A model generated the notes under the pieces. The model did not search any database and was not told the DNA's origin. It was given only the letters and a program-made list of their open reading frames with translations. A program made the position numbers and the translations under genes. A stretch of DNA of 64,000 nt from Fundidesulfovibrio magnetotacticus (lineage in GTDB: Bacteria; Desulfobacterota; Desulfovibrionia; Desulfovibrionales; Desulfovibrionaceae), in assembly GCF_013019105.1 (NCBI RefSeq), contig NZ_BLTE01000001.1:496001-560000 (forward strand), read 5' to 3'. The number at the start of each line of letters is the position of its first letter. Within the stretch, counting starts at the first letter, position 1. This document shows positions 1 to 64,000 of the stretch, piece after piece.

Positions 1-492
1 ATAGTGCGGGAACACCCGCAGAAAATGTTCCAGGCTCGCCCGCGAGATCGAAACGATCCAGTCCGCGCGCAGGCTCGCCCCAAACACCCCGTCCAGGCAC
101 CCCACCCGGTTCTGCTCCGTGGTCCAGCCCGGGTTCTCCAGGAACGACAGGTCGTACAACGTATAAACCTGCCGCGCTCGCTTCAACCCCACGGGACAAA
201 AGAAATTGTTGGAATGCACCACGTCCGGCCCGCCCAGGCGCGCCTCGAAATCCTCGGGCGGTTCGCGCCAGAAACGCTTGCTGCGCTCGAACCAGCGGAA
301 CGTCGGACCACGCCGCCCCTCGCCAGGACACGAACACGCCCCGGGCCGGGGCTCCCAGTAGAGGTCCCCGAAGTGCGGATAGAACACGAAACGCACCCCG
401 CGCGCCGCCAAGGCGTGCACCAGCCCGTGCGCCAGGTAACCGCAACCGGCCTTGCCCGCACCCGTCTGGCTGACGTCGAAGCCTACCAGCAT
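1..492 (-). CDS. Glycosyltransferase family 4, N-terminal part (runs off the left edge)
   Basis: The ATG at 492-490 opens a frame that stays open to base 1, giving 164 residues with no stop, so the gene continues beyond the window. The protein begins MLVGFDVSQTGAGKAGCGY, the glycine-rich acceptor-side loop of GT-B glycosyltransferases. It then reads FYPHFGDLYW, VVHSNNFF and YTLYDLSFLENPGWTTEQN, a Rossmann-type N-terminal domain close to other group-1 transferases in this locus. The donor-binding C-terminal domain is not present. It is the last visible gene of a minus-strand polysaccharide run (wzm, wzt, GT4, GT2, this gene), separated from the GT2 by a 300-bp repeat region. The sugar substrate cannot be inferred. 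Confidence 0.8.
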   Translation of the reverse strand, partial: MLVGFDVSQTGAGKAGCGYLAHGLVHALAARGVRFVFYPHFGDLYWEPRPGACSCPGEGRRGPTFRWFERSKRFWREPPEDFEARLGGPDVVHSNNFFCPVGLKRARQVYTLYDLSFLENPGWTTEQNRVGCLDGVFGASLRADWIVSISRASLEHFLRVFPHY

Positions 493-796
493 GCGCGCCC
501 CCGGAGAACGGGGCTCCGCCCCGGACCCCGCCGGGCTCCGCCCGGACCCGGCAGGGCGCTGCCCTGCACCCGCCAGGGCTCCGCCCTGCACCCGCCAGGG
601 GGGGGCCCCCCCTGGACCCGCAATTGCTGCGCGGGCTTCACCAGGCACGCCGGAGACGACCAGGCGCAAGCAGCAGACAGCCGCCGACGCGAAGCAACCG
701 CCGGGTCCAGGGGGAGGCTCTCCCCCTGGCGGGAGAGTGCAGAGAGGGCGGAGCCCTCTTTGCCCGCCGGAGGCCTCTTCTCCCTTCTTCTCGCGC
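493..796. repeat. GC-rich intergenic repeat mosaic, two modules in opposite orientation
   Basis: This gene-free stretch is built of short GC-rich palindromic blocks such as GGGCGGAGCCC, GGGCAGCGCCC and CCAGGGCGGAGCCCTGG. A minus-oriented module lies at about 507-643 and a plus-oriented module at about 701-777. The plus module ends in the GAGAGTGCAGAGAGGGCGG... CCGCCGGAGGC block also found at 13,785-13,826. The same vocabulary recurs at 13,414-13,826, 19,366-19,440, 43,558-44,092 and 51,901-52,011. No protein family is recognisable on either strand. Confidence 0.75.
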
Positions 797-1645
797 TCAC
801 AACCACGACTTCACCGTCCGCCACAGGCTGGCGGGGATCGTCCGGTTCCAGCGCAGGCTGGCGCCCAGCGCCGCCGCAGCGATGAGGGCGGTGGTGTACC
901 GCCTGGCGGGGTCGAAGCCCATGGTGTCGCGCAGGAGGGTGTGGGCCCAGTTGCAGAGCCAGCGGTCGGGGACCCGGCCAAGGGTGTCGGCGAGCATACG
1001 GTTGATTTCGGTGTGCACGGGGAGGCGCTGGCCCAGGGTCTTGGTGTCGGGGTAGAAGCGCGAGCCCGCGAGCTTCACGGGCAGGTGGTGGAAGCGCGCC
1101 CCGGCCAGGCCCAGGCGCAGCCAGAATTCGTAGTCCATGCAATAGCGCAGGTTCACGTCGGGGAGCCCGAAGCGGCCGACGACGCGGCGTCGGAAGAAGA
1201 GCGCGGGCTGGCAGATGATGCAGCGCTCCTCCAGGGCCGTGAGGTCGAAGGGTTCGACGGGATATTCCTCGATGAAGGCGTCGTGCTCGTCGATGTGGTC
1301 GGCCTGGCCGTAGAGCACGTCGCACTCGGGGTGCGCGGCGAAGTGGTCCAGCACGGCGCGCAGCGCGCCGGGGTAGTACACGTCGTCGGAGTTGAGCCAG
1401 CCGATGATCTCGCCGGAGGTGACGGCGATGCCCTTGTTGAGGGCGTCGGTCTGGCCCTTGTCGCGTTCGGAGACGAAAAGGAGGCGTCCTTCGTAGGCCC
1501 TGGCCACGTCGGCGGTCTCGTCGCAGGAGCCGCCGTCCATGATCACGTATTCCAGGTCCACGCCCTGGGAGAGCACGGAGTCGATGGTGCGGCCGATGAA
1601 GCGGCCCTGGTTGAAACTGGGGGTGACGACGCTCAGGGTCGGCAT
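797..1645 (-). CDS. Glycosyltransferase family 2
   Basis: This 282-residue GT-A enzyme presumably adds a sugar to a surface polysaccharide at the cytoplasmic face of the inner membrane. It starts MPTLSVVTPSFNQGRFIGRT, has the nucleotide-binding DGGS at residues 37-40 and the DxD-equivalent NSDD at 85-88. A long C-terminal part (PDRWLCNWAHTLLRD...) has no obvious membrane span. The start codon overlaps the end of the upstream GT4 gene by 13 bases, so the two are translated from one message. It closely resembles the plus-strand GT2 at 6,748 (same TPSFNQGR opening), which suggests an old duplication. Donor and acceptor are unknown. Confidence 0.9.
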   Translation of the reverse strand: MPTLSVVTPSFNQGRFIGRTIDSVLSQGVDLEYVIMDGGSCDETADVARAYEGRLLFVSERDKGQTDALNKGIAVTSGEIIGWLNSDDVYYPGALRAVLDHFAAHPECDVLYGQADHIDEHDAFIEEYPVEPFDLTALEERCIICQPALFFRRRVVGRFGLPDVNLRYCMDYEFWLRLGLAGARFHHLPVKLAGSRFYPDTKTLGQRLPVHTEINRMLADTLGRVPDRWLCNWAHTLLRDTMGFDPARRYTTALIAAAALGASLRWNRTIPASLWRTVKSWL

Positions 1646-3279
1646 GGGGTCTCCAGGAGATCGAGGGGATGGGACCCGGCGAGGGCCAGGCGATCGCAGC
1701 GCACGTCGCGGGGGTTCTCGAAGGCGATGTCCAGGCAGCCGCCGTAGGGGCTGGCGAGGCGGCGGATGTCCAGGCTCGCGCCGGGCGCGAGGGTCGCGGG
1801 GACGGGCAGGGGCTTGCCGTCCAGGCTGGCGCGCACGGCCACGGGCTCGGGGCCGTGGTTGACGAAGCGCGCCTCGATCCACTGTCTGCCGGAGGCGGGG
1901 CCGAAGGCGGCGAAGACGGGGCCGCTGACCCGCCCGCCGGCGATGCCGTCCAGGGCGTGGCTCTGCGCACCCAGGCCGCGCAGGGCCTCGTCCAGGAGGT
2001 CCAGGTAGGCCTGGGCCATGTCCTGGGGGCCGCCCATGGCGGCGGCGCGGGCCAGGCCCCTTGCCGAGAGCTCGGCGGCCAGGCCGGGTTCCAGGGCCAG
2101 GCGGGCCAGGGTCTGGGCCACGTCCTCGGGCTTGCGCGGGTCGAAGAGGAGCACGGCGTCGCCACCCACCTCGGGGAGGCTGGTCACGTCGGAGCAGGCC
2201 ACGGGCACGCCCAGGGACATGGCCTCGGCCACGGGCATGCCGTAGCCCTCGAAGAGCGAGGGGAAGACCAGGGCCAGGGACGCGGCCGTGAGCGCGGCCA
2301 GATCGTCGTCGCTGACGTAGCCGGTGAAGAGCGTGCGCTCCGCGACGCCCATGGCGCGGGCGGCCTCCTTGAGGGCCTGGGCCTGACCGGTATCGGCCCC
2401 GGTGAGCACGAGCTTCACGGGCGCGTCCGGGTGGGCGCGGGCGAAGAGCGAGAAGGCCGTGAGGAGCACGGCGTGGTTCTTGTGGGGCCAGAAGTTGGCC
2501 GGATAGATGAAGTAGCCCTTGGGGGAGAGCCCCAGGCGGTCCAGCACGGCGCGGGTCTCGGCCTCGGAAGGAGGGGTGAGGCGGCGCGGGATGAGGATGT
2601 GCACGGTGCGCGCCTTTTCGGGCGGCAGCTTGCCGTATTCCAGCACCGTGGAGCGCACGTAGTCCGAGATGCAGGCCAGACGCGCCGAGCGGCGCGCGGC
2701 CAGCTGGAAGGTCTGGTCGCGGCCCCGGCGCTCCTCGTCGGAGAAGAACTGGGGGTAGTAGTGGTACTGGAGGTCGTAGATCACGCTGACCAGGGGGATG
2801 GCCGGATCCTGGAAATAGGGGCGCGTGAAGGGGCAGAACCAGGCGTCGATGGGGCGTCCCAGGAGCTTTTTCGGGGGCCTGGCCAGCCACTGCTTGCGGG
2901 CCGGGAGCACCTTGAGGTTGGGGGCCTCCAGGGCGCGCAGCTCGTCCAGGGCGGCGGGGTTGGCCACCAAGACAAAGGTGCGCTCCGGGGCCATGGCGGC
3001 CATGGTCTCCAGGAGCACCAGGGTGAAGACCTTGGCCCCGCCGTTGGCCCCGCCGGGCAAGAGCGGCCAGAGGTCCACGGCGACCAGGGGGGATTCTCCC
3101 GGCCTGCGCCCGGCGCAGAGGGCGGGGAACGTCCGGCCCAGGCCCTTCAAGCCCATGTCCCACCAGCGCCAGAGCTTGGGGACGTTCAGGAGCAGGCGTT
3201 CGAAAAACGCCGGAAGCGGGGCCTCGGCCCGGAAGCCCGTGGAGAGGTCCCGAATGACGGCCTTGAAGTCTTCGTTCAT
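1633..3279 (-). CDS. Glycosyltransferase family 4 with extra C-terminal domain
   Basis: This 548-residue protein is a retaining GT-B transferase. The donor-site region reads FPSLFEGYGMPVAEAM, containing the E-x7-E motif, followed by CSDVTSLPEVGGDAVLLFDP. NFWPHKNH is the usual hinge-side loop. After the GT4 core ends (about residue 435) there is a further 110-residue region rich in short beta segments (GRQWIEARFVNHGPEPVAVRA), which looks like a carbohydrate-binding or immunoglobulin-like module. The start codon overlaps the stop of the wzt-like gene (ATGA, 3276-3279), giving translational coupling. It probably builds the polymer exported by the adjacent ABC system. Confidence 0.9.
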   Translation of the reverse strand: MNEDFKAVIRDLSTGFRAEAPLPAFFERLLLNVPKLWRWWDMGLKGLGRTFPALCAGRRPGESPLVAVDLWPLLPGGANGGAKVFTLVLLETMAAMAPERTFVLVANPAALDELRALEAPNLKVLPARKQWLARPPKKLLGRPIDAWFCPFTRPYFQDPAIPLVSVIYDLQYHYYPQFFSDEERRGRDQTFQLAARRSARLACISDYVRSTVLEYGKLPPEKARTVHILIPRRLTPPSEAETRAVLDRLGLSPKGYFIYPANFWPHKNHAVLLTAFSLFARAHPDAPVKLVLTGADTGQAQALKEAARAMGVAERTLFTGYVSDDDLAALTAASLALVFPSLFEGYGMPVAEAMSLGVPVACSDVTSLPEVGGDAVLLFDPRKPEDVAQTLARLALEPGLAAELSARGLARAAAMGGPQDMAQAYLDLLDEALRGLGAQSHALDGIAGGRVSGPVFAAFGPASGRQWIEARFVNHGPEPVAVRASLDGKPLPVPATLAPGASLDIRRLASPYGGCLDIAFENPRDVRCDRLALAGSHPLDLLETPCRP

Positions 3280-4673
3280 GCGCTCTCGCAGTGGGGGTTG
3301 GGGTCCTGGTCCCGGGGCGGCAGGAAGGCCGTGCTGGCGTTTCCGGGAAGATTGGCCGCTCCGTGGTGGGTGAGCTGAACGGGCGCGGTGTCGGTGGTGC
3401 GGAAGACCACCGAGAAGCTGCCCGCGTTGGAGAGCGCGGAGAGCACGGCGTTGCGCGAATCCAGCTCCGGGTGGGTCATTTCGGCGCGGCGGGCGAAGTC
3501 CTCGCGGGTCATGGCGGTGAGGCCCACGCCGAAGGCGTATTCACCGATGCCCAGGTCCAGCTTCACCTCATAGATGAAGCGCAGGCGACTCCCGGCCGGA
3601 ACGCTCTCGGGGACGCGGCAGTCGTACTGCAGGGTGTTCTTGCCGAAGACGATGACGCCCTGCTCGCTGACGATCTCCACCCCCGCCACGGGCACTTCCA
3701 GGGGCTCGCGGACGTGGTATTCCACGCAGAAGCGGGCGGTGGCCCCCTGCTCGAAGGCGCGGCAGGGCCGGCCGGAGCAGTCGGTGAGGGCCACGGCCTC
3801 GCAGACGGCGAAGCCGGATTCGGCGCGCCCGGCGGCGGAGAGGTCCAGGAAGGCCTCGGGGGCGGGCCAGGGGGCGTCCTCTCCGAAGGGTTCGGGGGCG
3901 GGCAGTTCCGCGTCCAGCCCGGAAGGCGCGGGGCATGCGGAGCCCGGCCCCAGCATGTAGATCTTCACGGCGTCCATGGCCGGACCAAGGAACTTGACGC
4001 CCCCGCGCTCCAGGTAGAGGGCGCGCGAGCAGAACTGGGCCACGTCGTTCATGGCGTGGGAGACCAGCACCACGGCCACACCCTTGTCCATGAGCTGGCG
4101 CAGGCGGGCGTAGCAGCGCTGGCGGAAGAACACGTCGCCCACGGCCAGGGCCTCGTCCACGATGAGCAGCTCGGGCTCCAGGCAGATGGTCACGGCGAAG
4201 GCCAGGCGCAGGAACATGCCCGAGGAGTAGGTGCGCACGGGCTGGTCGATGTGCGCGCCGATGTCGGCGAAGGCCAGGATGTCGTCCAGGCGCTCCTGGG
4301 CCACGCGCCGGGGCACGCCCAAGACGGCTGCGTTCACGAACACGTTCTGGCGTCCGGTGAAGTCGGGCTTGAAGCCGCTGCCCAGCTCCAGGAGGGCGGC
4401 CACGCGCCCGGGGGTCTCCACGCGGCCCAGGGTGGGTTGGAGCACCCCGGCCATCACCTGGAGGAGCGTGGACTTGCCCGCCCCGTTGCGCCCGATGATG
4501 CCGAAGGCCTCGCCGGGGGCGATGTCGAAGCTTACGTCCCGGAGCGCCCAGTGTTCCTTGTAGAAGCGCCGCCCGCCCACGGCCAGGAGCTGGCGCAGAC
4601 GGTCGCGCGGGCTCTGGTAGAGGTGGTAGACCTTGCCCACGCCCTCCACGCTCACGAGGGGGCTAGAGGACAT
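3276..4673 (-). CDS. wzt: Polysaccharide ABC exporter, ATP-binding subunit (Wzt type)
   Basis: This 465-residue ATPase powers export of an undecaprenyl-linked O-antigen or similar polymer. Walker A GRNGAGKST is at residues 61-69, the signature YSSGMFLRLAFA at 149-160 and Walker B LLIVDEALAVGD at 169-180. The GSGFKPDFTGRQN stretch between them is typical of the Wzt/TagH/RfbE branch. Residues about 260-430 form a second domain (CDCSGRP... FCVEYHVREPLEVPVAG... LGIGEYAFGVGL) matching the Wzt C-terminal polymer-recognition fold, so export is probably tied to a specific chain terminus. It overlaps the wzm stop by 11 bases. The symbol is by family only. Confidence 0.92.
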   Translation of the reverse strand: MSSSPLVSVEGVGKVYHLYQSPRDRLRQLLAVGGRRFYKEHWALRDVSFDIAPGEAFGIIGRNGAGKSTLLQVMAGVLQPTLGRVETPGRVAALLELGSGFKPDFTGRQNVFVNAAVLGVPRRVAQERLDDILAFADIGAHIDQPVRTYSSGMFLRLAFAVTICLEPELLIVDEALAVGDVFFRQRCYARLRQLMDKGVAVVLVSHAMNDVAQFCSRALYLERGGVKFLGPAMDAVKIYMLGPGSACPAPSGLDAELPAPEPFGEDAPWPAPEAFLDLSAAGRAESGFAVCEAVALTDCSGRPCRAFEQGATARFCVEYHVREPLEVPVAGVEIVSEQGVIVFGKNTLQYDCRVPESVPAGSRLRFIYEVKLDLGIGEYAFGVGLTAMTREDFARRAEMTHPELDSRNAVLSALSNAGSFSVVFRTTDTAPVQLTHHGAANLPGNASTAFLPPRDQDPNPHCESA

Positions 4674-5538
4674 CGGCGAACACCTTCTTGAGCTGCATGA
4701 ACCACGCGAACCCCGCCAGCAGGAAGGTCAGGGCGAAGAGCGTGCACAGGCCGAGCGCCGTCCAGTCCGGGGTCTGGCCCCAGAGGAGCGTGCGCCGGAA
4801 GTGCTCGATGATCGGATGCAGCGGGTTGAGCGACAGGAGGAAGCGGTAGCGCTCGGGCACGGCCGTGAGCGGGTAGACGATGGGCGTCAGGAAGAAATAA
4901 AGCTGCATGAAGGCCCCCACCGCGTGCCCGGCGTCCTTGGCGGCCACGCCTACGGGCGCCAGCCACAGCCCCAGGCCCGAGGCGAAGAGCGCCAGCGGCA
5001 CGTAGCCCAACGGGGCCAGCAGCGCCGTGGCGGGCAGCCCCTCCCCGGTGAAGGCCCGGGCCAGGCACACCAGCCCAAGAGCCACCAGCGATTGCAGGCA
5101 CAAAGCCAGCACCACGCTGACGGGCAGCACCTCCAGGGGGAAGACCACTTTTTTGACGAAGTTCACGTTCTCGCTCATCACCGTGGCCCCGCGCGCGGCG
5201 GCCCCGGCCACAACCTCGAAGCAGGCCAGGCCGGTAAGGAGCGCCAGGGCGAACTCCATCACCCCGCCCTGTCCGGCCCCGCTCCAGGTGGCCTTGAGCA
5301 CCACCGAGAAGACGAAGGTGTAAACGGCCAGGCTGGTCAGGGGCGTCACCAGACTCCAGAGCATGCCGAGCACGGTGCCCTGGTAACGCCCGGAAAACTC
5401 CAGGCGGGTGAATTCGCGCAGGATTTCGCCATGGCGCGCGAAATGGCGGGCCACCCCCAGGGGGGAGGCCAGACGCGCGGTCTGTCGCAGAGTGGAGGCG
5501 AGCCCCAGGGGCGGCTGGGCCAGGATGATCTTTCGCAT
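4663..5538 (-). CDS. wzm: Polysaccharide ABC exporter, membrane subunit (Wzm type, ABC-2)
   Basis: This 291-residue integral membrane protein of the ABC-2 family forms the channel partner of the Wzt-like ATPase encoded immediately downstream. About six hydrophobic segments are visible after a cytoplasmic N-terminus (REFTRLEFSGRYQGTVLGMLW is the amphipathic interface helix typical of Wzm/TagG). The family block YFFLTPIVYPLTAVPERYRFLLSLNPLHPIIEHFR lies near residues 215-250. It is the first gene of the minus-strand run and diverges from the GT4 at 5,596 across only 57 bases. Confidence 0.92.
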   Translation of the reverse strand: MRKIILAQPPLGLASTLRQTARLASPLGVARHFARHGEILREFTRLEFSGRYQGTVLGMLWSLVTPLTSLAVYTFVFSVVLKATWSGAGQGGVMEFALALLTGLACFEVVAGAAARGATVMSENVNFVKKVVFPLEVLPVSVVLALCLQSLVALGLVCLARAFTGEGLPATALLAPLGYVPLALFASGLGLWLAPVGVAAKDAGHAVGAFMQLYFFLTPIVYPLTAVPERYRFLLSLNPLHPIIEHFRRTLLWGQTPDWTALGLCTLFALTFLLAGFAWFMQLKKVFADVL

Positions 5539-5595
5539 GAACAGGCTTGCCTATTCCAGAAATTTGGCGCATGTCAACGCGCCGGAGACCCCGGC
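5539..5595. promoter_or_regulatory. Divergent intergenic region of the polysaccharide locus
   Basis: Fifty-seven bases separate the divergent start codons of wzm and the plus-strand GT4. It is noticeably more AT-rich than its flanks (CTATTCCAGAAATTTGGCG). By position it must hold the promoters for one or both halves of the locus. No convincing -35/-10 pair could be picked. Confidence 0.35.
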
Positions 5596-6744
5596 ATGCC
5601 CAAGGTCCTGCGCGTCGGCATCGACGCAAGCCCCTTAAGCTACCCCTACCGCACCGGCATCGGCCGCTACCTGGAGAGCATTCTGCCCCATGTGGTGGAG
5701 TCCGCCGGGGACAGGGCCCGCTTCACGCTCTTCGCGGGCAAGCCCCTGGTGAACCCCGTGGCCCTGGACCTGGTGGAACGAGGCCTGGCGCGGGCGCGCA
5801 CCGTGAACACCCCCTCGCTCTACGCCTGGCAGCAGACCGGCATGCTGGTCCAGCGCCTTTTCACGCGCCTGGACGTGTTTTTCTCGCCCGACGGGCTCTT
5901 TCCGCCCTTCCTGCCCGGCAAGGCCGTGGGCATGTACCACGACGTGCTCTGGGAGGCCCACCCCGAAACGCTGGCCTGGCACATCCGCTCGGTGTTCCGC
6001 CTGCGCCACAAGGCCGGGCTCAAGCGCGCGGACCGTGCCCTCACGTGCAGCCAGGCCTCGCGCGGGGAGATGCTGAGGGTGTTCGGCAAGGTGGCCCAGA
6101 AACTGGAAATCCTGCCCACCCACGGCGTGGACATGGTGCACTTCCGCCCCCCCGGCGAGGACGAGGCCCACCTGGCCCGCGATTTCCGCGAGCGCCACGG
6201 CCTCACCGAACCGTTCCTGCTCACGGCGGGCAACCTTCAGCCCCACAAGAACCTCTCCGTGGTGCCCCTCGCGCTGGACATCCTGCGCCGCGCCGGACGC
6301 GAGATCCCCATGCTGGCGGTGGCCGGATTCGGCGACCGGGAGGCCCTGCTGGCCACCCTGCCCGAGGGCTTCCCCAAGGAGCGCGTGCGCTGCCTGGGCT
6401 ACCTCTCCGAGGCCGACCTCTGCCAGGCCTACCGCCTGGCGCTGGCCTACGTGTTCCCCTCGCTCTACGAGGGGTTCGGGTTTCCCGTGGTGGAGGCCCA
6501 GGCCAGCGGCGCGCCCGTGGTCTACGCCGACGCCGCGAGCCTGCCCGAGGTGGCGGGCGACGCCGGGCTGGCCTTCGACCCCGCCTCCCCGGAAGACCTG
6601 GCCGCCCGCCTCGCCCAGGTGCTTGACGACCCGGACCTGCGCAAACGCATGGTGGCCAAGGGCTTCGTCCAGTCCTCCCGCTACCGCTGGGACCGCGCCG
6701 GGGAAACCCTCTGGCGCGTGCTGCGCGAAACCGCCGGAGCGTAA
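5596..6744 (+). CDS. Glycosyltransferase family 4
   Basis: This 382-residue GT-B glycosyltransferase has the N-terminal acceptor loop RVGIDASPLSYPYRTGIGRY. The hinge loop is TAGNLQPHKNLSVV. The donor-site block FPSLYEGFGFPVVEAQASGAPVVYADAASLPEVAGDAG contains the E-x7-E catalytic and ribose-binding pair. Several in-frame upstream codons run across the wzm region but encode nothing family-like, so the ATG at 5,596 is preferred. The next gene begins 3 bases after the stop. It is likely a mannosyl- or rhamnosyl-type transferase judging from the WbdA/mtfB-like motifs, but the sugar is not determinable. Confidence 0.9.
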   Translation: MPKVLRVGIDASPLSYPYRTGIGRYLESILPHVVESAGDRARFTLFAGKPLVNPVALDLVERGLARARTVNTPSLYAWQQTGMLVQRLFTRLDVFFSPDGLFPPFLPGKAVGMYHDVLWEAHPETLAWHIRSVFRLRHKAGLKRADRALTCSQASRGEMLRVFGKVAQKLEILPTHGVDMVHFRPPGEDEAHLARDFRERHGLTEPFLLTAGNLQPHKNLSVVPLALDILRRAGREIPMLAVAGFGDREALLATLPEGFPKERVRCLGYLSEADLCQAYRLALAYVFPSLYEGFGFPVVEAQASGAPVVYADAASLPEVAGDAGLAFDPASPEDLAARLAQVLDDPDLRKRMVAKGFVQSSRYRWDRAGETLWRVLRETAGA

Positions 6745-6747
6745 GCC

Positions 6748-7602
6748 GTGGCCGCGCTGCCCACGTTCACCATCGTCACGCCCTCCTTCAACCAGGGGCG
6801 CTACCTGCGGCGCAACCTGGAGAGCGTGGCCGGCCAGCAGGGCGTTTCCGTGGAGCACATCCTCCTGGACGGCGGCTCCACCGACGACACCCTGGACGTG
6901 ATCGCACGCCACGGCGGCCACCTGGCCCACTGGCGCAGCGCCCCGGACGGCGGGCAGACGGCATCGCTCATCGAGGGATTTTCGCGGGCCAGGGGCCAGG
7001 TCTGGGGCTGGCTCAACTCCGACGACTACCTCTGGGACGAGCGCGCCCTGCTCCACGTGGCCGAAGCCTTCGCGGCAAGGCCCGAGGCGGCCATGGTCAG
7101 CGGAGACACCGTGCTCGTCACCGAGGACGAACGGCCCGCCATGCTGGACATGGTGCCCGGCCCCTCGGCCCGCAAGATGCGCTACACCATGTGCGTGCCG
7201 CAGCAGTCCACGTTCTGGCGCGCCGAGGCCTACCGCGCCGTGGGCGGCATCGACCCCGCCTTCCGCTACTGCATGGATTTCGACCTCTTCCAGCGCATGA
7301 GCCAGGGGCGGGCCATGGCGCGCGTGCCGCGCTTCGTGGCGGCCTTCCGGCTTCAGCCCGCCTCCAAGACAGCCACCTGGGGCGACGTGTACCGCCGCGA
7401 GGTGGCCCTGTGCCAGTCCCGCTACGGCAGGGGGGCGCTCCACTGGCTGGCCGTGAAGGCCGTGACCATGGAACTGCGCCTTGGCTCGGCCGCGGCCGAA
7501 CTGGCGGCCCTGGCCTCGGGGCGCAAGCTCCCCTGCCTGGCCAACTGCCGCTGGGAGCCGTGCCGCGCCTTCGCCAGGAAACGCCACGGGCTTTCGTTCT
7601 GA
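6748..7602 (+). CDS. Glycosyltransferase family 2
   Basis: This 284-residue GT-A glycosyltransferase starts at a GTG three bases after the preceding stop, so the two genes are co-translated. DGGSTDDT is at residues 41-48 and NSDDY at 90-94. The latter is the metal-binding DxD equivalent. The C-terminal third (VFRLQPASKTATWGDVYRREVALCQSRYG type region) matches the same class as the GT2 at 797-1645. A Cys-rich tail (KLPCLANCRWEPCRAF) is unusual. Role: polymer assembly in the surface-polysaccharide locus. Confidence 0.9.
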   Translation: MAALPTFTIVTPSFNQGRYLRRNLESVAGQQGVSVEHILLDGGSTDDTLDVIARHGGHLAHWRSAPDGGQTASLIEGFSRARGQVWGWLNSDDYLWDERALLHVAEAFAARPEAAMVSGDTVLVTEDERPAMLDMVPGPSARKMRYTMCVPQQSTFWRAEAYRAVGGIDPAFRYCMDFDLFQRMSQGRAMARVPRFVAAFRLQPASKTATWGDVYRREVALCQSRYGRGALHWLAVKAVTMELRLGSAAAELAALASGRKLPCLANCRWEPCRAFARKRHGLSF

Positions 7603-7622
7603 GACGCCTTCCCACCGGCGCG

Positions 7623-8183
7623 ATGCAAGACTCTCTCTTTCCCAGACTCCTGCGCCACCTGCGTCTGAAGCCGGACACCCCGGCCGCCGCCGAAGCCCTG
7701 CCCCTCTGGGACGAGGCCCTTGCGCTGGCCCGCCCGACAACCTGGCGCGAGCAACTGCCCATCGGGGACTTCCTCCGGGAATTCGCGCCCCACGCGGCCC
7801 AAAGCCGCGACCTGGCACGCACCCTGGTGGGCTGTACGAGCGTTGTTCTGCTCGCCGCCACCCTGGGCGAGGGCGTGGAGCGACGCGCCGGGGAGCGCTT
7901 CGCCTCGGGCAGGCCCTTCGCGGGCTACGTGCTGGACAGGATGGGCAGCTTCCTTGTGGAGCAGGCCATGAAGGAGCTGCACGCCGGGGTGCGCTCCGGC
8001 CAGGCCACGCGCGGGGGCCGGGCCACACGCCGCTACAGCCCCGGCTACGGCGACTTCCCCCTGGAGGCCCAGGCCCACTTTCTGCGCCTGGCGGGCCCTG
8101 CCCTGCAGGGCCTCGGCCTCACGGCCGGGTTCGCCCTGGTCCCGGCCAAGACCGTCACCGCCGTGTGCGGCCTCGCGGACTGA
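7623..8183 (+). CDS. Stand-alone B12-dependent methionine synthase activation domain protein
   Basis: This 186-residue protein carries the AdoMet-binding signature of the MetH reactivation module: RYSPGYGDFP at residues 137-146 followed by LVPAKTVTAVCG at 172-183. In canonical MetH this domain is the C-terminal module that supports reductive methylation of cob(II)alamin using S-adenosylmethionine. Many anaerobes encode it as a separate polypeptide acting with a truncated MetH. Residues 1-125 are helical and match the N-terminal half of such stand-alone proteins. It lies 20 bases after a glycosyltransferase and 177 bases before another, an odd context. No metH is in the window. Confidence 0.82.
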   Translation: MQDSLFPRLLRHLRLKPDTPAAAEALPLWDEALALARPTTWREQLPIGDFLREFAPHAAQSRDLARTLVGCTSVVLLAATLGEGVERRAGERFASGRPFAGYVLDRMGSFLVEQAMKELHAGVRSGQATRGGRATRRYSPGYGDFPLEAQAHFLRLAGPALQGLGLTAGFALVPAKTVTAVCGLAD

Positions 8184-8360
8184 TCCCGCGGAGTCCGCCC
8201 CATGGTCTCGCGGCGGCGGGAGTCGCCTCCGGGCGCGCCCTCGCGGGCTGAGCGCCGGGAGCGCGCCAGGGCGCTGCCCGCCGCCGACGCCCCCCCGCCT
8301 CGTGCGGCATCACGGGCCCTGCCCCTTCCCCTGGGGCCTCCGGGCGGCTATACCTCCTCC

Positions 8361-9461
8361 ATGCGCATCGCCGTCAGCTGCCGCAGCCTCGAATACCCCT
8401 CCGGGGGGGTGCGGGAATACCTCGTGAGCCTTTTGGACGCCCTCCTGGAACTGGACCGGCGCAACACCTACGTGCTCTTCCATTCCGACGCCCGCTTCCT
8501 GGGCCGCTTCCCGGGGGCCGAGGAGGTCTCGCTGGGCTGCTCCAACCGCCTCGTCTTCGACTGGTTCCGCCTGCCTCCCGCGCTCAAGCGCCACGGCATC
8601 GACCTGGCCTTCTTCCCCTCCTCCAACATGCCCCCCGGCGTGCCCTGCAAGGCCGTGGCCGCCATGATGGACCTGGGCTACTTCCACGGCGAATACCGCA
8701 TGTACCGTCTGGCCGACACGCTCTACATGCGCGTGGCCATGGCCCGCACCGCCCGGCGCGCCGAGCGCCTGCTGGCCATCTCCGGGCACACCAGGCGCGA
8801 GCTGGAAGACATCCTGGGCGTGCCCGGCCACAAGGTGAGCGTGACCCACCTGGCCGCCGACCCCCTCTACCACCGCCCCGTCCCCCCCGAGGCCGTGGCG
8901 GAACTCAAGTCCCGCCTGGGCCTGACGCGTCCCTTCTTCCTTTACACGGGCAACATCTCGCCGCGCAAAAACCTCAAGGGGCTTCTGGAGGCCTTCGCGG
9001 ACGTGAAGGACCGCGCGGACGCCGATCTGGTGGTCACGGGCGGCTCGGGCTGGAGCCAGGATTTCGAGCGGTGGGTCGCCGCCCTTGGCCTGGAGGGCCG
9101 CGTGCGCCGCCTGGGCCACGTGGAGCGCGCGGACATGCCCGCGCTCTACGCCGCCGCTCTGGCCTTCGTCTTTCCCTCGCTCTACGAGGGCTTCGGCCTG
9201 CCCGTGCTGGAGGCCCAGGCCGTGGGGACCCCCGTGGTCTGCTCCACGGCGGCCAGCCTGCCCGAGGTGGCGGGCCAAAGCGCCCTCATGGCCGACCCGG
9301 CCGACCGCCGGGCCATGGCCCAGGCCCTGGCGGACGTGGCCGCCGACCCGGCCCTGCGCGCCCGCCTGAGCGAGGCGGGCCGCGCCAACGCCGCGCGCTT
9401 CTCCTGGCGCGAGACGGCCCGACAGACCCTGGAGGTCTTCGAGGAGGCGCTCAGGGCCTGA
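8361..9461 (+). CDS. Glycosyltransferase family 4
   Basis: This 366-residue GT-B transferase opens with MRIAVSCRSLEYPSGGVREY, the acceptor-side glycine loop. It has TGNISPRKNLKGL at the hinge and FPSLYEGFGLPVLEAQAVGTPVVCSTAASLPEVAG with the E-x7-E motif near residue 275. The ATG at 8,361 is preceded by CCTCC-type sequence rather than a clean ribosome-binding site. The start is chosen because the GT fold begins exactly there. It is the last gene of the polysaccharide locus. The 177 bases before it hold nothing recognisable. Confidence 0.88.
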   Translation: MRIAVSCRSLEYPSGGVREYLVSLLDALLELDRRNTYVLFHSDARFLGRFPGAEEVSLGCSNRLVFDWFRLPPALKRHGIDLAFFPSSNMPPGVPCKAVAAMMDLGYFHGEYRMYRLADTLYMRVAMARTARRAERLLAISGHTRRELEDILGVPGHKVSVTHLAADPLYHRPVPPEAVAELKSRLGLTRPFFLYTGNISPRKNLKGLLEAFADVKDRADADLVVTGGSGWSQDFERWVAALGLEGRVRRLGHVERADMPALYAAALAFVFPSLYEGFGLPVLEAQAVGTPVVCSTAASLPEVAGQSALMADPADRRAMAQALADVAADPALRARLSEAGRANAARFSWRETARQTLEVFEEALRA

Positions 9462-9659
9462 ACCTGCGTCCCGGCCCGGGAGACGCAGCGCGCCCAGACC
9501 GCCCGGGGCCAGATCGAAAGCCTATTTCCCCTACGGGCCCGAGGGGTTGCGCTCGCCATCGGAATATGCAACCCTTCCGGGACGTTTCGCTCATGCGTAG
9601 CATCCCGCATGCGACGCGCCTCTGAAACCGCATCCTTCCAAGCAACGGAGCCTCATCCG

Positions 9660-11621
9660 ATGGATTTGTCGTTCCTGAACGAAATCGTGCTCATTCTCGC
9701 AATGAGCGTGGGCGTCATGTTCGCCTGCCACAAGATCGGCCTGCCCCCGGTGGTGGGCTTCCTTGTCGCGGGCGTGCTCTGCGGTCCGGGCGGGTTCGCC
9801 CTGGTCAAGAACGTGCATCAGGTGGAGATGATCGCGGAGATGGGCGTCGTGCTGCTCCTGTTCTCCATCGGCATGGAGCTTTCGGCCTCGGAGCTGGTGC
9901 GCCTGAAACGTCCGGTCTTCCTGGGCGGGCTCGTGCAAATCGGGCTGACCATCGCCCTCTTCGAGGCCCTTTCCGTGGCGGGCGGCTTCGAATCCAGCCA
10001 GGGCCTCTTCTTCGGGTTCCTGGCCGCGCTCTCCTCCACGGCCATCGTGCTCAAGGAGCTGCAGCGCCGCGCCGAGCTGGAGAGCCCCCACGGCCGCATG
10101 AGCCTGGCCATCCTCATCTTCCAGGACCTGGCCATCGTGCCGCTCATGCTTCTCACGCCCTTCCTGGGCGGCAAGGGGGGCGACCTGGCCAGTTCCCTGG
10201 GCATCATGGCCCTCAAGGGCGTCGGCGTGGTGGGCGTGGTGCTCGTGCTGGCCCGCTACGTGGTGCCGCGCTTCTTCCTCTCGGTGGCCAAGGTGCGCAG
10301 CCGCGAGCTGTTCCTGATGGCCACCATCGTGTTCTGCCTCTCCGTGGCCCTGCTCACGGCCAGCGTGGGGCTCTCGCTTTCGCTGGGCGCGTTCCTGGCC
10401 GGACTCATGCTCTCGGAGTCGGAATACGCCCTCAACGCCCTGGAGGGCGTGCTCCCCTTCAAGGACATCTTCACCAGCCTGTTCTTCGTCTCGGTGGGCA
10501 TGCTGGTGGACGTGGGCTTCATCGCCCACAACCCCGGGCTCGTGCTGGGCGCCGCCCTGGCGGTCATCGTGCTCAAGGCCCTGGCCGCCGGAGGCGCGGT
10601 GATGGCCCTGGGCTACCCCCTGCGCACCGCCGTCGCGGGCGGCCTGGTGCTTGCCCAGGTGGGCGAGTTCTCCTTCGTGCTGGCCAAGGTGGGCATGGAC
10701 ACGGGGCTCCTGGAGGGCGACACCTACCAGCTCTTCCTGGCCTCCAGCGTGATCACCATGGCCGTGACGCCCTGGCTCATCCAGTTGGGGCCGGTGCTGG
10801 CGGCCCGCCTGGGCGGGGCCGCCCCCGCCAACGCCCAGGCCCCCAACGAAAAGACAGCCCTCAAGGACCACCTGATCATCGTGGGTTTCGGCCCCGGCGG
10901 GCAGCGCATCGCCCACGCCGCCAAACGCGCCGGCATCGCCTACTACGTGCTGGAGATGAACATCGACACCGTGCGCCGCGAAAGGGAAAAGGGCGAGCCC
11001 ATCCACTACGGCGACGCCTCCTACCCCGAAGTGCTCCGCCACGCGGGCATCCTGGGCGCGCGCGTGATGGTGGTGGTAATCTCCGACCCCTCCGCCGCCC
11101 GGCGCATGGTCTCCGCCGCCCGGGAGCTCTCGCCCGCCCTGCGCATCGTGGTGCGCACCCGCTTCATGGGCGAGGTGGAGGAACTGCTCGCCCTGGGGGC
11201 CAACGACGTGGTGCCCGAGGAATTCGAGACCTCCATCGAAATCTTCACCCGCGTCCTGGTGGACTACCTCGTGCCCAACCAGACCATCGAACGTTTCATC
11301 CTGGAGGCGCGCGGGGCCAACTACCGCATGCTGCGCACCCCCGCCCTGCCCCAGGACGGCCAGAAGCTCATGACGCCGCAGCTCTCGGGCATGGACCTGG
11401 CCGTGCTCACCGTGGAACAGGGCTCGCGCCTCGACGGCAACACCCTCCAGGAATCCCACCTGCGCCGCGAGCACGGCCTCACCGTCGTCGCCGTGGACCG
11501 CGACGGCGCCATGACCCTCAACCCCGAAGGCTCCTACCGGTTCCAGGCCGGAGACAAGGCCTACGTCTTCAGCCGCCAGGAGGACATCGTGGACAAGGCC
11601 TGGCTCTTCTCCGCCGCCTGA
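9660..11621 (+). CDS. Kef-type cation:proton antiporter (CPA2) with TrkA-N and TrkA-C domains
   Basis: This 653-residue membrane transporter probably exchanges K+ or Na+ for H+ and is gated by nucleotide or thiol ligands. Residues 1-385 contain about 12-13 membrane segments of the Na/H exchanger fold, including ILIFQDLAIVPL, the conserved Q-D pair of KefB/KefC-like proteins. A RCK/TrkA-N domain starts near residue 400 (DHLIIVGFGPGGQRIAHAAKRAG, a Rossmann GxGxxG). A TrkA-C domain closes the protein (LSGMDLAVLTVEQGSRLDGNTLQ... AGDKAYVFSRQED). The ATG at 9,660 has GGAG nine bases upstream. It is a single gene with its own terminator. Confidence 0.92.
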   Translation: MDLSFLNEIVLILAMSVGVMFACHKIGLPPVVGFLVAGVLCGPGGFALVKNVHQVEMIAEMGVVLLLFSIGMELSASELVRLKRPVFLGGLVQIGLTIALFEALSVAGGFESSQGLFFGFLAALSSTAIVLKELQRRAELESPHGRMSLAILIFQDLAIVPLMLLTPFLGGKGGDLASSLGIMALKGVGVVGVVLVLARYVVPRFFLSVAKVRSRELFLMATIVFCLSVALLTASVGLSLSLGAFLAGLMLSESEYALNALEGVLPFKDIFTSLFFVSVGMLVDVGFIAHNPGLVLGAALAVIVLKALAAGGAVMALGYPLRTAVAGGLVLAQVGEFSFVLAKVGMDTGLLEGDTYQLFLASSVITMAVTPWLIQLGPVLAARLGGAAPANAQAPNEKTALKDHLIIVGFGPGGQRIAHAAKRAGIAYYVLEMNIDTVRREREKGEPIHYGDASYPEVLRHAGILGARVMVVVISDPSAARRMVSAARELSPALRIVVRTRFMGEVEELLALGANDVVPEEFETSIEIFTRVLVDYLVPNQTIERFILEARGANYRMLRTPALPQDGQKLMTPQLSGMDLAVLTVEQGSRLDGNTLQESHLRREHGLTVVAVDRDGAMTLNPEGSYRFQAGDKAYVFSRQEDIVDKAWLFSAA

Positions 11622-11650
11622 CGCCCTTTCCCGCCAAGGAACCACGCCAA

Positions 11651-11678
11651 GCCCGGGAGCCGTCTCCCGGGCTTTTTT
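11651..11678 (+). terminator. Rho-independent terminator after the Kef-type gene
   Basis: A 9-bp perfect stem, GCCCGGGAG / CTCCCGGGC, with loop CCGT is followed directly by six T residues, 29 bases past the antiporter stop. Confidence 0.92.
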
Positions 11679-11720
11679 CACCCCTACATTGCACCATTCT
11701 TGAAAAAACATGCCACGATA

Positions 11721-11750
11721 TTGACATGAATTTCAACTTAGTGCTACTTC
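11721..11750 (+). promoter_or_regulatory. Candidate nikA promoter
   Basis: The 120 bases between the terminator and nikA are the most AT-rich in this part of the window. A perfect -35 hexamer TTGACA lies at 11,721-11,726. The -10 candidate TACTTC at 11,745-11,750 is poor. No NikR operator of the GTGTTAC or GTATGA type could be seen. Confidence 0.3.
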
Positions 11751-11797
11751 GTGCCACCTGTTCACAAATCGTATCACCTTCACCACGGGGGAAGTCC

Positions 11798-13378
11798 ATG
11801 GGTTTCCGGTTGCGCGTCGCGCTCATGCTCTGCTGTCTCCTGCTGCCGCTCCAGGCCCTTGCCGCCGGGAACGAGCTGCGTTTCTCCTGGCAGTCCAACT
11901 GCGGGCCGCTCAACCCGCACATGTACTCGCCCAACCAGATGTACGCCCAGAACATGCTCTACGAGCCCCTGGTGAAGTACGCCCGCAACGGCGACATCGT
12001 GCCGTGGCTGGCCGAAAAATGGACCGTCTCCTCCGACGGCAAGACCTACACCTTCACCCTGCGCAAAGGTGTGCGCTTCTCCGACGGCACGCCCTTCGAC
12101 GCCCAGGCCGTGGTGAAAAACTTCGAGGCCGTGCGCGCCAACCTCAAGCGGCACAAGTGGCTCGAACTGGTCAACCAGCTTGATGTCCTCGAAGCCCCCG
12201 CGCCCGACACCTTCGTCATGAAGCTCAAGAGCGCCTACTACCCGGCGCTCCAGGAACTCGCCCTCATCCGCCCCCTGCGCTTCCTCTCCCCCGCCGCCTT
12301 CCCCGACTCCGGCAACACCGCCGACGGCATCAGGAAGCCAGCCGGAACCGGCCCCTGGCTCCTGGTGGAGTCCCGCCTGGGCGAATACGACGCGTTCAAG
12401 CGCAACGACAACTACTGGGGCCCCAAACCCGCCATCGAGAAGATCACCGTGCGCGTCATCACCGACCCCAACTCGCGCCTCACCGCCTACGAAACCGGCG
12501 AGATCGACCTGATCTACGGCTCCGGCGGCCACGCCTCGGGCCAGATCGGCATGGACGCCTACCAACTCCTCGCCAAAGACCCCAAGAACGCCGCCTCAGT
12601 CTCCGGCCCCCTGGGTACCCGCGCCCTGTGCCTCAACTCCGGGCGCGGCCCCACCGCCGAACTTGCCGTGCGCCAGGCCGTGTCCCACGCAGTGGACAAG
12701 GAAGCCCTGGTCAAGGGCGTCTTCCTGGGTGTGGAACAGCGCGCAGACACCCTCTTCGCCCCCTCCATCCCCTACTGCGACCTCAAGCTTCCCCCCTTCG
12801 CCTTCGACCGCGCCAAGGCCGCCAAACTCCTCGACGACGCGGGCTGGAAACTCCCCCAGGGCGGCAAGGTGCGCCAGAAGGACGGCAAGCCCCTGGAAAT
12901 CGACTTCTGCTTCGTTGGCAACGACGCCCTCCAGAAAACCATCGCCGAACTCATGCAGGGCGAACTCGCCAAGGTGGGCATCGCCGTGAAACTCGTCGGC
13001 GAAGAGCAGGACGCCTTCGGCAACCGCCAGAAAGACGGCGACTTCGGTTTCATCTTCAACGACACCTGGGGCCCCCCCTACGAGCCCCACGCCATGGTCG
13101 GCTCCATGCGTTCACCATCCCACGCCGACTACCAGGCCCAGGTCGGACTGCCCATGAAGGCCGACATCGACGCCAAGATCAGCAAGGTCTTCGAAACCAC
13201 CGACATCGCACAACGCCAGGCACTCTACACCGACATCCTGACCACCCTGCACCAGCAGGCCGTCTACCTGCCCCTCACCTACATGACCAACATCATGGTC
13301 CACGGGAAAAAGCTGACAGACAAAGGCTTCGGCCCAACCAAAAGCGAAATCCCCTTTGAGGCCATGGCCTGGAAATGA
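11798..13378 (+). CDS. nikA: Nickel ABC transporter, periplasmic nickel-binding protein
   Basis: This 526-residue SBP family 5 protein captures Ni2+ (probably as a chelate) in the periplasm and passes it to NikBC. A Sec signal peptide MGFRLRVALMLCCLLLPLQALAAG is followed by GPLNPHMYSPNQMYAQNMLYEPLVKY, nearly the NikA family start (CGPLNPH, YEPLVKY). Further NikA-like blocks are SAYYPALQELALIRPLRF, GTGPWLLVESRLGEYD, YETGEIDLIYG, RADTLFAPSIPY and the C-terminal TWGPPYEPHAMVGSMRSPSHADYQAQ. The ATG at 11,798 is preceded by GGGGA. An upstream in-frame ATG would spoil the signal peptide. Codons end mainly in C, unlike nikB. Confidence 0.95.
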   Translation: MGFRLRVALMLCCLLLPLQALAAGNELRFSWQSNCGPLNPHMYSPNQMYAQNMLYEPLVKYARNGDIVPWLAEKWTVSSDGKTYTFTLRKGVRFSDGTPFDAQAVVKNFEAVRANLKRHKWLELVNQLDVLEAPAPDTFVMKLKSAYYPALQELALIRPLRFLSPAAFPDSGNTADGIRKPAGTGPWLLVESRLGEYDAFKRNDNYWGPKPAIEKITVRVITDPNSRLTAYETGEIDLIYGSGGHASGQIGMDAYQLLAKDPKNAASVSGPLGTRALCLNSGRGPTAELAVRQAVSHAVDKEALVKGVFLGVEQRADTLFAPSIPYCDLKLPPFAFDRAKAAKLLDDAGWKLPQGGKVRQKDGKPLEIDFCFVGNDALQKTIAELMQGELAKVGIAVKLVGEEQDAFGNRQKDGDFGFIFNDTWGPPYEPHAMVGSMRSPSHADYQAQVGLPMKADIDAKISKVFETTDIAQRQALYTDILTTLHQQAVYLPLTYMTNIMVHGKKLTDKGFGPTKSEIPFEAMAWK

Positions 13379-13413
13379 CGGTCCGGGACAACGCGACAGG
13401 CAGGTCGGGGGAG

Positions 13414-13830
13414 GAGCCTCCGGCGGCCAGGGCTCTGCCCTGGACCCGGCAGTTGCGGCGCGGGTTTCACCGGCTACGGCGTCGCCGGACGGGCGGCCGT
13501 GGCGCTGCGCGCCAGGGGGTCGGTTCAATGTCTTTGTCTTCGGATTTCATGGGTAATTCCTTGTTCATCGCCGCTTGCGGCGATGGCGGTCCGCCGGGAT
13601 AAGCGCTGCTTTGAGCGCGTTCCCGGCGGGTGTCTGCTGCTGTGCTTTGGGCGTTTCCCGTTCCGGGTCACGCCCAGGGCCACCCGGAACCGGGACACGA
13701 CGGCGTAGCCGGTGAAGCCCGCGAAGCCGTTGCGGGGTCTGGGGGGATCATCCCCCCAGTGGGTCCAGGGCGGAGCCCTGGCGGGAGAGTGCAGAGAGGG
13801 CAGCGCCCTCTCTGCCCGCCGGAGGCAACT
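13414..13830. repeat. Composite repeat mosaic between nikA and nikB
   Basis: A 510-bp gap splits the nik operon. It contains, in order: a minus-oriented module (about 13,414-13,476), a small hairpin GGCGCTGCGCGCC (about 13,500-13,512), an 81-bp core (13,554-13,634), and a plus-oriented module (about 13,706-13,826) with GGGGGGATCATCCCCCC and CCAGGGCGGAGCCCTGG palindromes. The same order, orientation and core recur at 43,558-44,092. No open frame here encodes a recognisable protein. Confidence 0.8.
13554..13634 (+). repeat. 81-bp repeat core, copy 1
   Basis: Identical in length to 43,805-43,885 with only three substitutions. It contains the hairpin ATCGCCGC-TT-GCGGCGAT (13,567-13,584) and a second stem CCGCCGGGA / TCCCGGCGGG enclosing AGCGCT... 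GAGCGC. Two of the three differences between copies fall on paired positions 13,571 and 13,580 and keep the pair (C-G here, T-A in copy 2). This supports a selected fold. Confidence 0.85.
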
Positions 13831-13887
13831 TCCCTAGACGCGACGGTGGCGTCTGCGCGAAACAAACATCAACCCAAAGGATACTTC

Positions 13888-14835
13888 ATGGCACGCTACA
13901 TCCTTGGCCGCCTGGCGATGCTGCCGGTGATCCTGCTGGCGGTGTCGCTGGTGGTGTTTTTGATCCTGCGGATGGCGCCGGGCGATCCTGCTCAGTCGTG
14001 GCTGCGGATATCGCAGATTCCGCCCACGGAGGAGAACCTTGTCATGGCGCGGGAGTTGTTGGGGTTGGACCGGCCGTTGCCGGTGCAGTACGCCCTGTGG
14101 CTGGAGAAGGCGTCGCGTCTTGATTTCGGCCGTTCGTACGTGACGGGCCGCCCCGTGATGGACGAGATCCTGTACTACCTGCCTGCCACGTTGGAGCTGG
14201 CGGGGGCGTCGCTGTTGATCACCATGGGCTTGTCCGTGCCGTTGGGCGTGCTGGCGGCTCTCAGAAAGGACAGGCTGCCGGACCATCTTACGCGGGCCAT
14301 GGCCTTCGCTGGGGTGTCCATCCCCAATTTCTGGTTCGGGTTCCTGCTTGTGTGGCTGTTCTCCATGGAGTTGGGCTGGCTGCCGCCGCTGGGCCGGGGC
14401 GGCTGGGAACGCCTGGTGATGCCCGCGTTCTCGCTGGCGCTCATGTCGCTGGCGGTAAACACGCGGCTTATCCGGGCGAGCATGCTGGAAACCATGCACC
14501 AGCGGTATGTGTTGTATGCGCGGGCGCGAGGCGTTGGCGAGGGCGCGGTGGTGTGGCGCCACATGTTCGTGAACGCGCTTATCCCGATTTTGACGGCAAC
14601 AGGGATGCATGTGGGCGAGCTTCTGGGGGGCGCGGTGGTGGTGGAGAGCGTCTTCTCCTGGCCCGGCGTGGGCCGTTTCGCGGTGGGGAGCATCTTCAAC
14701 AGGGATTTCCCGGTGCTCCAGTGCTTCATGCTGGTGATGACCACCATCTTCGTGGTGTGCAACCTGGCGGTGGACGTGGCCTACGCCGTAGCCGACCCGA
14801 GGATGCGCCTGGGCGGCGCGGGAGGCAGGCCGTGA
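13888..14835 (+). CDS. nikB: Nickel ABC transporter permease NikB
   Basis: This 315-residue inner-membrane permease opens with MARYILGRLAMLPVILLAVSLVVFLILRMAPGDPA, the standard first helix and APGDPA loop of DppB/NikB permeases. About six transmembrane segments follow. The EAA-type coupling loop is ARARGVGEGAVVWRHMFVNALIPILTATG near residue 215. NikB assignment rests on position between nikA and nikC. Many G-ending codons (GCG, GTG, TTG) contrast with nikA. The stop overlaps the nikC GTG start (GTGA). It sits 58 bases after the composite repeat. Confidence 0.92.
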   Translation: MARYILGRLAMLPVILLAVSLVVFLILRMAPGDPAQSWLRISQIPPTEENLVMARELLGLDRPLPVQYALWLEKASRLDFGRSYVTGRPVMDEILYYLPATLELAGASLLITMGLSVPLGVLAALRKDRLPDHLTRAMAFAGVSIPNFWFGFLLVWLFSMELGWLPPLGRGGWERLVMPAFSLALMSLAVNTRLIRASMLETMHQRYVLYARARGVGEGAVVWRHMFVNALIPILTATGMHVGELLGGAVVVESVFSWPGVGRFAVGSIFNRDFPVLQCFMLVMTTIFVVCNLAVDVAYAVADPRMRLGGAGGRP

Positions 14836-15671
14836 GGCGCATGTTGCGGGAGCACAGGCTGGTCGGCCCGGCCCTGGTCATGGTGGCTCTGCTGGCGTGC
14901 ATGGCGCTCTTCGCGCCCTGGATGGCCACGCAGGACCCGGACCTCACGGACATCGCGCGCAAGCTGGAACCGCCGAGTTGGGAGGAGCCCCTGGGCACGG
15001 ACCATCTGGGCCGGTCCATCTGGTCGCGGCTGGTGTACGGCACGCGGGCCTCCATGGGGTCGGTGGCGGTGATCGCGGGGAGCATCCTGGTGCTGGCCTT
15101 CGCGGTGGGCGGGTTGTCGGGCTACGCTGGGGGCTGGGTGGACGGGGCGATCATGCGCGTGTGCGACGTGGTGCTCACGTTTCCCACGTTCATCATGGCC
15201 CTGTTTCTGATCGGGATACTGGGCACGGGGCTGACCAACGTGATCATCGCCATCGTGTTCACGCACTGGGCCTGGTACGCCCGGATGGTGCGCGGCATGG
15301 TGCTGCAGTTGCGCCACCGGGAACACGTGCTGGCTGCGCGGGTGGCGGGCACGTCGGGGGCGATGCTGACGGTGCGCCACATCCTGCCGCCGGTGCTGGC
15401 GCAGATGGCGGTGCTGGCCACGCTGGACATCGGGCATATGATGCTCCACGTGTCGGGGCTTTCGTTCCTGGGGCTTGGGGTGCAGCCGCCCACGCCCGAG
15501 TGGGGGGTGATGATCGGCGACGCGCGCCAGTACATCCGCACCGCTCCGCAGTTGATCCTGTTCCCGGGGCTGATGATCTTTCTTTCGGTGATGGCCTTCA
15601 ACGTGCTGGGCGACGCCCTGCGCGACCACCTGGACCCCAACCTGGCGGGGGAGCACGACCATGGACATTGA
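14832..15671 (+). CDS. nikC: Nickel ABC transporter permease NikC
   Basis: This 279-residue permease of the DppC/NikC/OppC class starts at a GTG overlapping the nikB stop. It shows the LFAPWMATQDP segment, the conserved PLGTDHLGRSIWSRLVYGTRASM region (about residues 55-75), an EAA loop (AARVAGTSGAMLTVRHILPPVLAQM) and the C-terminal SGLSFLGLGVQPPTPEWGVMIGDARQYI signature of the family. Five to six membrane helices. It forms the heterodimeric channel with NikB. An alternative ATG nine bases downstream is possible. Confidence 0.92.
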   Translation: MRRMLREHRLVGPALVMVALLACMALFAPWMATQDPDLTDIARKLEPPSWEEPLGTDHLGRSIWSRLVYGTRASMGSVAVIAGSILVLAFAVGGLSGYAGGWVDGAIMRVCDVVLTFPTFIMALFLIGILGTGLTNVIIAIVFTHWAWYARMVRGMVLQLRHREHVLAARVAGTSGAMLTVRHILPPVLAQMAVLATLDIGHMMLHVSGLSFLGLGVQPPTPEWGVMIGDARQYIRTAPQLILFPGLMIFLSVMAFNVLGDALRDHLDPNLAGEHDHGH

Positions 15672-16485
15672 GCGCCTTCTGGAGATCGAGGAACTGCGCG
15701 TGGAGACCGCTGGGGCCGCACCCCGGGAACTGGTGCGCGGCGTGAGCCTGCACGTGGCCCCGGGCGAGGTGCTGGGGCTGGTGGGCGCTTCGGGATCGGG
15801 CAAGTCCCTGACGTGCCTGTCGGTGATGGACCTGCTGCCCTCGGGGCTTCGCCGGGCGGGGGGCCGCGTGCGCGTGTCCGGGCGGGAGACGGTGCGCCGG
15901 GGCCTGGACGCGGCCATGGTGCTCCAGAACCCTTCGAGCTGCTTCGACCCGGTGATGACCGTCCGGGGGCACTTCAAGGAGACCCTGAAGGCCCAGGGAA
16001 CCGGCTGGGCGCGGGGCGCGGCCCGGGCCGAAGAGTCCCTGGCCGAGGCGGGCTTCGAGGAGCCCGGCGCGATTCTGGGGCTCTATCCCTTCCAGATGAG
16101 CGGGGGCATGCTCCAGCGGGTGGCCGTGGCCCTGGCCATGCTGGGCGGACCGCGCCTGCTCCTGGCCGACGAGCCCACCACGGACCTGGACATGCCCGCC
16201 CAGGCGAAGGTGCTGGACCTCATCGACAGGCTGCGCCGCGCGCGGGGCCTGGGGGTGCTCCTGGTGACGCACGACCTCTCCGTGGTGGCGCGTCTGGCCG
16301 ACCGCGTGGCCGTGATGCAGGACGGACGCCTCGTGGAGACGGGTCCGGTGTCCCGGGTGTTCGAGGCCCCGTCGCACCCCTACGCCCGCACGCTTCTGGC
16401 CGCGCACCTGGAACTGCACGAGGCCTTCGAGGCCCGGTCCGGAACCGAGGCCGGGACAGGCGAGCGGACCGGGGAGGCGGCATGA
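15661..16485 (+). CDS. nikD: Nickel ABC transporter ATP-binding protein NikD
   Basis: This 274-residue ATPase has Walker A GASGSGKSLT at residues 42-51, Q-loop VLQNPSSCFDPVMT, signature MSGGMLQRVAVALAM and Walker B LLLADEPTTDLD. The PSSCFDPVMTV block is characteristic of the NikD branch. It overlaps nikC by 11 bases and ends in a short Glu/Gly/Thr-rich tail. With NikE it forms the ATPase pair. Nickel probably feeds hydrogenase or other Ni enzymes encoded elsewhere. Confidence 0.92.
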   Translation: MDIERLLEIEELRVETAGAAPRELVRGVSLHVAPGEVLGLVGASGSGKSLTCLSVMDLLPSGLRRAGGRVRVSGRETVRRGLDAAMVLQNPSSCFDPVMTVRGHFKETLKAQGTGWARGAARAEESLAEAGFEEPGAILGLYPFQMSGGMLQRVAVALAMLGGPRLLLADEPTTDLDMPAQAKVLDLIDRLRRARGLGVLLVTHDLSVVARLADRVAVMQDGRLVETGPVSRVFEAPSHPYARTLLAAHLELHEAFEARSGTEAGTGERTGEAA

Positions 16486-17249
16486 GCCTCCTGCGACTGG
16501 AAAAGGTGCGCAAGGCCTACCGGCGCGGCGGGCTCTTCGGCGGGGGGGAGGTCCACGAGGTGCTGCGCGGGGTGGACCTGGAGCTGCACCCGGGCGAATG
16601 CCTGGGGCTGGTTGGGCGCAGCGGCTGCGGCAAGTCCACGCTTGGCCGCGTGGTTCTGGGTTTGGAGCGCCCGGACGCCGGGAGCGTGCGCTTCCGGGGG
16701 CGCGAGATCGCCTCGTTGAGGGGCGCGGACTGGCGGGCGTTCCGGCGGCGGGTTCAGGTGGTTTTCCAGAATTTCGTGGGCGCGGTGAACCCGCGCTTGA
16801 CGGCAGGGGAGATCGTGGCCGAGCCGCTGCGCAATTTCGAGGGGCTCGCCGGGGCGGCCCTGGAGCGCCGCGTGGTGGGGCTCCTGGAGATGGTGGGACT
16901 CGAAGCTTCGGACGCGCGCAAGCTGCCCGGGCGCTTCAGCGGCGGCCAGCTTCAGCGGGTGTGCATCGCGCGGGCCGTGGCGCCCGAGCCCGAGGTGCTG
17001 GTGCTGGACGAATCGGTGAGCTCGCTGGACATGCAGGTGCAGGGCCAGATCCTCGACCTCCTGGAGCACCTGGGGCGCGAGCGGGGCCTGGCGTGCCTGT
17101 TCATCTCCCACGACCTGCGGGTGGTCTCGCGGCTGTGCACGCGGCTGGCCGTGATGCAGGAAGGCGTGCTGGAGCACGGCTCCGGGGCGGAGCGGGGCGA
17201 GGCCTACGCGGAGCTGGCCCGGGCGGTGCTGCCCGCGCGCCCTTCCTGA
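16482..17249 (+). CDS. nikE: Nickel ABC transporter ATP-binding protein NikE
   Basis: This 255-residue ATPase starts at an ATG overlapping the nikD stop (ATGA). Walker A GRSGCGKST is at residues 45-53, the Q-loop reads VVFQNFVGAVNPRLT, the signature FSGGQLQRVCIARAV and Walker B VLVLDESVSSLDM. The N-terminal YRRGGLFGGGEVHEVLRGVDL matches the NikE/DppF type. The usual peptide-transporter C-terminal oligopeptide box is missing, as in NikE. It is the last gene of the operon. livG follows after 84 bases without an obvious terminator. Confidence 0.92.
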   Translation: MSLLRLEKVRKAYRRGGLFGGGEVHEVLRGVDLELHPGECLGLVGRSGCGKSTLGRVVLGLERPDAGSVRFRGREIASLRGADWRAFRRRVQVVFQNFVGAVNPRLTAGEIVAEPLRNFEGLAGAALERRVVGLLEMVGLEASDARKLPGRFSGGQLQRVCIARAVAPEPEVLVLDESVSSLDMQVQGQILDLLEHLGRERGLACLFISHDLRVVSRLCTRLAVMQEGVLEHGSGAERGEAYAELARAVLPARPS

Positions 17250-17333
17250 GCCGACCGTCTGACAATCTTGCCAATCCGGGGCCATGCGGGGTACAGGGGC
17301 CGTTCCTATCCCCCCAAGGAGCGTTCATCCCGC

Positions 17334-18095
17334 ATGGCCCATCTGGTGTTCGAGGACGTCAGCGTCAGTTTCGGCGGTCTCCAGGCCCTCTCCGAGGTCA
17401 GTTTCGAGCTGCGCGAGGGCGAGATCCTGGGGCTCATCGGCCCCAACGGCGCGGGCAAGACCACCGTGTTCAACGTGATCACCGGCGTCTACCGCGTGAG
17501 CGCCGGGCGCGCCGCCTACGACGGCCGCACCCTGGCCGGGGAGCCGCCCCACCGCATCCTGGCCATGGGCCTGGCCCGCACCTTCCAGAACATCCGCCTC
17601 TTCCAGAACATGACGGCCCTGGAAAACGTGATGATCGCCCGCCACGGCCGCACCGGCGCGGGCGTGCTGGGCGCGGTGCTGCGCCTGCCCTCGCAACAGG
17701 CCGAGGAGCGCGCCATCCGGGAGAAGTCCCGCTGGGCGCTCGACTTCATGGGCCTTGGCGACATGGAGTCCGAAGAAGCGCGCAACCTTCCCTACGGCCT
17801 GCAACGCCGCCTGGAGATCGCCCGCGCCCTGGCCAGCGAGCCCCGCACCATCCTGCTGGACGAGCCCGCCGCCGGGCTCAACCCCACGGAGTCGGCGGCG
17901 CTCATGAAGGACATCGAGGCCATCCTGGGCCTGGGCGTCAACGTGCTCATGGTGGAGCACGACATGAAAGTGGTCATGGGGCTTTGCACGCGCATCGTGG
18001 TGCTGGAGCACGGCGAGAAGATCGCCGAGGGCGCTCCGGCGGACATCCGCAAGGACCCGCGCGTGGTGGAGGCCTACCTGGGCGTGGCCCATTAG
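17334..18095 (+). CDS. livG: Branched-chain amino-acid ABC transporter ATP-binding protein LivG
   Basis: This 253-residue ATPase of the high-affinity Leu/Ile/Val system has Walker [10 protein letters not shown] at residues 36-44, [20 protein letters not shown] after the Q-loop (typical LivG), signature [16 protein letters not shown] with the LivG-specific YGxQR, and Walker [14 protein letters not shown]. The C-terminus [18 protein letters not shown] is the family tail. AAGGAG lies 13 bases before the ATG. It is separated from livHMF by livJ and a 1.9-kb insertion, unlike the common livHMGF order. Confidence 0.93.
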
Positions 18096-18156
18096 AAACC
18101 CGGCGAGCGCCAAGGTCGGCGCGACCCGTTCGGCATCAACCCATCAGGAGGACGAC

Positions 18157-19284
18157 ATGGCGAAACGTTTCACGTGGCTTCTGGCCCTGGCCTTCACCCT
18201 CTGCGCGGGCGCGGCCTGGGCGGCCCCGCTCAAGATCGGCGTGCTGGCCCCCATCTCCGGCTCGTCGGCCGCCGACGGCAACGACATCGTCAAAGGCGTG
18301 AAGACCGCCGTGGAGGTGTTCAAGGCCGAGGGCGGCATGCCCGGCTTCGACGCCATCGAGGTGGAAGTGCAGGACAGCGCCTGCGACCCCCGCCAGGCCG
18401 TGGCCGGCGCCAACAAGCTGGCCAACTCCAAGGTCGCCGGCGTCATCGGGGCCTACTGCTCCTCGGCCACCCTGCCCGCCTCCGACGTGCTCAACGAAGA
18501 AAAGATCACCATGATCACCCCGGCCTCCACCAACCCCAAGGTCACCCAGCGCGGCTACAAGTACATGTTCCGCATGTGCGGCCTGGACATCCACCAGTCC
18601 GACGCGGCCGCCAAGTTCATGAAGGACCAGCTCAAGGCCAAGAGCGTCTTCATCGTGGACGACAAGACCACCTACTCCCAGCACCTGGCCGAGTACGTGG
18701 CCGAGGAGGCCAAGAAGCTGGGCATCACCGTGGCCGCCCACGAGCACGTGAACGAAGGCGACATGGACTACTCCGCCATCCTCACCAAGGTGAAGGCCGC
18801 CAATCCCGACGTGTTCTACATGAGCCTGCAGAACAACTCCGCCGGCATCCGCATGATCAAGCAGTTCCGTCAGCTCGGCCTCAAGTGCGCCGTGCTCTCC
18901 CAGGACGCCGTGTACCATCCCAACTTCATCAAGGAAGCCCCCGAACAGGCCCAGGGCGTGTTCTTCACCTTCGGCTACGCCGACAAGAACTCCCCGGTCT
19001 ACAAGAAGTTCCTGGAGAAATACACCGCCATGCACGGCGAGCCCGGCGCGTACTCGGCCTACGCCTTCGACTCGGCCTACGCCCTGCTCACCGCCATCAA
19101 GGCCGCCAAGTCCACCAAGGCCGACGCCATCCGCGCGGAGCTCATGAAGCTCAACCTGCCCGGCGCGTCCAAGGTCATCAAGTTCCAGGACAACGGCGAC
19201 TCCGGCTCCAACTACGTGGTCTTCAAGGTGGAAGGCGACAAGTTCAAGGAGTACTGGAACCCCGCCACCGGCAAGCTGTTCTAG
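18157..19284 (+). CDS. livJ: Branched-chain amino-acid ABC transporter substrate-binding protein
   Basis: This 375-residue periplasmic type-I binding protein has a Sec signal peptide (MAKRFTWLLALAFTLCAGAAWA, cleavage about residue 22). KIGVLAPISGSSAADGND and VGVIGAYCSSATLPASDVLNEEKITMITPASTNPKVT-type blocks follow, as in LivJ/BraC. The substrate could be Leu/Ile/Val or another amino acid or amide, since this fold also binds urea or aromatic ligands. Context with livG, livH, livM and livF supports branched-chain amino acids. AGGAGG lies a few bases upstream of the ATG. An intrinsic terminator follows. Confidence 0.9.
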   Translation: MAKRFTWLLALAFTLCAGAAWAAPLKIGVLAPISGSSAADGNDIVKGVKTAVEVFKAEGGMPGFDAIEVEVQDSACDPRQAVAGANKLANSKVAGVIGAYCSSATLPASDVLNEEKITMITPASTNPKVTQRGYKYMFRMCGLDIHQSDAAAKFMKDQLKAKSVFIVDDKTTYSQHLAEYVAEEAKKLGITVAAHEHVNEGDMDYSAILTKVKAANPDVFYMSLQNNSAGIRMIKQFRQLGLKCAVLSQDAVYHPNFIKEAPEQAQGVFFTFGYADKNSPVYKKFLEKYTAMHGEPGAYSAYAFDSAYALLTAIKAAKSTKADAIRAELMKLNLPGASKVIKFQDNGDSGSNYVVFKVEGDKFKEYWNPATGKLF

Positions 19285-19306
19285 CGCCCACGGACGATGA
19301 TACCCG

Positions 19307-19338
19307 GGGGATCGCCGCGCGTGCGGCGGTCCCCTTTT
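19307..19338 (+). terminator. Rho-independent terminator after livJ
   Basis: A 12-bp stem (GGGGATCGCCGC against GCGGCGGTCCCC, one G-T pair) with a 4-base loop is followed by TTTT. It lies 22 bases after the livJ stop, so livG-livJ can end here, separate from livHMF. Confidence 0.85.
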
Positions 19339-19365
19339 GCGTGGCGGCGGGCGGCACGGCCGACG

Positions 19366-19440
19366 TGAAAGAAGCCTCCGGCGGCCAAAGGGCTGCGCCC
19401 TCTGGACTCCCTCGTTGCTTCGCGACGGCGGGTGATCCGC
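19366..19440 (-). repeat. Single module of the GC-rich repeat family
   Basis: GCCTCCGGCGGCCAAAGGGC followed by TGCGCCCTCTGGACTCCC and TTGCTTCGCGACGGCGGGTG matches the minus-oriented modules at 13,414 and 43,558 but lacks the 81-bp core. The rest of the 270-bp gap between livJ and the DUF486 gene shows only the livJ terminator. Confidence 0.6.
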
Positions 19441-19555
19441 AGGCGCGAGACGACGGAACGTCCAGGACTGGTCCGGCCCGATCAGATGCGATCCTGCCAG
19501 ATCCGGTCCAGCCCCATCAACACTTCAACAGTCTCTCGAAACCGGAACACCAAGC

Positions 19556-19903
19556 ATGTTCAACCGCACCGTCCTCATCACCGTCGGCCTGCTCATCGCC
19601 TCCAACGTATTCATGACCTTCGCCTGGTACGCCCATCTGAAGAACCTGCACTCGCGCCCCTGGTGGCTCGCCGCGCTCTTCTCCTGGGGCATCGCGCTCT
19701 TCGAGTACCTGCTCCAGGTGCCCGCCAACCGCATCGGCTACACCACGCTCAGCCTGCCGCAGCTCAAGATCATGCAGGAGGTGATCACCCTCTCGGTGTT
19801 CGCGCCTTTCTCCATCTGGTACATGAACCAGCCCCTCAAGCTCGACCACCTCTGGGCCGGGCTCTGCCTGGTGGGCGCGGTCTACTTCATCTTCCGGTCC
19901 TGA
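19556..19903 (+). CDS. DMT-superfamily small membrane protein (DUF486)
   Basis: This 115-residue protein has four predicted membrane helices and the DUF486 blocks TFAWYAHLKNL, ALFEYLLQVPANRIGY and QLKIMQEVITLSVFAPFSIWYM. The family is half the size of EamA transporters and its substrate is unknown. It lies in the insertion that separates livJ from livH. A GC-rich hairpin (19,923-19,940, no T-run) follows. No signal for co-regulation with liv genes is visible. Confidence 0.88.
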   Translation: MFNRTVLITVGLLIASNVFMTFAWYAHLKNLHSRPWWLAALFSWGIALFEYLLQVPANRIGYTTLSLPQLKIMQEVITLSVFAPFSIWYMNQPLKLDHLWAGLCLVGAVYFIFRS

Positions 19904-20077
19904 GGGGAAGCTACGAAAGAACGCCGCCCCGGAGGGCGGCAGGAAACGGCGGGAAATAGCGCGCATTCCCGAGGGCTCGACAGGAGAGCGCCGCCTGAAG
20001 CGGCGGGATCGCAAACGCCCCGCGCACCGGCAAGAAGGCATCGCTCAGGGAGCGGCAGTCTCCCCGGCCGGGCGCTC
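19904..20077. other. Intergenic gap between convergent genes
   Basis: Contains the stem-loop GCCGCCC-CGGA-GGGCGGC at 19,923-19,940, which could block read-through from either side, but no T-run follows. Nothing else is recognisable. Confidence 0.4.
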
Positions 20078-20359
20078 TCAGGCGGGGGCGTCCTGGCCCG
20101 AAAGGTGCCCCTGCCTGCCCTTGCGCCAGTGGATGCGCAGCTCGATGAGCAGATGCGTGGAGTCCTTCGAGTTCTCCTCGAAGCACCGGGTTGCCAGTTC
20201 CATGAGCTGCTGCCAGCTTCCTTCCACCACCGTGACCGTGGGGCCAGTCTGGTAGGGCAGGCCGCTCGCGCGCACCACCTCCACCAGCCGGGCGATGTGC
20301 TGGCTGATGGCCTCGTTCCTGTCCAGGGGGATCATCCGAAAATCCATGACGCAGGGCAT
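20078..20359 (-). CDS. MTH1187-family thiamine-binding protein (UPF0045)
   Basis: This 93-residue ferredoxin-like fold protein shows the family blocks MDFRMIPLDRNEAISQHIARLVEVVRASGLPYQTGPTVTVVEG and HLLIELRIHWRKGR. Proteins of this family bind thiamine or related small molecules and are often near metabolite genes. The molecular role is unsettled. AGGAGG lies seven bases before the ATG. It is the only minus-strand gene in the liv region and sits back to back with the toxin-antitoxin pair. A thi cluster lies 30 kb away in the same window. Confidence 0.82.
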   Translation of the reverse strand: MPCVMDFRMIPLDRNEAISQHIARLVEVVRASGLPYQTGPTVTVVEGSWQQLMELATRCFEENSKDSTHLLIELRIHWRKGRQGHLSGQDAPA

Positions 20360-20488
20360 GTCGCACCTCCTGCCTGTTGGTCCGTCGAGATCCGACGCCG
20401 ACTACATCCGCCCGCACCCTACCCCGTCGCCCCGGCCAGCGCCAGCGCGGGCCGCTCCACGGACCGCCTTGCCCGATCTCCCGGCCGG

Positions 20489-20505
20489 TGCTATCATTGA
20501 TAGCA
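20489..20505. promoter_or_regulatory. Inverted repeat, probable antitoxin operator
   Basis: TGCTATCA-T-TGATAGCA is a perfect 8-bp inverted repeat with one central base, 21 bases before the antitoxin ATG. Ribbon-helix-helix antitoxins with or without their PIN partner typically bind such palindromes to autoregulate. Confidence 0.7.
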
Positions 20506-20526
20506 TCCGGCCCGAAGGACAACGAA

Positions 20527-20772
20527 ATGGCCCAGCTCATCGTGAGAAACCTTGACGAAGACCTTGTTCGTCTGCTCAAACAGCGGGCCGCCGCGAAGGG
20601 CGTGAGCGTGGAGTCCGAGCACAGGCGCATCCTGGAGGAGGCCCTGCGCCCCGGGGCCGACGACTTCTGGGACATGGCCCGCAGGCTCCAGGAGTCCTCC
20701 AGGCCCCAGAAGACGGACAGCGCCGAACTCATCCGCCAGGAGCGCGACCGCAGAGCCGGATTCGTGAAATGA
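20527..20772 (+). CDS. FitA/VapB-like ribbon-helix-helix antitoxin
   Basis: This 81-residue protein starts MAQLIVRNLDEDLVRLLKQRAAAKGVSVESEHRRILEEAL, the N-terminal beta strand and two helices of the FitA-like RHH family, which binds operator DNA as a dimer. The acidic/Arg C-terminus (about residues 45-81) probably wraps the PIN toxin. The stop overlaps the toxin start (ATGA). A strong palindrome sits just upstream. The pair lies within the liv region. Confidence 0.88.
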   Translation: MAQLIVRNLDEDLVRLLKQRAAAKGVSVESEHRRILEEALRPGADDFWDMARRLQESSRPQKTDSAELIRQERDRRAGFVK

Positions 20773-21203
20773 CCCATACCGTTGTCGTGGACGCCAGCGT
20801 GGCCGTGAAATGGCTGGTGCGCGAACCCGACAGCGACCGGGCCTTCGCCCTGCGCATGCTGCGCATGGTCGCTCCGGCGCTGCTCGTCGCGGAATGCGGC
20901 AGCGCGCTGTGGCGCAAGGTCAAGGCGGGCGATCTGGACGCGGACGATGCGGCGCCAAGGCTCAGGGTGTTGCGCGGCGCCCCCGTGCTTCTCCAGCCCG
21001 ATCACGAACTGGCCCAGAAGGCCCTGCCCCTGGCGGTGGAACTCGAACACCCGATTTACGACTGCATGTACGTGGCCCTGGCGATCGAACTTTCCGCCCC
21101 GCTGATCACGGCGGACAAGAAGCTGGCCTCCCTGATCCGCAACAGGATGCCTGACCGGTGCCGGGTAATCGGCCTGCACGAGATAGAAACACAGCTTTAC
21201 TGA
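20769..21203 (+). CDS. vapC: PIN-domain ribonuclease toxin (VapC/FitB type)
   Basis: This 144-residue PIN toxin has the acidic catalytic set visible at D8 (VVVDAS), E42 (VAECGSALW), D98 (YDCMYVALA) and D116 (TADKKL). Toxins of this type cleave specific RNAs, often tRNA or rRNA, when antitoxin is lost. It overlaps the antitoxin by four bases and ends only 14 bases before livH, so transcription from the toxin-antitoxin promoter would run into livHMF. The symbol is by family. Confidence 0.9.
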   Translation: MTHTVVVDASVAVKWLVREPDSDRAFALRMLRMVAPALLVAECGSALWRKVKAGDLDADDAAPRLRVLRGAPVLLQPDHELAQKALPLAVELEHPIYDCMYVALAIELSAPLITADKKLASLIRNRMPDRCRVIGLHEIETQLY

Positions 21204-21217
21204 GACACACACCGCAC

Positions 21218-22129
21218 ATGGACTTCTTTCTCCAGCAGCTCATCAACGCCGTGACCCTGGGGGGCTTCTACGCCCTCATCGCCCTGGGCTACACCATGGT
21301 CTACGGCATCATCCAGCTCATCAACTTCGCCCACGGCGAGTTCTTCGCGGCGGGGGGCTACATGGGCGTGATCCTCCTGGCCTGGATGGACTCCCAGGGC
21401 TACATGCAGACCCACCCCTGGCTGTGCCTCACCGTGGCCTTCCTCCTGGCCATGGCCTACTGCGCCGTGCTGGCCATGGGCGTGGAGAAGGTGGCCTACA
21501 AGCCCCTGCGGCGCGCCTCCAAGCTCTCGGTGCTCCTCTCGGCCCTGGGCATGTCCATCTTCCTGCAGAACGGGCTCATGCTCACCCAGGGCGTCTACGA
21601 CAAGACCTACCCCGGCGTGTACGCCAAGGGAGCCCTCCAGGTGGGCGACTTCAACCTCACCTACCTCCAGCTCATCGCCCTGGCGCTCACGGCCCTTCTC
21701 ATGGTGGGGCTCAACCTTCTGGTGTTCCGGACGCGCCTGGGCAAAGCCATGCGCGCCACCGCACAGGACCGCGTGATGGCCACCCTGGTGGGCATCAGCT
21801 CCGACCGCATCATCTCCCTCACCTTCGCCATCGGCGCGGCGCTGGCCGCCGCCTCGGGCATCCTGGTGGGGCTCTACTACGGCTCCGTGCGCTTCGACAT
21901 GGGCTTCGTGCCGGGCATCAAGGCCTTCGCCGCCGCCGTGCTGGGCGGGGTGGGCTCCATCACCGGGGCCATGCTGGGCGGCCTGATCATCGGCGCCACG
22001 GAAATCTTCACCGCGGCCTACATCTCCGGCGAATACAAGGACGTGTTCGCCTTCGTGATCCTCATCGCGGTGCTCTACTTCCGGCCCACCGGCCTTCTGG
22101 GCGAGAACATCAATGACACCCGCGTCTAA
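21218..22129 (+). CDS. livH: Branched-chain amino-acid ABC transporter permease LivH
   Basis: This 303-residue permease with about eight membrane helices starts MDFFLQQLINAVTLGGFYALIALGYTMVYGIIQLINFAHGEFF, the LivH family opening. MRATAQDRVMATLVGISSDRII and GFVPGIKAFAAAVLGGVGSITGAMLGGLIIG are the cytoplasmic coupling loop and following helix. The ATG lies 14 bases after the toxin stop. It overlaps livM by 17 bases. Confidence 0.93.
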   Translation: MDFFLQQLINAVTLGGFYALIALGYTMVYGIIQLINFAHGEFFAAGGYMGVILLAWMDSQGYMQTHPWLCLTVAFLLAMAYCAVLAMGVEKVAYKPLRRASKLSVLLSALGMSIFLQNGLMLTQGVYDKTYPGVYAKGALQVGDFNLTYLQLIALALTALLMVGLNLLVFRTRLGKAMRATAQDRVMATLVGISSDRIISLTFAIGAALAAASGILVGLYYGSVRFDMGFVPGIKAFAAAVLGGVGSITGAMLGGLIIGATEIFTAAYISGEYKDVFAFVILIAVLYFRPTGLLGENINDTRV

Positions 22130-23318
22130 AGGGCTTCCCGCCAAGCTGGCCTTCGGGGCCTTGTGGGTCTACCTGCTCGTGTGGCCCATGACCGGCATCG
22201 GCGCGCAGGGGCTCGATTTCGTCCCGGCCGCGAAGATCACCGGCGCGGCCCTGCTGGCCGTGCTTGCCTGCCTGGGCCTGTGGAAGCTCAACCGCGCCGG
22301 GGGCGACCAGATGGGACGCCTGGGCCGGAGCGTCTCAGGGGCCGCGGCCCGCGTGCCCGTGAAGCTGGCCCTCTGGGGCGGCCTCGCGGCCCTGCTGGTC
22401 TTCCCGCTGCTCAGTTCGCGCTACGGCCAGGACGTGGCCATCAACGTGCTGGTCTACGTGACGCTGGGCCTGGGCCTCAACGTGGTGGTGGGCCTGGCCG
22501 GGCTCCTGGACCTGGGCTACATCGCCTTCTACGGCGTGGGGGCCTACACCTACGCCCTGCTCTCGGTGCACTACGAACTTTCCTTCTGGCTGGCCCTGCC
22601 CCTGTGCGCCGCGCTGGCCGCCCTGGCCGGATGCCTTATCGGCTATCCCACGCTGCGCATGCGCGGCGACTACCTGGCCATCGTCACCCTGGGCTTCGGG
22701 GAGATCCTGCGCTTGGTGCTCAACAACTGGATGAAGCTCACCGGCGGCCCCAACGGCATCCTTGGGGTCAAGCCCGCAGCGGTCTGGCTCCCCGACCCGG
22801 AGGAAGGCTGGGAGCTCACGCGCATGCTGGTGAAGAGCCCCCTGTCGCAGTATTACCTCATCCTGGCCATCGCGCTCTTCACGGTGCTGGCGGTGCGCCG
22901 CCTGGGCGATTCGCGCATCGGCCGCGCCTGGGAGGCCATCCGCGAGGACGAGACGGCCGCCTCCATCATGGGCGTGGACACCTTCCGCCTGAAGCTGCTG
23001 GCCTACGCCATGGGCGCGGTGTTCGGCGGCCTGGCCGGAGCCTTCTTCGCGGCCAAGATGCGCTTCGTGTCGCCTGGGTCGTTCACGTTCATCGAGTCGG
23101 CCATGGTGCTGGCCATGGTGGTGCTGGGCGGCATGGGCTCGGTGCCGGGCATCGTGCTGGGGGCGCTGGCGCTCATCGCGCTGCCGGAATTCTTCCGCGA
23201 TTTCGAGAACTACCGCATGCTCGTCTTCGGGGCGGCCATGGCGCTCATGATGCTCTTCCGCCCCGCCGGGCTCATCCCGGCCAAGCGCCTGGGCAAGCGC
23301 TCCGAGGAGGACCACTAG
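22113..23318 (+). CDS. livM: Branched-chain amino-acid ABC transporter permease LivM
   Basis: This 401-residue permease has an N-terminal extension of about 85 residues with two extra hydrophobic segments, as in E. coli-type long LivM. The LivM core follows: LGLGLNVVVGLAGLLDLGYIAFYGVGAYTYALL, IVTLGFGEILRLVLNNW, GPNGILGV, GRAWEAIREDETAASIMGVD and VLGGMGSVPGIVLGA. It pairs with LivH in the membrane. The stop is immediately followed by the livF ATG. Confidence 0.93.
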   Translation: MTPASKGLPAKLAFGALWVYLLVWPMTGIGAQGLDFVPAAKITGAALLAVLACLGLWKLNRAGGDQMGRLGRSVSGAAARVPVKLALWGGLAALLVFPLLSSRYGQDVAINVLVYVTLGLGLNVVVGLAGLLDLGYIAFYGVGAYTYALLSVHYELSFWLALPLCAALAALAGCLIGYPTLRMRGDYLAIVTLGFGEILRLVLNNWMKLTGGPNGILGVKPAAVWLPDPEEGWELTRMLVKSPLSQYYLILAIALFTVLAVRRLGDSRIGRAWEAIREDETAASIMGVDTFRLKLLAYAMGAVFGGLAGAFFAAKMRFVSPGSFTFIESAMVLAMVVLGGMGSVPGIVLGALALIALPEFFRDFENYRMLVFGAAMALMMLFRPAGLIPAKRLGKRSEEDH

Positions 23319-24038
<720 letters not shown>

Positions 24039-24114
24039 CCCTTCCCCGAGGCCATCCCATGCCCATCGCGTCCCTCGCGGCCCCGCCGCATTGCCGCGCG
24101 TCCAGAGACCGCCC

Positions 24115-24951
24115 GTGACCCGCGCCTCGGCGACCCTGGCCCTGGTGGTCACCGCCCTGCTCTGGAGCGTGGGCGGCGTGTTCATCAAGAGCGTGGAGTG
24201 GAACCCCCTGGCCATCGCGGGGACGCGCTCGGGCATCGCCGCGCTCTTCATGCTGGCCGTGCTGGGCAGGCCCCGCATCCGCCCGAGCTGGCCCCTGCTT
24301 GGCGCGGCCCTCTCCACCTCCCTCACGCTTTTGCTCTTCGTGTGCGCCACGCGCCTGACCACCGCCGCCAACGCCGTGGTGCTCCAGTACCTGGCCCCCC
24401 TCTGGGTGGCCATCCTGGCCCCAAGGTTCCTGGGCGAGCCCACCCGGGGGCGGGACTGGCTCTGCCTGGCCCTGGCCCTGGCGGGCATGACCCTCTTCTT
24501 CTGGGGCGACATCTCCCCCGACGGGAAGCTCGGCATCATCCTGGCCCTGGCCTCCAGCCTGACCTTCGCAGGCATCCCCCTCTTCCTGCGCAAGCTGGGC
24601 GACCAGGGCGGACAGACCGAGGCCGTGCTCCTGGGCAACGCCTTGCTGGCCCTGGGCTGCCTGCCCTTCTGCTTCCAGGGCCCCTGGCCGGACCTCAAGG
24701 GCGTGGGCGCGCTCCTGACGCTGGGCGTGGTGCAGACCGGCCTGGCCTACTACCTCTACACCCGGGCCATCCGCCACGTGCGCGCCCTGCCCGCCATGAT
24801 CATCCCGGTGATCGAGCCCATCCTCAACCCCGTGTGGGTGTTCCTTTTCCTGGGCGAGGCCCCCTCGGCCACGGCCCTGGCGGGCATGGCCGTGGTGCTT
24901 GGCGCGGCCACCGTGCAGGGGCTTTTGGCCGTGAAGGACAGGGGCCGATGA
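24115..24951 (+). CDS. EamA/DMT-family transporter (1 of 3)
   Basis: This 278-residue protein has ten predicted membrane helices in two EamA repeats (LLWSVGGVFIKSVEWNPLAIAGTRSG; LGVVQTGLAYYLYTRAIRHVRALPAMIIPVIEPILNPVWVFLFLGE). The family moves metabolites, amino acids or drugs. The substrate is not predictable. A GTG start at 24,115 is chosen because the first membrane helix follows directly. A TTG 24 bases upstream is the alternative. The stop overlaps the next gene. Confidence 0.85.
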   Translation: MTRASATLALVVTALLWSVGGVFIKSVEWNPLAIAGTRSGIAALFMLAVLGRPRIRPSWPLLGAALSTSLTLLLFVCATRLTTAANAVVLQYLAPLWVAILAPRFLGEPTRGRDWLCLALALAGMTLFFWGDISPDGKLGIILALASSLTFAGIPLFLRKLGDQGGQTEAVLLGNALLALGCLPFCFQGPWPDLKGVGALLTLGVVQTGLAYYLYTRAIRHVRALPAMIIPVIEPILNPVWVFLFLGEAPSATALAGMAVVLGAATVQGLLAVKDRGR

Positions 24952-25832
24952 GCCTGACCACCGTCAAGCTCTTCGCCACGGCGGTGATCTGGGGCGGCAC
25001 GTTCATCGCGGGGCGCATGCTCGGCCCCGAGATAGCGCCCCTCTCGGCCTCGTTCCTGCGCTTCGTGGCCGCCAACCTCTTCCTGGTCCCCCTGTGGCTG
25101 CTCACCGAGGGCAGACCCAAACGCCCCGACACGGGCACCGCGCTCCTGGTGCTGGGCCTGGGGGCCACGGGCGTCTTCGGCTACAACGTCTTCTTCCTCT
25201 GGGGCCTCAAGAGCGTGCCCGCCGCGCGCGCGGCCATGATCGTGGCGGGCAACCCGGTGTTCATCGCCCTGCTCTCGCGCCTGTTCTTCAAGGAACCGCT
25301 GGGCCGCGTGAAGGCCATGGGCGTGTGCCTGTGCATCCTGGGGGCGTCGGTGGTCATCGGGCGGGGCAACCCGCTGGAGGTCTTCTCCGGGGCCGTCACC
25401 CTGGGCGATGCGGCCATCGTGGGGGCCATGCTCACCTGGGTGGCCTATTCGCTGCTGGGCAAGCGCGTCATGGGCAGGCTCACGCCCCTGGCCGCCGTGA
25501 CCCTCTCCTGCCTGGCGGGCATGTGCATGCTGCTGCCACCGGCCCTGGCCGAGGGGCTGGCCGCCCAGGCGGCCGGGCTCTCCTGGAAGGGCTGGGCTGC
25601 CATCGTCTACCTGGGCTTCTTCGGCACGGGGCTGGGCTTCCTCTGGTTCTACCAGGGCATCCAGCGCCTGGGGGCCTCGCGGGCGGCGGTGTTCATCAAC
25701 TTCGTGCCCGTCTCCGCCGCCGTGCTGGGCGCGGCCCTGCTGGGCGAGCCTGTGGACGCCTCCATCATCGCGGGCGGCGCGCTGGTGCTCACCGGCGTGG
25801 CCCTGGCCAACCGGCCGCCGCGCGCCCGGTAG
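24948..25832 (+). CDS. EamA/DMT-family transporter (2 of 3)
   Basis: This 294-residue protein of ten predicted helices starts at an ATG overlapping the previous stop (ATGA). EamA repeat motifs are visible: AVIWGGTFIAGRMLGPEIAPLSASFLRFVAANLF and YLGFFGTGLGFLWFYQGIQRLGASRAAVFINFVPVSAAVLGAALLGE. It belongs to a different EamA subgroup from its neighbours, so the three probably carry different substrates or are old paralogues. Confidence 0.9.
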   Translation: MSLTTVKLFATAVIWGGTFIAGRMLGPEIAPLSASFLRFVAANLFLVPLWLLTEGRPKRPDTGTALLVLGLGATGVFGYNVFFLWGLKSVPAARAAMIVAGNPVFIALLSRLFFKEPLGRVKAMGVCLCILGASVVIGRGNPLEVFSGAVTLGDAAIVGAMLTWVAYSLLGKRVMGRLTPLAAVTLSCLAGMCMLLPPALAEGLAAQAAGLSWKGWAAIVYLGFFGTGLGFLWFYQGIQRLGASRAAVFINFVPVSAAVLGAALLGEPVDASIIAGGALVLTGVALANRPPRAR

Positions 25833-25904
25833 CCTCTCCTACCGGACCGGTTCGCAATCGATTCTCCTTCCCATGGGGGGGCCGAAGGGGTACAAGCTCC
25901 CGCC

Positions 25905-26762
25905 ATGTTCTCGGGATACCTGCTCGTGGCCCTGGCGGCCCTGCTCTGGGGCATGATCGGCCCCCTCTCCAAGTTGGCCATCCAGGAGGGCATGACGCCC
26001 CTGGAAGTCGCCTTCTGGCGGGCCTCCATGGCCTGGGTGCTCTACGCCGGACACGCCCTGGCCCTGCGCCGCGTGCGCGTGGACCTGAAGGACCTGCCCT
26101 GGGTGGGGCTCTTCGGCGTGGCCTGCATCTTCGGGCTCTTCGCCAGCTACGTGCTGGCCGTGCGCGCGGGCGGGGCGGCGTTGGCCTCCGTGCTCCTCTA
26201 CACGGCCCCGGCGTGGGTGGCCCTGCTGGCCTGGAAGTTCCTCAAGGAGCGCATGACCGCCGTGAAGCTCATCGCCGTGGCCGCCACCCTGGCGGGCGTG
26301 ACGGGCGTGAGCCTGGGCCACGGACTGGACGGCCCGGTGAACACCACGGCCATCGCCATGGGCCTGCTCTCGGGGCTCACCTACGCGCTCTACTACATCT
26401 TCGGGAAGCTCCTGCTGGGGCGCTACCCCACGCCCACCATCTTTCTCTACGCCCTGCCCGTGGGCGCGGCCTGCATGACGCCCTTCTTCGACTTCGGCCC
26501 CCGCTCCCCGGCGGCCTGGACCGCCTGCGCCGTGCTGGCGGCCATGAGCACCTACGGGGCCTACTCGCTCTACTACGCGGGCCTTCGGCGCATCGAGGCC
26601 AGCCGCGCGGCCGTCATCGCCACCCTGGAGCCCGTGGTGGCGGCCCTGCTGGCCTTCTCGCTCTTCGACGAGCGCTTCACGCCCCTGGGCTACGCGGGCT
26701 CGGCGCTCATCCTGGCCGCCGTGCTCCTGACCATCCTCGGAGGCAGACGCCCATGTACGTGA
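25905..26762 (+). CDS. EamA/DMT-family transporter (3 of 3)
   Basis: This 285-residue protein has ten predicted helices. The first repeat begins AALLWGMIGPLSKLAIQEGMTPLEVAFWRASMAWV and the second ends YSLYYAGLRRIEASRAAVIATLEPVVAALLAFSLFDERFTPLGYAGSALILAAVLL, the RhaT/YdcZ-like form of EamA. It is separated by 72 bases from EamA 2. Its end overlaps the NUDIX-like gene by 10 bases, so these two are coupled. Confidence 0.9.
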   Translation: MFSGYLLVALAALLWGMIGPLSKLAIQEGMTPLEVAFWRASMAWVLYAGHALALRRVRVDLKDLPWVGLFGVACIFGLFASYVLAVRAGGAALASVLLYTAPAWVALLAWKFLKERMTAVKLIAVAATLAGVTGVSLGHGLDGPVNTTAIAMGLLSGLTYALYYIFGKLLLGRYPTPTIFLYALPVGAACMTPFFDFGPRSPAAWTACAVLAAMSTYGAYSLYYAGLRRIEASRAAVIATLEPVVAALLAFSLFDERFTPLGYAGSALILAAVLLTILGGRRPCT

Positions 26763-27469
26763 CCCACCCCGTCCCCGCCGACCTGCGCATCCTGGACGAC
26801 GCCCCCGTTCCGGCCCCGGACCCCGACCTCCTGGCCCGGACGGACGCCCTCTGGGAGTGCGAACGCCTGGAGCGCCCCGGACTCCACGACGGGCGCATCT
26901 TCAGCCTGGCGGGGATGGAAGGCGGAACGCTCCACGGCTTCGCCGCGCCCTACCGCTGGCACGTGGCCCGCTGCCGCGAGCCCAAGCGCTTCGCGGCCCT
27001 GCCCGTGCGCTCACTGGCCGTGACGGGGCTGGTCACGGCCTCGGGGCATCTCTTCTTCGGTCTGCGCAAGACGTCCCTGGCCATCGAGGGCGGGCTCTGG
27101 GAGACGGTGCCCGCTGGCACGCTGCACTTGGGCCGCAAGGAGGAGGACGGCGCGCTCTCCTGGCGCGATCTCTTCCTGGAGGAACTGCGCGAGGAGCTGG
27201 GCGTCTCGGCCCCGGCCGCGTCGCTTCGCCCCGTGGCCCTTGTGGAGGACACGGTGACGGGCATCTGGGAGCTGGGCGTGGCCGTGGACCTCCAGGCCGA
27301 CCACCGCGACGTGCTGGGAGCCTGGGCCATGCTCGAGACCACCGAACATTCGGAACTGGCCGCCGTGCCCCTGGCCGACGTGCCCCGCTTCGTGCGGGAG
27401 CGCGGCCCCTCCCTGGTGGGGGCCTGCCCCCATCTGGCGGCCGCCGCCGGGTTCGCCCCGGCTTTGTAG
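26753..27469 (+). CDS. NUDIX-like hydrolase, degenerate Nudix box
   Basis: This 238-residue protein contains a Nudix-type region around residues 125-145: GTLHLGRKEEDGALSW...FLEELREELGV. The helix carries EELREELGV, close to the REUxEExGU consensus with the first Arg replaced by Glu and an enlarged insert before it. This fits a divergent NUDIX domain that may bind rather than hydrolyse nucleoside diphosphate derivatives. It overlaps EamA 3 by ten bases. Medium confidence in the family, none in the substrate. Confidence 0.6.
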   Translation: MYVTHPVPADLRILDDAPVPAPDPDLLARTDALWECERLERPGLHDGRIFSLAGMEGGTLHGFAAPYRWHVARCREPKRFAALPVRSLAVTGLVTASGHLFFGLRKTSLAIEGGLWETVPAGTLHLGRKEEDGALSWRDLFLEELREELGVSAPAASLRPVALVEDTVTGIWELGVAVDLQADHRDVLGAWAMLETTEHSELAAVPLADVPRFVRERGPSLVGACPHLAAAAGFAPAL

Positions 27470-27491
27470 GCCTCTCGCCCGGAAGACCGGG

Positions 27492-27521
27492 CCGGGCAGG
27501 CCCCGACGCGGACCTGCCCGG
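27492..27521. terminator. Stem-loop between convergent genes
   Basis: A 9-bp stem CCGGGCAGG / CCTGCCCGG with a 12-base loop lies between the convergent NUDIX-like and VWA-OmpA genes. No T-run on either strand, so it may act as a weak or Rho-assisted bidirectional terminator. Confidence 0.4.
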
Positions 27522-27539
27522 ACGGCCTGATGCGGGCCG

Positions 27540-28589
27540 CTACTTCATTCCCTTGAACTTGATCTCCACGCGGCGGTTGAGCTTGCGTCCATCCGCCGTG
27601 GAGTTGTCGGCGCGGGGCCTGGACTCGCCGAACCCAACCGCCTCGATCCGCCCGCCGTCCACGCCCTTCTTCACGAAGTAGGCTTTCACCGACTGGGCCC
27701 TGCGGTTGGACAGGCCCAGGTTGTAGGCATCGGAGCCCACGGAGTCGGTGTGTCCCTCAAGGATCACCAGGGTGTCGGGCTTGGAGCGGATCATGGCCAC
27801 TCCCTCATCGAGCACGGGCACGAACACGGCCTTGATGTTGTGCCTGTCGAAGTCGAAGTAGATGGACCGGAAGAGCACCACTTCGTCCATCACCTCATCC
27901 CAGAGGCCGCACTTGAGGAACGCCAGGCGGGCCGCCTGGTTGCGCAGGAAGTCCTCGCCCTTGACCAGGCAGGAGCAGCGCGACAGGGCGGCGATCTGCC
28001 TGTTCACCTCCTCGCCGTATTTGGTGTCGGCGAAGCTCACCACCATGAAGCAGAGACGGTCGCCGTACTTGCCCTGCAGCGCCTTTGCCTGGGCCACGGC
28101 GTTCACGCCCAGGTTCTCGTGGCCGTCGGTGAAGAGGACCACGGCCGTCCTGCCGGAGAGCCCGGCCAGCACCTTGTCCAGGTCCTGGAGGCCGGGCCCC
28201 ATGGGCGTGACGCGACCGTAGGTCTCGTAATCGATGCTTATGGGGTCAATGGCCTTCTCCACGGCCGCCCTGTTGTACGGAGCCATGCCCGCGTACTGCC
28301 TGAAGGGCGCGAACGTGTAGACGCCGCTCTGGTAGCCCAGATCGGGCACGAGGTTGTTGAACTCCACCATGGCCGACTTGGCCAGCACGACTTTCGATTG
28401 GCCGCCGAGATCGGGGGTCGTCACGCCTTTGTAGAAGAATTTCATGGAGCTGGAGTGGTCCAAGAAGAGGATGAAGTTGTCCACTTTTTTGACAAGCTTC
28501 GCTTGCGCCGCCGGTGCGGCGACCGCAAGCATGACGGCGACGGCGAGCACTCCGAACAACATGCGGTGCGTGGAAATGATGCGTTTCAT
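27540..28589 (-). CDS. VWA-OmpA two-domain exported protein
   Basis: This 349-residue protein has a signal peptide of about 30 residues ending AAQA. A von Willebrand factor A domain follows with the MIDAS motif DHSSS at residues 44-48, then an OmpA-like peptidoglycan-binding domain (FDFDRHNIKAVFVPVLDEGVAMI... ILEGHTDSVGSDAYNLGLSNRRAQSVKAYFVKKGVDGGRIEAVGFGESRP). It probably anchors to the cell wall from the periplasm and binds a partner through the VWA face. GGAGG three bases before the ATG marks the start. It is transcribed alone and diverges from the CBS gene across 233 bases. Confidence 0.88.
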   Translation of the reverse strand: MKRIISTHRMLFGVLAVAVMLAVAAPAAQAKLVKKVDNFILFLDHSSSMKFFYKGVTTPDLGGQSKVVLAKSAMVEFNNLVPDLGYQSGVYTFAPFRQYAGMAPYNRAAVEKAIDPISIDYETYGRVTPMGPGLQDLDKVLAGLSGRTAVVLFTDGHENLGVNAVAQAKALQGKYGDRLCFMVVSFADTKYGEEVNRQIAALSRCSCLVKGEDFLRNQAARLAFLKCGLWDEVMDEVVLFRSIYFDFDRHNIKAVFVPVLDEGVAMIRSKPDTLVILEGHTDSVGSDAYNLGLSNRRAQSVKAYFVKKGVDGGRIEAVGFGESRPRADNSTADGRKLNRRVEIKFKGMK

Positions 28590-28605
28590 GGTTCCTCCGC
28601 TGTTT

Positions 28606-28621
28606 GTGTTGTATGCAACAC
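28606..28621. promoter_or_regulatory. Inverted repeat upstream of the VWA-OmpA gene
   Basis: GTGTTG-TATG-CAACAC, 6-bp arms, lies 17 bases upstream of the VWA-OmpA start in the divergent promoter region. It could be an operator or the 5' leader hairpin of that gene. No known regulator is suggested. Confidence 0.3.
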
Positions 28622-28822
28622 CTGCATCGCAAGCACGAGGGCGTGCGGCCCCTCTCGATGTTTGGGGCGGCCATAGCACATCCTGGGGATGAAGGACAGC
28701 CTTCAGCGGGAAAAAATGGCCGCCGCCCAGCGCGAAACCGCTGATTTCCCCCCACGGCTTGCCCTGGCCGGGCGGTTGGGTTAGTGCAGCGCTGCCGCGA
28801 ACGCGCCCCAGAAGGAACCGCC

Positions 28823-30103
28823 ATGGCAGCAAGCAACGCATCCTATTTCGCCAGCGCCCTTTTGGGCAGGCCTGTCATCGACAAACTCGGCCAGCCCCTG
28901 GGCGTGCTGCACGACCTTTCCATGGAACGCGGCGAGCGCCTGCCCTACATCGCCGGGCTCGTGGTGCGCAAAGGCCAGGAGACCTCCTGCATCCCCTGGA
29001 TCGCCGTGGACCTCTTCAACGCCTACGTCATCGCCGTGGACCTGGAACGCGCCCCGGCCGAGCCCTTCGATCCCGACGGCGAGGGCGTGATCCTCGTGCG
29101 CCGCGACATCATGGACAAGCAGATCGTGGACGTGGAGGGCGCGCGCCTGGTGCGCGTCAACGACCTCAAGGTGGAGGGCTGCCTGGACGCCCTGTGCGTC
29201 ACCGCCGTGGACACGGGCGTGCGCGGCCTGGCCCGCAGGCTGGGCCAGGAGCGGCTCTGGGGCTTCGTCTCGGGCCTCTTCCGCAAGGACCTGCCCCACA
29301 AGGAGATCAGCTGGCAGTTCGTGCAGCCCCTGGACGACAAGGTCACCTCGCTCTCGCTCACGGTGAGCCGCGACAAGCTCGTGGACATGCACCCGGCGGA
29401 CCTGGCCGAGATCATCTCCCAGCTGCCCCACGAAGACGCCGAGAAGATGCTCCTCTCCCTGGACGACGAGACCGCGGGCGAGGCCCTGGCCGAGATGGAG
29501 CCAGAAGAGGGCGGACGCCTCCTCTCGCGCATGGAGAAGGAGCGCGCCTCCGACATCCTGGAGGAGATGGCCCCCGACGAGGCCGCCGACGTGCTCACCG
29601 AGCTGCCCGACGACGAGGCCCAGGAACTGCTGGGGCTCATGGACGCCGAGGACGCCGAAAAGGTCCAGGAACTCCTGGAGCACGAGGAGGACACGGCGGG
29701 GGCGCTCATGGTCAACGAGTTCTTCGCGCTGCCCCCGGCCATGACCGCCGAGGAGGCCCTGGGGCACATCCGCTCCAAGGCCCTGGAGACGGAGCTCATC
29801 TACTACGTCTACGTGCTGGGCGAGGACCAGCGCCCCCTGGGCGTGGCCAGCCTGCGCGAGATCCTGGGCGCGCCGCCCCAGGCCACCCTCGGGGAGATCA
29901 TGAGCCAGTCCATCAAGGCCGTGCACACCGACTCCACCGCCGACGAGGCCCTGGAGATGGTGGAGAAGTACGGCCTGTGGGCCGTGCCCGTGCTGGGCGA
30001 GGACGGCTCCCTGGAGGGCGTGATCACCGCCGACGACATGCTCAGCCACTCGCTGCGCGACAGCAACCGCCGCAAGCGCTTCCGGGCCAAGCGCAGCTTC
30101 TAG
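28823..30103 (+). CDS. Soluble PRC-barrel / MgtE-N / CBS-pair protein
   Basis: This 426-residue cytosolic protein has, in order: a PRC-barrel-like region (residues 8-70, GRPVIDKLGQPLGVLHDLSM), a second such region (about 88-140), an MgtE intracellular N domain (about 175-285, with repeats such as LHPADLAEIISQLPHEDAEKMLLSL and MAPDEAADVLTELPDDEAQELLGLM) and a CBS pair (about 295-410). In MgtE channels these same N and CBS domains sense Mg2+ and close the pore. Here no membrane domain is attached. The Nramp-like transporter starts 10 bases after the stop, so this protein is probably its regulator. Confidence 0.9.
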   Translation: MAASNASYFASALLGRPVIDKLGQPLGVLHDLSMERGERLPYIAGLVVRKGQETSCIPWIAVDLFNAYVIAVDLERAPAEPFDPDGEGVILVRRDIMDKQIVDVEGARLVRVNDLKVEGCLDALCVTAVDTGVRGLARRLGQERLWGFVSGLFRKDLPHKEISWQFVQPLDDKVTSLSLTVSRDKLVDMHPADLAEIISQLPHEDAEKMLLSLDDETAGEALAEMEPEEGGRLLSRMEKERASDILEEMAPDEAADVLTELPDDEAQELLGLMDAEDAEKVQELLEHEEDTAGALMVNEFFALPPAMTAEEALGHIRSKALETELIYYVYVLGEDQRPLGVASLREILGAPPQATLGEIMSQSIKAVHTDSTADEALEMVEKYGLWAVPVLGEDGSLEGVITADDMLSHSLRDSNRRKRFRAKRSF

Positions 30104-30112
30104 GAGATTCCC

Positions 30113-31387
30113 ATGGCCGCCGTCCTGCGCAAGCTCTCGCGCCGCAACATCCTGCTCTTCCTGAGCATCCTCGGCCCCGGCATCATCACCGCCAACGTGG
30201 ACAACGACGCCGGCGGCATCACCACCTATTCCCTGGCCGGGGCGCGCTACGGCTACGGCCTGCTCTGGATGATGCTGCCCACCATGGCCGCCCTGGTGGT
30301 GGTGCAGGAGATGTGCGCCCGCATGGGCGCGGTGACCGGCAAGGGCCTCTCGGACCTCATCCGCGAACGCTTCGGCGTGGGCGTCACCTTCTACGTGATG
30401 ATCGCCCTCTACCTGACCAACCTGGGCAACACCGTCTCGGAGTTCGCGGGCATCGCCGCCAGCCTGGAGATCTTCGGGGTGAGCCGCTTCATCTCCGTGC
30501 CCCTTTCGGCGGCGGCGGTGTGGCTGCTCATCGTGAAGGGCTCCTACCGGATCGTGGAGAAGGTGTTCCTCTTCGCCTGCCTGATCTATCTGGCCTACCC
30601 CCTGGCCGCCATCCTGGCCAAGCCCGACTGGATGGAGGTGGCCCGCGCCGCCGTGGTCCCGGACATCCGCTGGGACGGCGGCTACGTGACCATGATGATC
30701 GCCATGGTGGGCACCACCATCGCCCCCTGGATGCAGTTCTATCAGCAGGCCACCGTGGTGGAGAAGGGCATCACCCGCGAGCAGTACGCCTTCGCCCGCC
30801 TGGACGTGATCGTGGGCTGCTTCCTGGCCATCGTGGTGGCTTTCTTCATCGTGGCCTCCTGCGCGGCGGCCATCCACCAGCAGGGCCTCACCGTGGAGAC
30901 CGCCGCCGACGCCGCCCAGGCCCTGGCCCCGGCCGCCGGCCCCTACGCCACGCTGCTCTTCGCCGTGGGGCTTTTCAACGCCTCGCTCTTCGCGGCCTGC
31001 GTGCTGCCGCTCTCCACGGCCTACTACATCTGCGAGGGCATGGGCTGGGAACTGGGCGTGGACAAGAGCTTCCGGGAGGCCCCCCAGTTCTTCGGGCTCT
31101 TCACCCTGTCCATCGTGCTCTCGGCCCTGGTGATCATGGTCCCGGACGCTCCGCTTTTGGCCATCATGTACCTCTCCCAGGTGGTCAACGGGGCCGTGCT
31201 CCCGGCCGTGCTGGTGCTCATGCTGCTCATCGTCAACGACCGGCGGATCATGGGCGCCTTCGTCAACGGTCCGGCGTTCAACGCGGTCTCCTGGTTCACG
31301 GTGGGGGTGGTCACGCTGCTCACGCTCATCCTCACGGCCGACGCCGTGTGGCCGGGCTTCATGGAGCTCATCCTGCCCAAGGGCTGA
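30113..31387 (+). CDS. Nramp-like divalent metal transporter with variant metal-site motifs
   Basis: This 424-residue protein with eleven predicted membrane helices belongs to the SLC11/Nramp superfamily. The helix-1 metal motif, DPGN in Mn2+/Fe2+ Nramps, is here DNDA (residues 30-33, ITANVDNDAGGIT). The helix-6 MPH motif is absent: the region reads GTTIAPWMQFYQQ (200-212). Loss of the soft-ligand Met and the Pro-Gly-Asn turn fits the Nramp-related Mg2+ transporter branch rather than manganese uptake. Co-translation 10 bases after a MgtE-N/CBS protein, a Mg2+-sensor architecture, supports this. I infer Mg2+ transport. Mn2+ cannot be excluded. Confidence 0.82.
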   Translation: MAAVLRKLSRRNILLFLSILGPGIITANVDNDAGGITTYSLAGARYGYGLLWMMLPTMAALVVVQEMCARMGAVTGKGLSDLIRERFGVGVTFYVMIALYLTNLGNTVSEFAGIAASLEIFGVSRFISVPLSAAAVWLLIVKGSYRIVEKVFLFACLIYLAYPLAAILAKPDWMEVARAAVVPDIRWDGGYVTMMIAMVGTTIAPWMQFYQQATVVEKGITREQYAFARLDVIVGCFLAIVVAFFIVASCAAAIHQQGLTVETAADAAQALAPAAGPYATLLFAVGLFNASLFAACVLPLSTAYYICEGMGWELGVDKSFREAPQFFGLFTLSIVLSALVIMVPDAPLLAIMYLSQVVNGAVLPAVLVLMLLIVNDRRIMGAFVNGPAFNAVSWFTVGVVTLLTLILTADAVWPGFMELILPKG

Positions 31388-31458
31388 CTCCGGCCGAAGC
31401 GCCGCACGCCTCGGCGCGAAGCTTGCATGTCGACTCCGACCATCCCGGGAGGAACACC

Positions 31459-32826
31459 ATGCGCACGCAATACCTCATCATCGGAGCCGGACCCACCGGA
31501 CTGGGCGCGGCAAGGCGTCTTTCGGAACTGGGCATCCGCGACTTCCTGGTGCTCGAAGCCAAGGACCACCCCGGCGGCCTGGCCGCCAGCCACCGCGACG
31601 CCAAGGGCTTCACCTGGGACGTGGGCGGCCACGTGGTGTTCTCCCACTACGAATACTTCGACCGCATGCTCGAAGACGTGCTGGGCGAGGAGTACCTGGA
31701 GCACCGCCGCGAGGCCTGGGTTCGCATCGCCAAACGCTGGGTGCCCTACCCCTTCCAGAACAACATCCGCCACCTGCCCCCCGAGATGGCCTGGGACTGC
31801 GTGCGCGGCCTCCTGCCCCATGTGCGCCCGGCCCTGCAGAACGACCATCCCGCCCACTTCCGGGAATGGATCGAGCACGTCTTCGGCCCGGGTCTGGCCC
31901 GGCACTTCATGCTGCCCTACAACTTCAAGGTCTGGGCCACCCCGCCCGAGGACATGGACTACAAGTGGATCGGCGAACGCGTGAGCGTGATCGATCTGGA
32001 AAAGACCCTGGAAAACCTCGTGCTGGCCAAGGACGACGTGAACTGGGGCCCCAACAGCAGCTTCCGCTTCCCACTCACGGGCGGCACGGGCGAGATCTAC
32101 CGCCGCGTGGCCGCGCGCCTGGGCGACCACATCCGCTACGGACGCGGCGTGGTCCGCGTGGACGCGCACGCCAAGACCGTCCACTGCGACACCGGCGAGA
32201 CCTACGCCTACGAGAAGCTCCTCACCACCGGCCCCCTGGACATCCTGGCCCGCGACCGCCTGACGGACGCCCCCGACGCCGTGCGCGAGGCCGCCTCGGG
32301 CCTGGCGCACTCCGGCGGCTGGATCGGCGGCGTGGGCGTGGAAGGCCCCAAGACGGACTCCCGCTGCTGGATGTACTTCCCCGAGTCCGACAACCCCTTC
32401 TACCGCGTCACCAACTTCCACCACTACTCGCCCAACAACACCCCCGACCCCGACGGCATGACGGTGCGACACCGCGCCTACATGACCGAGGTGAGCTTCT
32501 CCGAACACAAGCCCGAGCCAGCTTCCCACCTGGACAGCGTGGTGGACGGTCTTGTAAACGTCTCGCTCATGGCCGAATCGGAACGCGACGCCGTCGTCTC
32601 CACATGGGAGATGCGCCTCGACTACTCCTACCCCGTGCCCACCCTGGGCCGCGACGCCGCCCTGCGCACCGTCCAGCCCTGGCTGGAAGGCCACGGCATC
32701 TTCTCGCGCGGACGCTTCGGGGGCTGGAAGTACGAGGTGAGCAACATGGACCACTCCGTCATGCAGGGCGTGGAGTGGGCCGAACGCATGGCGCTCGGAA
32801 AGCCGGAAACCACCTACGCCCTCTGA
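31459..32826 (+). CDS. FAD-dependent amine-oxidase-like protein, UDP-galactopyranose-mutase-like
   Basis: This 455-residue flavoprotein has an N-terminal dinucleotide-binding GAGPTGLG (residues 9-16) and a second glycine-rich stretch (AKDHPGGLAAS). It also has the DVGGHVVFSHYEYFDRMLED block of UDP-galactopyranose mutases and protoporphyrinogen-oxidase-like proteins. The C-terminal RGRFGGWKYEVSNMDHSVMQGVEWAERM fits a sugar-nucleotide mutase-type FAD site. It may convert a UDP-hexose for the polysaccharide made at the left of the window, but the reaction is not provable from sequence. GGAGGAA lies just before the ATG. The M24 peptidase follows after 8 bases. Confidence 0.75.
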   Translation: MRTQYLIIGAGPTGLGAARRLSELGIRDFLVLEAKDHPGGLAASHRDAKGFTWDVGGHVVFSHYEYFDRMLEDVLGEEYLEHRREAWVRIAKRWVPYPFQNNIRHLPPEMAWDCVRGLLPHVRPALQNDHPAHFREWIEHVFGPGLARHFMLPYNFKVWATPPEDMDYKWIGERVSVIDLEKTLENLVLAKDDVNWGPNSSFRFPLTGGTGEIYRRVAARLGDHIRYGRGVVRVDAHAKTVHCDTGETYAYEKLLTTGPLDILARDRLTDAPDAVREAASGLAHSGGWIGGVGVEGPKTDSRCWMYFPESDNPFYRVTNFHHYSPNNTPDPDGMTVRHRAYMTEVSFSEHKPEPASHLDSVVDGLVNVSLMAESERDAVVSTWEMRLDYSYPVPTLGRDAALRTVQPWLEGHGIFSRGRFGGWKYEVSNMDHSVMQGVEWAERMALGKPETTYAL

Positions 32827-32834
32827 GGACTCCC

Positions 32835-33932
32835 GTGAGCTTCGAACCCTTCGCCCCCGCCGTCTACCAAAACCGGCGGGAAAAACTGCGCGCGCGCATG
32901 CGCCAGGCCGGACACAAGGCCCTGCTCGTCTCCCACGCCGCCAACCGCTTCTACCTGAGCGGCTTCGAGCTGTCGGACTCCCAGTGCAACGAGTCCTCGG
33001 GCATGCTCCTCATCCGCGTGGACGGCCCCGACAAGCTCCTCACGGACCCCCGCTTCCTCGACGCCGCCCGCCGCCTCTGGCCCGAGGACGACATCTTCAT
33101 CTACGCCGGGCAGCGCTTCGCCCAGATCCGCGAGTTTTTGTCCAAGACCCACTCCGGCCCCATCGCCTTCGAGAGCCGCGCCATGAGCGTGGACACCCAC
33201 GGCCACCTGCGCGAATCCCTGGACCTGGCCCCCACCCACGGCCTGGTGGAGGAGCTGCGCCGCTTCAAGGAGCCCGAGGAGCTCAAGCGCCTGGAGCTCT
33301 CCTGCGCGGTGAACGAGCGCGTGATGCGCGCCGCGCCCGACGTGCTCCTGCCCGGGCGCAGCGAGGGCGAGATCGCCTGGCGGCTCGAACAGCTCTTCCG
33401 CGACTTCGGGGCCACCGAGCTGGCCTTCTCGCCCATCGTGGCCGTGGACGCCAACGCCGCCCTGCCCCACGCCGAGCCCGGCCGCGACGTGGTGAAGGAC
33501 GAGTGCATGGTTCTGGTGGACATGGGCGGACGCTACGCCGAATACAACTCCGACCAGACCCGCACCTTCTGGGTGGGCAACCGCCCCCCCGACCACTTCC
33601 GCAAGGCCCTGGAGCTGACCCAGCAGGCCCAGGCCAAAGCCATCAAGGCCATCCGCCCGGGCCTGACCTTCGCAGAGGCCTACCAGGCCGCCCGGGGCTA
33701 CTTCGAGCGCTTCGGCGTGGAAAAGGCCTTCACCCACGCCCTGGGGCACGGCATCGGCCTGGAGACCCACGAGTTCCCGAGCCTCTCTCCCGTGGCCCAG
33801 GGCACGCTGGAGCCGGGCATGGTGGTCACCGTGGAGCCGGGGCTCTATTACCCCGAGTGGGGCGGCATCCGCTGGGAGCACATGGTGGCGGTGACCGAAG
33901 ACGGCTGCCGCATCCTGGGACAGGGCGCGTGA
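32835..33932 (+). CDS. M24B family metallopeptidase (Xaa-Pro aminopeptidase or prolidase type)
   Basis: This 365-residue cytosolic peptidase removes N-terminal residues before proline or splits X-Pro dipeptides. A creatinase-like N domain precedes the pita-bread catalytic domain. Its five metal ligands are visible: D229 (VDMGG), D240 (NSDQTR), H305 (HALGHGIGLETHE), E334 (VTVEPGLYYP) and E348 (IRWEHMV). The GTG start at 32,835 lies 8 bases after the flavoprotein stop. Its stop overlaps the next gene's GTG. Confidence 0.9.
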   Translation: MSFEPFAPAVYQNRREKLRARMRQAGHKALLVSHAANRFYLSGFELSDSQCNESSGMLLIRVDGPDKLLTDPRFLDAARRLWPEDDIFIYAGQRFAQIREFLSKTHSGPIAFESRAMSVDTHGHLRESLDLAPTHGLVEELRRFKEPEELKRLELSCAVNERVMRAAPDVLLPGRSEGEIAWRLEQLFRDFGATELAFSPIVAVDANAALPHAEPGRDVVKDECMVLVDMGGRYAEYNSDQTRTFWVGNRPPDHFRKALELTQQAQAKAIKAIRPGLTFAEAYQAARGYFERFGVEKAFTHALGHGIGLETHEFPSLSPVAQGTLEPGMVVTVEPGLYYPEWGGIRWEHMVAVTEDGCRILGQGA

Positions 33933-34372
33933 CGCCGGACCGGAACGGAGGGGCGGCGCACGTCCCTCCGGGCAGCGACGCCGCAGGGGAGACGCGCGGG
34001 AACGGAACTTCGCTGGCCTCTCCCCGAAACCCGGCCGCCGGGGGCGGCAAGACGGGCGGCGGAGGCGGCAAGGGCCGTCGACGCCGCGTCCCGGACACCT
34101 GGCCCGAACCGGCCCCGCGCAAACGGCGCGATCCCTACGCGGCCCCGCGCCGCTCCGCACGGCTCTACCTGCGCGCCGACCCGGCCCACATCGCCCTGCT
34201 GCGCTTCCTGCTGGAGGCCCACGGGCACCTTGGCGTGCTCTCCACCCTGGACAGCCACCGCGCGGTGCTCTGCATCGTCCACTCCCCGGAGAGCGCGACC
34301 GAGATGCGCGAATTCCTGGAAGAGGCCCGCGAACTGGTCCCCTTCGAGGTCATCCCCCGCCCCGGCCGCTGA
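33929..34372 (+). CDS. DUF4911-domain protein with a disordered basic N-terminus
   Basis: This 147-residue protein starts at a GTG overlapping the peptidase stop (GTGA). The first 80 residues are Gly/Arg/Pro-rich and likely unstructured. Residues 82-145 (LYLRADPAHIALLRFLLEAHGHLGVLSTLDSHRAVLCIVHSPESATEMREFLEEA) match a small alpha-beta domain of unknown function common in deltaproteobacteria. Function unknown; coupling to the peptidase suggests a shared message only. Confidence 0.65.
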   Translation: MTPDRNGGAAHVPPGSDAAGETRGNGTSLASPRNPAAGGGKTGGGGGKGRRRRVPDTWPEPAPRKRRDPYAAPRRSARLYLRADPAHIALLRFLLEAHGHLGVLSTLDSHRAVLCIVHSPESATEMREFLEEARELVPFEVIPRPGR

Positions 34373-34384
34373 ACGACCGCCCCC

Positions 34385-34462
34385 TTACGCCTCCAGGCAG
34401 CGCACCAGCAGCGCGGTGACGTTGTCGCGCGCCCCGCGCTCCAGGGCCAGGCCGACAAAGCG
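34385..34462 (-). pseudogene. 3'-terminal fragment of a PP2C-type protein phosphatase
   Basis: Read on the minus strand, 34,462-34,385 encodes RFVGLALERGARDNVTALLVRCLEA and a TAA stop. The GARDNVT block is the C-terminal metal-site motif of PPM/PP2C serine/threonine phosphatases, where the Asp ligates Mn/Mg. Going upstream the frame loses the fold within about 20 codons and hits TGA near 34,525, so only the tail of the gene remains. Just beyond lies the AT-rich leader of the regulator at 34,772, so the rest was probably lost in a rearrangement. Confidence 0.65.
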
Positions 34463-34771
34463 GCCCTTGCCCCGCCCGGAGCGACCATGCCGGGAACACG
34501 GATGAGGATCGCTTCCCGGACTTCATGCCTGTCTTTAACAGCCCCCCTGACATTTTCCTTACTGCTGAACCGATGCCGACATGTGAGAGGCACTTGCACA
34601 CAGGATGTTCCATTTCAGCATGTTAGATCGGATCAGCGTCCGCGCCCCGTGGTCGGCGGCACATCCCGCTCCCCTCCGTCAGCCGCCCGAAACAAAAGGA
34701 GCATTTGATCTTTCAAGCAGTTATCCGTATGCAGGACAATCATCGGCACGCCACCGCGTTAGGAGTCCGGC
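34463..34771. other. Leader region of the STAND regulator gene
   Basis: This 300-bp stretch is more AT-rich than its flanks (GTCTTTAACAGC, GACATTTTCCTTACTGC). It presumably holds the promoter of the regulator. AGGAG at 34,761-34,765 is its ribosome-binding site. No repeat or RNA element recognised. Confidence 0.4.
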
Positions 34772-37700
34772 TTGCAGGTTCGCGCCGACAAGTTTTACCC
34801 TCACCAGGTCCACGCGCCCCGGTTGTTCCCCCGGGAACGGGTCGTCGAGGATTTCTTGCGCCGCATCGGCACGCGCCGCCCGGACATCGTGGTGGAGGCC
34901 CAGGCCGGGCAGGGCAAATCCACCCTCATCCGTCAGATTCTCGACCGGCTCGACACGGCCGCCGTCTGGTTCCAGGTGGACCCGGAAGACCGCGACCCCG
35001 CCGTGTTCCTGGCCGCCGTCCAGGCCTGCCTGGCGCGCAGCCTGCCCGCCTGCCCCGACACCGCTCCGGGTGGCCCGGGCAGCGGCGGCATGGCCTCCGC
35101 GGACCTGCCCCGGCGCATCGCCCCCCTGCTCCAGGCCCTCCGGAGCTGCCTGATCGGCGACGTCTACATGGTCTTCGACGACCTCCACCACCTGACAGGC
35201 CACCTCACGAGCCTTTTCATCCTGGAATACCTGCTCGCCAACGCCCCGCCCCAGCTACACTTCGTCCTCTCCTCGCGCGAGCCCCTGCCCTTCTCCGGCG
35301 CAAACGGCCAGGCCGCCGGGCGCTCCGCCGTGCACCTGGGCAACCACGACCTCTCCCTCGGCCTGGACGAGACCGCCGACCTGCTCCACCACGTCTTCGA
35401 GCTCACCCCTTCCCAGGACGCCGTGCGCGAGATCGTCGAGCGCACGGACGGCTGGATCATGGGCACGCTGCTCCTGGGGCTGCGCATGGCCAAGGGCAAG
35501 AAGCTGCCGGGCGACGACCCTGACGCGTCCCCGGGCGGCGGCATTCGGGACTACTTCCGGCGCAAGGTCTTCGCCCCCCTGGAGCCCGCTTTGCGCCGCC
35601 CGCTCATGGCCCTCTCCCTCCTGGAGGAAATCCCCGCGGCACTGGCCGTCGCCGTGGCCCGGCGGCCCGGGGTGGGCGGGGAACTGGACGAGCTGGCCCG
35701 TCGCAACCTCTTCGTGCGCCGTCTGGACCCGCAAGGCACTCTCTTCGGGCTCCACCACCTCTTCCGGGAATACCTGCGCGAAAAGGCCCGCGAAGAGCTG
35801 ACCCCGGAGGAGATCCGGGACGTGCATCTCCAGGCCGGACGCCACTTCTTCGCCCAGGGCAACAACGCCCAGGCCCTGCGCCACCTGCTGGCGGCCGGGG
35901 ACCACGCCGCCATGGAGGACGTGCTGCGCCGCCAGGGCCTGGCCATGCTCGCGGCCAACCAGACAGCCACCCTCGCGGACATCCTGGGCGGGATGCCGCC
36001 CGGGGCGCTCGCCCGCCACGGCTGGTGCGCCCTCTGCCTGGCCCTGGCCCACCTGGACTTCGCCCCCGCCCGGGCGCTCCCCCTGCTGCACGGCGCGCTC
36101 CGGGAACTGCGCGCGCGCGGCGACGAACTGGGCGAGCTGGTGTGTCTGGCCCACGTCATCTCCATCCACATCACCACCACCGGGCATTATCGCGAAGGCG
36201 AGGAATTCCTGGGCCGCGCCGAGGAGCTTTTCGGGCGCCACGCGCAGTCCCTGGACCCTTCAACCTTCATTCTGCTTTCGCGCAGCCTGGCCATGGGCCA
36301 TTGCATCTTCCTGGCCGACTCCTACACGGCCACGCTCCACGCGGAGAGCGCCCTTGCCCTGGCCCGCGCGGAAAGCCTGGTGAACTGCGAAGCGGCGCTC
36401 CTCCTGGTCCGGGGCTATATTGAGATCTTCGCGGGCCGCCTGAGCCTTTCGCGGCCCTGGCTGGAGCGGGCGGCGGCCATGGTGCGCCGCCCGGAGGTGG
36501 GCACGTTCAACTGCATGGCCATCCGGATGATGCTCATCAACTTCCTGTTCCACGACGGAGATTTCGACAACTATTTCCGGCAGAAAGCCCAGCTCGTGGA
36601 AGACTACGGCGCGGACATGGTCTCGCAGTCCATCGTGGGGCCGTTCTGCCTGATCTGGGAGATGGACACGGCCATCACCAGGGGAGAGACCGAGGAGGCC
36701 CTCCACCTGGCCGCCCAGGCCGGACAGGCCCCGCTCAGCCCGCACCTGGCCAGCCAGATCCTCCAGCTCCAGGGGGTGGCCATGGCCCTGCAGGGACGCC
36801 ACGCCGAGGCCCTGGATGCGTCCGACGAGGCCACGCGCCTGCGGCGCCGGGCAGGGGGGCTCTATTTCGCCTCGCTCAACCACACCCTCACCGGCCTGAC
36901 CCTGGGCCTCTGCGGACGCCACGCCGAGGCTCTGGCGCGTCTGGACCAGGGCATCGTGGAGGCGCGCGCCATGCCCACGGCCTACCTGGAGTCCGGGGGG
37001 CTTCTGCACCGGAGCTTCGTCCGCCTGGAAACGGGCGACGAGGAAGGCGCGGCCGACGACGCGGCGTCCGCGCTCGGTCTCCTGCGCGCCAACGCCTACC
37101 GGCACTTCTGGGGCTGGACGCCCCGGGCGGCCAGGCGCGTGCTGGGTATGGCCGTGCGCCGGGGCATCCACGCGGGCTACGCCCGCGCCCTGGCGGCCAG
37201 GCAGCTCGACGAGGCGATCCTGGACGACGGCTCGACCCTGCCGCTGCTCAACTTCCAGACCCTGGGCGGCTTCGCCGTCCGGGCCGCGGGCAGGACCGTG
37301 CTGGTGGCCCAGGACTTCACGCCCGCACAACGCGAACTGCTCTGCCTGCTCCTGGCCTCGCCGGAGTTGCGCATGCCCCAGGACGTGGCCCAGTTGCACT
37401 TCTGGCCCGACAGCTCCCCGGGAGCGGCGAAGATCAAGTTCGACACCATGGTCTCGCGCCTGCGCAAGACCTTCTCGGGCGCGTTGCCGGGCATGGACGT
37501 GCAGCGCTACCTCAACCGGGACAAGGGGATCGTCTGGCTGGAACACTGCCGGGTGGACGCCCTGGAGTTCCAGGAGGCCGCGACGCAGGGCCTGGAGCAT
37601 TCCAGACTCCGGGAGCACTGGCAGTCCGGCAACGCCTTCGCCAGGGCCGAAGCCTTCTGGAAAGGCGACTTCGCGCCGGGCGTAACGGGGGAGGACCGCA

Positions 37701-37990
37701 CCCGGGCCTTCCGGGACGCCCTCGGCAAGGCCCTGGCCCGCATGGTGCTGGTGTGGGGGGGGCAGCTGGCCGACGCGGGGCGCACGCGCCATGCCCTGGA
37801 ACTGGCGGAAAAGGCCCTGGCCGCCGACCCCCTGAGCGACGTGCTCTGGGGTCTGCTCTACCGCCTGCACGGGCGGGACTCGGCCCTTCAGGCGCGCCAG
37901 GCCCTCAACCGTTTCGTGAAGCTCCTGCGGGACGAAGGCTACCCCGAGGACGAGATCGCCCAGATGGCGGAGGCCATCGCCCGCCCCTGA
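34772..37990 (+). CDS. Large STAND ATPase-TPR regulator with C-terminal SARP/BTAD-type domains
   Basis: This 1072-residue regulator is of the MalT/LuxR-STAND type. P-loop AQAGQGKST lies at residues 43-51, the Walker B-like MVFDDLHHL near 130 and SSREPLPF near 165. A winged/helical region at about 265-340 precedes TPR-like repeats (about 345-810). Instead of a LuxR helix-turn-helix, the C-terminus has an OmpR-like winged helix (LGGFAVRAAGRTVLV... AQLHFWPDSSPGAAKIKFDTMVSRLRKTF, about 825-905). A BTAD-like TPR segment follows (about 930-1072). Start is a TTG with AGGAG six bases upstream. It probably activates nearby or distant genes on binding an unknown inducer. Confidence 0.85.
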   Translation: MQVRADKFYPHQVHAPRLFPRERVVEDFLRRIGTRRPDIVVEAQAGQGKSTLIRQILDRLDTAAVWFQVDPEDRDPAVFLAAVQACLARSLPACPDTAPGGPGSGGMASADLPRRIAPLLQALRSCLIGDVYMVFDDLHHLTGHLTSLFILEYLLANAPPQLHFVLSSREPLPFSGANGQAAGRSAVHLGNHDLSLGLDETADLLHHVFELTPSQDAVREIVERTDGWIMGTLLLGLRMAKGKKLPGDDPDASPGGGIRDYFRRKVFAPLEPALRRPLMALSLLEEIPAALAVAVARRPGVGGELDELARRNLFVRRLDPQGTLFGLHHLFREYLREKAREELTPEEIRDVHLQAGRHFFAQGNNAQALRHLLAAGDHAAMEDVLRRQGLAMLAANQTATLADILGGMPPGALARHGWCALCLALAHLDFAPARALPLLHGALRELRARGDELGELVCLAHVISIHITTTGHYREGEEFLGRAEELFGRHAQSLDPSTFILLSRSLAMGHCIFLADSYTATLHAESALALARAESLVNCEAALLLVRGYIEIFAGRLSLSRPWLERAAAMVRRPEVGTFNCMAIRMMLINFLFHDGDFDNYFRQKAQLVEDYGADMVSQSIVGPFCLIWEMDTAITRGETEEALHLAAQAGQAPLSPHLASQILQLQGVAMALQGRHAEALDASDEATRLRRRAGGLYFASLNHTLTGLTLGLCGRHAEALARLDQGIVEARAMPTAYLESGGLLHRSFVRLETGDEEGAADDAASALGLLRANAYRHFWGWTPRAARRVLGMAVRRGIHAGYARALAARQLDEAILDDGSTLPLLNFQTLGGFAVRAAGRTVLVAQDFTPAQRELLCLLLASPELRMPQDVAQLHFWPDSSPGAAKIKFDTMVSRLRKTFSGALPGMDVQRYLNRDKGIVWLEHCRVDALEFQEAATQGLEHSRLREHWQSGNAFARAEAFWKGDFAPGVTGEDRTRAFRDALGKALARMVLVWGGQLADAGRTRHALELAEKALAADPLSDVLWGLLYRLHGRDSALQARQALNRFVKLLRDEGYPEDEIAQMAEAIARP

Positions 37991-38019
37991 GGGCGGACCG
38001 CGTAGAAGCGCCTCTCTTG

Positions 38020-38350
38020 CCGTGATGGGGGGGCAGCAGCCCATGTCGGCTCCAGACGCCGCGCACGCCTACGAGCATCAGGTGCTGGGCCACGCGCAAC
38101 GGGCCGTGCGTGAGATGCGTCAGGCAGTAGTCCAGGATGGCCTTCTCCACGGCTTCGTCCACGCGGTTGGAGAGCGGGCCGCGCGGGCCAGGCATCCGGT
38201 CAAGAGCCACTCGGCGCCGAACGCCTGGGAATTCCGGCGAATCTCTTAGGGCTGCTGCCGGGAATAACCGGCAAGTTGGCAGGCCTTGCTCACGCTGCCA
38301 AGTTCCTTCGCCAACTCTAGCAAGGCCAGTTTCCTTCGTGCTACCTTCAT
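38020..38350 (-). pseudogene. Frameshifted IS481-type transposase remnant (5' part)
   Basis: From ATG at 38,350 the minus strand reads MKVARRKLALLELAKELGSV and continues SKACQLAGYSRQQ, the N-terminal HTH of an IS481/integrase-core transposase. An in-frame TAA follows at 38,248-38,246. The frame recovers as EIRR...AFGAE, and after a shift of one base as DRMPGPRGPLSNRVDEAVEK, AILDYCLTHLTHGPLRVAQHLML and GVRGVWSRHGLL. About nine residues are missing in the last block. No catalytic core remains. The element is dead. Confidence 0.75.
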
Positions 38351-38482
38351 CGCGGTGGTCCTGACGGTCTCCTCGGTTAGGGTTTGTGAAGTTTCGCAAC
38401 TCCAGCGCTACCCCAGCCAGGACCGGCATGACCACTTCCTCTTTCGAGGAGGGACTGTCAGGTTATACCTATCTCACTTCAC
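38351..38482. other. Boundary between IS remnant and AT-rich gene
   Basis: Short non-coding stretch. GC content drops here from about 60 percent to clearly lower values, marking the edge of the AT-rich segment. Confidence 0.4.
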
Positions 38483-39511
38483 TCAAATAAAAGGCCTCAC
38501 ATAGTCTGAACCGAGACAGCAATGCTCACACTCCTTCAACACAGGAAAACTAGACACAAAATCAGACCTTAACGCCTTGAACACCCCACCATTCCATACA
38601 TCAACATCTTTATATATATTGCCATAGCGTGGATTTGCTGGCGTGGCCAAACAACACGGAAAAAGATTGCCATGTCTATCGATAAATACGGCAATCGACG
38701 GCTGAGGGCAGTGCCTACGGGACACGGGAACCAGAGGCGACGGCAACGAAAGACTTATCTTCTTCCCATAGCGACGCTTAAGCTCCAAAAAATACTCAAT
38801 GATATGCGAATCACCGTCTGTAATGATAGAGGAAATATCATCAGGAGACGGATCACCTCCCTGTTGCGGCAAAAAATTCTGAATAACTATGCTGTTCGCC
38901 TTCATATCCAGTGCAGAAACGATAACATCCTCAGCCTCCAAGTATGTCTCCCTGGTCACCCAGTGTGACAAACACACGGAAACCTTGGAATTCTTACTCC
39001 TAAGCAATTCCATGGCCTCAAACTGACGGCCCTTATGCTCATTATAAACACTAATCTGGATCGCATCCACCGGAGACTTTGCCAACTCATCTATTCGTTG
39101 GCCAATCAGAAGAGCGTTCGTCGGGAACATCGTCAACTTGCTGTCTCGATGCGCCATCCAAATCATTTCGAAAAGATCACGATGAACAAGTGGCTCACCG
39201 CCAACAAAAGACACTCTGACGGCATCCCTCGAAAAGTCAGACTTCAACAACCTATCAAAATCTGAAACCGTAAAATCCATATCCGCAAATTCGCGCGAAT
39301 TAACACACCGGCTAAAACACTTCGCACACCTGATATTACACTTGAATGTCACAAAGACACCGACACTTACCGGGTTGTACCGCAGAACTTTTTGCCTGCA
39401 TCCACAGACACAGTAATTATATGCAAATTTTGCGGCATTCACGACTTGAGACGGACGAGGCATACGACGCAAAATCTGCGAAGAAAGCTTAAGAGCTTCA
39501 ACAAAATTCAT
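38483..39511 (-). CDS. Radical SAM protein with SPASM-like C-terminal cysteines, foreign composition
   Basis: This 342-residue radical SAM enzyme has the cluster motif C58-x3-C62-x2-C65 (FKCNIRCAKCF) and VSFVGGEPLVHRDLF, the GGEPL SAM-binding block. C-terminal cysteines HCPQPSIAVFIDRHGNLFPCCLA and KECEHCCLG resemble a SPASM or twitch auxiliary cluster region used in peptide modification or maturase enzymes. Three extra cysteines sit at the N-terminus (CVCGC). The gene is AT-rich, unlike everything nearby. ATG at 39,511 is preferred over a GTG two codons upstream because AGGGG is at the right distance. No peptide substrate or partner gene was found nearby. Confidence 0.85.
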   Translation of the reverse strand: MNFVEALKLSSQILRRMPRPSQVVNAAKFAYNYCVCGCRQKVLRYNPVSVGVFVTFKCNIRCAKCFSRCVNSREFADMDFTVSDFDRLLKSDFSRDAVRVSFVGGEPLVHRDLFEMIWMAHRDSKLTMFPTNALLIGQRIDELAKSPVDAIQISVYNEHKGRQFEAMELLRSKNSKVSVCLSHWVTRETYLEAEDVIVSALDMKANSIVIQNFLPQQGGDPSPDDISSIITDGDSHIIEYFLELKRRYGKKISLSLPSPLVPVSRRHCPQPSIAVFIDRHGNLFPCCLATPANPRYGNIYKDVDVWNGGVFKALRSDFVSSFPVLKECEHCCLGSDYVRPFI

Positions 39512-40063
39512 CGCCACCCCTAATCACTAACACTATTGATTTGTTTTCTTTTATGGACCATACTCAAAAAATCGCAGCAAATCAATTGGATGACAGCCCG
39601 CGAGGCGCCCACTTGCACATTACGGCCTGCCCCGCTGTTATCGGATCATTGCAGCGGTCCAAGACTTCTCGGACAGGCACGCCGCTTGATTCAGACCGCA
39701 CTGGCTACCTCCCGTCTGCTTTGTTCTGGCTTGTTCCAGCGTTCGGTAGCCGTGCCGTCCAATGCGCCACTGCCGACTGCAGATGTCTTTGAAGGCCAAG
39801 CGGGCGAGGCACAGATCCTCGACCGCCAGGAAACACCGCACCCCGAGCAGGTTTTTACTGAGGATGCGTACGACGCGTTCCGCGATGCCGACGCCTTCCG
39901 GCACGCTCCCTTCGGATTGGCTTGGGATTCCTGTCTTGCGCTCCTAGCGGTTTCCGGCGCGCCCTGTCCAGCCGGAACTTTCCGGCACGCCTGGACACTG
40001 TAAAGCCCCGCCGGGGAGGGCGCGCGGAACGTCGCGCACGCCATCGCTCGCGCAAAACCAAAG
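39512..40063. other. Gene-poor segment between the radical SAM gene and tRNA-Lys
   Basis: Two partial open frames on opposite strands (plus 39,536-40,003; minus about 39,691-40,100) show no family and no ribosome-binding site. The right half is more GC-rich than the left. A minus-strand reading with a C-x2-C (TCSGCGV) might be a decayed gene. I recognise nothing here. Confidence 0.35.
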
Positions 40064-40095
40064 AAAAAGGGGTTACGGCTGCTTACCGTAACCCC
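40064..40095 (-). terminator. Rho-independent terminator of tRNA-Lys
   Basis: On the minus strand a perfect 10-bp stem GGGGTTACGG / CCGTAACCCC with a 7-base loop is followed by TTTTT, 8 bases past the tRNA CCA end. Confidence 0.93.
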
Positions 40096-40103
40096 TGTCT
40101 TTC

Positions 40104-40179
<76 letters not shown>

Positions 40180-40395
40180 GTTTTGCGCTTCAGGAGTTGC
40201 CCCCCGTCGCGGAAGAAGGGGATTACGCGTTCAGCCCCACCTTGTCAATCAATCGTCAACAAATTTTCAGAAATTTCTCCGCCGCCCGCCCGTCGGTTCC
40301 CCATGCCCAGGGGGATTTGAAGTTCTCCCCGGCTTGGGCTATGGTTGCTTGTTCGACTCATCTTCAACCGCCCGCCGGGCGTTTCGGATATCGCC
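40180..40395. promoter_or_regulatory. Leader region between tRNA-Lys and ricT
   Basis: Divergent promoter region of 216 bases. The segment TTGTCAATCAATCGTCAACAAATTTTC near 40,242-40,270 is AT-rich and likely contains promoter elements for the tRNA or ricT. No element was pinned down. Confidence 0.35.
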
Positions 40396-41451
40396 ATGAC
40401 TACCATTCTGGGACTCAGGTTCCGGGAGAACGGCCAGATATACTACTATTGCGCGCCCAACCAGGTGATTCTGGCCGGGCAGCATGTCCTGGTCAAGACC
40501 GATCAGGGACCGGCCATGGCACAGGTGGCCCTCCTGACCGAAAACCTCCCGCAGGACGTGGAGCCGACGGAGCTCAAGCCCATCCAGCGCCTCGCCGAAC
40601 AGGAGGACCTCGTGCAGCACGAGGAGAACAGTCTCCTCGCCCGCGAAGCCATCCGTCACTGTCGGCGCTGCATCTCCCAGCGCAATCTCGACATGAAGCT
40701 CGTGGACGTGGAGATCCTCCTCGACCGCTCCAAGATGATCTTCTACTTCACCGCGCCGGGACGCATCGACTTCCGCGAGCTCGTCAAGGACCTCGTCAAG
40801 GCTTACCGCACCCGCATCGAGCTGCGCCAGATCGGCGTGCGCCACGAGACGCAGATGCTCGGCGCCATCGGCAACTGCGGGCAGATGTGCTGCTGCGCAC
40901 GGTTCATCCGCAAGTTCCAGCCCGTCACCATCAAGATGGCCAAGGAACAGAACCTCTTCCTCAACCCCACAAAAATCTCCGGCATGTGCGGCAGGCTTCT
41001 CTGCTGCCTGGCCTACGAACAGTCCACCTACGAGGAATTCCAGCGCCGCTGCCCCAAGATCGGCAAGAAATACCAGACCAACCAGGGCCCCGTGAAAGTC
41101 CTGCGCTCCAACATCTTCCGCGAGACCATCTCCGTGTTCAACGAGCACGGCGAAGAGCGGGAACTCACCCTGGAGGAATGGAAGGCCATCGCGGGCGAAA
41201 CCTGGACGCCCTACATTCCGCCGCAGCAGCAGCCGCAACAACGGCCCAGCGCGCCACCCAGGCCCAGGCCCGAACCGGAATCCGCCCCGGACCAGTCCGA
41301 CACCGCCACCCACGGCGACGACGGCGAACTCGTGGCCGCCGGACTCCCCGACGACCCCTCCCAGCCCAGGCCCAAGCGCAAGCGCAAACGCAAGCCCAAG
41401 CCCAGACGACAGGACGCGCCCCAAGCACCGCACGCCGAACCCGGAGAATGA
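40396..41451 (+). CDS. ricT: PSP1/RicT (YaaT) family protein
   Basis: This 351-residue protein is of the PSP1/RicT family, which in Bacillus subtilis binds an Fe-S cluster and stimulates RNase Y-dependent RNA processing. Cys motifs GQMCCCARF and CGRLLCCLAYE lie in the core (about residues 160-215), the family hallmark. A 75-residue tail rich in Pro, Arg and Lys (PRPKRKRKRKPKPRRQ) is extra. ATG at 40,396. The stop overlaps the metG start (ATGA). The ricT-metG pairing is common in bacteria. No RNase Y is visible here. Confidence 0.88.
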   Translation: MTTILGLRFRENGQIYYYCAPNQVILAGQHVLVKTDQGPAMAQVALLTENLPQDVEPTELKPIQRLAEQEDLVQHEENSLLAREAIRHCRRCISQRNLDMKLVDVEILLDRSKMIFYFTAPGRIDFRELVKDLVKAYRTRIELRQIGVRHETQMLGAIGNCGQMCCCARFIRKFQPVTIKMAKEQNLFLNPTKISGMCGRLLCCLAYEQSTYEEFQRRCPKIGKKYQTNQGPVKVLRSNIFRETISVFNEHGEERELTLEEWKAIAGETWTPYIPPQQQPQQRPSAPPRPRPEPESAPDQSDTATHGDDGELVAAGLPDDPSQPRPKRKRKRKPKPRRQDAPQAPHAEPGE

Positions 41452-43397
41452 CCGTGGAACGCTTCTACATCACAACGCCCATCTACTACGTGAACGCCAG
41501 GCCCCACCTGGGCCACGCCCACACCACCATCCTGGCCGACGCCATGGCCCGCTTCCACCGCGTCATGGGCCACGACGTGCGCTTCCTCACCGGCACGGAC
41601 GAGCACGGCGACAAGATCGTCAAAGCCTCCAGCGCCGCCGGGCAGACCCCGCAGGCCTACTGCGACGCCATCAGCGCCCTCTTCAAGGATCTCTGGCCCC
41701 AGCTTGGCGTCGAGTACTCCCAGTTCATCCGCACCACGGACCCCGAGCACAAGCGGCTTGTCCAGAAGGCCCTGCAACAGGTCTATGACGCGGGCGATAT
41801 CTACTTCGGAGAATACGGCGGGCACTACTGCTTCGGATGCGAACGTTTCTACACCGAGAAGGAGCTCGTGGACGGCCTCTGCCCGGACCACAAGATCAAG
41901 CCCGAATACATCGCGGAAAAGAACTACTTCTTCCGCATGGCCAAGTATCAGCAGTGGCTCCTGGACCACATCAAAGCCAACCCGGAATTCATCCGCCCCG
42001 AGCAGTATCGCAACGAGGTGGTGGCCCTCCTGGAGTCCGGCGCGCTCGAAGACCTCTGCATCTCCCGTCCCAAGTCCCGACTGGACTGGGGCGTGGAACT
42101 GCCCTTCGACAAGGACTACGTGGCCTACGTCTGGTTCGACGCGCTCCTCAACTACCTCACCGCCCTGGGCTGGCCCGACTCCAAAACCATGGCCGACTAC
42201 TGGCCGCACACCAACCACCTGATCGCCAAGGACATCCTCAAGCCCCACGCCGTGTTCTGGCCCACCATGCTCAAGGCCATGGGCCTCGAACCCTACCAGC
42301 ACCTCAACGTGCACGGCTACTGGCTCGTCAAGGACACCAAGATGTCCAAGTCCCTGGGCAACGTGGTGGAACCCCTGGCCCTCAAGGACAAATACGGCCT
42401 CTCCGGCTTCCGCTACTTCCTCCTGCGCGAGATGACCTTCGGCTACGACTCCTCCTTCTCCGAAGAGGCCCTCTGCGCCCGCTTCAACTCCGACCTCGCC
42501 AACGACCTGGGCAACCTCTTCAGCCGCTCCCTGGCCATGACCCACAAATACTTCGACGGACGCATCCCCCAGGCCGGACAGGGCGGACCCGACGAAGACG
42601 AACTGCGCTCCATGGCCAAGGAAGCCTGCCTCAACTTCCAGCGCCTCTTCGAACGCTTCCAGACCGCCAAGGCCCTCGACTCCCTCTGGGAACTCGTGCG
42701 CGGCCTCAACAAATACATCGACACCCAGGCCCCCTGGACCCTCTACAAGGAACAGAACCCCTCGCGCCTGGCCACCGTGATGGTCCACGTGCTCGAATGT
42801 CTGCGCAAGGTGGCCGCACACCTGCTCCCCGTCATGCCCGAAGCCGCCGCCGCCATGCTCGAACAACTGGGCTGCAACCCCGACCAAGCCGCCATCAACC
42901 TCCCCGTGGAAGCCGAAGGATGGGGCCAACTCACCCCCGGAACCCTCGTGGCCAAGGCCTCCAACCTCTTCCCGCGCATCGAGGCCCCCGCCGCCCTCGC
43001 GCCCGAAGCGGCCCCCAAAGCCAAAGCCCCCAAGCCCCAGCCCGCACCGGCAGCCCCCGCCGGCCCCAAGGAACCCATCGACTTCGAGGACTTCCAGAAG
43101 CTCGACCTGCGCGTCGCCACCGTGCTCGAAGCCACGCCCGTGCCCAAGGCCGACAAGCTCCTCCTCGTCAAACTCGACGCGGGCGATCCCGAACCCCGCC
43201 AGGTGGTCGCGGGAATCGCCGAGTTCTGGAAGCCCGAAGACCTCGTGGGACGCCAGGTCGTCGTGGTCGCCAACCTCAAACCCCGCAAACTGCGCGGCGT
43301 GGAATCCCAAGGCATGATCCTCGCCGTCAAACGCGAAGGCGGCCTGGAACTGCTGCGCCCTTCCGAGCCCGTCATCCCCGGCAGCGCCGTCTCCTGA
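41448..43397 (+). CDS. metG: Methionyl-tRNA synthetase with fused C-terminal tRNA-binding domain
   Basis: This 649-residue class I synthetase charges tRNA-Met. HLGHAH (residues 20-25) and KMSKS (about 297-301) form the ATP-binding signature pair. The CP1 zinc-knuckle region (YCFGCERF... LCPDHK) has two visible Cys pairs of the one-knob form. After the helical anticodon-binding domain an Ala/Pro/Lys-rich linker leads to an OB-fold tRNA-binding domain (FEDFQKLDLRVATVLEATPVPKADKLLLVKLD..., about residues 545-649). The terminator at 43,427 follows. Confidence 0.95.
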   Translation: MTVERFYITTPIYYVNARPHLGHAHTTILADAMARFHRVMGHDVRFLTGTDEHGDKIVKASSAAGQTPQAYCDAISALFKDLWPQLGVEYSQFIRTTDPEHKRLVQKALQQVYDAGDIYFGEYGGHYCFGCERFYTEKELVDGLCPDHKIKPEYIAEKNYFFRMAKYQQWLLDHIKANPEFIRPEQYRNEVVALLESGALEDLCISRPKSRLDWGVELPFDKDYVAYVWFDALLNYLTALGWPDSKTMADYWPHTNHLIAKDILKPHAVFWPTMLKAMGLEPYQHLNVHGYWLVKDTKMSKSLGNVVEPLALKDKYGLSGFRYFLLREMTFGYDSSFSEEALCARFNSDLANDLGNLFSRSLAMTHKYFDGRIPQAGQGGPDEDELRSMAKEACLNFQRLFERFQTAKALDSLWELVRGLNKYIDTQAPWTLYKEQNPSRLATVMVHVLECLRKVAAHLLPVMPEAAAAMLEQLGCNPDQAAINLPVEAEGWGQLTPGTLVAKASNLFPRIEAPAALAPEAAPKAKAPKPQPAPAAPAGPKEPIDFEDFQKLDLRVATVLEATPVPKADKLLLVKLDAGDPEPRQVVAGIAEFWKPEDLVGRQVVVVANLKPRKLRGVESQGMILAVKREGGLELLRPSEPVIPGSAVS

Positions 43398-43426
43398 TCG
43401 CAACGCCCCCGAGCAGCCAGCACCAG

Positions 43427-43461
43427 CCGCCCCGGAGCCACCAGGCCCGGGGCGGTTTTTT
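43427..43461 (+). terminator. Rho-independent terminator after metG
   Basis: CCGCCCCGG / CCGGGGCGG, 9-bp stem with an 11-base loop, followed by TTTTTT, 30 bases past the metG stop. Confidence 0.92.
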
Positions 43462-43539
43462 ATGGCGGACACGCAGGGACTGGCCGGGCATGCAGGCACG
43501 GGACTTCGCGACGGCGTAAGGTACGGCAGGGATGAGCGG

Positions 43540-44092
43540 CTAGGCAGTCGGGGAATATGCCTCCGGCGGCCAAAGGGCTACGCCCTTTGGAATCCCTTTC
43601 CGCTTCGCGGGCTTCACCGGAAGGTCTGTGTTGCCGGAGCCGGGCCTTTGCGCGGGGAGAGGCCCGGCTCCGGCTGGCAAGACCCTTGCGGCTGCGCCGC
43701 CTGTCGCGCGGGAATTCGCGCAAAGCCGCGAATCCCCGCTCGGGGGGCCGTGGCGCTTCGCGCCAGGGAATCGAGCAAGAATCAATTCTTGGATTTTAAG
43801 ATGATAATTCCTTGTTCATCGTCGCTTGCGACGATGGCAGTCCGCCGGGATAAGCGCTGCTTTGAGCGCGTTCCCGGCGGGTGTCCCTGAAGCCCCTGGA
43901 CAACGGCGGCCCAGCCGGGAGAAGAAAGCCCCACACCCCACTCCTGCCTTTGCCGGTGAAGCCCGCAAAGCAATTGCGGGGTCTGGGGGGATCATCCCCC
44001 CAGCGGGTCCAGGGCGGAGCCCTGGCGGGTGCAGGGCGGAACCCTGCCGGGTCCGGGCGGAGCCCGGCTGGGTGCCGGGCGGAGCCCTGGCA
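43540..44092. repeat. Composite repeat mosaic between metG and the MFS gene
   Basis: A 550-bp mosaic with the same architecture as 13,414-13,826: a minus-oriented module (about 43,558-43,624), GGCGCTTCGCGCC hairpin (about 43,752-43,764), 81-bp core (43,805-43,885) and a plus-oriented module (about 43,951-44,092). The last runs out into extended GGGCGGAGCCC-type palindromes. It ends about 17 bases before the MFS start codon, so it supplies or displaces the promoter of that gene. Confidence 0.8.
43805..43885 (+). repeat. 81-bp repeat core, copy 2
   Basis: Hairpin ATCGTCGC-TT-GCGACGAT at 43,818-43,835. Relative to copy 1 the bases 43,822 (T for C) and 43,831 (A for G) change together and keep the pair. 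One further difference (A for G at 43,839) lies outside the stem. Confidence 0.85.
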
Positions 44093-44108
44093 AGAGAATG
44101 GAGGCTGC

Positions 44109-45491
44109 ATGGACGAAGTAGAGCGCCGGTCGTTGGAGGCGCAGGCTGCGGTTGGCCTGGCGTCGTTTCTCACGCCGTTCTTGTACGGGGCGTTGTCGGT
44201 GGCCATGCCGACGATGAGCGTGGCGTTCGGGTTCACGCCGCGCGAGATGGCCATGGTGATGATGGTGCATCTGCTGTTTTCCACGGCGTGCATGCTGTCG
44301 TTCGGGCGTTTGTCGGACTTCATCGGCCGCAAGGGCCTGTTCATGACCGGGAGCGTGCTGTTCACGGCGAGTTCGCTGCTTGGCGGGCTGGCGCAGGACG
44401 CCTGGACGTTGCTGGCGGCCAGGGCGGTGCAGGGCGTGGGCGACGCCATGACGTTCGGGGTGGCGGGTGCGATCCTGTTCGGGATCGTGCCGCCGGAGCG
44501 CACGGGCCGGGCGGTCGGTTTCAACGTGATGTTCGTGTTCGCGGGTTTGACGTTGGGGCCGCTGGTGGGTGGCGTGCTCACGTCGTGGTTGTCCTGGCGC
44601 GTGACCTTTTTCGTGTGCGCGGCGGCGGGCGTCGCGGCATGGTGGCTGATCCGCCAGGGCTACCGGGAGCGGCCGGGACGCGGCGCGGGGGCGATGCCGT
44701 GGGGCGACGCGGCGTGGTTCACGGCCTCGATGCTGGGGTTGATCTTCGGCGTGTCGACGCAGCCGTCGTGGCGCGGGGCGGCGTTGGCGACCGTTTCGGG
44801 ATGGATGCTGGCGCGTTTTGCGCGGGGCCAGTCCGGGCGGTCGCATCCGCTGGTGGACGTGGACTACCTGGGGTGCAACCGGCCGTTCGCGTTGTCCAAC
44901 ATGGTGTCGGCGCTGGGGTACGCGGCGGCGTTCTCCACAAGTTTCCTGTTGAGCCTGCTCATGCAGACGGTGCTGGGGATGGCGGCGCACGACGCGGGTT
45001 TTCTGCTGCTGGTGCAGCCGCTGGTCCAGGCGCTGGCCTCGCCGCTGGCCGGGCGCGTGGCAGACCGGCTCTCGCCCGGTCGCGTGAGCGCGGCGGGGCT
45101 GATGGTGCTGGGTGCGGGCCTCCTGGTGGTGGCCTGGGAGGGAAGCGCGGCCACGGCGTGGTGGCTCGCCGGGGTGCAGGTGGTGCTGGGGCTCGGATTC
45201 GCGCTCTTCGTGTCGCCCAACTTCCAGGCTGTGATGTCCAACGCGGACGCAGGACACAAGGGGATGGCCTCGGGCCTGATGGCCACCATGCGCGGCCTGG
45301 GCATGTGCGCTTCCATGTCGGCCACGGGCCTGCTCTTAGCGTTGCTGGCAGGCGGCGCGGGGCAGGCGGTCCCGGTGGATGCTTTGCGGGCGTGCTTCGT
45401 GCTGTTCGGCGTGGTGGGGCTGGGCGCTGCGTGCCTTTCGTGGCATACGGGAGGCGTGGTGTCCACATGCGCGGAGGAGGCGGCGGAATGA
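44109..45491 (+). CDS. MFS transporter, DHA2-like drug:proton antiporter type
   Basis: This 460-residue major facilitator has about fourteen membrane helices. The motif A region reads GRLSDFIGRKGLFMTG (about residues 68-83) and the motif C-like stretch GLTLGPLVGGVLTSWLSW is present, as in DHA2 antiporters. GGAGG precedes the ATG at 44,109. The codon choice has more G- and T-ending codons than its neighbours, like nikB. Its stop overlaps the ATG of the beta-propeller gene (ATGA). The substrate is not predictable. Confidence 0.88.
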   Translation: MDEVERRSLEAQAAVGLASFLTPFLYGALSVAMPTMSVAFGFTPREMAMVMMVHLLFSTACMLSFGRLSDFIGRKGLFMTGSVLFTASSLLGGLAQDAWTLLAARAVQGVGDAMTFGVAGAILFGIVPPERTGRAVGFNVMFVFAGLTLGPLVGGVLTSWLSWRVTFFVCAAAGVAAWWLIRQGYRERPGRGAGAMPWGDAAWFTASMLGLIFGVSTQPSWRGAALATVSGWMLARFARGQSGRSHPLVDVDYLGCNRPFALSNMVSALGYAAAFSTSFLLSLLMQTVLGMAAHDAGFLLLVQPLVQALASPLAGRVADRLSPGRVSAAGLMVLGAGLLVVAWEGSAATAWWLAGVQVVLGLGFALFVSPNFQAVMSNADAGHKGMASGLMATMRGLGMCASMSATGLLLALLAGGAGQAVPVDALRACFVLFGVVGLGAACLSWHTGGVVSTCAEEAAE

Positions 45492-46405
45492 AACGTAGGG
45501 CATTTCTGACGGCGCTGGGCGTCGCGACGCTGTGCGCGCGCGGCTGGGGCGAATCCTTGGCGGCGGCGACGGGCTGGCCCGTGGTTTACGAGCACAAGGG
45601 ATCGGTGTTCCTGCTTCCCCCCGGGGGCGGCAAGGGAAGGCGGCTGGGTCGCGGCGGCCAGCCCACGCTCTCGCCGGGCGGGACGCGGGCGGCCTGGGTG
45701 GACGATGCGGGCGGCAAGCCCCGGGTGATGGTTTGCGAGACGGCCACGGGCGCGGCGAGCGCGCTGGCCGGACCGGAGGAGTTCCTGCTGTCGCCCCGGT
45801 TCTCGCCGGACGGCGCGCGCGTGGCGTGGCTGCGCCGGGGCAAGGGGGGCGACGCGCTGATGCTGGCGCGCCCGGGGCAGGCCCCGACGGAACTGGTGCG
45901 CGGCGGCAAAGGCGGGGCGAGCCTCTTCGAGCCTCTGTGGACTCCCGACGGCGCGCATGTGGTGACCCAGGACATGAAGGAGCTGACCTACTGGAGCCTG
46001 GACGGCAAGGCGGCGCGCAAGGTTCCTCTGGGGCAACTCACGGGATCGGGGACGAAGATGATCTCCAGCGCGGACCGTTTCGCGGTGCGCCCGGGGAATC
46101 CCGGCCAGATCGCGTTCAGCATGGCGGTGGAGGGCACGCCGCTGTTTCGGCGCAAGGTTCCGGACGTGAGTTCGTCGCTGTTCCTGCACGACGCGGGCAC
46201 GGGAAAGACCCAGGCCCTGACGCCGCCGGAGCTGACGGCCTTCGCGCCCGCATGGACGCCGGACGGCCGGACGCTGGTGTTCTGCGGCTACACGGACGCC
46301 CAGGCTGGCGGAGAGTACCCTTTCAGGGTGTGGACGCTGGAGCCCGGCGGCAAGCCCGTGGAGCTTTGCCCGGGGGCCGACCCCATGCCGCCGTCGGGGG
46401 CGTGA
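45488..46405 (+). CDS. Exported TolB-like beta-propeller protein
   Basis: This 305-residue protein has an N-terminal twin-arginine-like segment MKRRAFLTALGVATLCARG followed by TolB/WD40-type propeller blades (PTLSPGGTRAAWVDD, SPRFSPDGARVAWLRRG, EPLWTPDGAHVVTQDM, PAWTPDGRTLVFCGYTDA). It overlaps the MFS stop by four bases, so it may act with that transporter in the periplasm. No TolA, Pal or other Tol-system genes are here, so it is not called TolB itself. Confidence 0.75.
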   Translation: MKRRAFLTALGVATLCARGWGESLAAATGWPVVYEHKGSVFLLPPGGGKGRRLGRGGQPTLSPGGTRAAWVDDAGGKPRVMVCETATGAASALAGPEEFLLSPRFSPDGARVAWLRRGKGGDALMLARPGQAPTELVRGGKGGASLFEPLWTPDGAHVVTQDMKELTYWSLDGKAARKVPLGQLTGSGTKMISSADRFAVRPGNPGQIAFSMAVEGTPLFRRKVPDVSSSLFLHDAGTGKTQALTPPELTAFAPAWTPDGRTLVFCGYTDAQAGGEYPFRVWTLEPGGKPVELCPGADPMPPSGA

Positions 46406-46455
46406 GCCCGGTCGGATGAGCGCCGGGCGCTGCCCGGCGTCTCCCCCGCCCTCCC
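46406..46455. other. Short convergent gap between propeller gene and der
   Basis: Fifty bases containing GCCGGGC-GCT-GCCCGGC (7-bp stem, no T-run), a possible bidirectional stop. Confidence 0.4.
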
Positions 46456-48102
46456 TTATCCCTTCTTAGTGCCGGGCCTGGGCGGGCGTTTGCGTCCCGT
46501 GCCGGACTTCTCGCCGGGGCGGGTGCTGGAGGGCTTCGACTTTCCCGCACCGGGCTTGCCCGCGCCGGAACGGGGCGCACGGGCCTTGGGAGCGCCAGTT
46601 CTCGAACCGGAAGGCTTCGGGCCTGCGGGCTTCGGGGAAGCAGGCCTGGACGAAGCGGTCTTCACCGGCCTGTCCTCGGTCTCCACAGACTTGGCCACCC
46701 TGTCCGATCCGGCCCGGGGCGAGCGCTTTTTGGGCGTGCCGGGCTTCTGGGGCGCGGGCCTGGGGCGCTGGATGATGTCGCCGTCCTCGTTGCGCTGGCG
46801 GCTGCCCCGGAACATGAGCTTGATGGGCGCGTGGCGGATGCCGAAGAGCTTGCGCAGCTGGTTTTCCAGATAGCGGGCGTAGCTGGCCTTGATACGCTCG
46901 GGATCGTTGACGAAAAAGACGAACGTGGCGGGCACGGTGTCGGTCTGGGTGAGGTAGTAGAACTTGGGGCGCTTGCCCTTCACCAGGGGGGCTTGGTGGC
47001 GCTCCACGGCCTCGCGCAGCAGGCGGTTGAGTTCGCCGGTGCCCACGCGGATGCGGCACTCCTCGCGAATGGCCCGGGCCGTGGGCAGCACGTCGCGCAG
47101 GCCCTTGCCCGTGAGCGCGGAGACGAACAGCACGGGAACGTGGGGGCAGATGCGCAACTCCTCGCTCATCTCCTGCTTCAGGGCCGCAAGGCCCTTGGCG
47201 TCCACCAGGTCCACCTTGTTCACGGCCACCATGAAGGGGACCTTCTCCTTGTCCAGGTAGGCGATGAGGCGCTTGTCCTGCATGGCCAGCCCGCCGGGGC
47301 CGTCCACGGCCAGGATGGTCACGTCGGCGCGCCGTCCGCTGCCCAGGGCCGTGAGGCTGGCGATGCGTTCCAGGGAGTCCTCGATCTTGGTGCGCCGCCG
47401 CACGCCCGCGGTGTCCACGAACACGGTGCGCCGTCCGTCCTTTTCGAAGGCCACGTCCACGGCGTCGCGGGTGGTGCCCGCCTCCTCGCTGACGATGAGG
47501 CGCGCGTCGCCCACCAGGGCGTTGATGATGGAACTCTTGCCCGCGTTGGGGCGGCCCAGGAGCGAGAGGGTCAGCTCGGTCTCGGGGCGGTCGGCCTCGT
47601 CCTCGAACTCGGGGAGGCGGGCGAGCATGTCGTCCACCAGGGTGCGCATGCCGAAGCCGTGCTCGGCGGAGACCGGGGCCAGGTCCAGGCCCAGGGAGTG
47701 GAAGTCGGCCGTGTAGAGGGCCTCCTTCTCGCCGCCGTCCACCTTGTTCACGGCCACCAGCACGGGCTTGCCGGACTGGCGCAGCAGGCCCGCCACGCGT
47801 TCGTCCTCGCTGGTGATGCCCTCGCGGCCGTCCACCACCAGGAGCACCAGGTCGGCGGCCTCCACGGCGCGCCGGGCCTGTTCGAGCACGTCGAGCTCCA
47901 GGCCCTGGGGGTCTTCAAGGGTGAGGCCGCCGGTGTCGATGAGGTTCACGGGCACCCCGGCAAGCACGGCCTCGCCGTCCAGGCGGTCGCGGGTGACGCC
48001 GGGGCGGTCGTGGGTGATGGCCTTGCGCTTGCGCAGCAGGCGGTTGAAGAGCGTGGACTTGCCCACGTTGGGGCGGCCGATGATGGCGATGGTGGCTGGC
48101 AT
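46456..48102 (-). CDS. der: Ribosome assembly GTPase Der with long basic C-terminal tail
   Basis: This 548-residue GTPase acts in 50S ribosomal subunit maturation. Two tandem G domains start with P-loops GRPNVGKST (residues 9-17) and GRPNAGKSS (about 183). A KH-like C-terminal domain ends about residue 455 (MFRGSRQRNED). About 90 further residues follow, rich in Pro, Lys, Arg, Ser and Gly and probably disordered. The ATG at 48,102 replaces a longer frame reaching back to 48,375 that has no G-domain sequence. The tail is unusual and absent from most homologues. Confidence 0.93.
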   Translation of the reverse strand: MPATIAIIGRPNVGKSTLFNRLLRKRKAITHDRPGVTRDRLDGEAVLAGVPVNLIDTGGLTLEDPQGLELDVLEQARRAVEAADLVLLVVDGREGITSEDERVAGLLRQSGKPVLVAVNKVDGGEKEALYTADFHSLGLDLAPVSAEHGFGMRTLVDDMLARLPEFEDEADRPETELTLSLLGRPNAGKSSIINALVGDARLIVSEEAGTTRDAVDVAFEKDGRRTVFVDTAGVRRRTKIEDSLERIASLTALGSGRRADVTILAVDGPGGLAMQDKRLIAYLDKEKVPFMVAVNKVDLVDAKGLAALKQEMSEELRICPHVPVLFVSALTGKGLRDVLPTARAIREECRIRVGTGELNRLLREAVERHQAPLVKGKRPKFYYLTQTDTVPATFVFFVNDPERIKASYARYLENQLRKLFGIRHAPIKLMFRGSRQRNEDGDIIQRPRPAPQKPGTPKKRSPRAGSDRVAKSVETEDRPVKTASSRPASPKPAGPKPSGSRTGAPKARAPRSGAGKPGAGKSKPSSTRPGEKSGTGRKRPPRPGTKKG

Positions 48103-48184
48103 GGCGTATCCGTAGCGTGTCCGGCCCGCGAAGGCTAGCGCCCTGGCCGGGAAAAGGGGGATGCGTGCGCGGTAGGGGCCTGCG

Positions 48185-48370
48185 TCACGCGGCGGGCTCG
48201 CCCCGGACGGACCCGCCGGGGCCGTCCGTTCCCGGAGCGTACTCCAGGGAGGGGGGTGATGCCCCAGGAATGCCCTCCCCGTCAACCTTTCCGGCCTGGG
48301 AAAGCGCCAGGCAGAGGCGGCGCAACTCCGACACCCGGCGCAGGCGCGCCGTGACGGCCCCGGGGGACAT
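48185..48370 (-). CDS. Small hypothetical protein
   Basis: A 61-residue frame between the isochorismatase-family gene and der. The ATG at 48,370 has GGAGG five bases upstream (GGAGGTTGACATG), a strong ribosome-binding site, which argues it is translated. MSPGAVTARLRRVSELRRLCLALSQAG is helical and amphipathic. The C-terminal half is Gly/Pro-rich and disordered. No family recognised. Confidence 0.5.
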   Translation of the reverse strand: MSPGAVTARLRRVSELRRLCLALSQAGKVDGEGIPGASPPSLEYAPGTDGPGGSVRGEPAA

Positions 48371-48391
48371 GTCAACCTCCGGCGTCACGGA

Positions 48392-48943
48392 TCACTCCAG
48401 GGCCGAGGCCATGTCCTTCACGCCCACGATCTCGGCGTAGACCGCGCCCAGGGCGGCCAGGAAGGCGGCGTGCACCTTGCCCGCCTTCACCTCCTCGTGG
48501 CCGAACTCCAGGTCGCGCGTGGCGCAGGCGTCGGCCAGCACCAGGCACTGGTAGCCCAGGTCGAAGGCGGCGCGCACGGTGGCGTCCACGCACATGTGGG
48601 TCATCATGCCCGCGAAGGCCACGCGCTTCACGTCGGTCTGGTCCAGGATGTCCTGGAGCCCCGTGCCCCGGAAGGAGTTGGGGAAGTGCTTCACCACCAC
48701 CTGCTCGCCCTCCGCGGGGAGCACATAATGGTGGAACGACACGCCCCGCGTGCCCGGCACGAAGAACGTGGCCCCGGAACGCGCGGAGAGATGCTGCACG
48801 TGGACCACGGGCCAGCCCTTTTCGCGGAACCAGCCCAGGGCGCGCCCGGCCTTGGCCGCCGCCGCTTCGGAGCCGGAAAGCTCCATGGCCCCGCCGGGGA
48901 AATAGTCCATCTGAATGTCGATGAGCACCAAGGCCGTTTTCAT
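48392..48943 (-). CDS. Isochorismatase-family cysteine hydrolase
   Basis: This 183-residue hydrolase has the catalytic triad visible as D9 (LVLIDIQMDYF), K85 (VVVKHFPNSF) and C118 (MMTHMCVDATVRAAFDLG). The family covers nicotinamidases and many small amidases. Lack of the isochorismatase partner genes makes an amide substrate more likely. It is separated by 75 bases from the cupin gene. Confidence 0.85.
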   Translation of the reverse strand: MKTALVLIDIQMDYFPGGAMELSGSEAAAAKAGRALGWFREKGWPVVHVQHLSARSGATFFVPGTRGVSFHHYVLPAEGEQVVVKHFPNSFRGTGLQDILDQTDVKRVAFAGMMTHMCVDATVRAAFDLGYQCLVLADACATRDLEFGHEEVKAGKVHAAFLAALGAVYAEIVGVKDMASALE

Positions 48944-49018
48944 GGGGGTCCTTCCTGACTGGGGTTTGCGCGCCGCTCCCGGGTCGGCCCGGAAACGGCG
49001 TCCGTTGATCCTGCCGCG

Positions 49019-49369
49019 CTACATCTCCGGCGCGAAGGAAGGCACCAGGCAGACCACCACCAGGGGCGTGGTCCCGGTGTTCCTGATCTGATGCTCCTCG
49101 CCGCCGGGCATGTAGATCACGCTGCCGGGACGCACGGCGTTCCACGCGCCGTTGCCCAGCACTTCGCCCTCGCCCTGGTGGAAGAACATTTCGTGCTCCC
49201 AGTCGTGGGAATGCCTGGGCGTGTAGCCGCCGGGCTCGATCTCGAAAAGGCGCATGCAGAAGTGCCCGGCCCCGTCGTCCTTGCCGATGAGCACGCGGCC
49301 GGAGACGCCCTTGACCTTGTCGCTGTCGAAGGTCACGGCGTCCACCGCCGGGAAATGCTTGAGCTCCAT
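49019..49369 (-). CDS. Single-domain cupin protein
   Basis: This 116-residue beta-barrel protein has the cupin motif 1 HSHDWEHEMFF (H53, H55, E60) and later His (EEHQI, H93), the usual 3-His-1-Glu metal site. It may bind a metal or small ligand. The function is unknown. It starts 13 bases after the thiE stop, so it is transcribed with the thi genes, though nothing ties it to thiamine. Confidence 0.85.
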   Translation of the reverse strand: MELKHFPAVDAVTFDSDKVKGVSGRVLIGKDDGAGHFCMRLFEIEPGGYTPRHSHDWEHEMFFHQGEGEVLGNGAWNAVRPGSVIYMPGGEEHQIRNTGTTPLVVVCLVPSFAPEM

Positions 49370-49382
49370 GAACCTGCTCCTT

Positions 49383-50027
49383 CTAAGCCCGCAGCGCGGC
49401 CGCCAGCGAGCGGACCCGGGACTCCACGTCCTCGGCTCCCACGATCTCCGTGACCAGACAGACCATCCTGGCCCCGCAGGCGCGCACCTGGGCGATGTTG
49501 TGTTCCTTGACGCCCCCGATGGCCACGAAGGGCAGCTCGATCTTTTCCACCACGTAGCGCAGATAGTCCAGTCCCACGGGGTCGCAGACGTCCTTTTTGG
49601 TCTTGGTGGCGAAGATGGGCCCCACGCCGATGTAGTCCACCACGCCCGAGGACTGGGCCGCCCTGGCCTGGGACGGCCCATGCGTGGAGAGCCCCACGAT
49701 GCGCTCCGGCCCCAGGAGCCTGCGCACCGCCGCGGGGGGGAGGTCCTCCTGGCCCACGTGGACGCCGTCGGCGTGGCACAGGAGCGCCAGGTCCACGTGG
49801 TCGTTGACGATGAACGTGGCCCCGTGGGCGCGGGTGAGTTCGCGCAGGGCCAGGCACTCTTCGAGCATGGCCCCGGCCTTCTTGTTCTTTTCGCGGTACT
49901 GGAGCACGCGCACGCCCGCCTTGAGGATGCTCTCGGCCACCTCCAGGTTGGAGCGGCCCAGGGAGTGCTCCTCCGAGAGGATGGCGTAGATGCCGCCCGC
50001 GAGGAAGTTCTTCATGGCTTCGATCAT
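49383..50027 (-). CDS. thiE: Thiamine-phosphate synthase
   Basis: This 214-residue TIM-barrel enzyme joins HMP-PP and thiazole phosphate to thiamine phosphate. Family motifs are visible: YAILSEEHSLGRS, QYREKNKKAGAMLEE, FIVNDHVDLALLCHADGVHVGQEDLP and YIGVGPIFATKTK. The ATG overlaps the thiF stop (ATGA at 50,024-50,027). It is the fourth thi gene in the order thiS, thiG, thiH, thiF, thiE. Confidence 0.93.
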   Translation of the reverse strand: MIEAMKNFLAGGIYAILSEEHSLGRSNLEVAESILKAGVRVLQYREKNKKAGAMLEECLALRELTRAHGATFIVNDHVDLALLCHADGVHVGQEDLPPAAVRRLLGPERIVGLSTHGPSQARAAQSSGVVDYIGVGPIFATKTKKDVCDPVGLDYLRYVVEKIELPFVAIGGVKEHNIAQVRACGARMVCLVTEIVGAEDVESRVRSLAAALRA

Positions 50028-50638
50028 AGGGGTCTCCTCAGGGCGAAATCCAGGACGATGTCGGCCTGCTTGGCCGCCGCCAGGGTGACGCGGGGGGCCA
50101 GGGGCGGGCATTGGGCGGTGGCCTCGGAGGCGAAATCGCCCACGAGGTAGAAATCTTCGCGCACGCGGCGGGTGACGATGCGGTCCGACTCGCCGCAGCC
50201 CGCCAGCCCCGAGGCGGCCACCAGGAACACGCCCGTGCCCAGCAGGGCCTCCACGAGCATCTTCTTGGCCTGGGCGGCGTCGAAGGCTTCCACCACCACG
50301 TGGCGGTCCCGGAACAGTTCGCCGACGTTATCGGACGTAATGCGTTCCTGCACGGCCCGCACGGCGGCGTCTGGGTTGATGTCCAGGAGGTTCGCGCGCA
50401 GGGCCTGCACCTTGGGCATGCCCACCTGGCGTGCGAAGAAGAACTGACGGTTCAGGTTGCTGTGCTCCACCGTGTCGTGGTCCACGACCACCAGGTCCTC
50501 GAAGCCGGAGCGCACGAGCATCTGGGCGCAGTTGGAGCCAAGCCCCCCCGCTCCGGCCACGCCCACGCGCACGGCGCGCACGCGCACGAGCTCCTCCGGG
50601 GAAAGGTACCTGGCGATGCCCTGGCGGAAGGCGTTCAT
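50024..50638 (-). CDS. thiF: ThiS adenylyltransferase ThiF (short form)
   Basis: This 204-residue E1-like enzyme activates ThiS. GAGGLGSNCAQMLVRSG is the nucleotide loop, and VVDHDTVEHSNLNRQFFF the conserved Arg-containing active-site block. The zinc-ribbon and C-terminal part of long ThiF/MoeB proteins is missing, as is usual in the short sulfate-reducer form. It lies 9 bases after thiH and overlaps thiE. Confidence 0.9.
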   Translation of the reverse strand: MNAFRQGIARYLSPEELVRVRAVRVGVAGAGGLGSNCAQMLVRSGFEDLVVVDHDTVEHSNLNRQFFFARQVGMPKVQALRANLLDINPDAAVRAVQERITSDNVGELFRDRHVVVEAFDAAQAKKMLVEALLGTGVFLVAASGLAGCGESDRIVTRRVREDFYLVGDFASEATAQCPPLAPRVTLAAAKQADIVLDFALRRPL

Positions 50639-50647
50639 GGCCGCCTT

Positions 50648-51751
50648 CTACAGGTACTGCCAGTCCTTGTACACCGGCTGGTAGCCCCGCTGGTAGAGCG
50701 CCTGGGCCATCTCGTCCACGCTGCGGGGGTCGGAGATCTCGAACTGGCCTGTAGCGTGCTGGCCGGAGGCGCGCCCGCCCACCTGGGTGCAGACGCCAGC
50801 GCTCATGCGCGTGACGCCAAGGCCCAGCAGGTTGTCGCGCAGCCCCGGGCGCTCCCGGGTGGAGAGCGTCACGCCGCCGCGCGGCATGAAGAGCCGGAAC
50901 GCCAGGATGTATTGCACCAGCTCGGCGTCGGAGACGATCTCGCGCGGGGGGAAGCCCCCGGCGTGGGGGCGCATGCGCGGCGGCGAGACGGCCACCTCGG
51001 CGTCCGGGTAGGCGCGCTGGAGCCAGTCGGCGTGCAGGCCCGTGAAGAAGGCCTCGGTGCGCCAGCTGTTGAGCCCCAGGAGCGCCCCGATGTTCAACTG
51101 GCGCATGCCCGCGCGGCCCGCTCGGTCCGGGGCTTCCAGGCGGAAGCGGTAGTCGCGCTTGGGGCCTTTGGGGTGCAGCTCGGCGTAGACCGTTTCGTCG
51201 TAGACCTCCTGGAACATGGTCATGCCGTCGGCCCCGGCCTCGATCAGCAGGGCGTACTCCTCCTGCGTGAGGGGGTAGACCTCGATGGCGATGGAGGTGA
51301 AGTAGCGCTTGAGCACGCGGATGCAGTCCGCCATGTAGGCGGGGGGCGTCTGCTTGCGGTCCTCGCCGGTGAGGATGAGGATGTGCTTGAGCCCGGTGGC
51401 CGCGATGGCCAGGGCCTCGGCCTCCACCTCTTCGAGGGTGAGCTTGCGCCGCTCGATCCTGTTCTTGGTGTTGAAGCCGCAGTAGACGCACTGGTTGGTG
51501 CAGTGGTTGGCCAGGTAGAGGGGCGTGAACAGCACCATGGCCCGGCCGAAGTGGCGGATGGTCAGGTCCCGGGCCTTCTGGGCCATGGGCTCCAGGTGGC
51601 GCGCGGCCGCCGGGGAGAGCAGCGCCAGGTAGTCCTGGGGCGTGAGGCGCTCCTTCTGGAGGGCGCGGGCCACGTGGGCGTCGGTGACGCCAGCCAGGAA
51701 CCCGGGGAAGTCGAAGCCGTCGTAGCGGCGCAGTTCGTCGAAGATGGTCAT
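50648..51751 (-). CDS. thiH: 2-iminoacetate synthase (tyrosine lyase) ThiH
   Basis: This 367-residue radical SAM enzyme cleaves tyrosine to dehydroglycine for the thiazole ring. The 4Fe-4S motif C84-x3-C88-x2-C91 ([12 protein letters not shown]) is followed by ThiH-family blocks such as [16 protein letters not shown] and [29 protein letters not shown]. The oxygen-sensitive tyrosine route fits an anaerobe. A repeat mosaic separates it from thiG. Confidence 0.94.
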
Positions 51752-51879
51752 GCAAACTTCCTGTGATGCTTCAAGGATTGGACCTTCCGCAGTCCATGGG
51801 ACTCTCCCGGAGCGCGTCGCCGCCGACCGATCAGAAGACGGTCGGCGGCGACGCCCGCGAGGGGGGACCGCCAGGACAG

Positions 51880-52011
51880 ACCATCACCCCTGCGAGGGGT
51901 GATACCCGCGAAGCCATTGCGGGGTCTGGGGGGATCATCCCCCCAGCGGGTGCAGGGCAGCACCCTGCCGGGTCCAGGGCAGAGCCCTGGCCGCCGGAGG
52001 CTCTTGCCTCC
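51880..52011 (+). repeat. GC-rich repeat module between thiH and thiG
   Basis: A plus-oriented module (51,901-52,003) with GGGGGGATCATCCCCCC, GGGTGCAGGGCAGCACCC and CCAGGGCAGAGCCCTGG palindromes ends in the hairpin GGAGGC-TCTT-GCCTCC (51,996-52,011). It directly precedes the thiG stop codon. It does not contain the 81-bp core. Confidence 0.75.
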
Positions 52012-52012
52012 G

Positions 52013-52783
52013 TTACTCGTGCAAGAATCCAGTAAGCGGCGACGAGGCCCTGGCCTGCTCGCTCACCGCGCCTGGTCCGGCCAGCCAGGCGGCGCGCCCG
52101 GCGGCCACGGCCTGGGCGAAGGCGCGGGCCATGCCCACGGGGTCGGCGGCGGTGGCGATGGCAGTGTTGGCCAGCACCGCGGCCGCGCCCAGCTCCATGC
52201 ACTCGCAGGCCTCGGAGGGTTTGCCGATGCCCGCGTCCACGATGACGGGCACGTCGAGTTCGTCGATCATGATGGCCACGAGTTCGCGGGTGCGGAAGCC
52301 CCGGTTGGTGCCGATGGGCGCGCCAAGGGGCATCACGGCGGCGGCGCCGGCCTCCGCCATGCGCTTGGCGGCCATGAGGTCCGGGCTCATGTAGGGCAGC
52401 ACGATGAAGCCCTCGGCGGCCAGGATGCGGGTGGCCTCGATGGTCTCCTGGTTGTCGGGCAGGAGGTGGCGGTTGTCGCTGATCACCTCGATCTTGATCC
52501 AGTCGCCGCAACCGGCGGCGCGGGCCAGGCGGGCGATGCGCACGGCCTCCTGGGCGTTGCGCGCCCCGGAGGTGTTGGGCATGAGGCGGCAGGACCTGGG
52601 GATGTGCGAGAGGATGTTCTCGCTGCCCGCGCCGGGGTCCACGCGGCGCACGGCCACGGTGATCACCTGCGCGCCGCTGGCCTCCACGATGGCCGGGATG
52701 ATGGCGTTGGACGAATACTTTCCTGAGCCGAGGAACAGGCGGCTTTCGAGCGCCACGCCCCCGATGACGAGCTGGTCGGCCAT
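52013..52783 (-). CDS. thiG: Thiazole synthase ThiG
   Basis: This 256-residue TIM barrel forms the thiazole from deoxyxylulose phosphate, dehydroglycine and ThiS thiocarboxylate. [21 protein letters not shown], the Schiff-base Lys K97 in DWIKIEV and [19 protein letters not shown] are the family motifs. The thiS start lies just upstream (thiS stop 5 bases before its ATG). The stop codon adjoins the repeat module. Confidence 0.95.
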
Positions 52784-52787
52784 GGGA

Positions 52788-52988
52788 TCAACCTCCTCCC
52801 ACGAAGGAGACGATCTCCAGGCGGTCGCCCTCCTTGAGGGCCATGTCCTGCCAGTGCTCCCGGGGTATGATGCGTTCGTTGAGTTCCACCACCACGGCCG
52901 AGAGGTCCGCGCCGTAGGCGGCCAGGAGGGCCTCCACGGTGAGGCCCTCGGGGTGGGCGGCGTCTTGTCCGTTGATGCGAAGGTTCAT
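52788..52988 (-). CDS. thiS: Sulfur carrier protein ThiS
   Basis: This 66-residue beta-grasp protein ends in the required Gly-Gly (SFVGGG) that is adenylated and thiocarboxylated. The N-terminus [25 protein letters not shown] and [12 protein letters not shown] are family-like. A longer upstream frame has no ThiS character, so the ATG at 52,988 is used. It is the first thi gene. Confidence 0.95.
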
Positions 52989-53023
52989 GGTAGGGTGCTT
53001 GGCCCGGGCGCGCCGGGCCGCGT

Positions 53024-53626
53024 TCAGGCGTTGTCGAGAATCTTTTTGAGGCCCTTGTCCAGGCGTTCGTAGCCGTCTTCGGCGCGCAGGTCGGCCACCT
53101 GGACGGCCTGGAGCTGCTCGGGGGCGGGGGTGTCGTCCAGGAGCGCGGGGATCACGGGGCTCAGGCACTCGTCGCGGCGGGAGGCCTTGCCCAGGGCGGC
53201 CTCCAGCTGTCGGGCCAGGAAGGGGTCGGCCAGGTCCAGGTTCTGGGAGACCAGCAGCAGCGCCACGGGGCATCCTTCCAGGCCCTGCATCACCGAGAGC
53301 TCCACCTTCTGGCCGGGCATGATCTCCTCGGGGGCGAACCAGGGCACGTAGCCCAGCTGGCGCAGCTTGACCACGATCTCGGCGGCGCGCTCCTGGTCGG
53401 CCTCGTGATGGATCAGGAACACCTTGCGCCCGGCGCGGCTCTTGCCGGAGCGCGTGAGGGCGGCGGCCAGGGCGGCGGCGAGCACCACGCCCACGGCCAC
53501 AAGGGGCAGCGCGGGGAACTCCCCGGAGCGCAGCTCCCGGGCGAAGGCCACGTAGGCCACCACGAGCGCCACGAGTGCGTAGAGAAGAAACCGTACGAAC
53601 ATGGACACCAACGATTGCATGCGCAT
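53024..53626 (-). CDS. Membrane-anchored TIR-domain protein
   Basis: This 200-residue protein has two hydrophobic segments (about residues 8-28 and 40-58) and then a TIR-like domain from about residue 68: KVFLIHHEADQERAAEIVVK begins it, with LRQLGYVPWFAPEEIMPGQ (the box 2 region) and VALLLVSQNL later. Glu142 in RQLEAAL sits where bacterial TIR NADases carry the catalytic Glu. GGGAG lies seven bases before ATG 53,626. It begins 35 bases upstream of thiS in the same direction. No other defence gene is nearby. An NADase role is unproven. Confidence 0.75.
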   Translation of the reverse strand: MRMQSLVSMFVRFLLYALVALVVAYVAFARELRSGEFPALPLVAVGVVLAAALAAALTRSGKSRAGRKVFLIHHEADQERAAEIVVKLRQLGYVPWFAPEEIMPGQKVELSVMQGLEGCPVALLLVSQNLDLADPFLARQLEAALGKASRRDECLSPVIPALLDDTPAPEQLQAVQVADLRAEDGYERLDKGLKKILDNA

Positions 53627-53866
53627 GGCAGACTCCCGGCCGATCCGTCCTGGGTTCATCCGAGGGGAACGCCTGCCTCAGCCGACCTGTCCCGGACAGG
53701 TGCGCGTACCGTGTCGCGGCCTCCCGCGGCCCCGGACGCCGGGGCGTCCGGCAGGGCGGGCGCGCCGGAGGGCGCTTGTCCCCTCCGGCGCCGCGCGACC
53801 CGGCGGCCGCCGCTTCGAGACCCGGAGCGCCCGCGCGCTCACGAGAGCCCCTGGCGCGCCCGCGCT
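53627..53866. other. Region between mtnA and TIR gene
   Basis: This gap was examined for a TPP riboswitch. None of the CTGAGA or ACCTGA signature pieces occurs in the right arrangement on the minus strand. It contains only short GC-rich inverted repeats. Confidence 0.4.
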
Positions 53867-54910
53867 CTATTTGCCCCCGATGATCCGGGCGATGTTCTCC
53901 ACGTAGGGCGCACGGATGACCCCGCGCTCGGTGACGATGCCCGCGATGAGCTCGGCGGGGGTCACGTCGAAGGCGTAGTTGAACACGCCAACGCCCTGGG
54001 GGGTGATCTGGTGCTCGCCCACGTGGGTTACCTCGCGGGGGGTGCGGTCCTCGATGGGGATGCCCGCGCCCGTGGGGGTGGAGAGGTCGAAGGTGGAGGC
54101 CGGGGCCGCCACGTAGAAGGGCACGCCGAAGTGCCTGGCCAGAATGGCCACGCCGAAGGTGCCGATCTTGTTGGCGGCGTCGCCGTTGGCGGCGATGCGG
54201 TCCGCGCCCACCACCACTTTCTGGACCATGCCGCGCTGCATGAGCAGGGCGCAGGCGTTGTCGCAGGCCACCTTCACGGGGATGCCGTCCTTGTGCAATT
54301 CGTAGGCTGTGAGGCGCGCGCCCTGAAGGAAGGGGCGGGTCTCGTTGGCGATCACCTGGATCTTCTTGCCCTGCTCCCAGGCCCCGCGGATGACGCCCAG
54401 GGCGGTGCCGTGCCCGGCGGTGGCCAGGGCCCCGGCGTTGCAGTGGGTCATCACGGTGTCGCCGTCGTCGATGAGGTCGGCCCCGTGGCGGCCCATGGCC
54501 TTGTTGATCTCGATGTCCTCGGCGTGCACCTCACGGGCCATTTCCAGCCACTTGGCGCGCAGGGCTTCGAGGTTCAGGTCCGGAAGGGCGTGCCAGGCCT
54601 TGCGCATGAGTTCCACGGCCCAGCGCAGGTTCACGGCGGTGGGGCGGGCCTCCTCCAGGTCCTTGAGGAGCTTTTCCAGGCGGGCCTTCCACTGGGCGTC
54701 GGCGGGGTCCACCTCGCGGGAGGCCAGGTAGCAGCCGTAGGCGGCCGTGACGCCGATGGCCGGCGCGCCGCGCACCACCATGGTCTGGAGGGCGTAGATG
54801 GTGTCCTGGGTGTTGCGGCAGACGAAGTATTCCTCGCGCCCGGGCAGGATGCGCTGGTCGAGGAGCACCAGGGCCTCCTGGTCGGGCGAGAACTGGATGT
54901 GATCGGTCAT
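53867..54910 (-). CDS. mtnA: S-methyl-5-thioribose-1-phosphate isomerase
   Basis: This 347-residue eIF2B-like isomerase converts MTR-1-P to MTRu-1-P in methionine salvage. The family blocks [38 protein letters not shown] and [41 protein letters not shown] are present, with the Cys/Asp catalytic pair expected in the last two. gatB ends 10 bases upstream of its ATG. Confidence 0.93.
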
Positions 54911-54919
54911 TGCGTGGTC

Positions 54920-56350
54920 CTAGCTCAGCTTTTTGGCCAAGAGTTCGTTGACCAGTCCGGGGTTGGCCTGCCCCCGGGTGGCCTTCATCACCTGGCCCAC
55001 GAAGAAGCCCATGAGCTTGGTCTTGCCGCCCCGGAAGGCCTCGGCCTCGGCGGGGTTGGCGGCGATCACGGCGTCGATTGCGGCTTCCAGGGCCGAGGTG
55101 TCGGAGATCTGCACGAGGCCCTTGGCCTTCACCAGGGCCTCGGGGTCGCCGCCCTGGGCGAAGAGCTCGGGGAATATCTGCTTGGCGATCTTGCCGGAGA
55201 TGAGCCCGGAATCGATGACGGCCACCAGCTTCGCCAGGTCCGCCGGGCGCAGCCTGGCGGCTTTCGCGGAGATTTTCGCTTCGGCCAGCTCGCGCAGGAA
55301 CTCGCTCATGATCCAGTTGGCGCTCTTTTTCGGGTCGCCCCCGGCCGCGACGCAGGCCTCGAAGTATTCGGCCACGTCGCGCTCGGCGGTGAGCACGTCG
55401 GCGTCGTAGGCGGAGAGGCCGAAGTCCTCCATGAAGCGGGCGCGCTTGGCTCGGGGCAGTTCGGGCAGTTCGGCCCGCCAGCGCTCGAGCTTTTCGGGCG
55501 CGATGCGCAGGGGAACGAGGTCCGGGTCCGGGAAGTAGCGGTAGTCGTGGGCCTCCTCCTTGCCGCGCATGGAGACCGTGACGTTCTTCTCGGGGTTGTA
55601 GAGCCGGGTCTCCTGGACGATGGGCTCGCCGTCCTCCAGGCAGTCCTTCTGGCGCTGGATCTCGTAGTCGATGGCCTGGCGCACGTGGCGGAAGGAGTTC
55701 ACGTTCTTGATCTCCGTGCGCGTGCCGAACTCCTTCTGGCCCACCGGGCGGATGGAGATGTTGGCGTCGCAGCGGAAGGAGCCCTCCTCCATGTTGCCGT
55801 CGCAGATGCCCAGGTAGACCAGGATGGAGCGCAGCTCCTTCAAGTAGGCCACGGCCTCCTCGGAGGAGCGCATGTCGGGCTCGGAGACGATCTCGATCAG
55901 GGGCACGCAGGCGCGGTTCAGGTCCACGTAGCTGGCGTTGTCGGCCTGCGAGTGGATGTTCTTGCCCGCGTCCTCCTCCATGTGGATGCGCGTGACGCCG
56001 ATGGTCTTGGGCACGGCGTCCACCAGGATGTCCACGCGTCCGCGCTCGCAGACGGGGTTCTCGTACTGGGAGATCTGGTAGCCCTTGGGGAGGTCCGGGT
56101 AGAAGTAGTTCTTGCGGGCGAACACCGAGACGGGGTTCACGGCGCATTCCACGGCCATGCCCATCTTGGCCGCGTACTCCACGGCCGTGGCGTTGAGCAC
56201 CGGGAGCACCCCGGGCATCCCCGCGCAGACGGGGCAGACGTTCTCGTTGGGGTCTTGTCCGAAGGCCGTGGAGCAGGCGCAGAAGATCTTGCTGCGCGTG
56301 AGCAGCTGGGCGTGCACCTCAAGGCCGATGACCGCCTCGTACTGGGGCAT
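54920..56350 (-). CDS. gatB: Aspartyl/glutamyl-tRNA amidotransferase subunit B
   Basis: This 476-residue subunit of the GatCAB transamidosome amidates misacylated Glu-tRNA-Gln or Asp-tRNA-Asn. [26 protein letters not shown] opens the family. It has [22 protein letters not shown] and the zinc-knuckle cysteines CPVC...CACS, and the C-terminal YqeY-like domain (about residues 350-476) is intact. The ATG at 56,350 is chosen over a 37-codon upstream extension with no family sequence. gatA and gatC are not in the window. Confidence 0.95.
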
Positions 56351-56494
56351 GGATGAAGGCTCCTGGAAGAATTGGCGGGTCCGCCGGGGCTTGGTCTTAC
56401 CCCCCGGCGATGGCCGGGTCAATGGTCGGGGCGTTGACTTGCCCGGCGCTTTGTGGTGCAAGATATCCTAGGCCCAAACCCACAGGAGGCAACC

Positions 56495-56743
56495 ATGCGC
56501 CCCATAAGCCTGGCTTTCCTGCTTTTCGCCGTCACGCTGCTGGCAGGCTGCTACGAGACCGGTCCTGGTTCTTACGGGGGCTACTCCAACAACGCCTACC
56601 AGCAGAACAAGCGCCAAGAGGTGAACTGCAACAACAACTGGCAGAACTGCGTGGCCGTCTGCAACACCATCGCCAACGCGAACCAGAGGGCCGTGTGCGT
56701 GGCCAACTGCAACAACGCCCTCAACCAGTGCAAGAGCCGCTGA
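56495..56743 (+). CDS. Small secreted lipoprotein with symmetrical cysteine spacing
   Basis: This 82-residue protein starts at an ATG preceded by AGGAGG (56,484-56,489) and has a lipobox LLAGC at residues 15-19. After Cys19 the mature part contains six cysteines in the pattern C-x6-C-x3-C-x11-C-x3-C-x6-C. This is mirror-symmetrical, consistent with a helical hairpin stapled by paired Cx3C-type disulfides. It is rich in Asn. No family is recognised. It is transcribed alone, between gatB and a GNAT gene. Confidence 0.75.
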   Translation: MRPISLAFLLFAVTLLAGCYETGPGSYGGYSNNAYQQNKRQEVNCNNNWQNCVAVCNTIANANQRAVCVANCNNALNQCKSR

Positions 56744-56965
56744 CGCCGAACGTTCCTGAACGAAGCTCCCTATGAAACCGCGCGCGGCCTGCGTTCCGGC
56801 CGCGCCCGGCGGAACGCGCCGCACGCCCCGGGCGTTGCCCTGCCCCCGCGTGCGGGCTTCGCGCCGCCCGTGCGCTCCCGGCCCTGCCGGGGCCACACGC
56901 CCGCCGACCCGGAAGACGCGCGCGCCCGCCATTGCCCGTTCCATCCCGCCGTGGTAGGGATTGCC

Positions 56966-57643
56966 ATGCCCGTCGACAACACAGAACCCCTCTCAGTCTA
57001 CCGGGCAGGCCCCGGCTACGACAACTGCCTCGCGGACATGGCCCTGCGCGCCGCGCGCGGGCACCGCAAGCGCGGCCTGCTGGACCATCTCCTGGGCCTG
57101 GACCCGCACCGGACCCAGCGCGTGCTGGCCCTCCTGGCCCGCGATCCCCGGCAGCACGCCGGGCGCTACGAGCACACCTTCGTGGCCCTGGTGGACGGCG
57201 TCTGCTCCGGCACGGCCACCGCGCGCACGGACCTGCCAGGCGGCTACCAGCCTCTCTCTCCCGACGCCCTGGCCGACGCTTTCGCCCGCCGAGGGCTCAC
57301 CGAGGTCCAGGCCAGGGCCGCCCTGGACCGCCAGGCCGACTACCTGCGCCTGCTCCCCCTTGCGGGTGAACCCTTCGGACCCGACACGTGGCGCGTGCAG
57401 TACGTGGCCGCGCGCCCGGAGAACCGCGCCGGGGGCGTGGCCCGGGGGCTGCTCCGGCGCGTGGAGGCCGAAGCCCGGTCGGCCGGGATCGCCCGGCTCG
57501 GAGCCGTATGCCAGACGGGCAATGTCCGGGCGCTGCGCCTTTTCGCGGCCATGGGCTACGAGGCCGAACGGGAGAGAGCCTACCCGCCGGAACTGGCCCA
57601 CCTGGGCGAGGGGATCGTGGTGTTGGTCAAGCGTCTGGACTGA
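56966..57643 (+). CDS. GNAT-family N-acetyltransferase
   Basis: This 225-residue acetyltransferase has the acetyl-CoA-binding motif region RPENRAGGVARGLLRRVEAEARSAG followed by IARLGAVCQTGNVRALRLFAAMGYEAERER, the standard GNAT A and B motifs. The first 100 residues (a helical region with HRKRGLLDHLLGLDPHRTQRVLALLARD) are not typical and may hold the acceptor site. Several longer upstream starts exist. The ATG at 56,966 is used as the first with a plausible family start. Confidence 0.75.
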   Translation: MPVDNTEPLSVYRAGPGYDNCLADMALRAARGHRKRGLLDHLLGLDPHRTQRVLALLARDPRQHAGRYEHTFVALVDGVCSGTATARTDLPGGYQPLSPDALADAFARRGLTEVQARAALDRQADYLRLLPLAGEPFGPDTWRVQYVAARPENRAGGVARGLLRRVEAEARSAGIARLGAVCQTGNVRALRLFAAMGYEAERERAYPPELAHLGEGIVVLVKRLD

Positions 57644-57723
57644 AGGGGACGCCGAACCAGCGACGCGAAGGCCCGCGACGCTAGCTCCCGGAGGGGCGTC
57701 CGGGGCTGGAGAGGCTCAAGGCC

Positions 57724-58215
57724 TCAGGATTCGGGATCGCCTTCGGATTCGTCGTCTTCGCGCGGGGCGGGAGCGAAGCCCGCCCGCCGGGCCTCCGCGA
57801 AGCTCAGGCAGGCCCAGGGGAAGATCTCCCGGGCCTTTTCCACGGCCGAGTTCTCCACGGCGTCGAACCACTGCCCGAACTTCTCCATGAGCAGCCTGCC
57901 CGCCGGGGTGAGCCTGTGGCCGCCCTTGCGGCTGCCCGCCTGCTCGATAAGCTGCACGCCCAGCACCTTCTCGGTGCGCCGCATCTTGCCCCAGGCCGCG
58001 CGGTAGGACATGCCCAGCGACTCGGCCGCCTTCTTGAGCGAGCCCGTGCGCGCCACGGCCTCCAGGAGCATGCCCCGGCCGGAGCCGAAGAACATGCCGT
58101 CCCCGGTTTCAAGCCAGAGACGCAGGCGCACCACGGGAGGGCGAACGTCCGCGAGGCCGCTTTGGGAGGAGGGTTGCGCGGCCGGTTCGCCGGAGCTGAC
58201 GTTGGGGTCCTTCAT
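57724..58215 (-). CDS. ModE-like transcriptional regulator, DNA-binding domain only
   Basis: This 163-residue protein has the winged helix-turn-helix of ModE/LysR type (SGRGMLLEAVARTGSLKKAAESLGMSYRAAWGKMRRTEKVLG, then KGGHRLTPAGRLLMEKFGQWF). The two molybdate-binding MOP domains of E. coli ModE are missing, so the regulator may not sense molybdate itself. It lies downstream of fdhE on the same strand, fitting control of Mo/W enzyme genes. The ATG at 58,215 is chosen over a GTG seven codons upstream. Confidence 0.8.
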   Translation of the reverse strand: MKDPNVSSGEPAAQPSSQSGLADVRPPVVRLRLWLETGDGMFFGSGRGMLLEAVARTGSLKKAAESLGMSYRAAWGKMRRTEKVLGVQLIEQAGSRKGGHRLTPAGRLLMEKFGQWFDAVENSAVEKAREIFPWACLSFAEARRAGFAPAPREDDESEGDPES

Positions 58216-58412
58216 GTCGGAAAAGGGGCGTAGCACAGAGCGGACCGGCCGAACAACCCCCGGGGGGCATCCTCATGGGGTGGCACGGACCGGCGCGGAA
58301 CGCCGCCGGGGCCGCCCCGTGGGGGAGGACGGCCCCGGCCTTGTCCCGGGAGGTCGGCAATCAAGCGGGAAATACGAAGGGGAAGACGCGGCGCGTGGCC
58401 GGACTTCGTCGG

Positions 58413-59321
58413 CTAGCCCAGCAATCCGCTCCAGGGATGCCGGGCCATGGGAACGAATCCCTCCTGCACGGCGCGGCTCTCCAGGGCGCTCATGCCCAGG
58501 GCGGCCACGTCCGGGTCCGGCGCGGCGGCCAGTTCCCCGGCATCGAGGCAAAGCACGAACGACTTGCAGCGCTTGCAGGCGTCCACGCGTTCGTACGGCC
58601 TGGCCGCATCGCGCAGCACCGCCAGCTCTTCGGGCTCCTCGCAGCAGCAGACGGGGCAGGAGACGCGCTTGTAGGTCCACTCCACGGAGCAGCGCGAGCA
58701 GCGCAGGTAGCGGCGGCCGCCGTGGGCCTGGATGTATTCGGAAGGATCGAACGAGCGCCGCATCACGCTCATGTTCGGCGCGCCGCCGCACACGGGGCAG
58801 CAGGCGTGCCGCCAGGGGAGGTCCTTCACCAGGGGCAGCAGGTCCTGCGCCTGGCGCTCCACGAAGGGCCGCACCAGTTCCGAACCCGCGAAGAGAAGAA
58901 CCCGGGAGTCGATGCCCGGGATGTCCCTGGGCTCTCCGAACCCGGCGGCGACCAGCTCGCCCGGAGCCACGGCACCGGATTCGAGGCCGGAGGCCAGGGC
59001 GTCCAGCGCGGGGGTCAGGGAGGGGAAGCAGCGGGCCATCACGGGCAGCAGGCTGGAAGCGGCCTGGACCAGCTGGGGGCTCATGTCCTGGAATCCGGAG
59101 TCCGCGAGAAGGAACGCGCCCTGGGAGAACCTGTCGGGATCGATGGGAGGCGGGGGCACGGTCCAGCCCGGCGCTGCTTCGCGCAGCCGCGCACGCTCGA
59201 CCAGCAGCGGGCCGAACGATTCGAGCAGGCCTGCCATGGCGGGGACCTGCTCCAGCGCCCGGGCAAGATCCGCCTCGATGGCTTGTGGTGAGGAAAAAAC
59301 GGTCTGGGAACAGATCTGCAT
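58413..59321 (-). CDS. fdhE: Formate dehydrogenase accessory protein FdhE
   Basis: This 302-residue protein is needed to make active formate dehydrogenase. Four Cys pairs, CCPVCGG, RCSRC, CPVC and CKRC (about residues 178-250), form the family metal-binding sites (rubredoxin-like). Its start has AGGAG nine bases upstream. It lies 102 bases after fdhB in the same direction and is probably part of the fdhAB transcription unit, separated by a stem-loop. Confidence 0.92.
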   Translation of the reverse strand: MQICSQTVFSSPQAIEADLARALEQVPAMAGLLESFGPLLVERARLREAAPGWTVPPPPIDPDRFSQGAFLLADSGFQDMSPQLVQAASSLLPVMARCFPSLTPALDALASGLESGAVAPGELVAAGFGEPRDIPGIDSRVLLFAGSELVRPFVERQAQDLLPLVKDLPWRHACCPVCGGAPNMSVMRRSFDPSEYIQAHGGRRYLRCSRCSVEWTYKRVSCPVCCCEEPEELAVLRDAARPYERVDACKRCKSFVLCLDAGELAAAPDPDVAALGMSALESRAVQEGFVPMARHPWSGLLG

Positions 59322-59365
59322 GCGCGGAGCTCCTTGCCTGACGATGCCTGATGCGATGAAGCGGC

Positions 59366-59397
59366 GGGCCGCCCGGCGGGATGCGCCCGGGCGGCCC
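59366..59397 (-). other. Stem-loop between fdhB and fdhE
   Basis: An 11-bp perfect stem GGGCCGCCCGG / CCGGGCGGCCC with a 10-base loop and no T-run. It probably acts as an RNA-stability or attenuation element that makes fdhE mRNA less abundant than fdhAB mRNA. Confidence 0.55.
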
Positions 59398-59423
59398 TTA
59401 ACATGGTGCGACCTGCCGCCGGC

Positions 59424-60155
59424 CTAGCCCTGCAGGCTGTCGAACAGCTTGCGCAGGGGGGCGACGGCCCCGGCGAGCATGTCCTTGCGGGACATGCGGG
59501 GGTCGGCATCCGAGGCGTCGGCCACGGCGAACTTGTGGTACTTGGCGGGCGTGTCGGCCACCAGGTAGATCACCGAAACGTCGTCCTTGTTCAAAAGCGA
59601 CGCCTTGGGGAACTCCTTCTTCACGGCCTCCAGGCGCTCGCCGGCCTGTTTGAGGATGTCCGCGCGCTCACCGAAGGACATGGCCCCCATGGCGCAGCTT
59701 TTCACGCACATGGGCAGCAGGTTGGCCTGCACGCGGTCGATGCACATGTCGCATTTGACGATCTGCTTGGTCTTGGGGTCCTGCCGGGGGATGTCGTAGG
59801 GGCAGGAATCCTTGATGGTCTTGAAGTCTTCCTTGGCGGTCTTCTCGGTGTAGAGGATGGCCCCGGTGGCCTTGTCCTGGACGATGGCCCCTTCCACCGT
59901 GGAGACGTTCTTGCACGGCGCGTCCACGCAGTGGCGGCAGGCGTCGGGGAAGAAGTACCACTGGACGGTGTCGCCATCCAGGTGCTCGCTGAAGCGCACC
60001 AGTTTGAAGTTGTATTGGGTCAGGTCGGGCGGGTTCTGGTGGGAGCCCTGCTGCTTGGTGGGCACGGCGGGGAAGTTCTTCCACTCCTTGCAGCCCACCT
60101 GGCAGCCCCGGCAGGCGGTGCAGCGCGTGGTGTCTATGAGGATTGCCTTGGGCAT
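59424..60155 (-). CDS. fdhB: Formate dehydrogenase beta subunit, four 4Fe-4S clusters
   Basis: This 243-residue ferredoxin-type subunit relays electrons from FdhA. The Cys groups CTACRGCQVGCKEW, CRHCVDAPC, CPYDIPRQ... CDMCIDR and CVKSCAMGAM supply the clusters. No signal peptide and no C-terminal membrane anchor are present, so it is probably exported with FdhA through Tat as a hitch-hiker, giving the soluble periplasmic FdhAB of Desulfovibrio. AAGGAG precedes the ATG. fdhA ends 117 bases upstream. Confidence 0.93.
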   Translation of the reverse strand: MPKAILIDTTRCTACRGCQVGCKEWKNFPAVPTKQQGSHQNPPDLTQYNFKLVRFSEHLDGDTVQWYFFPDACRHCVDAPCKNVSTVEGAIVQDKATGAILYTEKTAKEDFKTIKDSCPYDIPRQDPKTKQIVKCDMCIDRVQANLLPMCVKSCAMGAMSFGERADILKQAGERLEAVKKEFPKASLLNKDDVSVIYLVADTPAKYHKFAVADASDADPRMSRKDMLAGAVAPLRKLFDSLQG

Positions 60156-60217
60156 GGTCTCGCTCCTTGTCGTCTTCGGGAGAGCCTTCGGTCTGTGACC
60201 GGCCTCGTTGTCGAACG

Positions 60218-60252
60218 GGCGGGCGCGCGCTGTTTCGCGGGGCGCGCCCGCC
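60218..60252 (-). other. Stem-loop between fdhA and fdhB
   Basis: An 11-bp stem GGCGGGCGCGC / GCGCGCCCGCC with a 13-base loop and no T-run. It may tune relative fdhA and fdhB expression. Confidence 0.5.
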
Positions 60253-60272
60253 CCGGCCTGTCGCGATCGATG

Positions 60273-63200
60273 CTACAGTTCCGTCACCTTGTCGGCCTTG
60301 CGCAGGTTCACCAGGCAGGCCTTGTACTCGGGGATGGTGGTGTTGGGGTCACCCACCGAGGGGGTCAGCCGGTTCACGGCGTCGCCGCACTTGGGCTTGG
60401 TCCAGCCGAAGCAGAAGGGCATGCCCACCAGGTGCTGGGTCTTGCCCATGACCTGGAGCGGCTTCATGCGCACCGTGACCATGGCCACGGCCTCCACCTT
60501 GCCGCGCAGGCTCTCCACGATGACCACGTCGCCGTTCTTGATGCCCTTTTCCTGGGCCAGCTGCGGGCTCATCTCGATGTACTGCTGGGGCTCGGCTTCC
60601 AGCAGGGCCGGGCCGTTGCGGGTTTCGGAGCCGGAGCACCAGTGCTCGGTGAGGCAGTAGGTGGTGAGCACGATGGGGAAGCGCGGATCGCCGTTGGCGC
60701 AGAGCTTGTCGAACTCGCTGCCGCTGACGGTCTTCATGCAGGGGTTGCTCATCTGCGCCGAGAACGGGTTCTTGGTCAGCGGGGTCTCCGCCGGTTCGTA
60801 GTGCTCGGGCAGGGGGCCGTCCTCGCGTCCGGGGCCGTAGAGCTGGCCGTGGCCGTCGGTGCACATGATGAAGGGGTACTTGCCGCCTTCCATGGCCATG
60901 GGCGGCTGCGCGCCGTCGGGCACGTCGCCCGCCCACTTGCCGTCCTCCCAGGCGATGACGGCCTTCTCCGGGTTGTAGGGCTTGCCGTTAAGGTCCACCG
61001 AGGCGCGGTTGTAGAGCACGCGGCGGTTCATGGGCCAGGCCCAGGAGAACTTGGGATAGAGGCTGATCTTGGCCTGCATGGGGGTCTGGGTCAGGTCGCG
61101 GCGCTTGGCCAGGTTGCCTTCGGCATCCGTGTAGCCGCCGCAGTACACCCAGCACAGGCTGGACGTGGAGCCGTCGGTCTGGAGCAGGGGGAAGCCCGGG
61201 ACCAGCTGGCCCTTCTTGTACTCCTTGTCCCCGATCTTCACGTCGCGGGTAAAGAAGCCGTTGATCTTCTTGGTCATCTCCTCGGCCACGAACTTCTCGG
61301 GGATGTCGTGCTTGAGCACCTGGTCGTGCAGCGCGCCGTTCTTCTTGGCGTCCTTGGCGTAGAGCTTGCGCACGCGGCCCATGAGCTGCACGAACATGTC
61401 GCCCATGGCGCGGCTCTGGCCGATGGGTTCGATGGCCTTGTAGTGCCACATGTGCCAGCGGCCGGAGTTGGAGATGGTGCCTTCCTTCTCCGCCCGATAG
61501 GCCGAGGGCAGCAGGAACACCTCGGTCTTGCACTTCTTGGGGTCGGCCCCGGGGCGGCGCCAGTTGTCGGTGGTCTCGTTGTGGAACACCTCGCCCACCA
61601 CCAGCCAGTCCAGCTTGTCCACGGCCTGGCGGACCTTGTTGGAGTTGACGAAGCTCTGGCAGGGGTTGTGGCCGAAGATGAACCCGCCCTTGATCTTGCC
61701 CTGGTACATGCGGTCGAACAGGAACAGGTGCGAGCAGTCCATGCCGGGGTCGAGCTTGGGCAGCAGCGCGTATCCGAAGTCGTTTTCCTTGGTGGCGTAA
61801 TCGCCGAACCAGCCCTTGAGCAGGCTGGTCACGTACTTGGGCCTGTTGCTCCACCAGTTCACGCTCTTGGGGTCGGCCGTGACGGGGGTGTTGGCCTTCA
61901 TGTACTCGTCGAGCGTCTTCCAGGTGGCGAGAGGGGCGTTGTGGTAGCCGGGGATGTAGCCGTAGAGCAGGGCGTGGTCCGTGGAGCCCTGCACGTTGGG
62001 CTCGCCGCGCAGGGCGTTGATGCCGCCGCCCGCCACGCCGAAGTTGCCCAGCAGGAGCTGCACGATGCCCGCCAGGCGGATGTTCTGCACGCCCACGGTG
62101 TGCTGGGTCCAGCCCAGGGCGTACAGGATGGTGCCGGCCTTGTCGGGCTTGCCGGTGGCGGCGAAGGCGTCATAGACCTTGGTCAGGTTCTCCTTGGAGA
62201 CGCCGGTGACCTGGGAGACGAGGTCCAGGTTGTAGCGCTCGTAGTGCTTGGCCAGCACGTTGAGCACGCAGCGGGGGTTGGCCAGAGTCGCGTCGCGCTT
62301 GACCATGCCCTTTTCGTCCTTCTCGAAGGCCCAGAAGCTCTTGTCGTACTTCTTCTTTTCGGCGTCGAAGCCGGAGAAGAGGCCGTCCTTGAAGGAGAAC
62401 TTCTCGCCCACCAGGAAGGTGGCGTTGGTGTAGTTCATCACGTAGTCGTTGAAGTACAGCTTCTTGTCGAGGATGTACTTGCACATGCCGCCCATGAAGG
62501 CGATGTCCGTGCCGCTGCGCAGGGGCACGTGGTAGCTGCTGCGGGCCGAGGTGCGCGAGAACTTGGGGTCCACGTGGATGACCGTGGCGCCCTTTTCCTT
62601 GGCCTTGAGCACCCAGCGGAAAGAGATGGGGTGGTGTTCAGCGGCGTTGCTGCCGATGATGAGCACCGCATCGGCGTTGCCGATGTCGGTGTAGTGGTTC
62701 GTCATAGCTCCGCGTCCGACCGACTCTGCCAGAGCCGGCACAGTGGGGCTGTGTCAGACCCGCGCCTGGTGGTCCATGTGGACTACACCCAGGCTGCGAA
62801 GGGATTGGTGCGCCACCGCGCACTCTTCGTTGGACATCTGGGAGGAGCCCAGGCAGAAGCCGGATTCCCAGCGGTTGACCTCAAGGCCATCCTTGTTCTT
62901 GAAAACGTAGTCCTTGTCGCGGGTTTCCTTGACCTTCTTGGCGATGCGGTCGAGCATCCAGTCCCAGTCTTTTTCCACCCACTTGTCGCTTCCGGGGGCG
63001 CGGTACAGGGGCTTGGTGAGCCTGTTCTCGCTCACGTGCAGGGAGCGCAGGGCCGCGCCCTTGGCGCAGAGGCCGCCGGCGCTGATGGGGTAGTCCGGAT
63101 CGCCCTCGATGTTGACGATCTTGCCGTCCTTGACGTGGACCAGCGTGTTGCACCCGCAGGAGCAGAAGGGACAGATGGAGATGACCTCCTTGCTGCCCTC

Positions 63201-63320
63201 GATCTTGAGCCCGGCGGCATAAGCCTGCGCGGGGCTCAGGTCGAGTCCCAGCTGGGTCAGGGTCAGCGTCGCCGCCCCCGCGCCAGCTATTTTGATGAAT
63301 CCTCGACGAGAAACTTTCAT
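60273..63320 (-). CDS. fdhA: Selenocysteine-containing formate dehydrogenase alpha subunit, Tat-exported
   Basis: This 1015-residue Mo/W bis-MGD enzyme oxidises formate to CO2 in the periplasm. A Tat signal KVSRRGFIK is at residues 2-10, then the 4Fe-4S group ICPFCSCGCNTLVH near residue 50. Codon 189 is TGA (62,756-62,754). The protein reads VHMDHQARV-U-HSPTVPALAE across it, as in selenoprotein FDHs, and the frame continues to 60,273 without another stop. Downstream blocks IIGSNAAEHHPISFRW and NAALRG-type molybdopterin motifs are intact. ATG 63,320 has GGAGG five bases upstream. A plain ORF call splits this gene in two. Confidence 0.95.
62720..62756 (-). promoter_or_regulatory. Selenocysteine UGA codon with bacterial SECIS hairpin
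   Basis: The UGA codon (62,756-62,754) is followed 15 bases later by a stem CCGGCTCT / AGAGTCGG (62,738-62,731 with 62,727-62,720, one G-U pair) and a GGC loop. This lies within the coding sequence at the distance and place expected for SelB recognition. Confidence 0.85.
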
Positions 63321-63816
63321 GCGCACCTCCTCAGAGCGTCAAACTTGTCCACAAAGAACGTCCGAAATCCACCTGGGTCCAACAGCCGATCCGGATTCCG
63401 CCAGGAGAATGCTCGGCTGATGATCGTGAACGGCACGTGTCGTTCCGGATGCCGCTTTCCCGACACGCTCGCCGGTTGATCCGGGCTGGTTGGCGAAACG
63501 GTCGCCGCGCCATCCGAACTTCACCTGCCGTTCCTTCGTGCCGGGGGCCTGCTTCCAGGATGGCCCCGCCCACGAACGTTTTCGTCGTCTTTCCACATCA
63601 CGAAGGCGGCAGCAAGCGATTTCGGCAAAAAAGTCCAATAATTTTAAGTTGTTAGTTCTAACACATTACCGAGGCGGATGGATGCGATAGACCAGAGAGA
63701 CGGTCGAAAAGGACGTGGCCAGCCAACCACCGCATTTTCATGCAAAAGTGAGAGGACGCCAAAGGAGGCTTAGGCGACTTTTGACAGACGCGCCTTGAAG
63801 AGGGGGAGGACGGAGT
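63321..63816. promoter_or_regulatory. Upstream region of fdhA with an inverted repeat
   Basis: Roughly 500 bases with no supported gene. The stretch 63,625-63,670 is strongly AT-rich and holds TGTTAGTTCTAACA (63,650-63,663), a 6-bp inverted repeat with a TT centre, about 330 bases upstream of fdhA. It may be an operator. No sigma-54 or other known promoter was recognised. Confidence 0.4.
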
Positions 63817-64000
63817 TTGAGGGCCTTGGAAGTCGCGTGCCTGGGCGAGACGGGAGAGTCGGTCCTTGAAGGGGGGAGCGGAGTCCGAGGGAGGGGCTCG
63901 CCCTATGGGGTGGGACGCGCGGCGTGCCTTCCTCCTTGCTTCGCCGCGCGCCCCGTAAACCGGAACAGGTGGATGGTGAGAAACGCCTATCGATTTTGAA
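63817..64000. other. Right-edge stretch, nothing recognised
   Basis: GC-rich sequence at the right edge. A 60-codon plus-strand frame exists but has no family, no good ribosome-binding site and low-complexity composition (Gly/Arg/Pro), so it is not called. Confidence 0.3.

Follow-up and report, generated by a model that had tools for sequence, protein, structure and literature searches.

A palindromic mosaic repeat, BIME-like in organisation and with a genus-restricted core, between genes of Fundidesulfovibrio magnetotacticus and its congeners

The window analysed here is a stretch of 64,000 nucleotides of the Fundidesulfovibrio magnetotacticus genome (contig NZ_BLTE01000001.1, positions 496,001 to 560,000), in which a composite repeat lies between a solute-binding-protein gene and a permease gene (copy 1), and again between a tRNA synthetase gene and a transporter gene (copy 2; Table 1). 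Genes were called with a home-made codon score rather than a standard gene finder. A preliminary description of this DNA had singled out two 81-bp cores with only three differences, two of them within one 8-bp hairpin, and this was confirmed position by position. The cores are 96% identical and differ at 13571 C/43822 T, 13580 G/43831 A and 13588 G/43839 A, the first two differences being opposite partners in the stem of the hairpin HP1, CATCG(C/T)CG-CTTG-CG(G/A)CGATG. The GGCGC-loop-GCGCC hairpin that had been claimed for both copies was located in each, and the inverted left and forward right modules proved to be real in our repeat comparison (I3, D1, D3, D13).

Table 1. Composite repeat copies in the window and the genes on either side of them
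Feature	Position	Strand	Description
Upstream gene, copy 1	11798..13378	+	SBP_bac_5 solute-binding protein
Left (inverted) arm module, copy 1	13411..13473	+	GCCTCCGGCGGCC-hairpin-GGACCCGGC ... GGTTTCACCGG; start word family-wide
HP-B, copy 1	13501..13513	+	GGCGC-tgc-GCGCC; conserved in copy alignment
Core, copy 1	13554..13634	+	81 bp of the preliminary description
HP1, copy 1	13566..13585	+	8-bp stem, C-G pair 13571/13580
HP2, copy 1	13591..13629	+	9-bp outer stem, internal loop, inner stem
Right (forward) arm module, copy 1	13709..13826	+	CCGGTGAAGCCCGCGAAGC ... GCCCGCCGGAGGC
Downstream gene, copy 1	13888..14835	+	BPD_transp_1 permease
Upstream gene, copy 2	41448..43397	+	Class I (methionyl-type) tRNA synthetase
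Left arm module, copy 2	43557..43619	+	
HP-A, copy 2 (L018)	43708..43739	+	GCGGGAATTCGCG-CAAAGC-CGCGAATCCCCGC
HP-B, copy 2	43752..43764	+	GGCGC-ttc-GCGCC
Core, copy 2	43805..43885	+	HP1 43817-43836 (T-A pair 43822/43831), HP2 43842-43880
Right arm module, copy 2	43953..44103	+	Several hairpin units, without terminal GCCGCCGGAGGC
Downstream gene, copy 2	44109..45491	+	MFS transporter

The element is larger than was first described. In the copies checked, the repeated block begins about 163 bp upstream of HP2, and in some copies similarity extends beyond this block. It runs in the order HP-A, HP-B, an AT-richer stretch, HP1, HP2 and a GTGTCTGCTGC tail, where HP-B is the GGCGC..GCGCC hairpin and HP-A, a stem with a CAAAGC loop, is a feature that had escaped notice and is missing from copy 1 of the window. 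Inverted arms frame the block, GCCTCCGGCGGCC..GCTTCGCG to its left and CGCGAAGC..GGCCGCCGGAGGC to its right, and the core forms a cassette between them; the flanking modules noted earlier are a family-wide arm repeat. The element is a composite of palindromic modules, some of them inverted, dispersed between genes. An internal loop and the apical-loop word CTTTG are conserved in most of 30 aligned cores. Both cores of the window fold better than their dinucleotide shuffles on either strand (z -4.2 to -6.0), with 0 of 200 shuffles folding as well in each of the four folds; since the core folds well on both strands, folding alone cannot tell which strand, if any, acts as RNA. A 35-nt pattern of HP2, searched with at most 3 mismatches, has two matches in the window and none in 100 shuffles, which is beyond chance expectation.

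We designate the genome that holds the window G000 and its six congeners G001-G006. With a 121-bp query based on the copy-1 core, at least 28 matches were found in G000 among the best 40 of 51 candidates, which were scored. A covariance model based on 30 cores (18 from G000, 12 from congeners) detected in G000 21 full-length copies at 88 bits or more, one copy cut by a contig end and three degenerate ones. Five core matches of G000 lie at contig ends. The last 96 bases of contig C2 are the same as the first 96 of C32, and C15 and C6 share an identical overlap of 73 bases; given these overlaps, the split copies are probably single, which leaves about 20 intact copies. Contigs C2/C32, C15/C6 and C30 break inside the element, and the element probably limits the assembly. 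The search of the genome and its relatives that had been proposed earlier thus yielded, besides the copies of G000, model matches in all seven genus genomes, 2-7 per congener, within a 149-genome family sample. Under stricter filters applied to the best candidates of each genome, the core model gave no match in the other 142 genomes of the family sample, and none beyond the genus in a sample of 247 genomes from the order. Copy counts from the genome searches are lower bounds, the best 40, 33 or 19 candidates per genome having been scored. The core is a genus-restricted family with lineage-specific amplification. Phage and plasmid collections, searched by distant blastn with positions 43700-43890 of the window, gave no match, and we identified no publication on this element in the open-licence literature on REP/RAYT, BIME, Desulfovibrio intergenic repeats and Fundidesulfovibrio.

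The arms have a far wider range. Their start word TGCCTCCGGCGGCCA is present in 89 of 149 family genomes and in 30 of 44 genera, with up to 64 exact copies per genome; the reversed word, used as a control, gives two single hits. A word search located HP2 in 40 of 44 loci. Of these, 38 carry the left arm word (up to 2 mismatches) or, separate from HP-B, its inner word, and the right inner arm word is present in 34, several of the misses being loci cut by contig ends. Arms in called gaps are mostly single: 400 kb of G000 hold 11 arm-bearing gaps, none with both arms, and 400 kb of G002 hold 27, two with both, in which the arms face each other around a middle that has no core. The hairpin content of the arms varies from copy to copy. 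Tandem runs of the start word at about 110-bp spacing were also noted (for example G073:C1 893384, 893495 and 893606), as were core-less arm modules behind other genes of the window, at 493-796, 19351-19424 and 51898-52008.

The copies are intergenic: only one (L075) overlaps a called gene. At the 19 intact G000 sites with both neighbours, the flanking genes are convergent at 11, tandem at 8 and divergent at none, against 21 convergent, 78 tandem and 25 divergent among 124 background gaps longer than 100 bp in 400 kb of G000 (Fisher p 3e-4 for convergent, 11/19 vs 21/124; p 0.045 for divergent, 0/19 vs 25/124). These 19 sites derive from 25 loci, the degenerate L023-L025 being excluded, L004/L008 and L012/L022 merged, and L009 having no upstream gene; L064, where the downstream call is a weak 78-nt ORF, and L075, where the call overlaps the element, were not counted as divergent. 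At 17 of the 19 sites the core reads in the same direction as the upstream gene; with nothing merged or dropped, this holds for 20 of the 22 G000 loci that have such a gene. Among the relatives, an upstream gene was called in 17 of 19 loci and is in sense with the core in 8 of these 17, so the strand bias does not characterise the genus as a whole. Varied Pfam families are represented among the 28 neighbour proteins that were scanned, and gene-specific regulation was dropped on this account.

Orthologous sites could be compared for presence and absence of the core. For the solute-binding-protein gene that precedes copy 1, the six congeners gave no match at E 1e-60, and orthologs exist in other genera, with 77% identity in G030. 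The spacer of copy 1 measures 509 nt, against 154-215 nt without the core word in four other-genus orthologs; the fifth (L163) has no usable gene call. Loose two-mismatch arm words occur in two of these four core-less spacers, and some other-genus spacers show, by eye, GC-rich hairpins of their own. The solute-binding-protein gene of this ABC transporter operon (11798-14835) is itself patchy, with a match at E 1e-100 in 14 of 44 sampled genera, its own included. Downstream of RNase H, the composite is present in G000, and both the arms and the core are missing in G002 and G004, which share the following gene (50% identity). None of the other four congeners has a core at this place, G006 having a right arm and G003 a left arm truncated at the end of its contig; in G001 (L159) an HP2-like word at the gene stop looks like chance. 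Downstream of purH, the composite of G000 has its core reversed. No core occurs there in G005 and G006, with a left arm plus an HP-A-like hairpin, or in G001 and G003, with a left arm. G002 and G004 have none of arm, HP-A and core at this site, except for one loose right-arm word in G002, and one loose HP2-like word in G006 lies far from the arm. The purH match in G006 (L153) contains one in-frame TAG.

Five shared sites, A to E, were established by comparison of the flanking genes. Site A, between a radical SAM gene and ALAD, has a core in all seven species, forward in G000, G001 and G003 and reversed in G002, G004, G005 and G006; the cores of G001 and G003 are weak model matches (36 and 38 bits) that lack HP1 and retain HP2. 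The core is also reversed between G000 and G002 at site C (porphobilinogen deaminase), and at sites B, D and E the orientation agrees. On the best tree of the two proteins flanking site A, orientation changes twice, and with the deep branches of this tree being weak, a single change is possible. The cores at site A do not form one clade: this was rejected by the AU test for all seven (p-AU 2.9e-13) and also without long-branch rows (p-AU 2.2e-53), and holding the site-A cores of G000 and G006 together was rejected as well (p-AU 0.011). Without long-branch rows, the 21 G000 copies make up one side of a branch with support 97/96; with the degenerate rows included, the best tree splits them, and holding them together was not rejected (p-AU 0.28). 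Within G000, the copy closest to the site-A core differs from it by 4%, and each ortholog of that core differs from it by 15% or more. The core trees, from which L022 (cut) and L024 (degenerate) were excluded, and from the long-row-free version also L071, L072, L023 and L025, rest on about 72 columns, and the species tree on one gene pair, all from draft genomes. The cores were shown to group by genome rather than by site. This homogenisation is not general, as sister species still share matching cores, G002 with G004 (site A) and G001 with G003 (sites A and E), and as the copies of G006 differ from each other by more than 20%. Sites A and C adjoin tetrapyrrole genes (ALAD and porphobilinogen deaminase) and one more G000 site adjoins a CobB/CobQ-like gene, a possible hint that is not common to the other scanned neighbours. 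At site A of G004 (L075), the radical SAM gene seems to enter the arm without the C-terminal end of its orthologs, which appears to be a fusion, a truncation or an assembly error.

We consider that the element is probably a non-autonomous, non-coding, palindromic mosaic repeat of BIME type, spread and homogenised at the DNA level and tolerated behind genes. A genus-specific core cassette (HP1 and HP2, usually after HP-A and HP-B) lies between inverted copies of an older, family-wide arm repeat, and amplification has taken it to about 20 gene-end sites in G000. The copies would spread and overwrite each other at the DNA level, perhaps by recombination or gene conversion between arms and/or by a putative enzyme acting on single-stranded hairpins, and the inverted arms may let the core flip. 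The 3′ position would be where such hairpins are tolerated, and there they may end transcripts passively or act as attenuators, for instance between the gene for the solute-binding protein and that for the permease. Alternatively, the orientation flips could be independent insertions at favoured sites, and the genome-wise grouping could come from lineage-specific selection by a trans factor. A site filled in seven species is explained by a purely selfish repeat only through retention or repeated arrival. More specifically, and in our estimate rather unlikely, the family-wide inverted arms at gene ends would act as docking homology for a core cassette that has no transposase of its own, and recombination would copy the core from site to site, flip it in place and replace old copies by the version current in the genome. 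If this is true, it would be an invertible, concertedly evolving intergenic element.

The preliminary description had read the element as mobile-like or structured and as keeping its fold. Its mobile-like character stands, with many copies, lineage-specific amplification and core-less sites in relatives, and so does a palindromic arrangement of the DNA; a fold kept by selection does not follow, the HP1 switch being confined to G000 and possibly of single origin. Among the 30 aligned cores, the HP1 pair is C-G in 17 and T-A in 13 and is never broken, and all 13 T-A cores belong to G000 (16 of 21 G000 copies in a longer alignment). On a tree built without its two columns, the pair changes three times on the best tree, and the well-supported branches force one change. 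The covarying pair is real, yet it may be one event multiplied by amplification. Double changes were found in one or two of 20 pairs; the second pair depends on the alignment of genome-specific loop lengths and is absent from the structure used in the shuffle count, where the named pairs with double changes (1 of 20) are no more than shuffles give. With identical rows counted once, 96.2% of cells form standard pairs, and none of 500 shuffles reaches either the observed number of doubly changed cells or the observed covariation score. Similar covariation scores are obtained when the partners are displaced by -3 or +1 columns, with pairing then down to 55% or less. The palindromes are real, and selection on an RNA fold as the force that keeps them is only weakly indicated.

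Stem symmetry was also followed outside the core. In G002 and its kin, the stems of HP-A vary greatly from site to site and are still complementary; the non-Watson-Crick cells of HP-A are 18 A-C, 1 G-U and 4 others, the A-C cells being mostly one shared G000 state, which by eye amounts to separate events of about 1 wobble and about 4 A-C. A T-rich sequence follows HP-A in several relatives. Several of the same composites contain a second family of near-perfect hairpins, whose arms measure roughly 45 bp each, whose loop CGATTTGAAGACGAT is constant and whose stems are very different (loci L154 (~1303), L022, L023, L026, L130, L132, L140, L038 and others, all outside the window). Exact CGATTTGAAGACGAT loop words number 10 in G000, 40 in G002, 17 in G004, 4 in G006 and 0 in G001, G003 and G005, with 1 in the 142 other family genomes. 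In 38 copies of this family, from which 3 more sequences with fewer than 30 paired positions had been dropped, the 5′ arms are on average 52% alike and still pair, and the distinct mismatch events before the first gap are 14 G-U, 30 A-C and 42 others. Selection on the scored strand as RNA should favour G-U, and with no G-U excess an RNA function is not supported; the A-C excess on the scored strand equals a G-U excess on the opposite strand.

Such symmetry may be due to mutation bias alone, with template switching correcting palindromes that have no selected structure. The mechanism is published, and template switching between palindrome arms is described as able to make double changes in one step (PMC8794818). 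Stems that vary by site and remain complementary in HP-A, 5′ arms as divergent as those of the second hairpin family that still pair, and mismatches not enriched in wobbles on the scored strand are all consistent with it. Nevertheless, the core has conserved bases in its loop and internal loop, for which symmetry repair alone gives no explanation, and the A-C excess would be a G-U excess if the opposite strand were the relevant one. We hold mutation bias alone to be possible, if somewhat unlikely.

It is unlikely, in our judgement, that the repeat is a structured RNA element of 3′ untranslated regions, for example a terminator, a stabiliser or a processing site, with a selected fold. The strong folding would be expected of such an element, as would the conserved internal loop and CTTTG word, the standard pairing and a covariation score above that of every shuffle, the sense orientation at most G000 sites, and the HP-A of relatives, where T-rich sequence follows stems that are very different yet complementary. 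However, fewer than half of the relatives' sites are in sense, and at shared sites A and C the orientation of the core differs between species. Moreover, HP-A has no excess of G-U over A-C on the core strand, the HP1 covariation may be one event and slid partners score similarly, and the neighbours are varied. Rfam at gathering score returned no family for the element, with tRNA as the only match in the window; at E up to 5, six loci gave 17 sub-gathering matches to miRNA, sRNA and other families, several of them on long hairpins.

Searches for a mobilising enzyme and for traces of transposition bear on the two remaining explanations. The RAYT family PF01797 (Y1_Tnp) is absent at E 0.01 from all seven genus genomes, six of which are 96-100% complete, and present in 6 of 14 controls; the transposase search covered Y1_Tnp only. 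Target duplications, which had been proposed as a check, turned out not to be general in 12 composites, the mean longest shared flank word being 3.75 vs 3.47 in 132 mismatched pairs; 6-7-nt shared words occur in 2 of the 12, and 6 nt was reached by 0.8% of controls. As neither Y1_Tnp nor a general target duplication was found, the mechanism of spread is one that we infer. A MITE, derived by deletion from an insertion sequence whose transposase moves it in trans, would account for the inverted arms framing the composite and for presence and absence at orthologous sites. We regard it as quite improbable, since there is no general target duplication and the arms, mostly single and variable in hairpin content, are unlike fixed terminal repeats.

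HP2 may resemble the REP palindrome of E. coli. The tags that define REPs in PMC3733652 were looked for in 30 cores: there is no invariant GTAG, the bases before HP2 being GGC and then AGT, GGT, TGG, GAT, AGG or AAT, and no invariant CGTC beside HP1 or HP2, CGTC being found inside HP1 in the T-A variant only, where it is paired. No two core matches on one G000 contig are closer than 8 kb, so that the assembled contigs contain no gene with a core close by on either side. A REP or REPIN of a RAYT system, the transposase of which was lost or lies in an assembly gap, would fit short imperfect palindromes with conserved internal-loop bases, intergenic and in mosaics with inverted modules, and is already a weak and highly doubtful reading given that Y1_Tnp is missing from the genus, that neighbouring core matches are so far apart and that no invariant GTAG or CGTC flanks HP2.

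The BIME-type repeat that we favour thus has known counterparts. Like the BIMEs and REPs of enterobacteria and pseudomonads, it consists of short imperfect palindromes, intergenic and in mosaics with inverted modules, some of them high-copy; unlike them, it has no RAYT gene found and no GTAG tag, its core copies number only about 20, its arms are large and modular and its core flips at shared sites. REPs flanking RAYT genes are described in PMC2817692. CGTC-tagged REPs, which according to their authors are palindromic repeats apparently without a dedicated transposase (PMC3733652, the main text of which does not contain the term "Desulfovibrio"), are similar in both respects, but the element has no invariant CGTC at the stem base. 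Enterobacterial RU-1/RU-2 and MITEs, described as intergenic repeats of roughly 100-200 bp that are regarded as mobile (PMC2759123), resemble it in kind, whereas it has no fixed terminal inverted repeats and no general target duplication. With no RAYT found, no invariant GTAG or CGTC tag and MITE features generally lacking, we class it as BIME-like in organisation and not as a REP.

The repeat, for which no RAYT was detected, can be traced for presence, orientation and sequence at orthologous sites in seven species, and is a workable system for how RAYT-less REP-like repeats spread and stay alike. It also lets one ask whether paired changes in palindromes reflect RNA selection or correction at the DNA level, and carries the warning that covariation at one pair is weak evidence of RNA function when the palindrome has been amplified.

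Finally, a minor observation concerns another part of the window. A radical SAM/SPASM gene at 38483-39517 on the minus strand lies in a stretch of about 46% GC, against 67% GC in the sampled 400 kb of G000, close to a tRNA-Lys gene (40104-40179, minus strand), and this stretch looks like an acquired segment.
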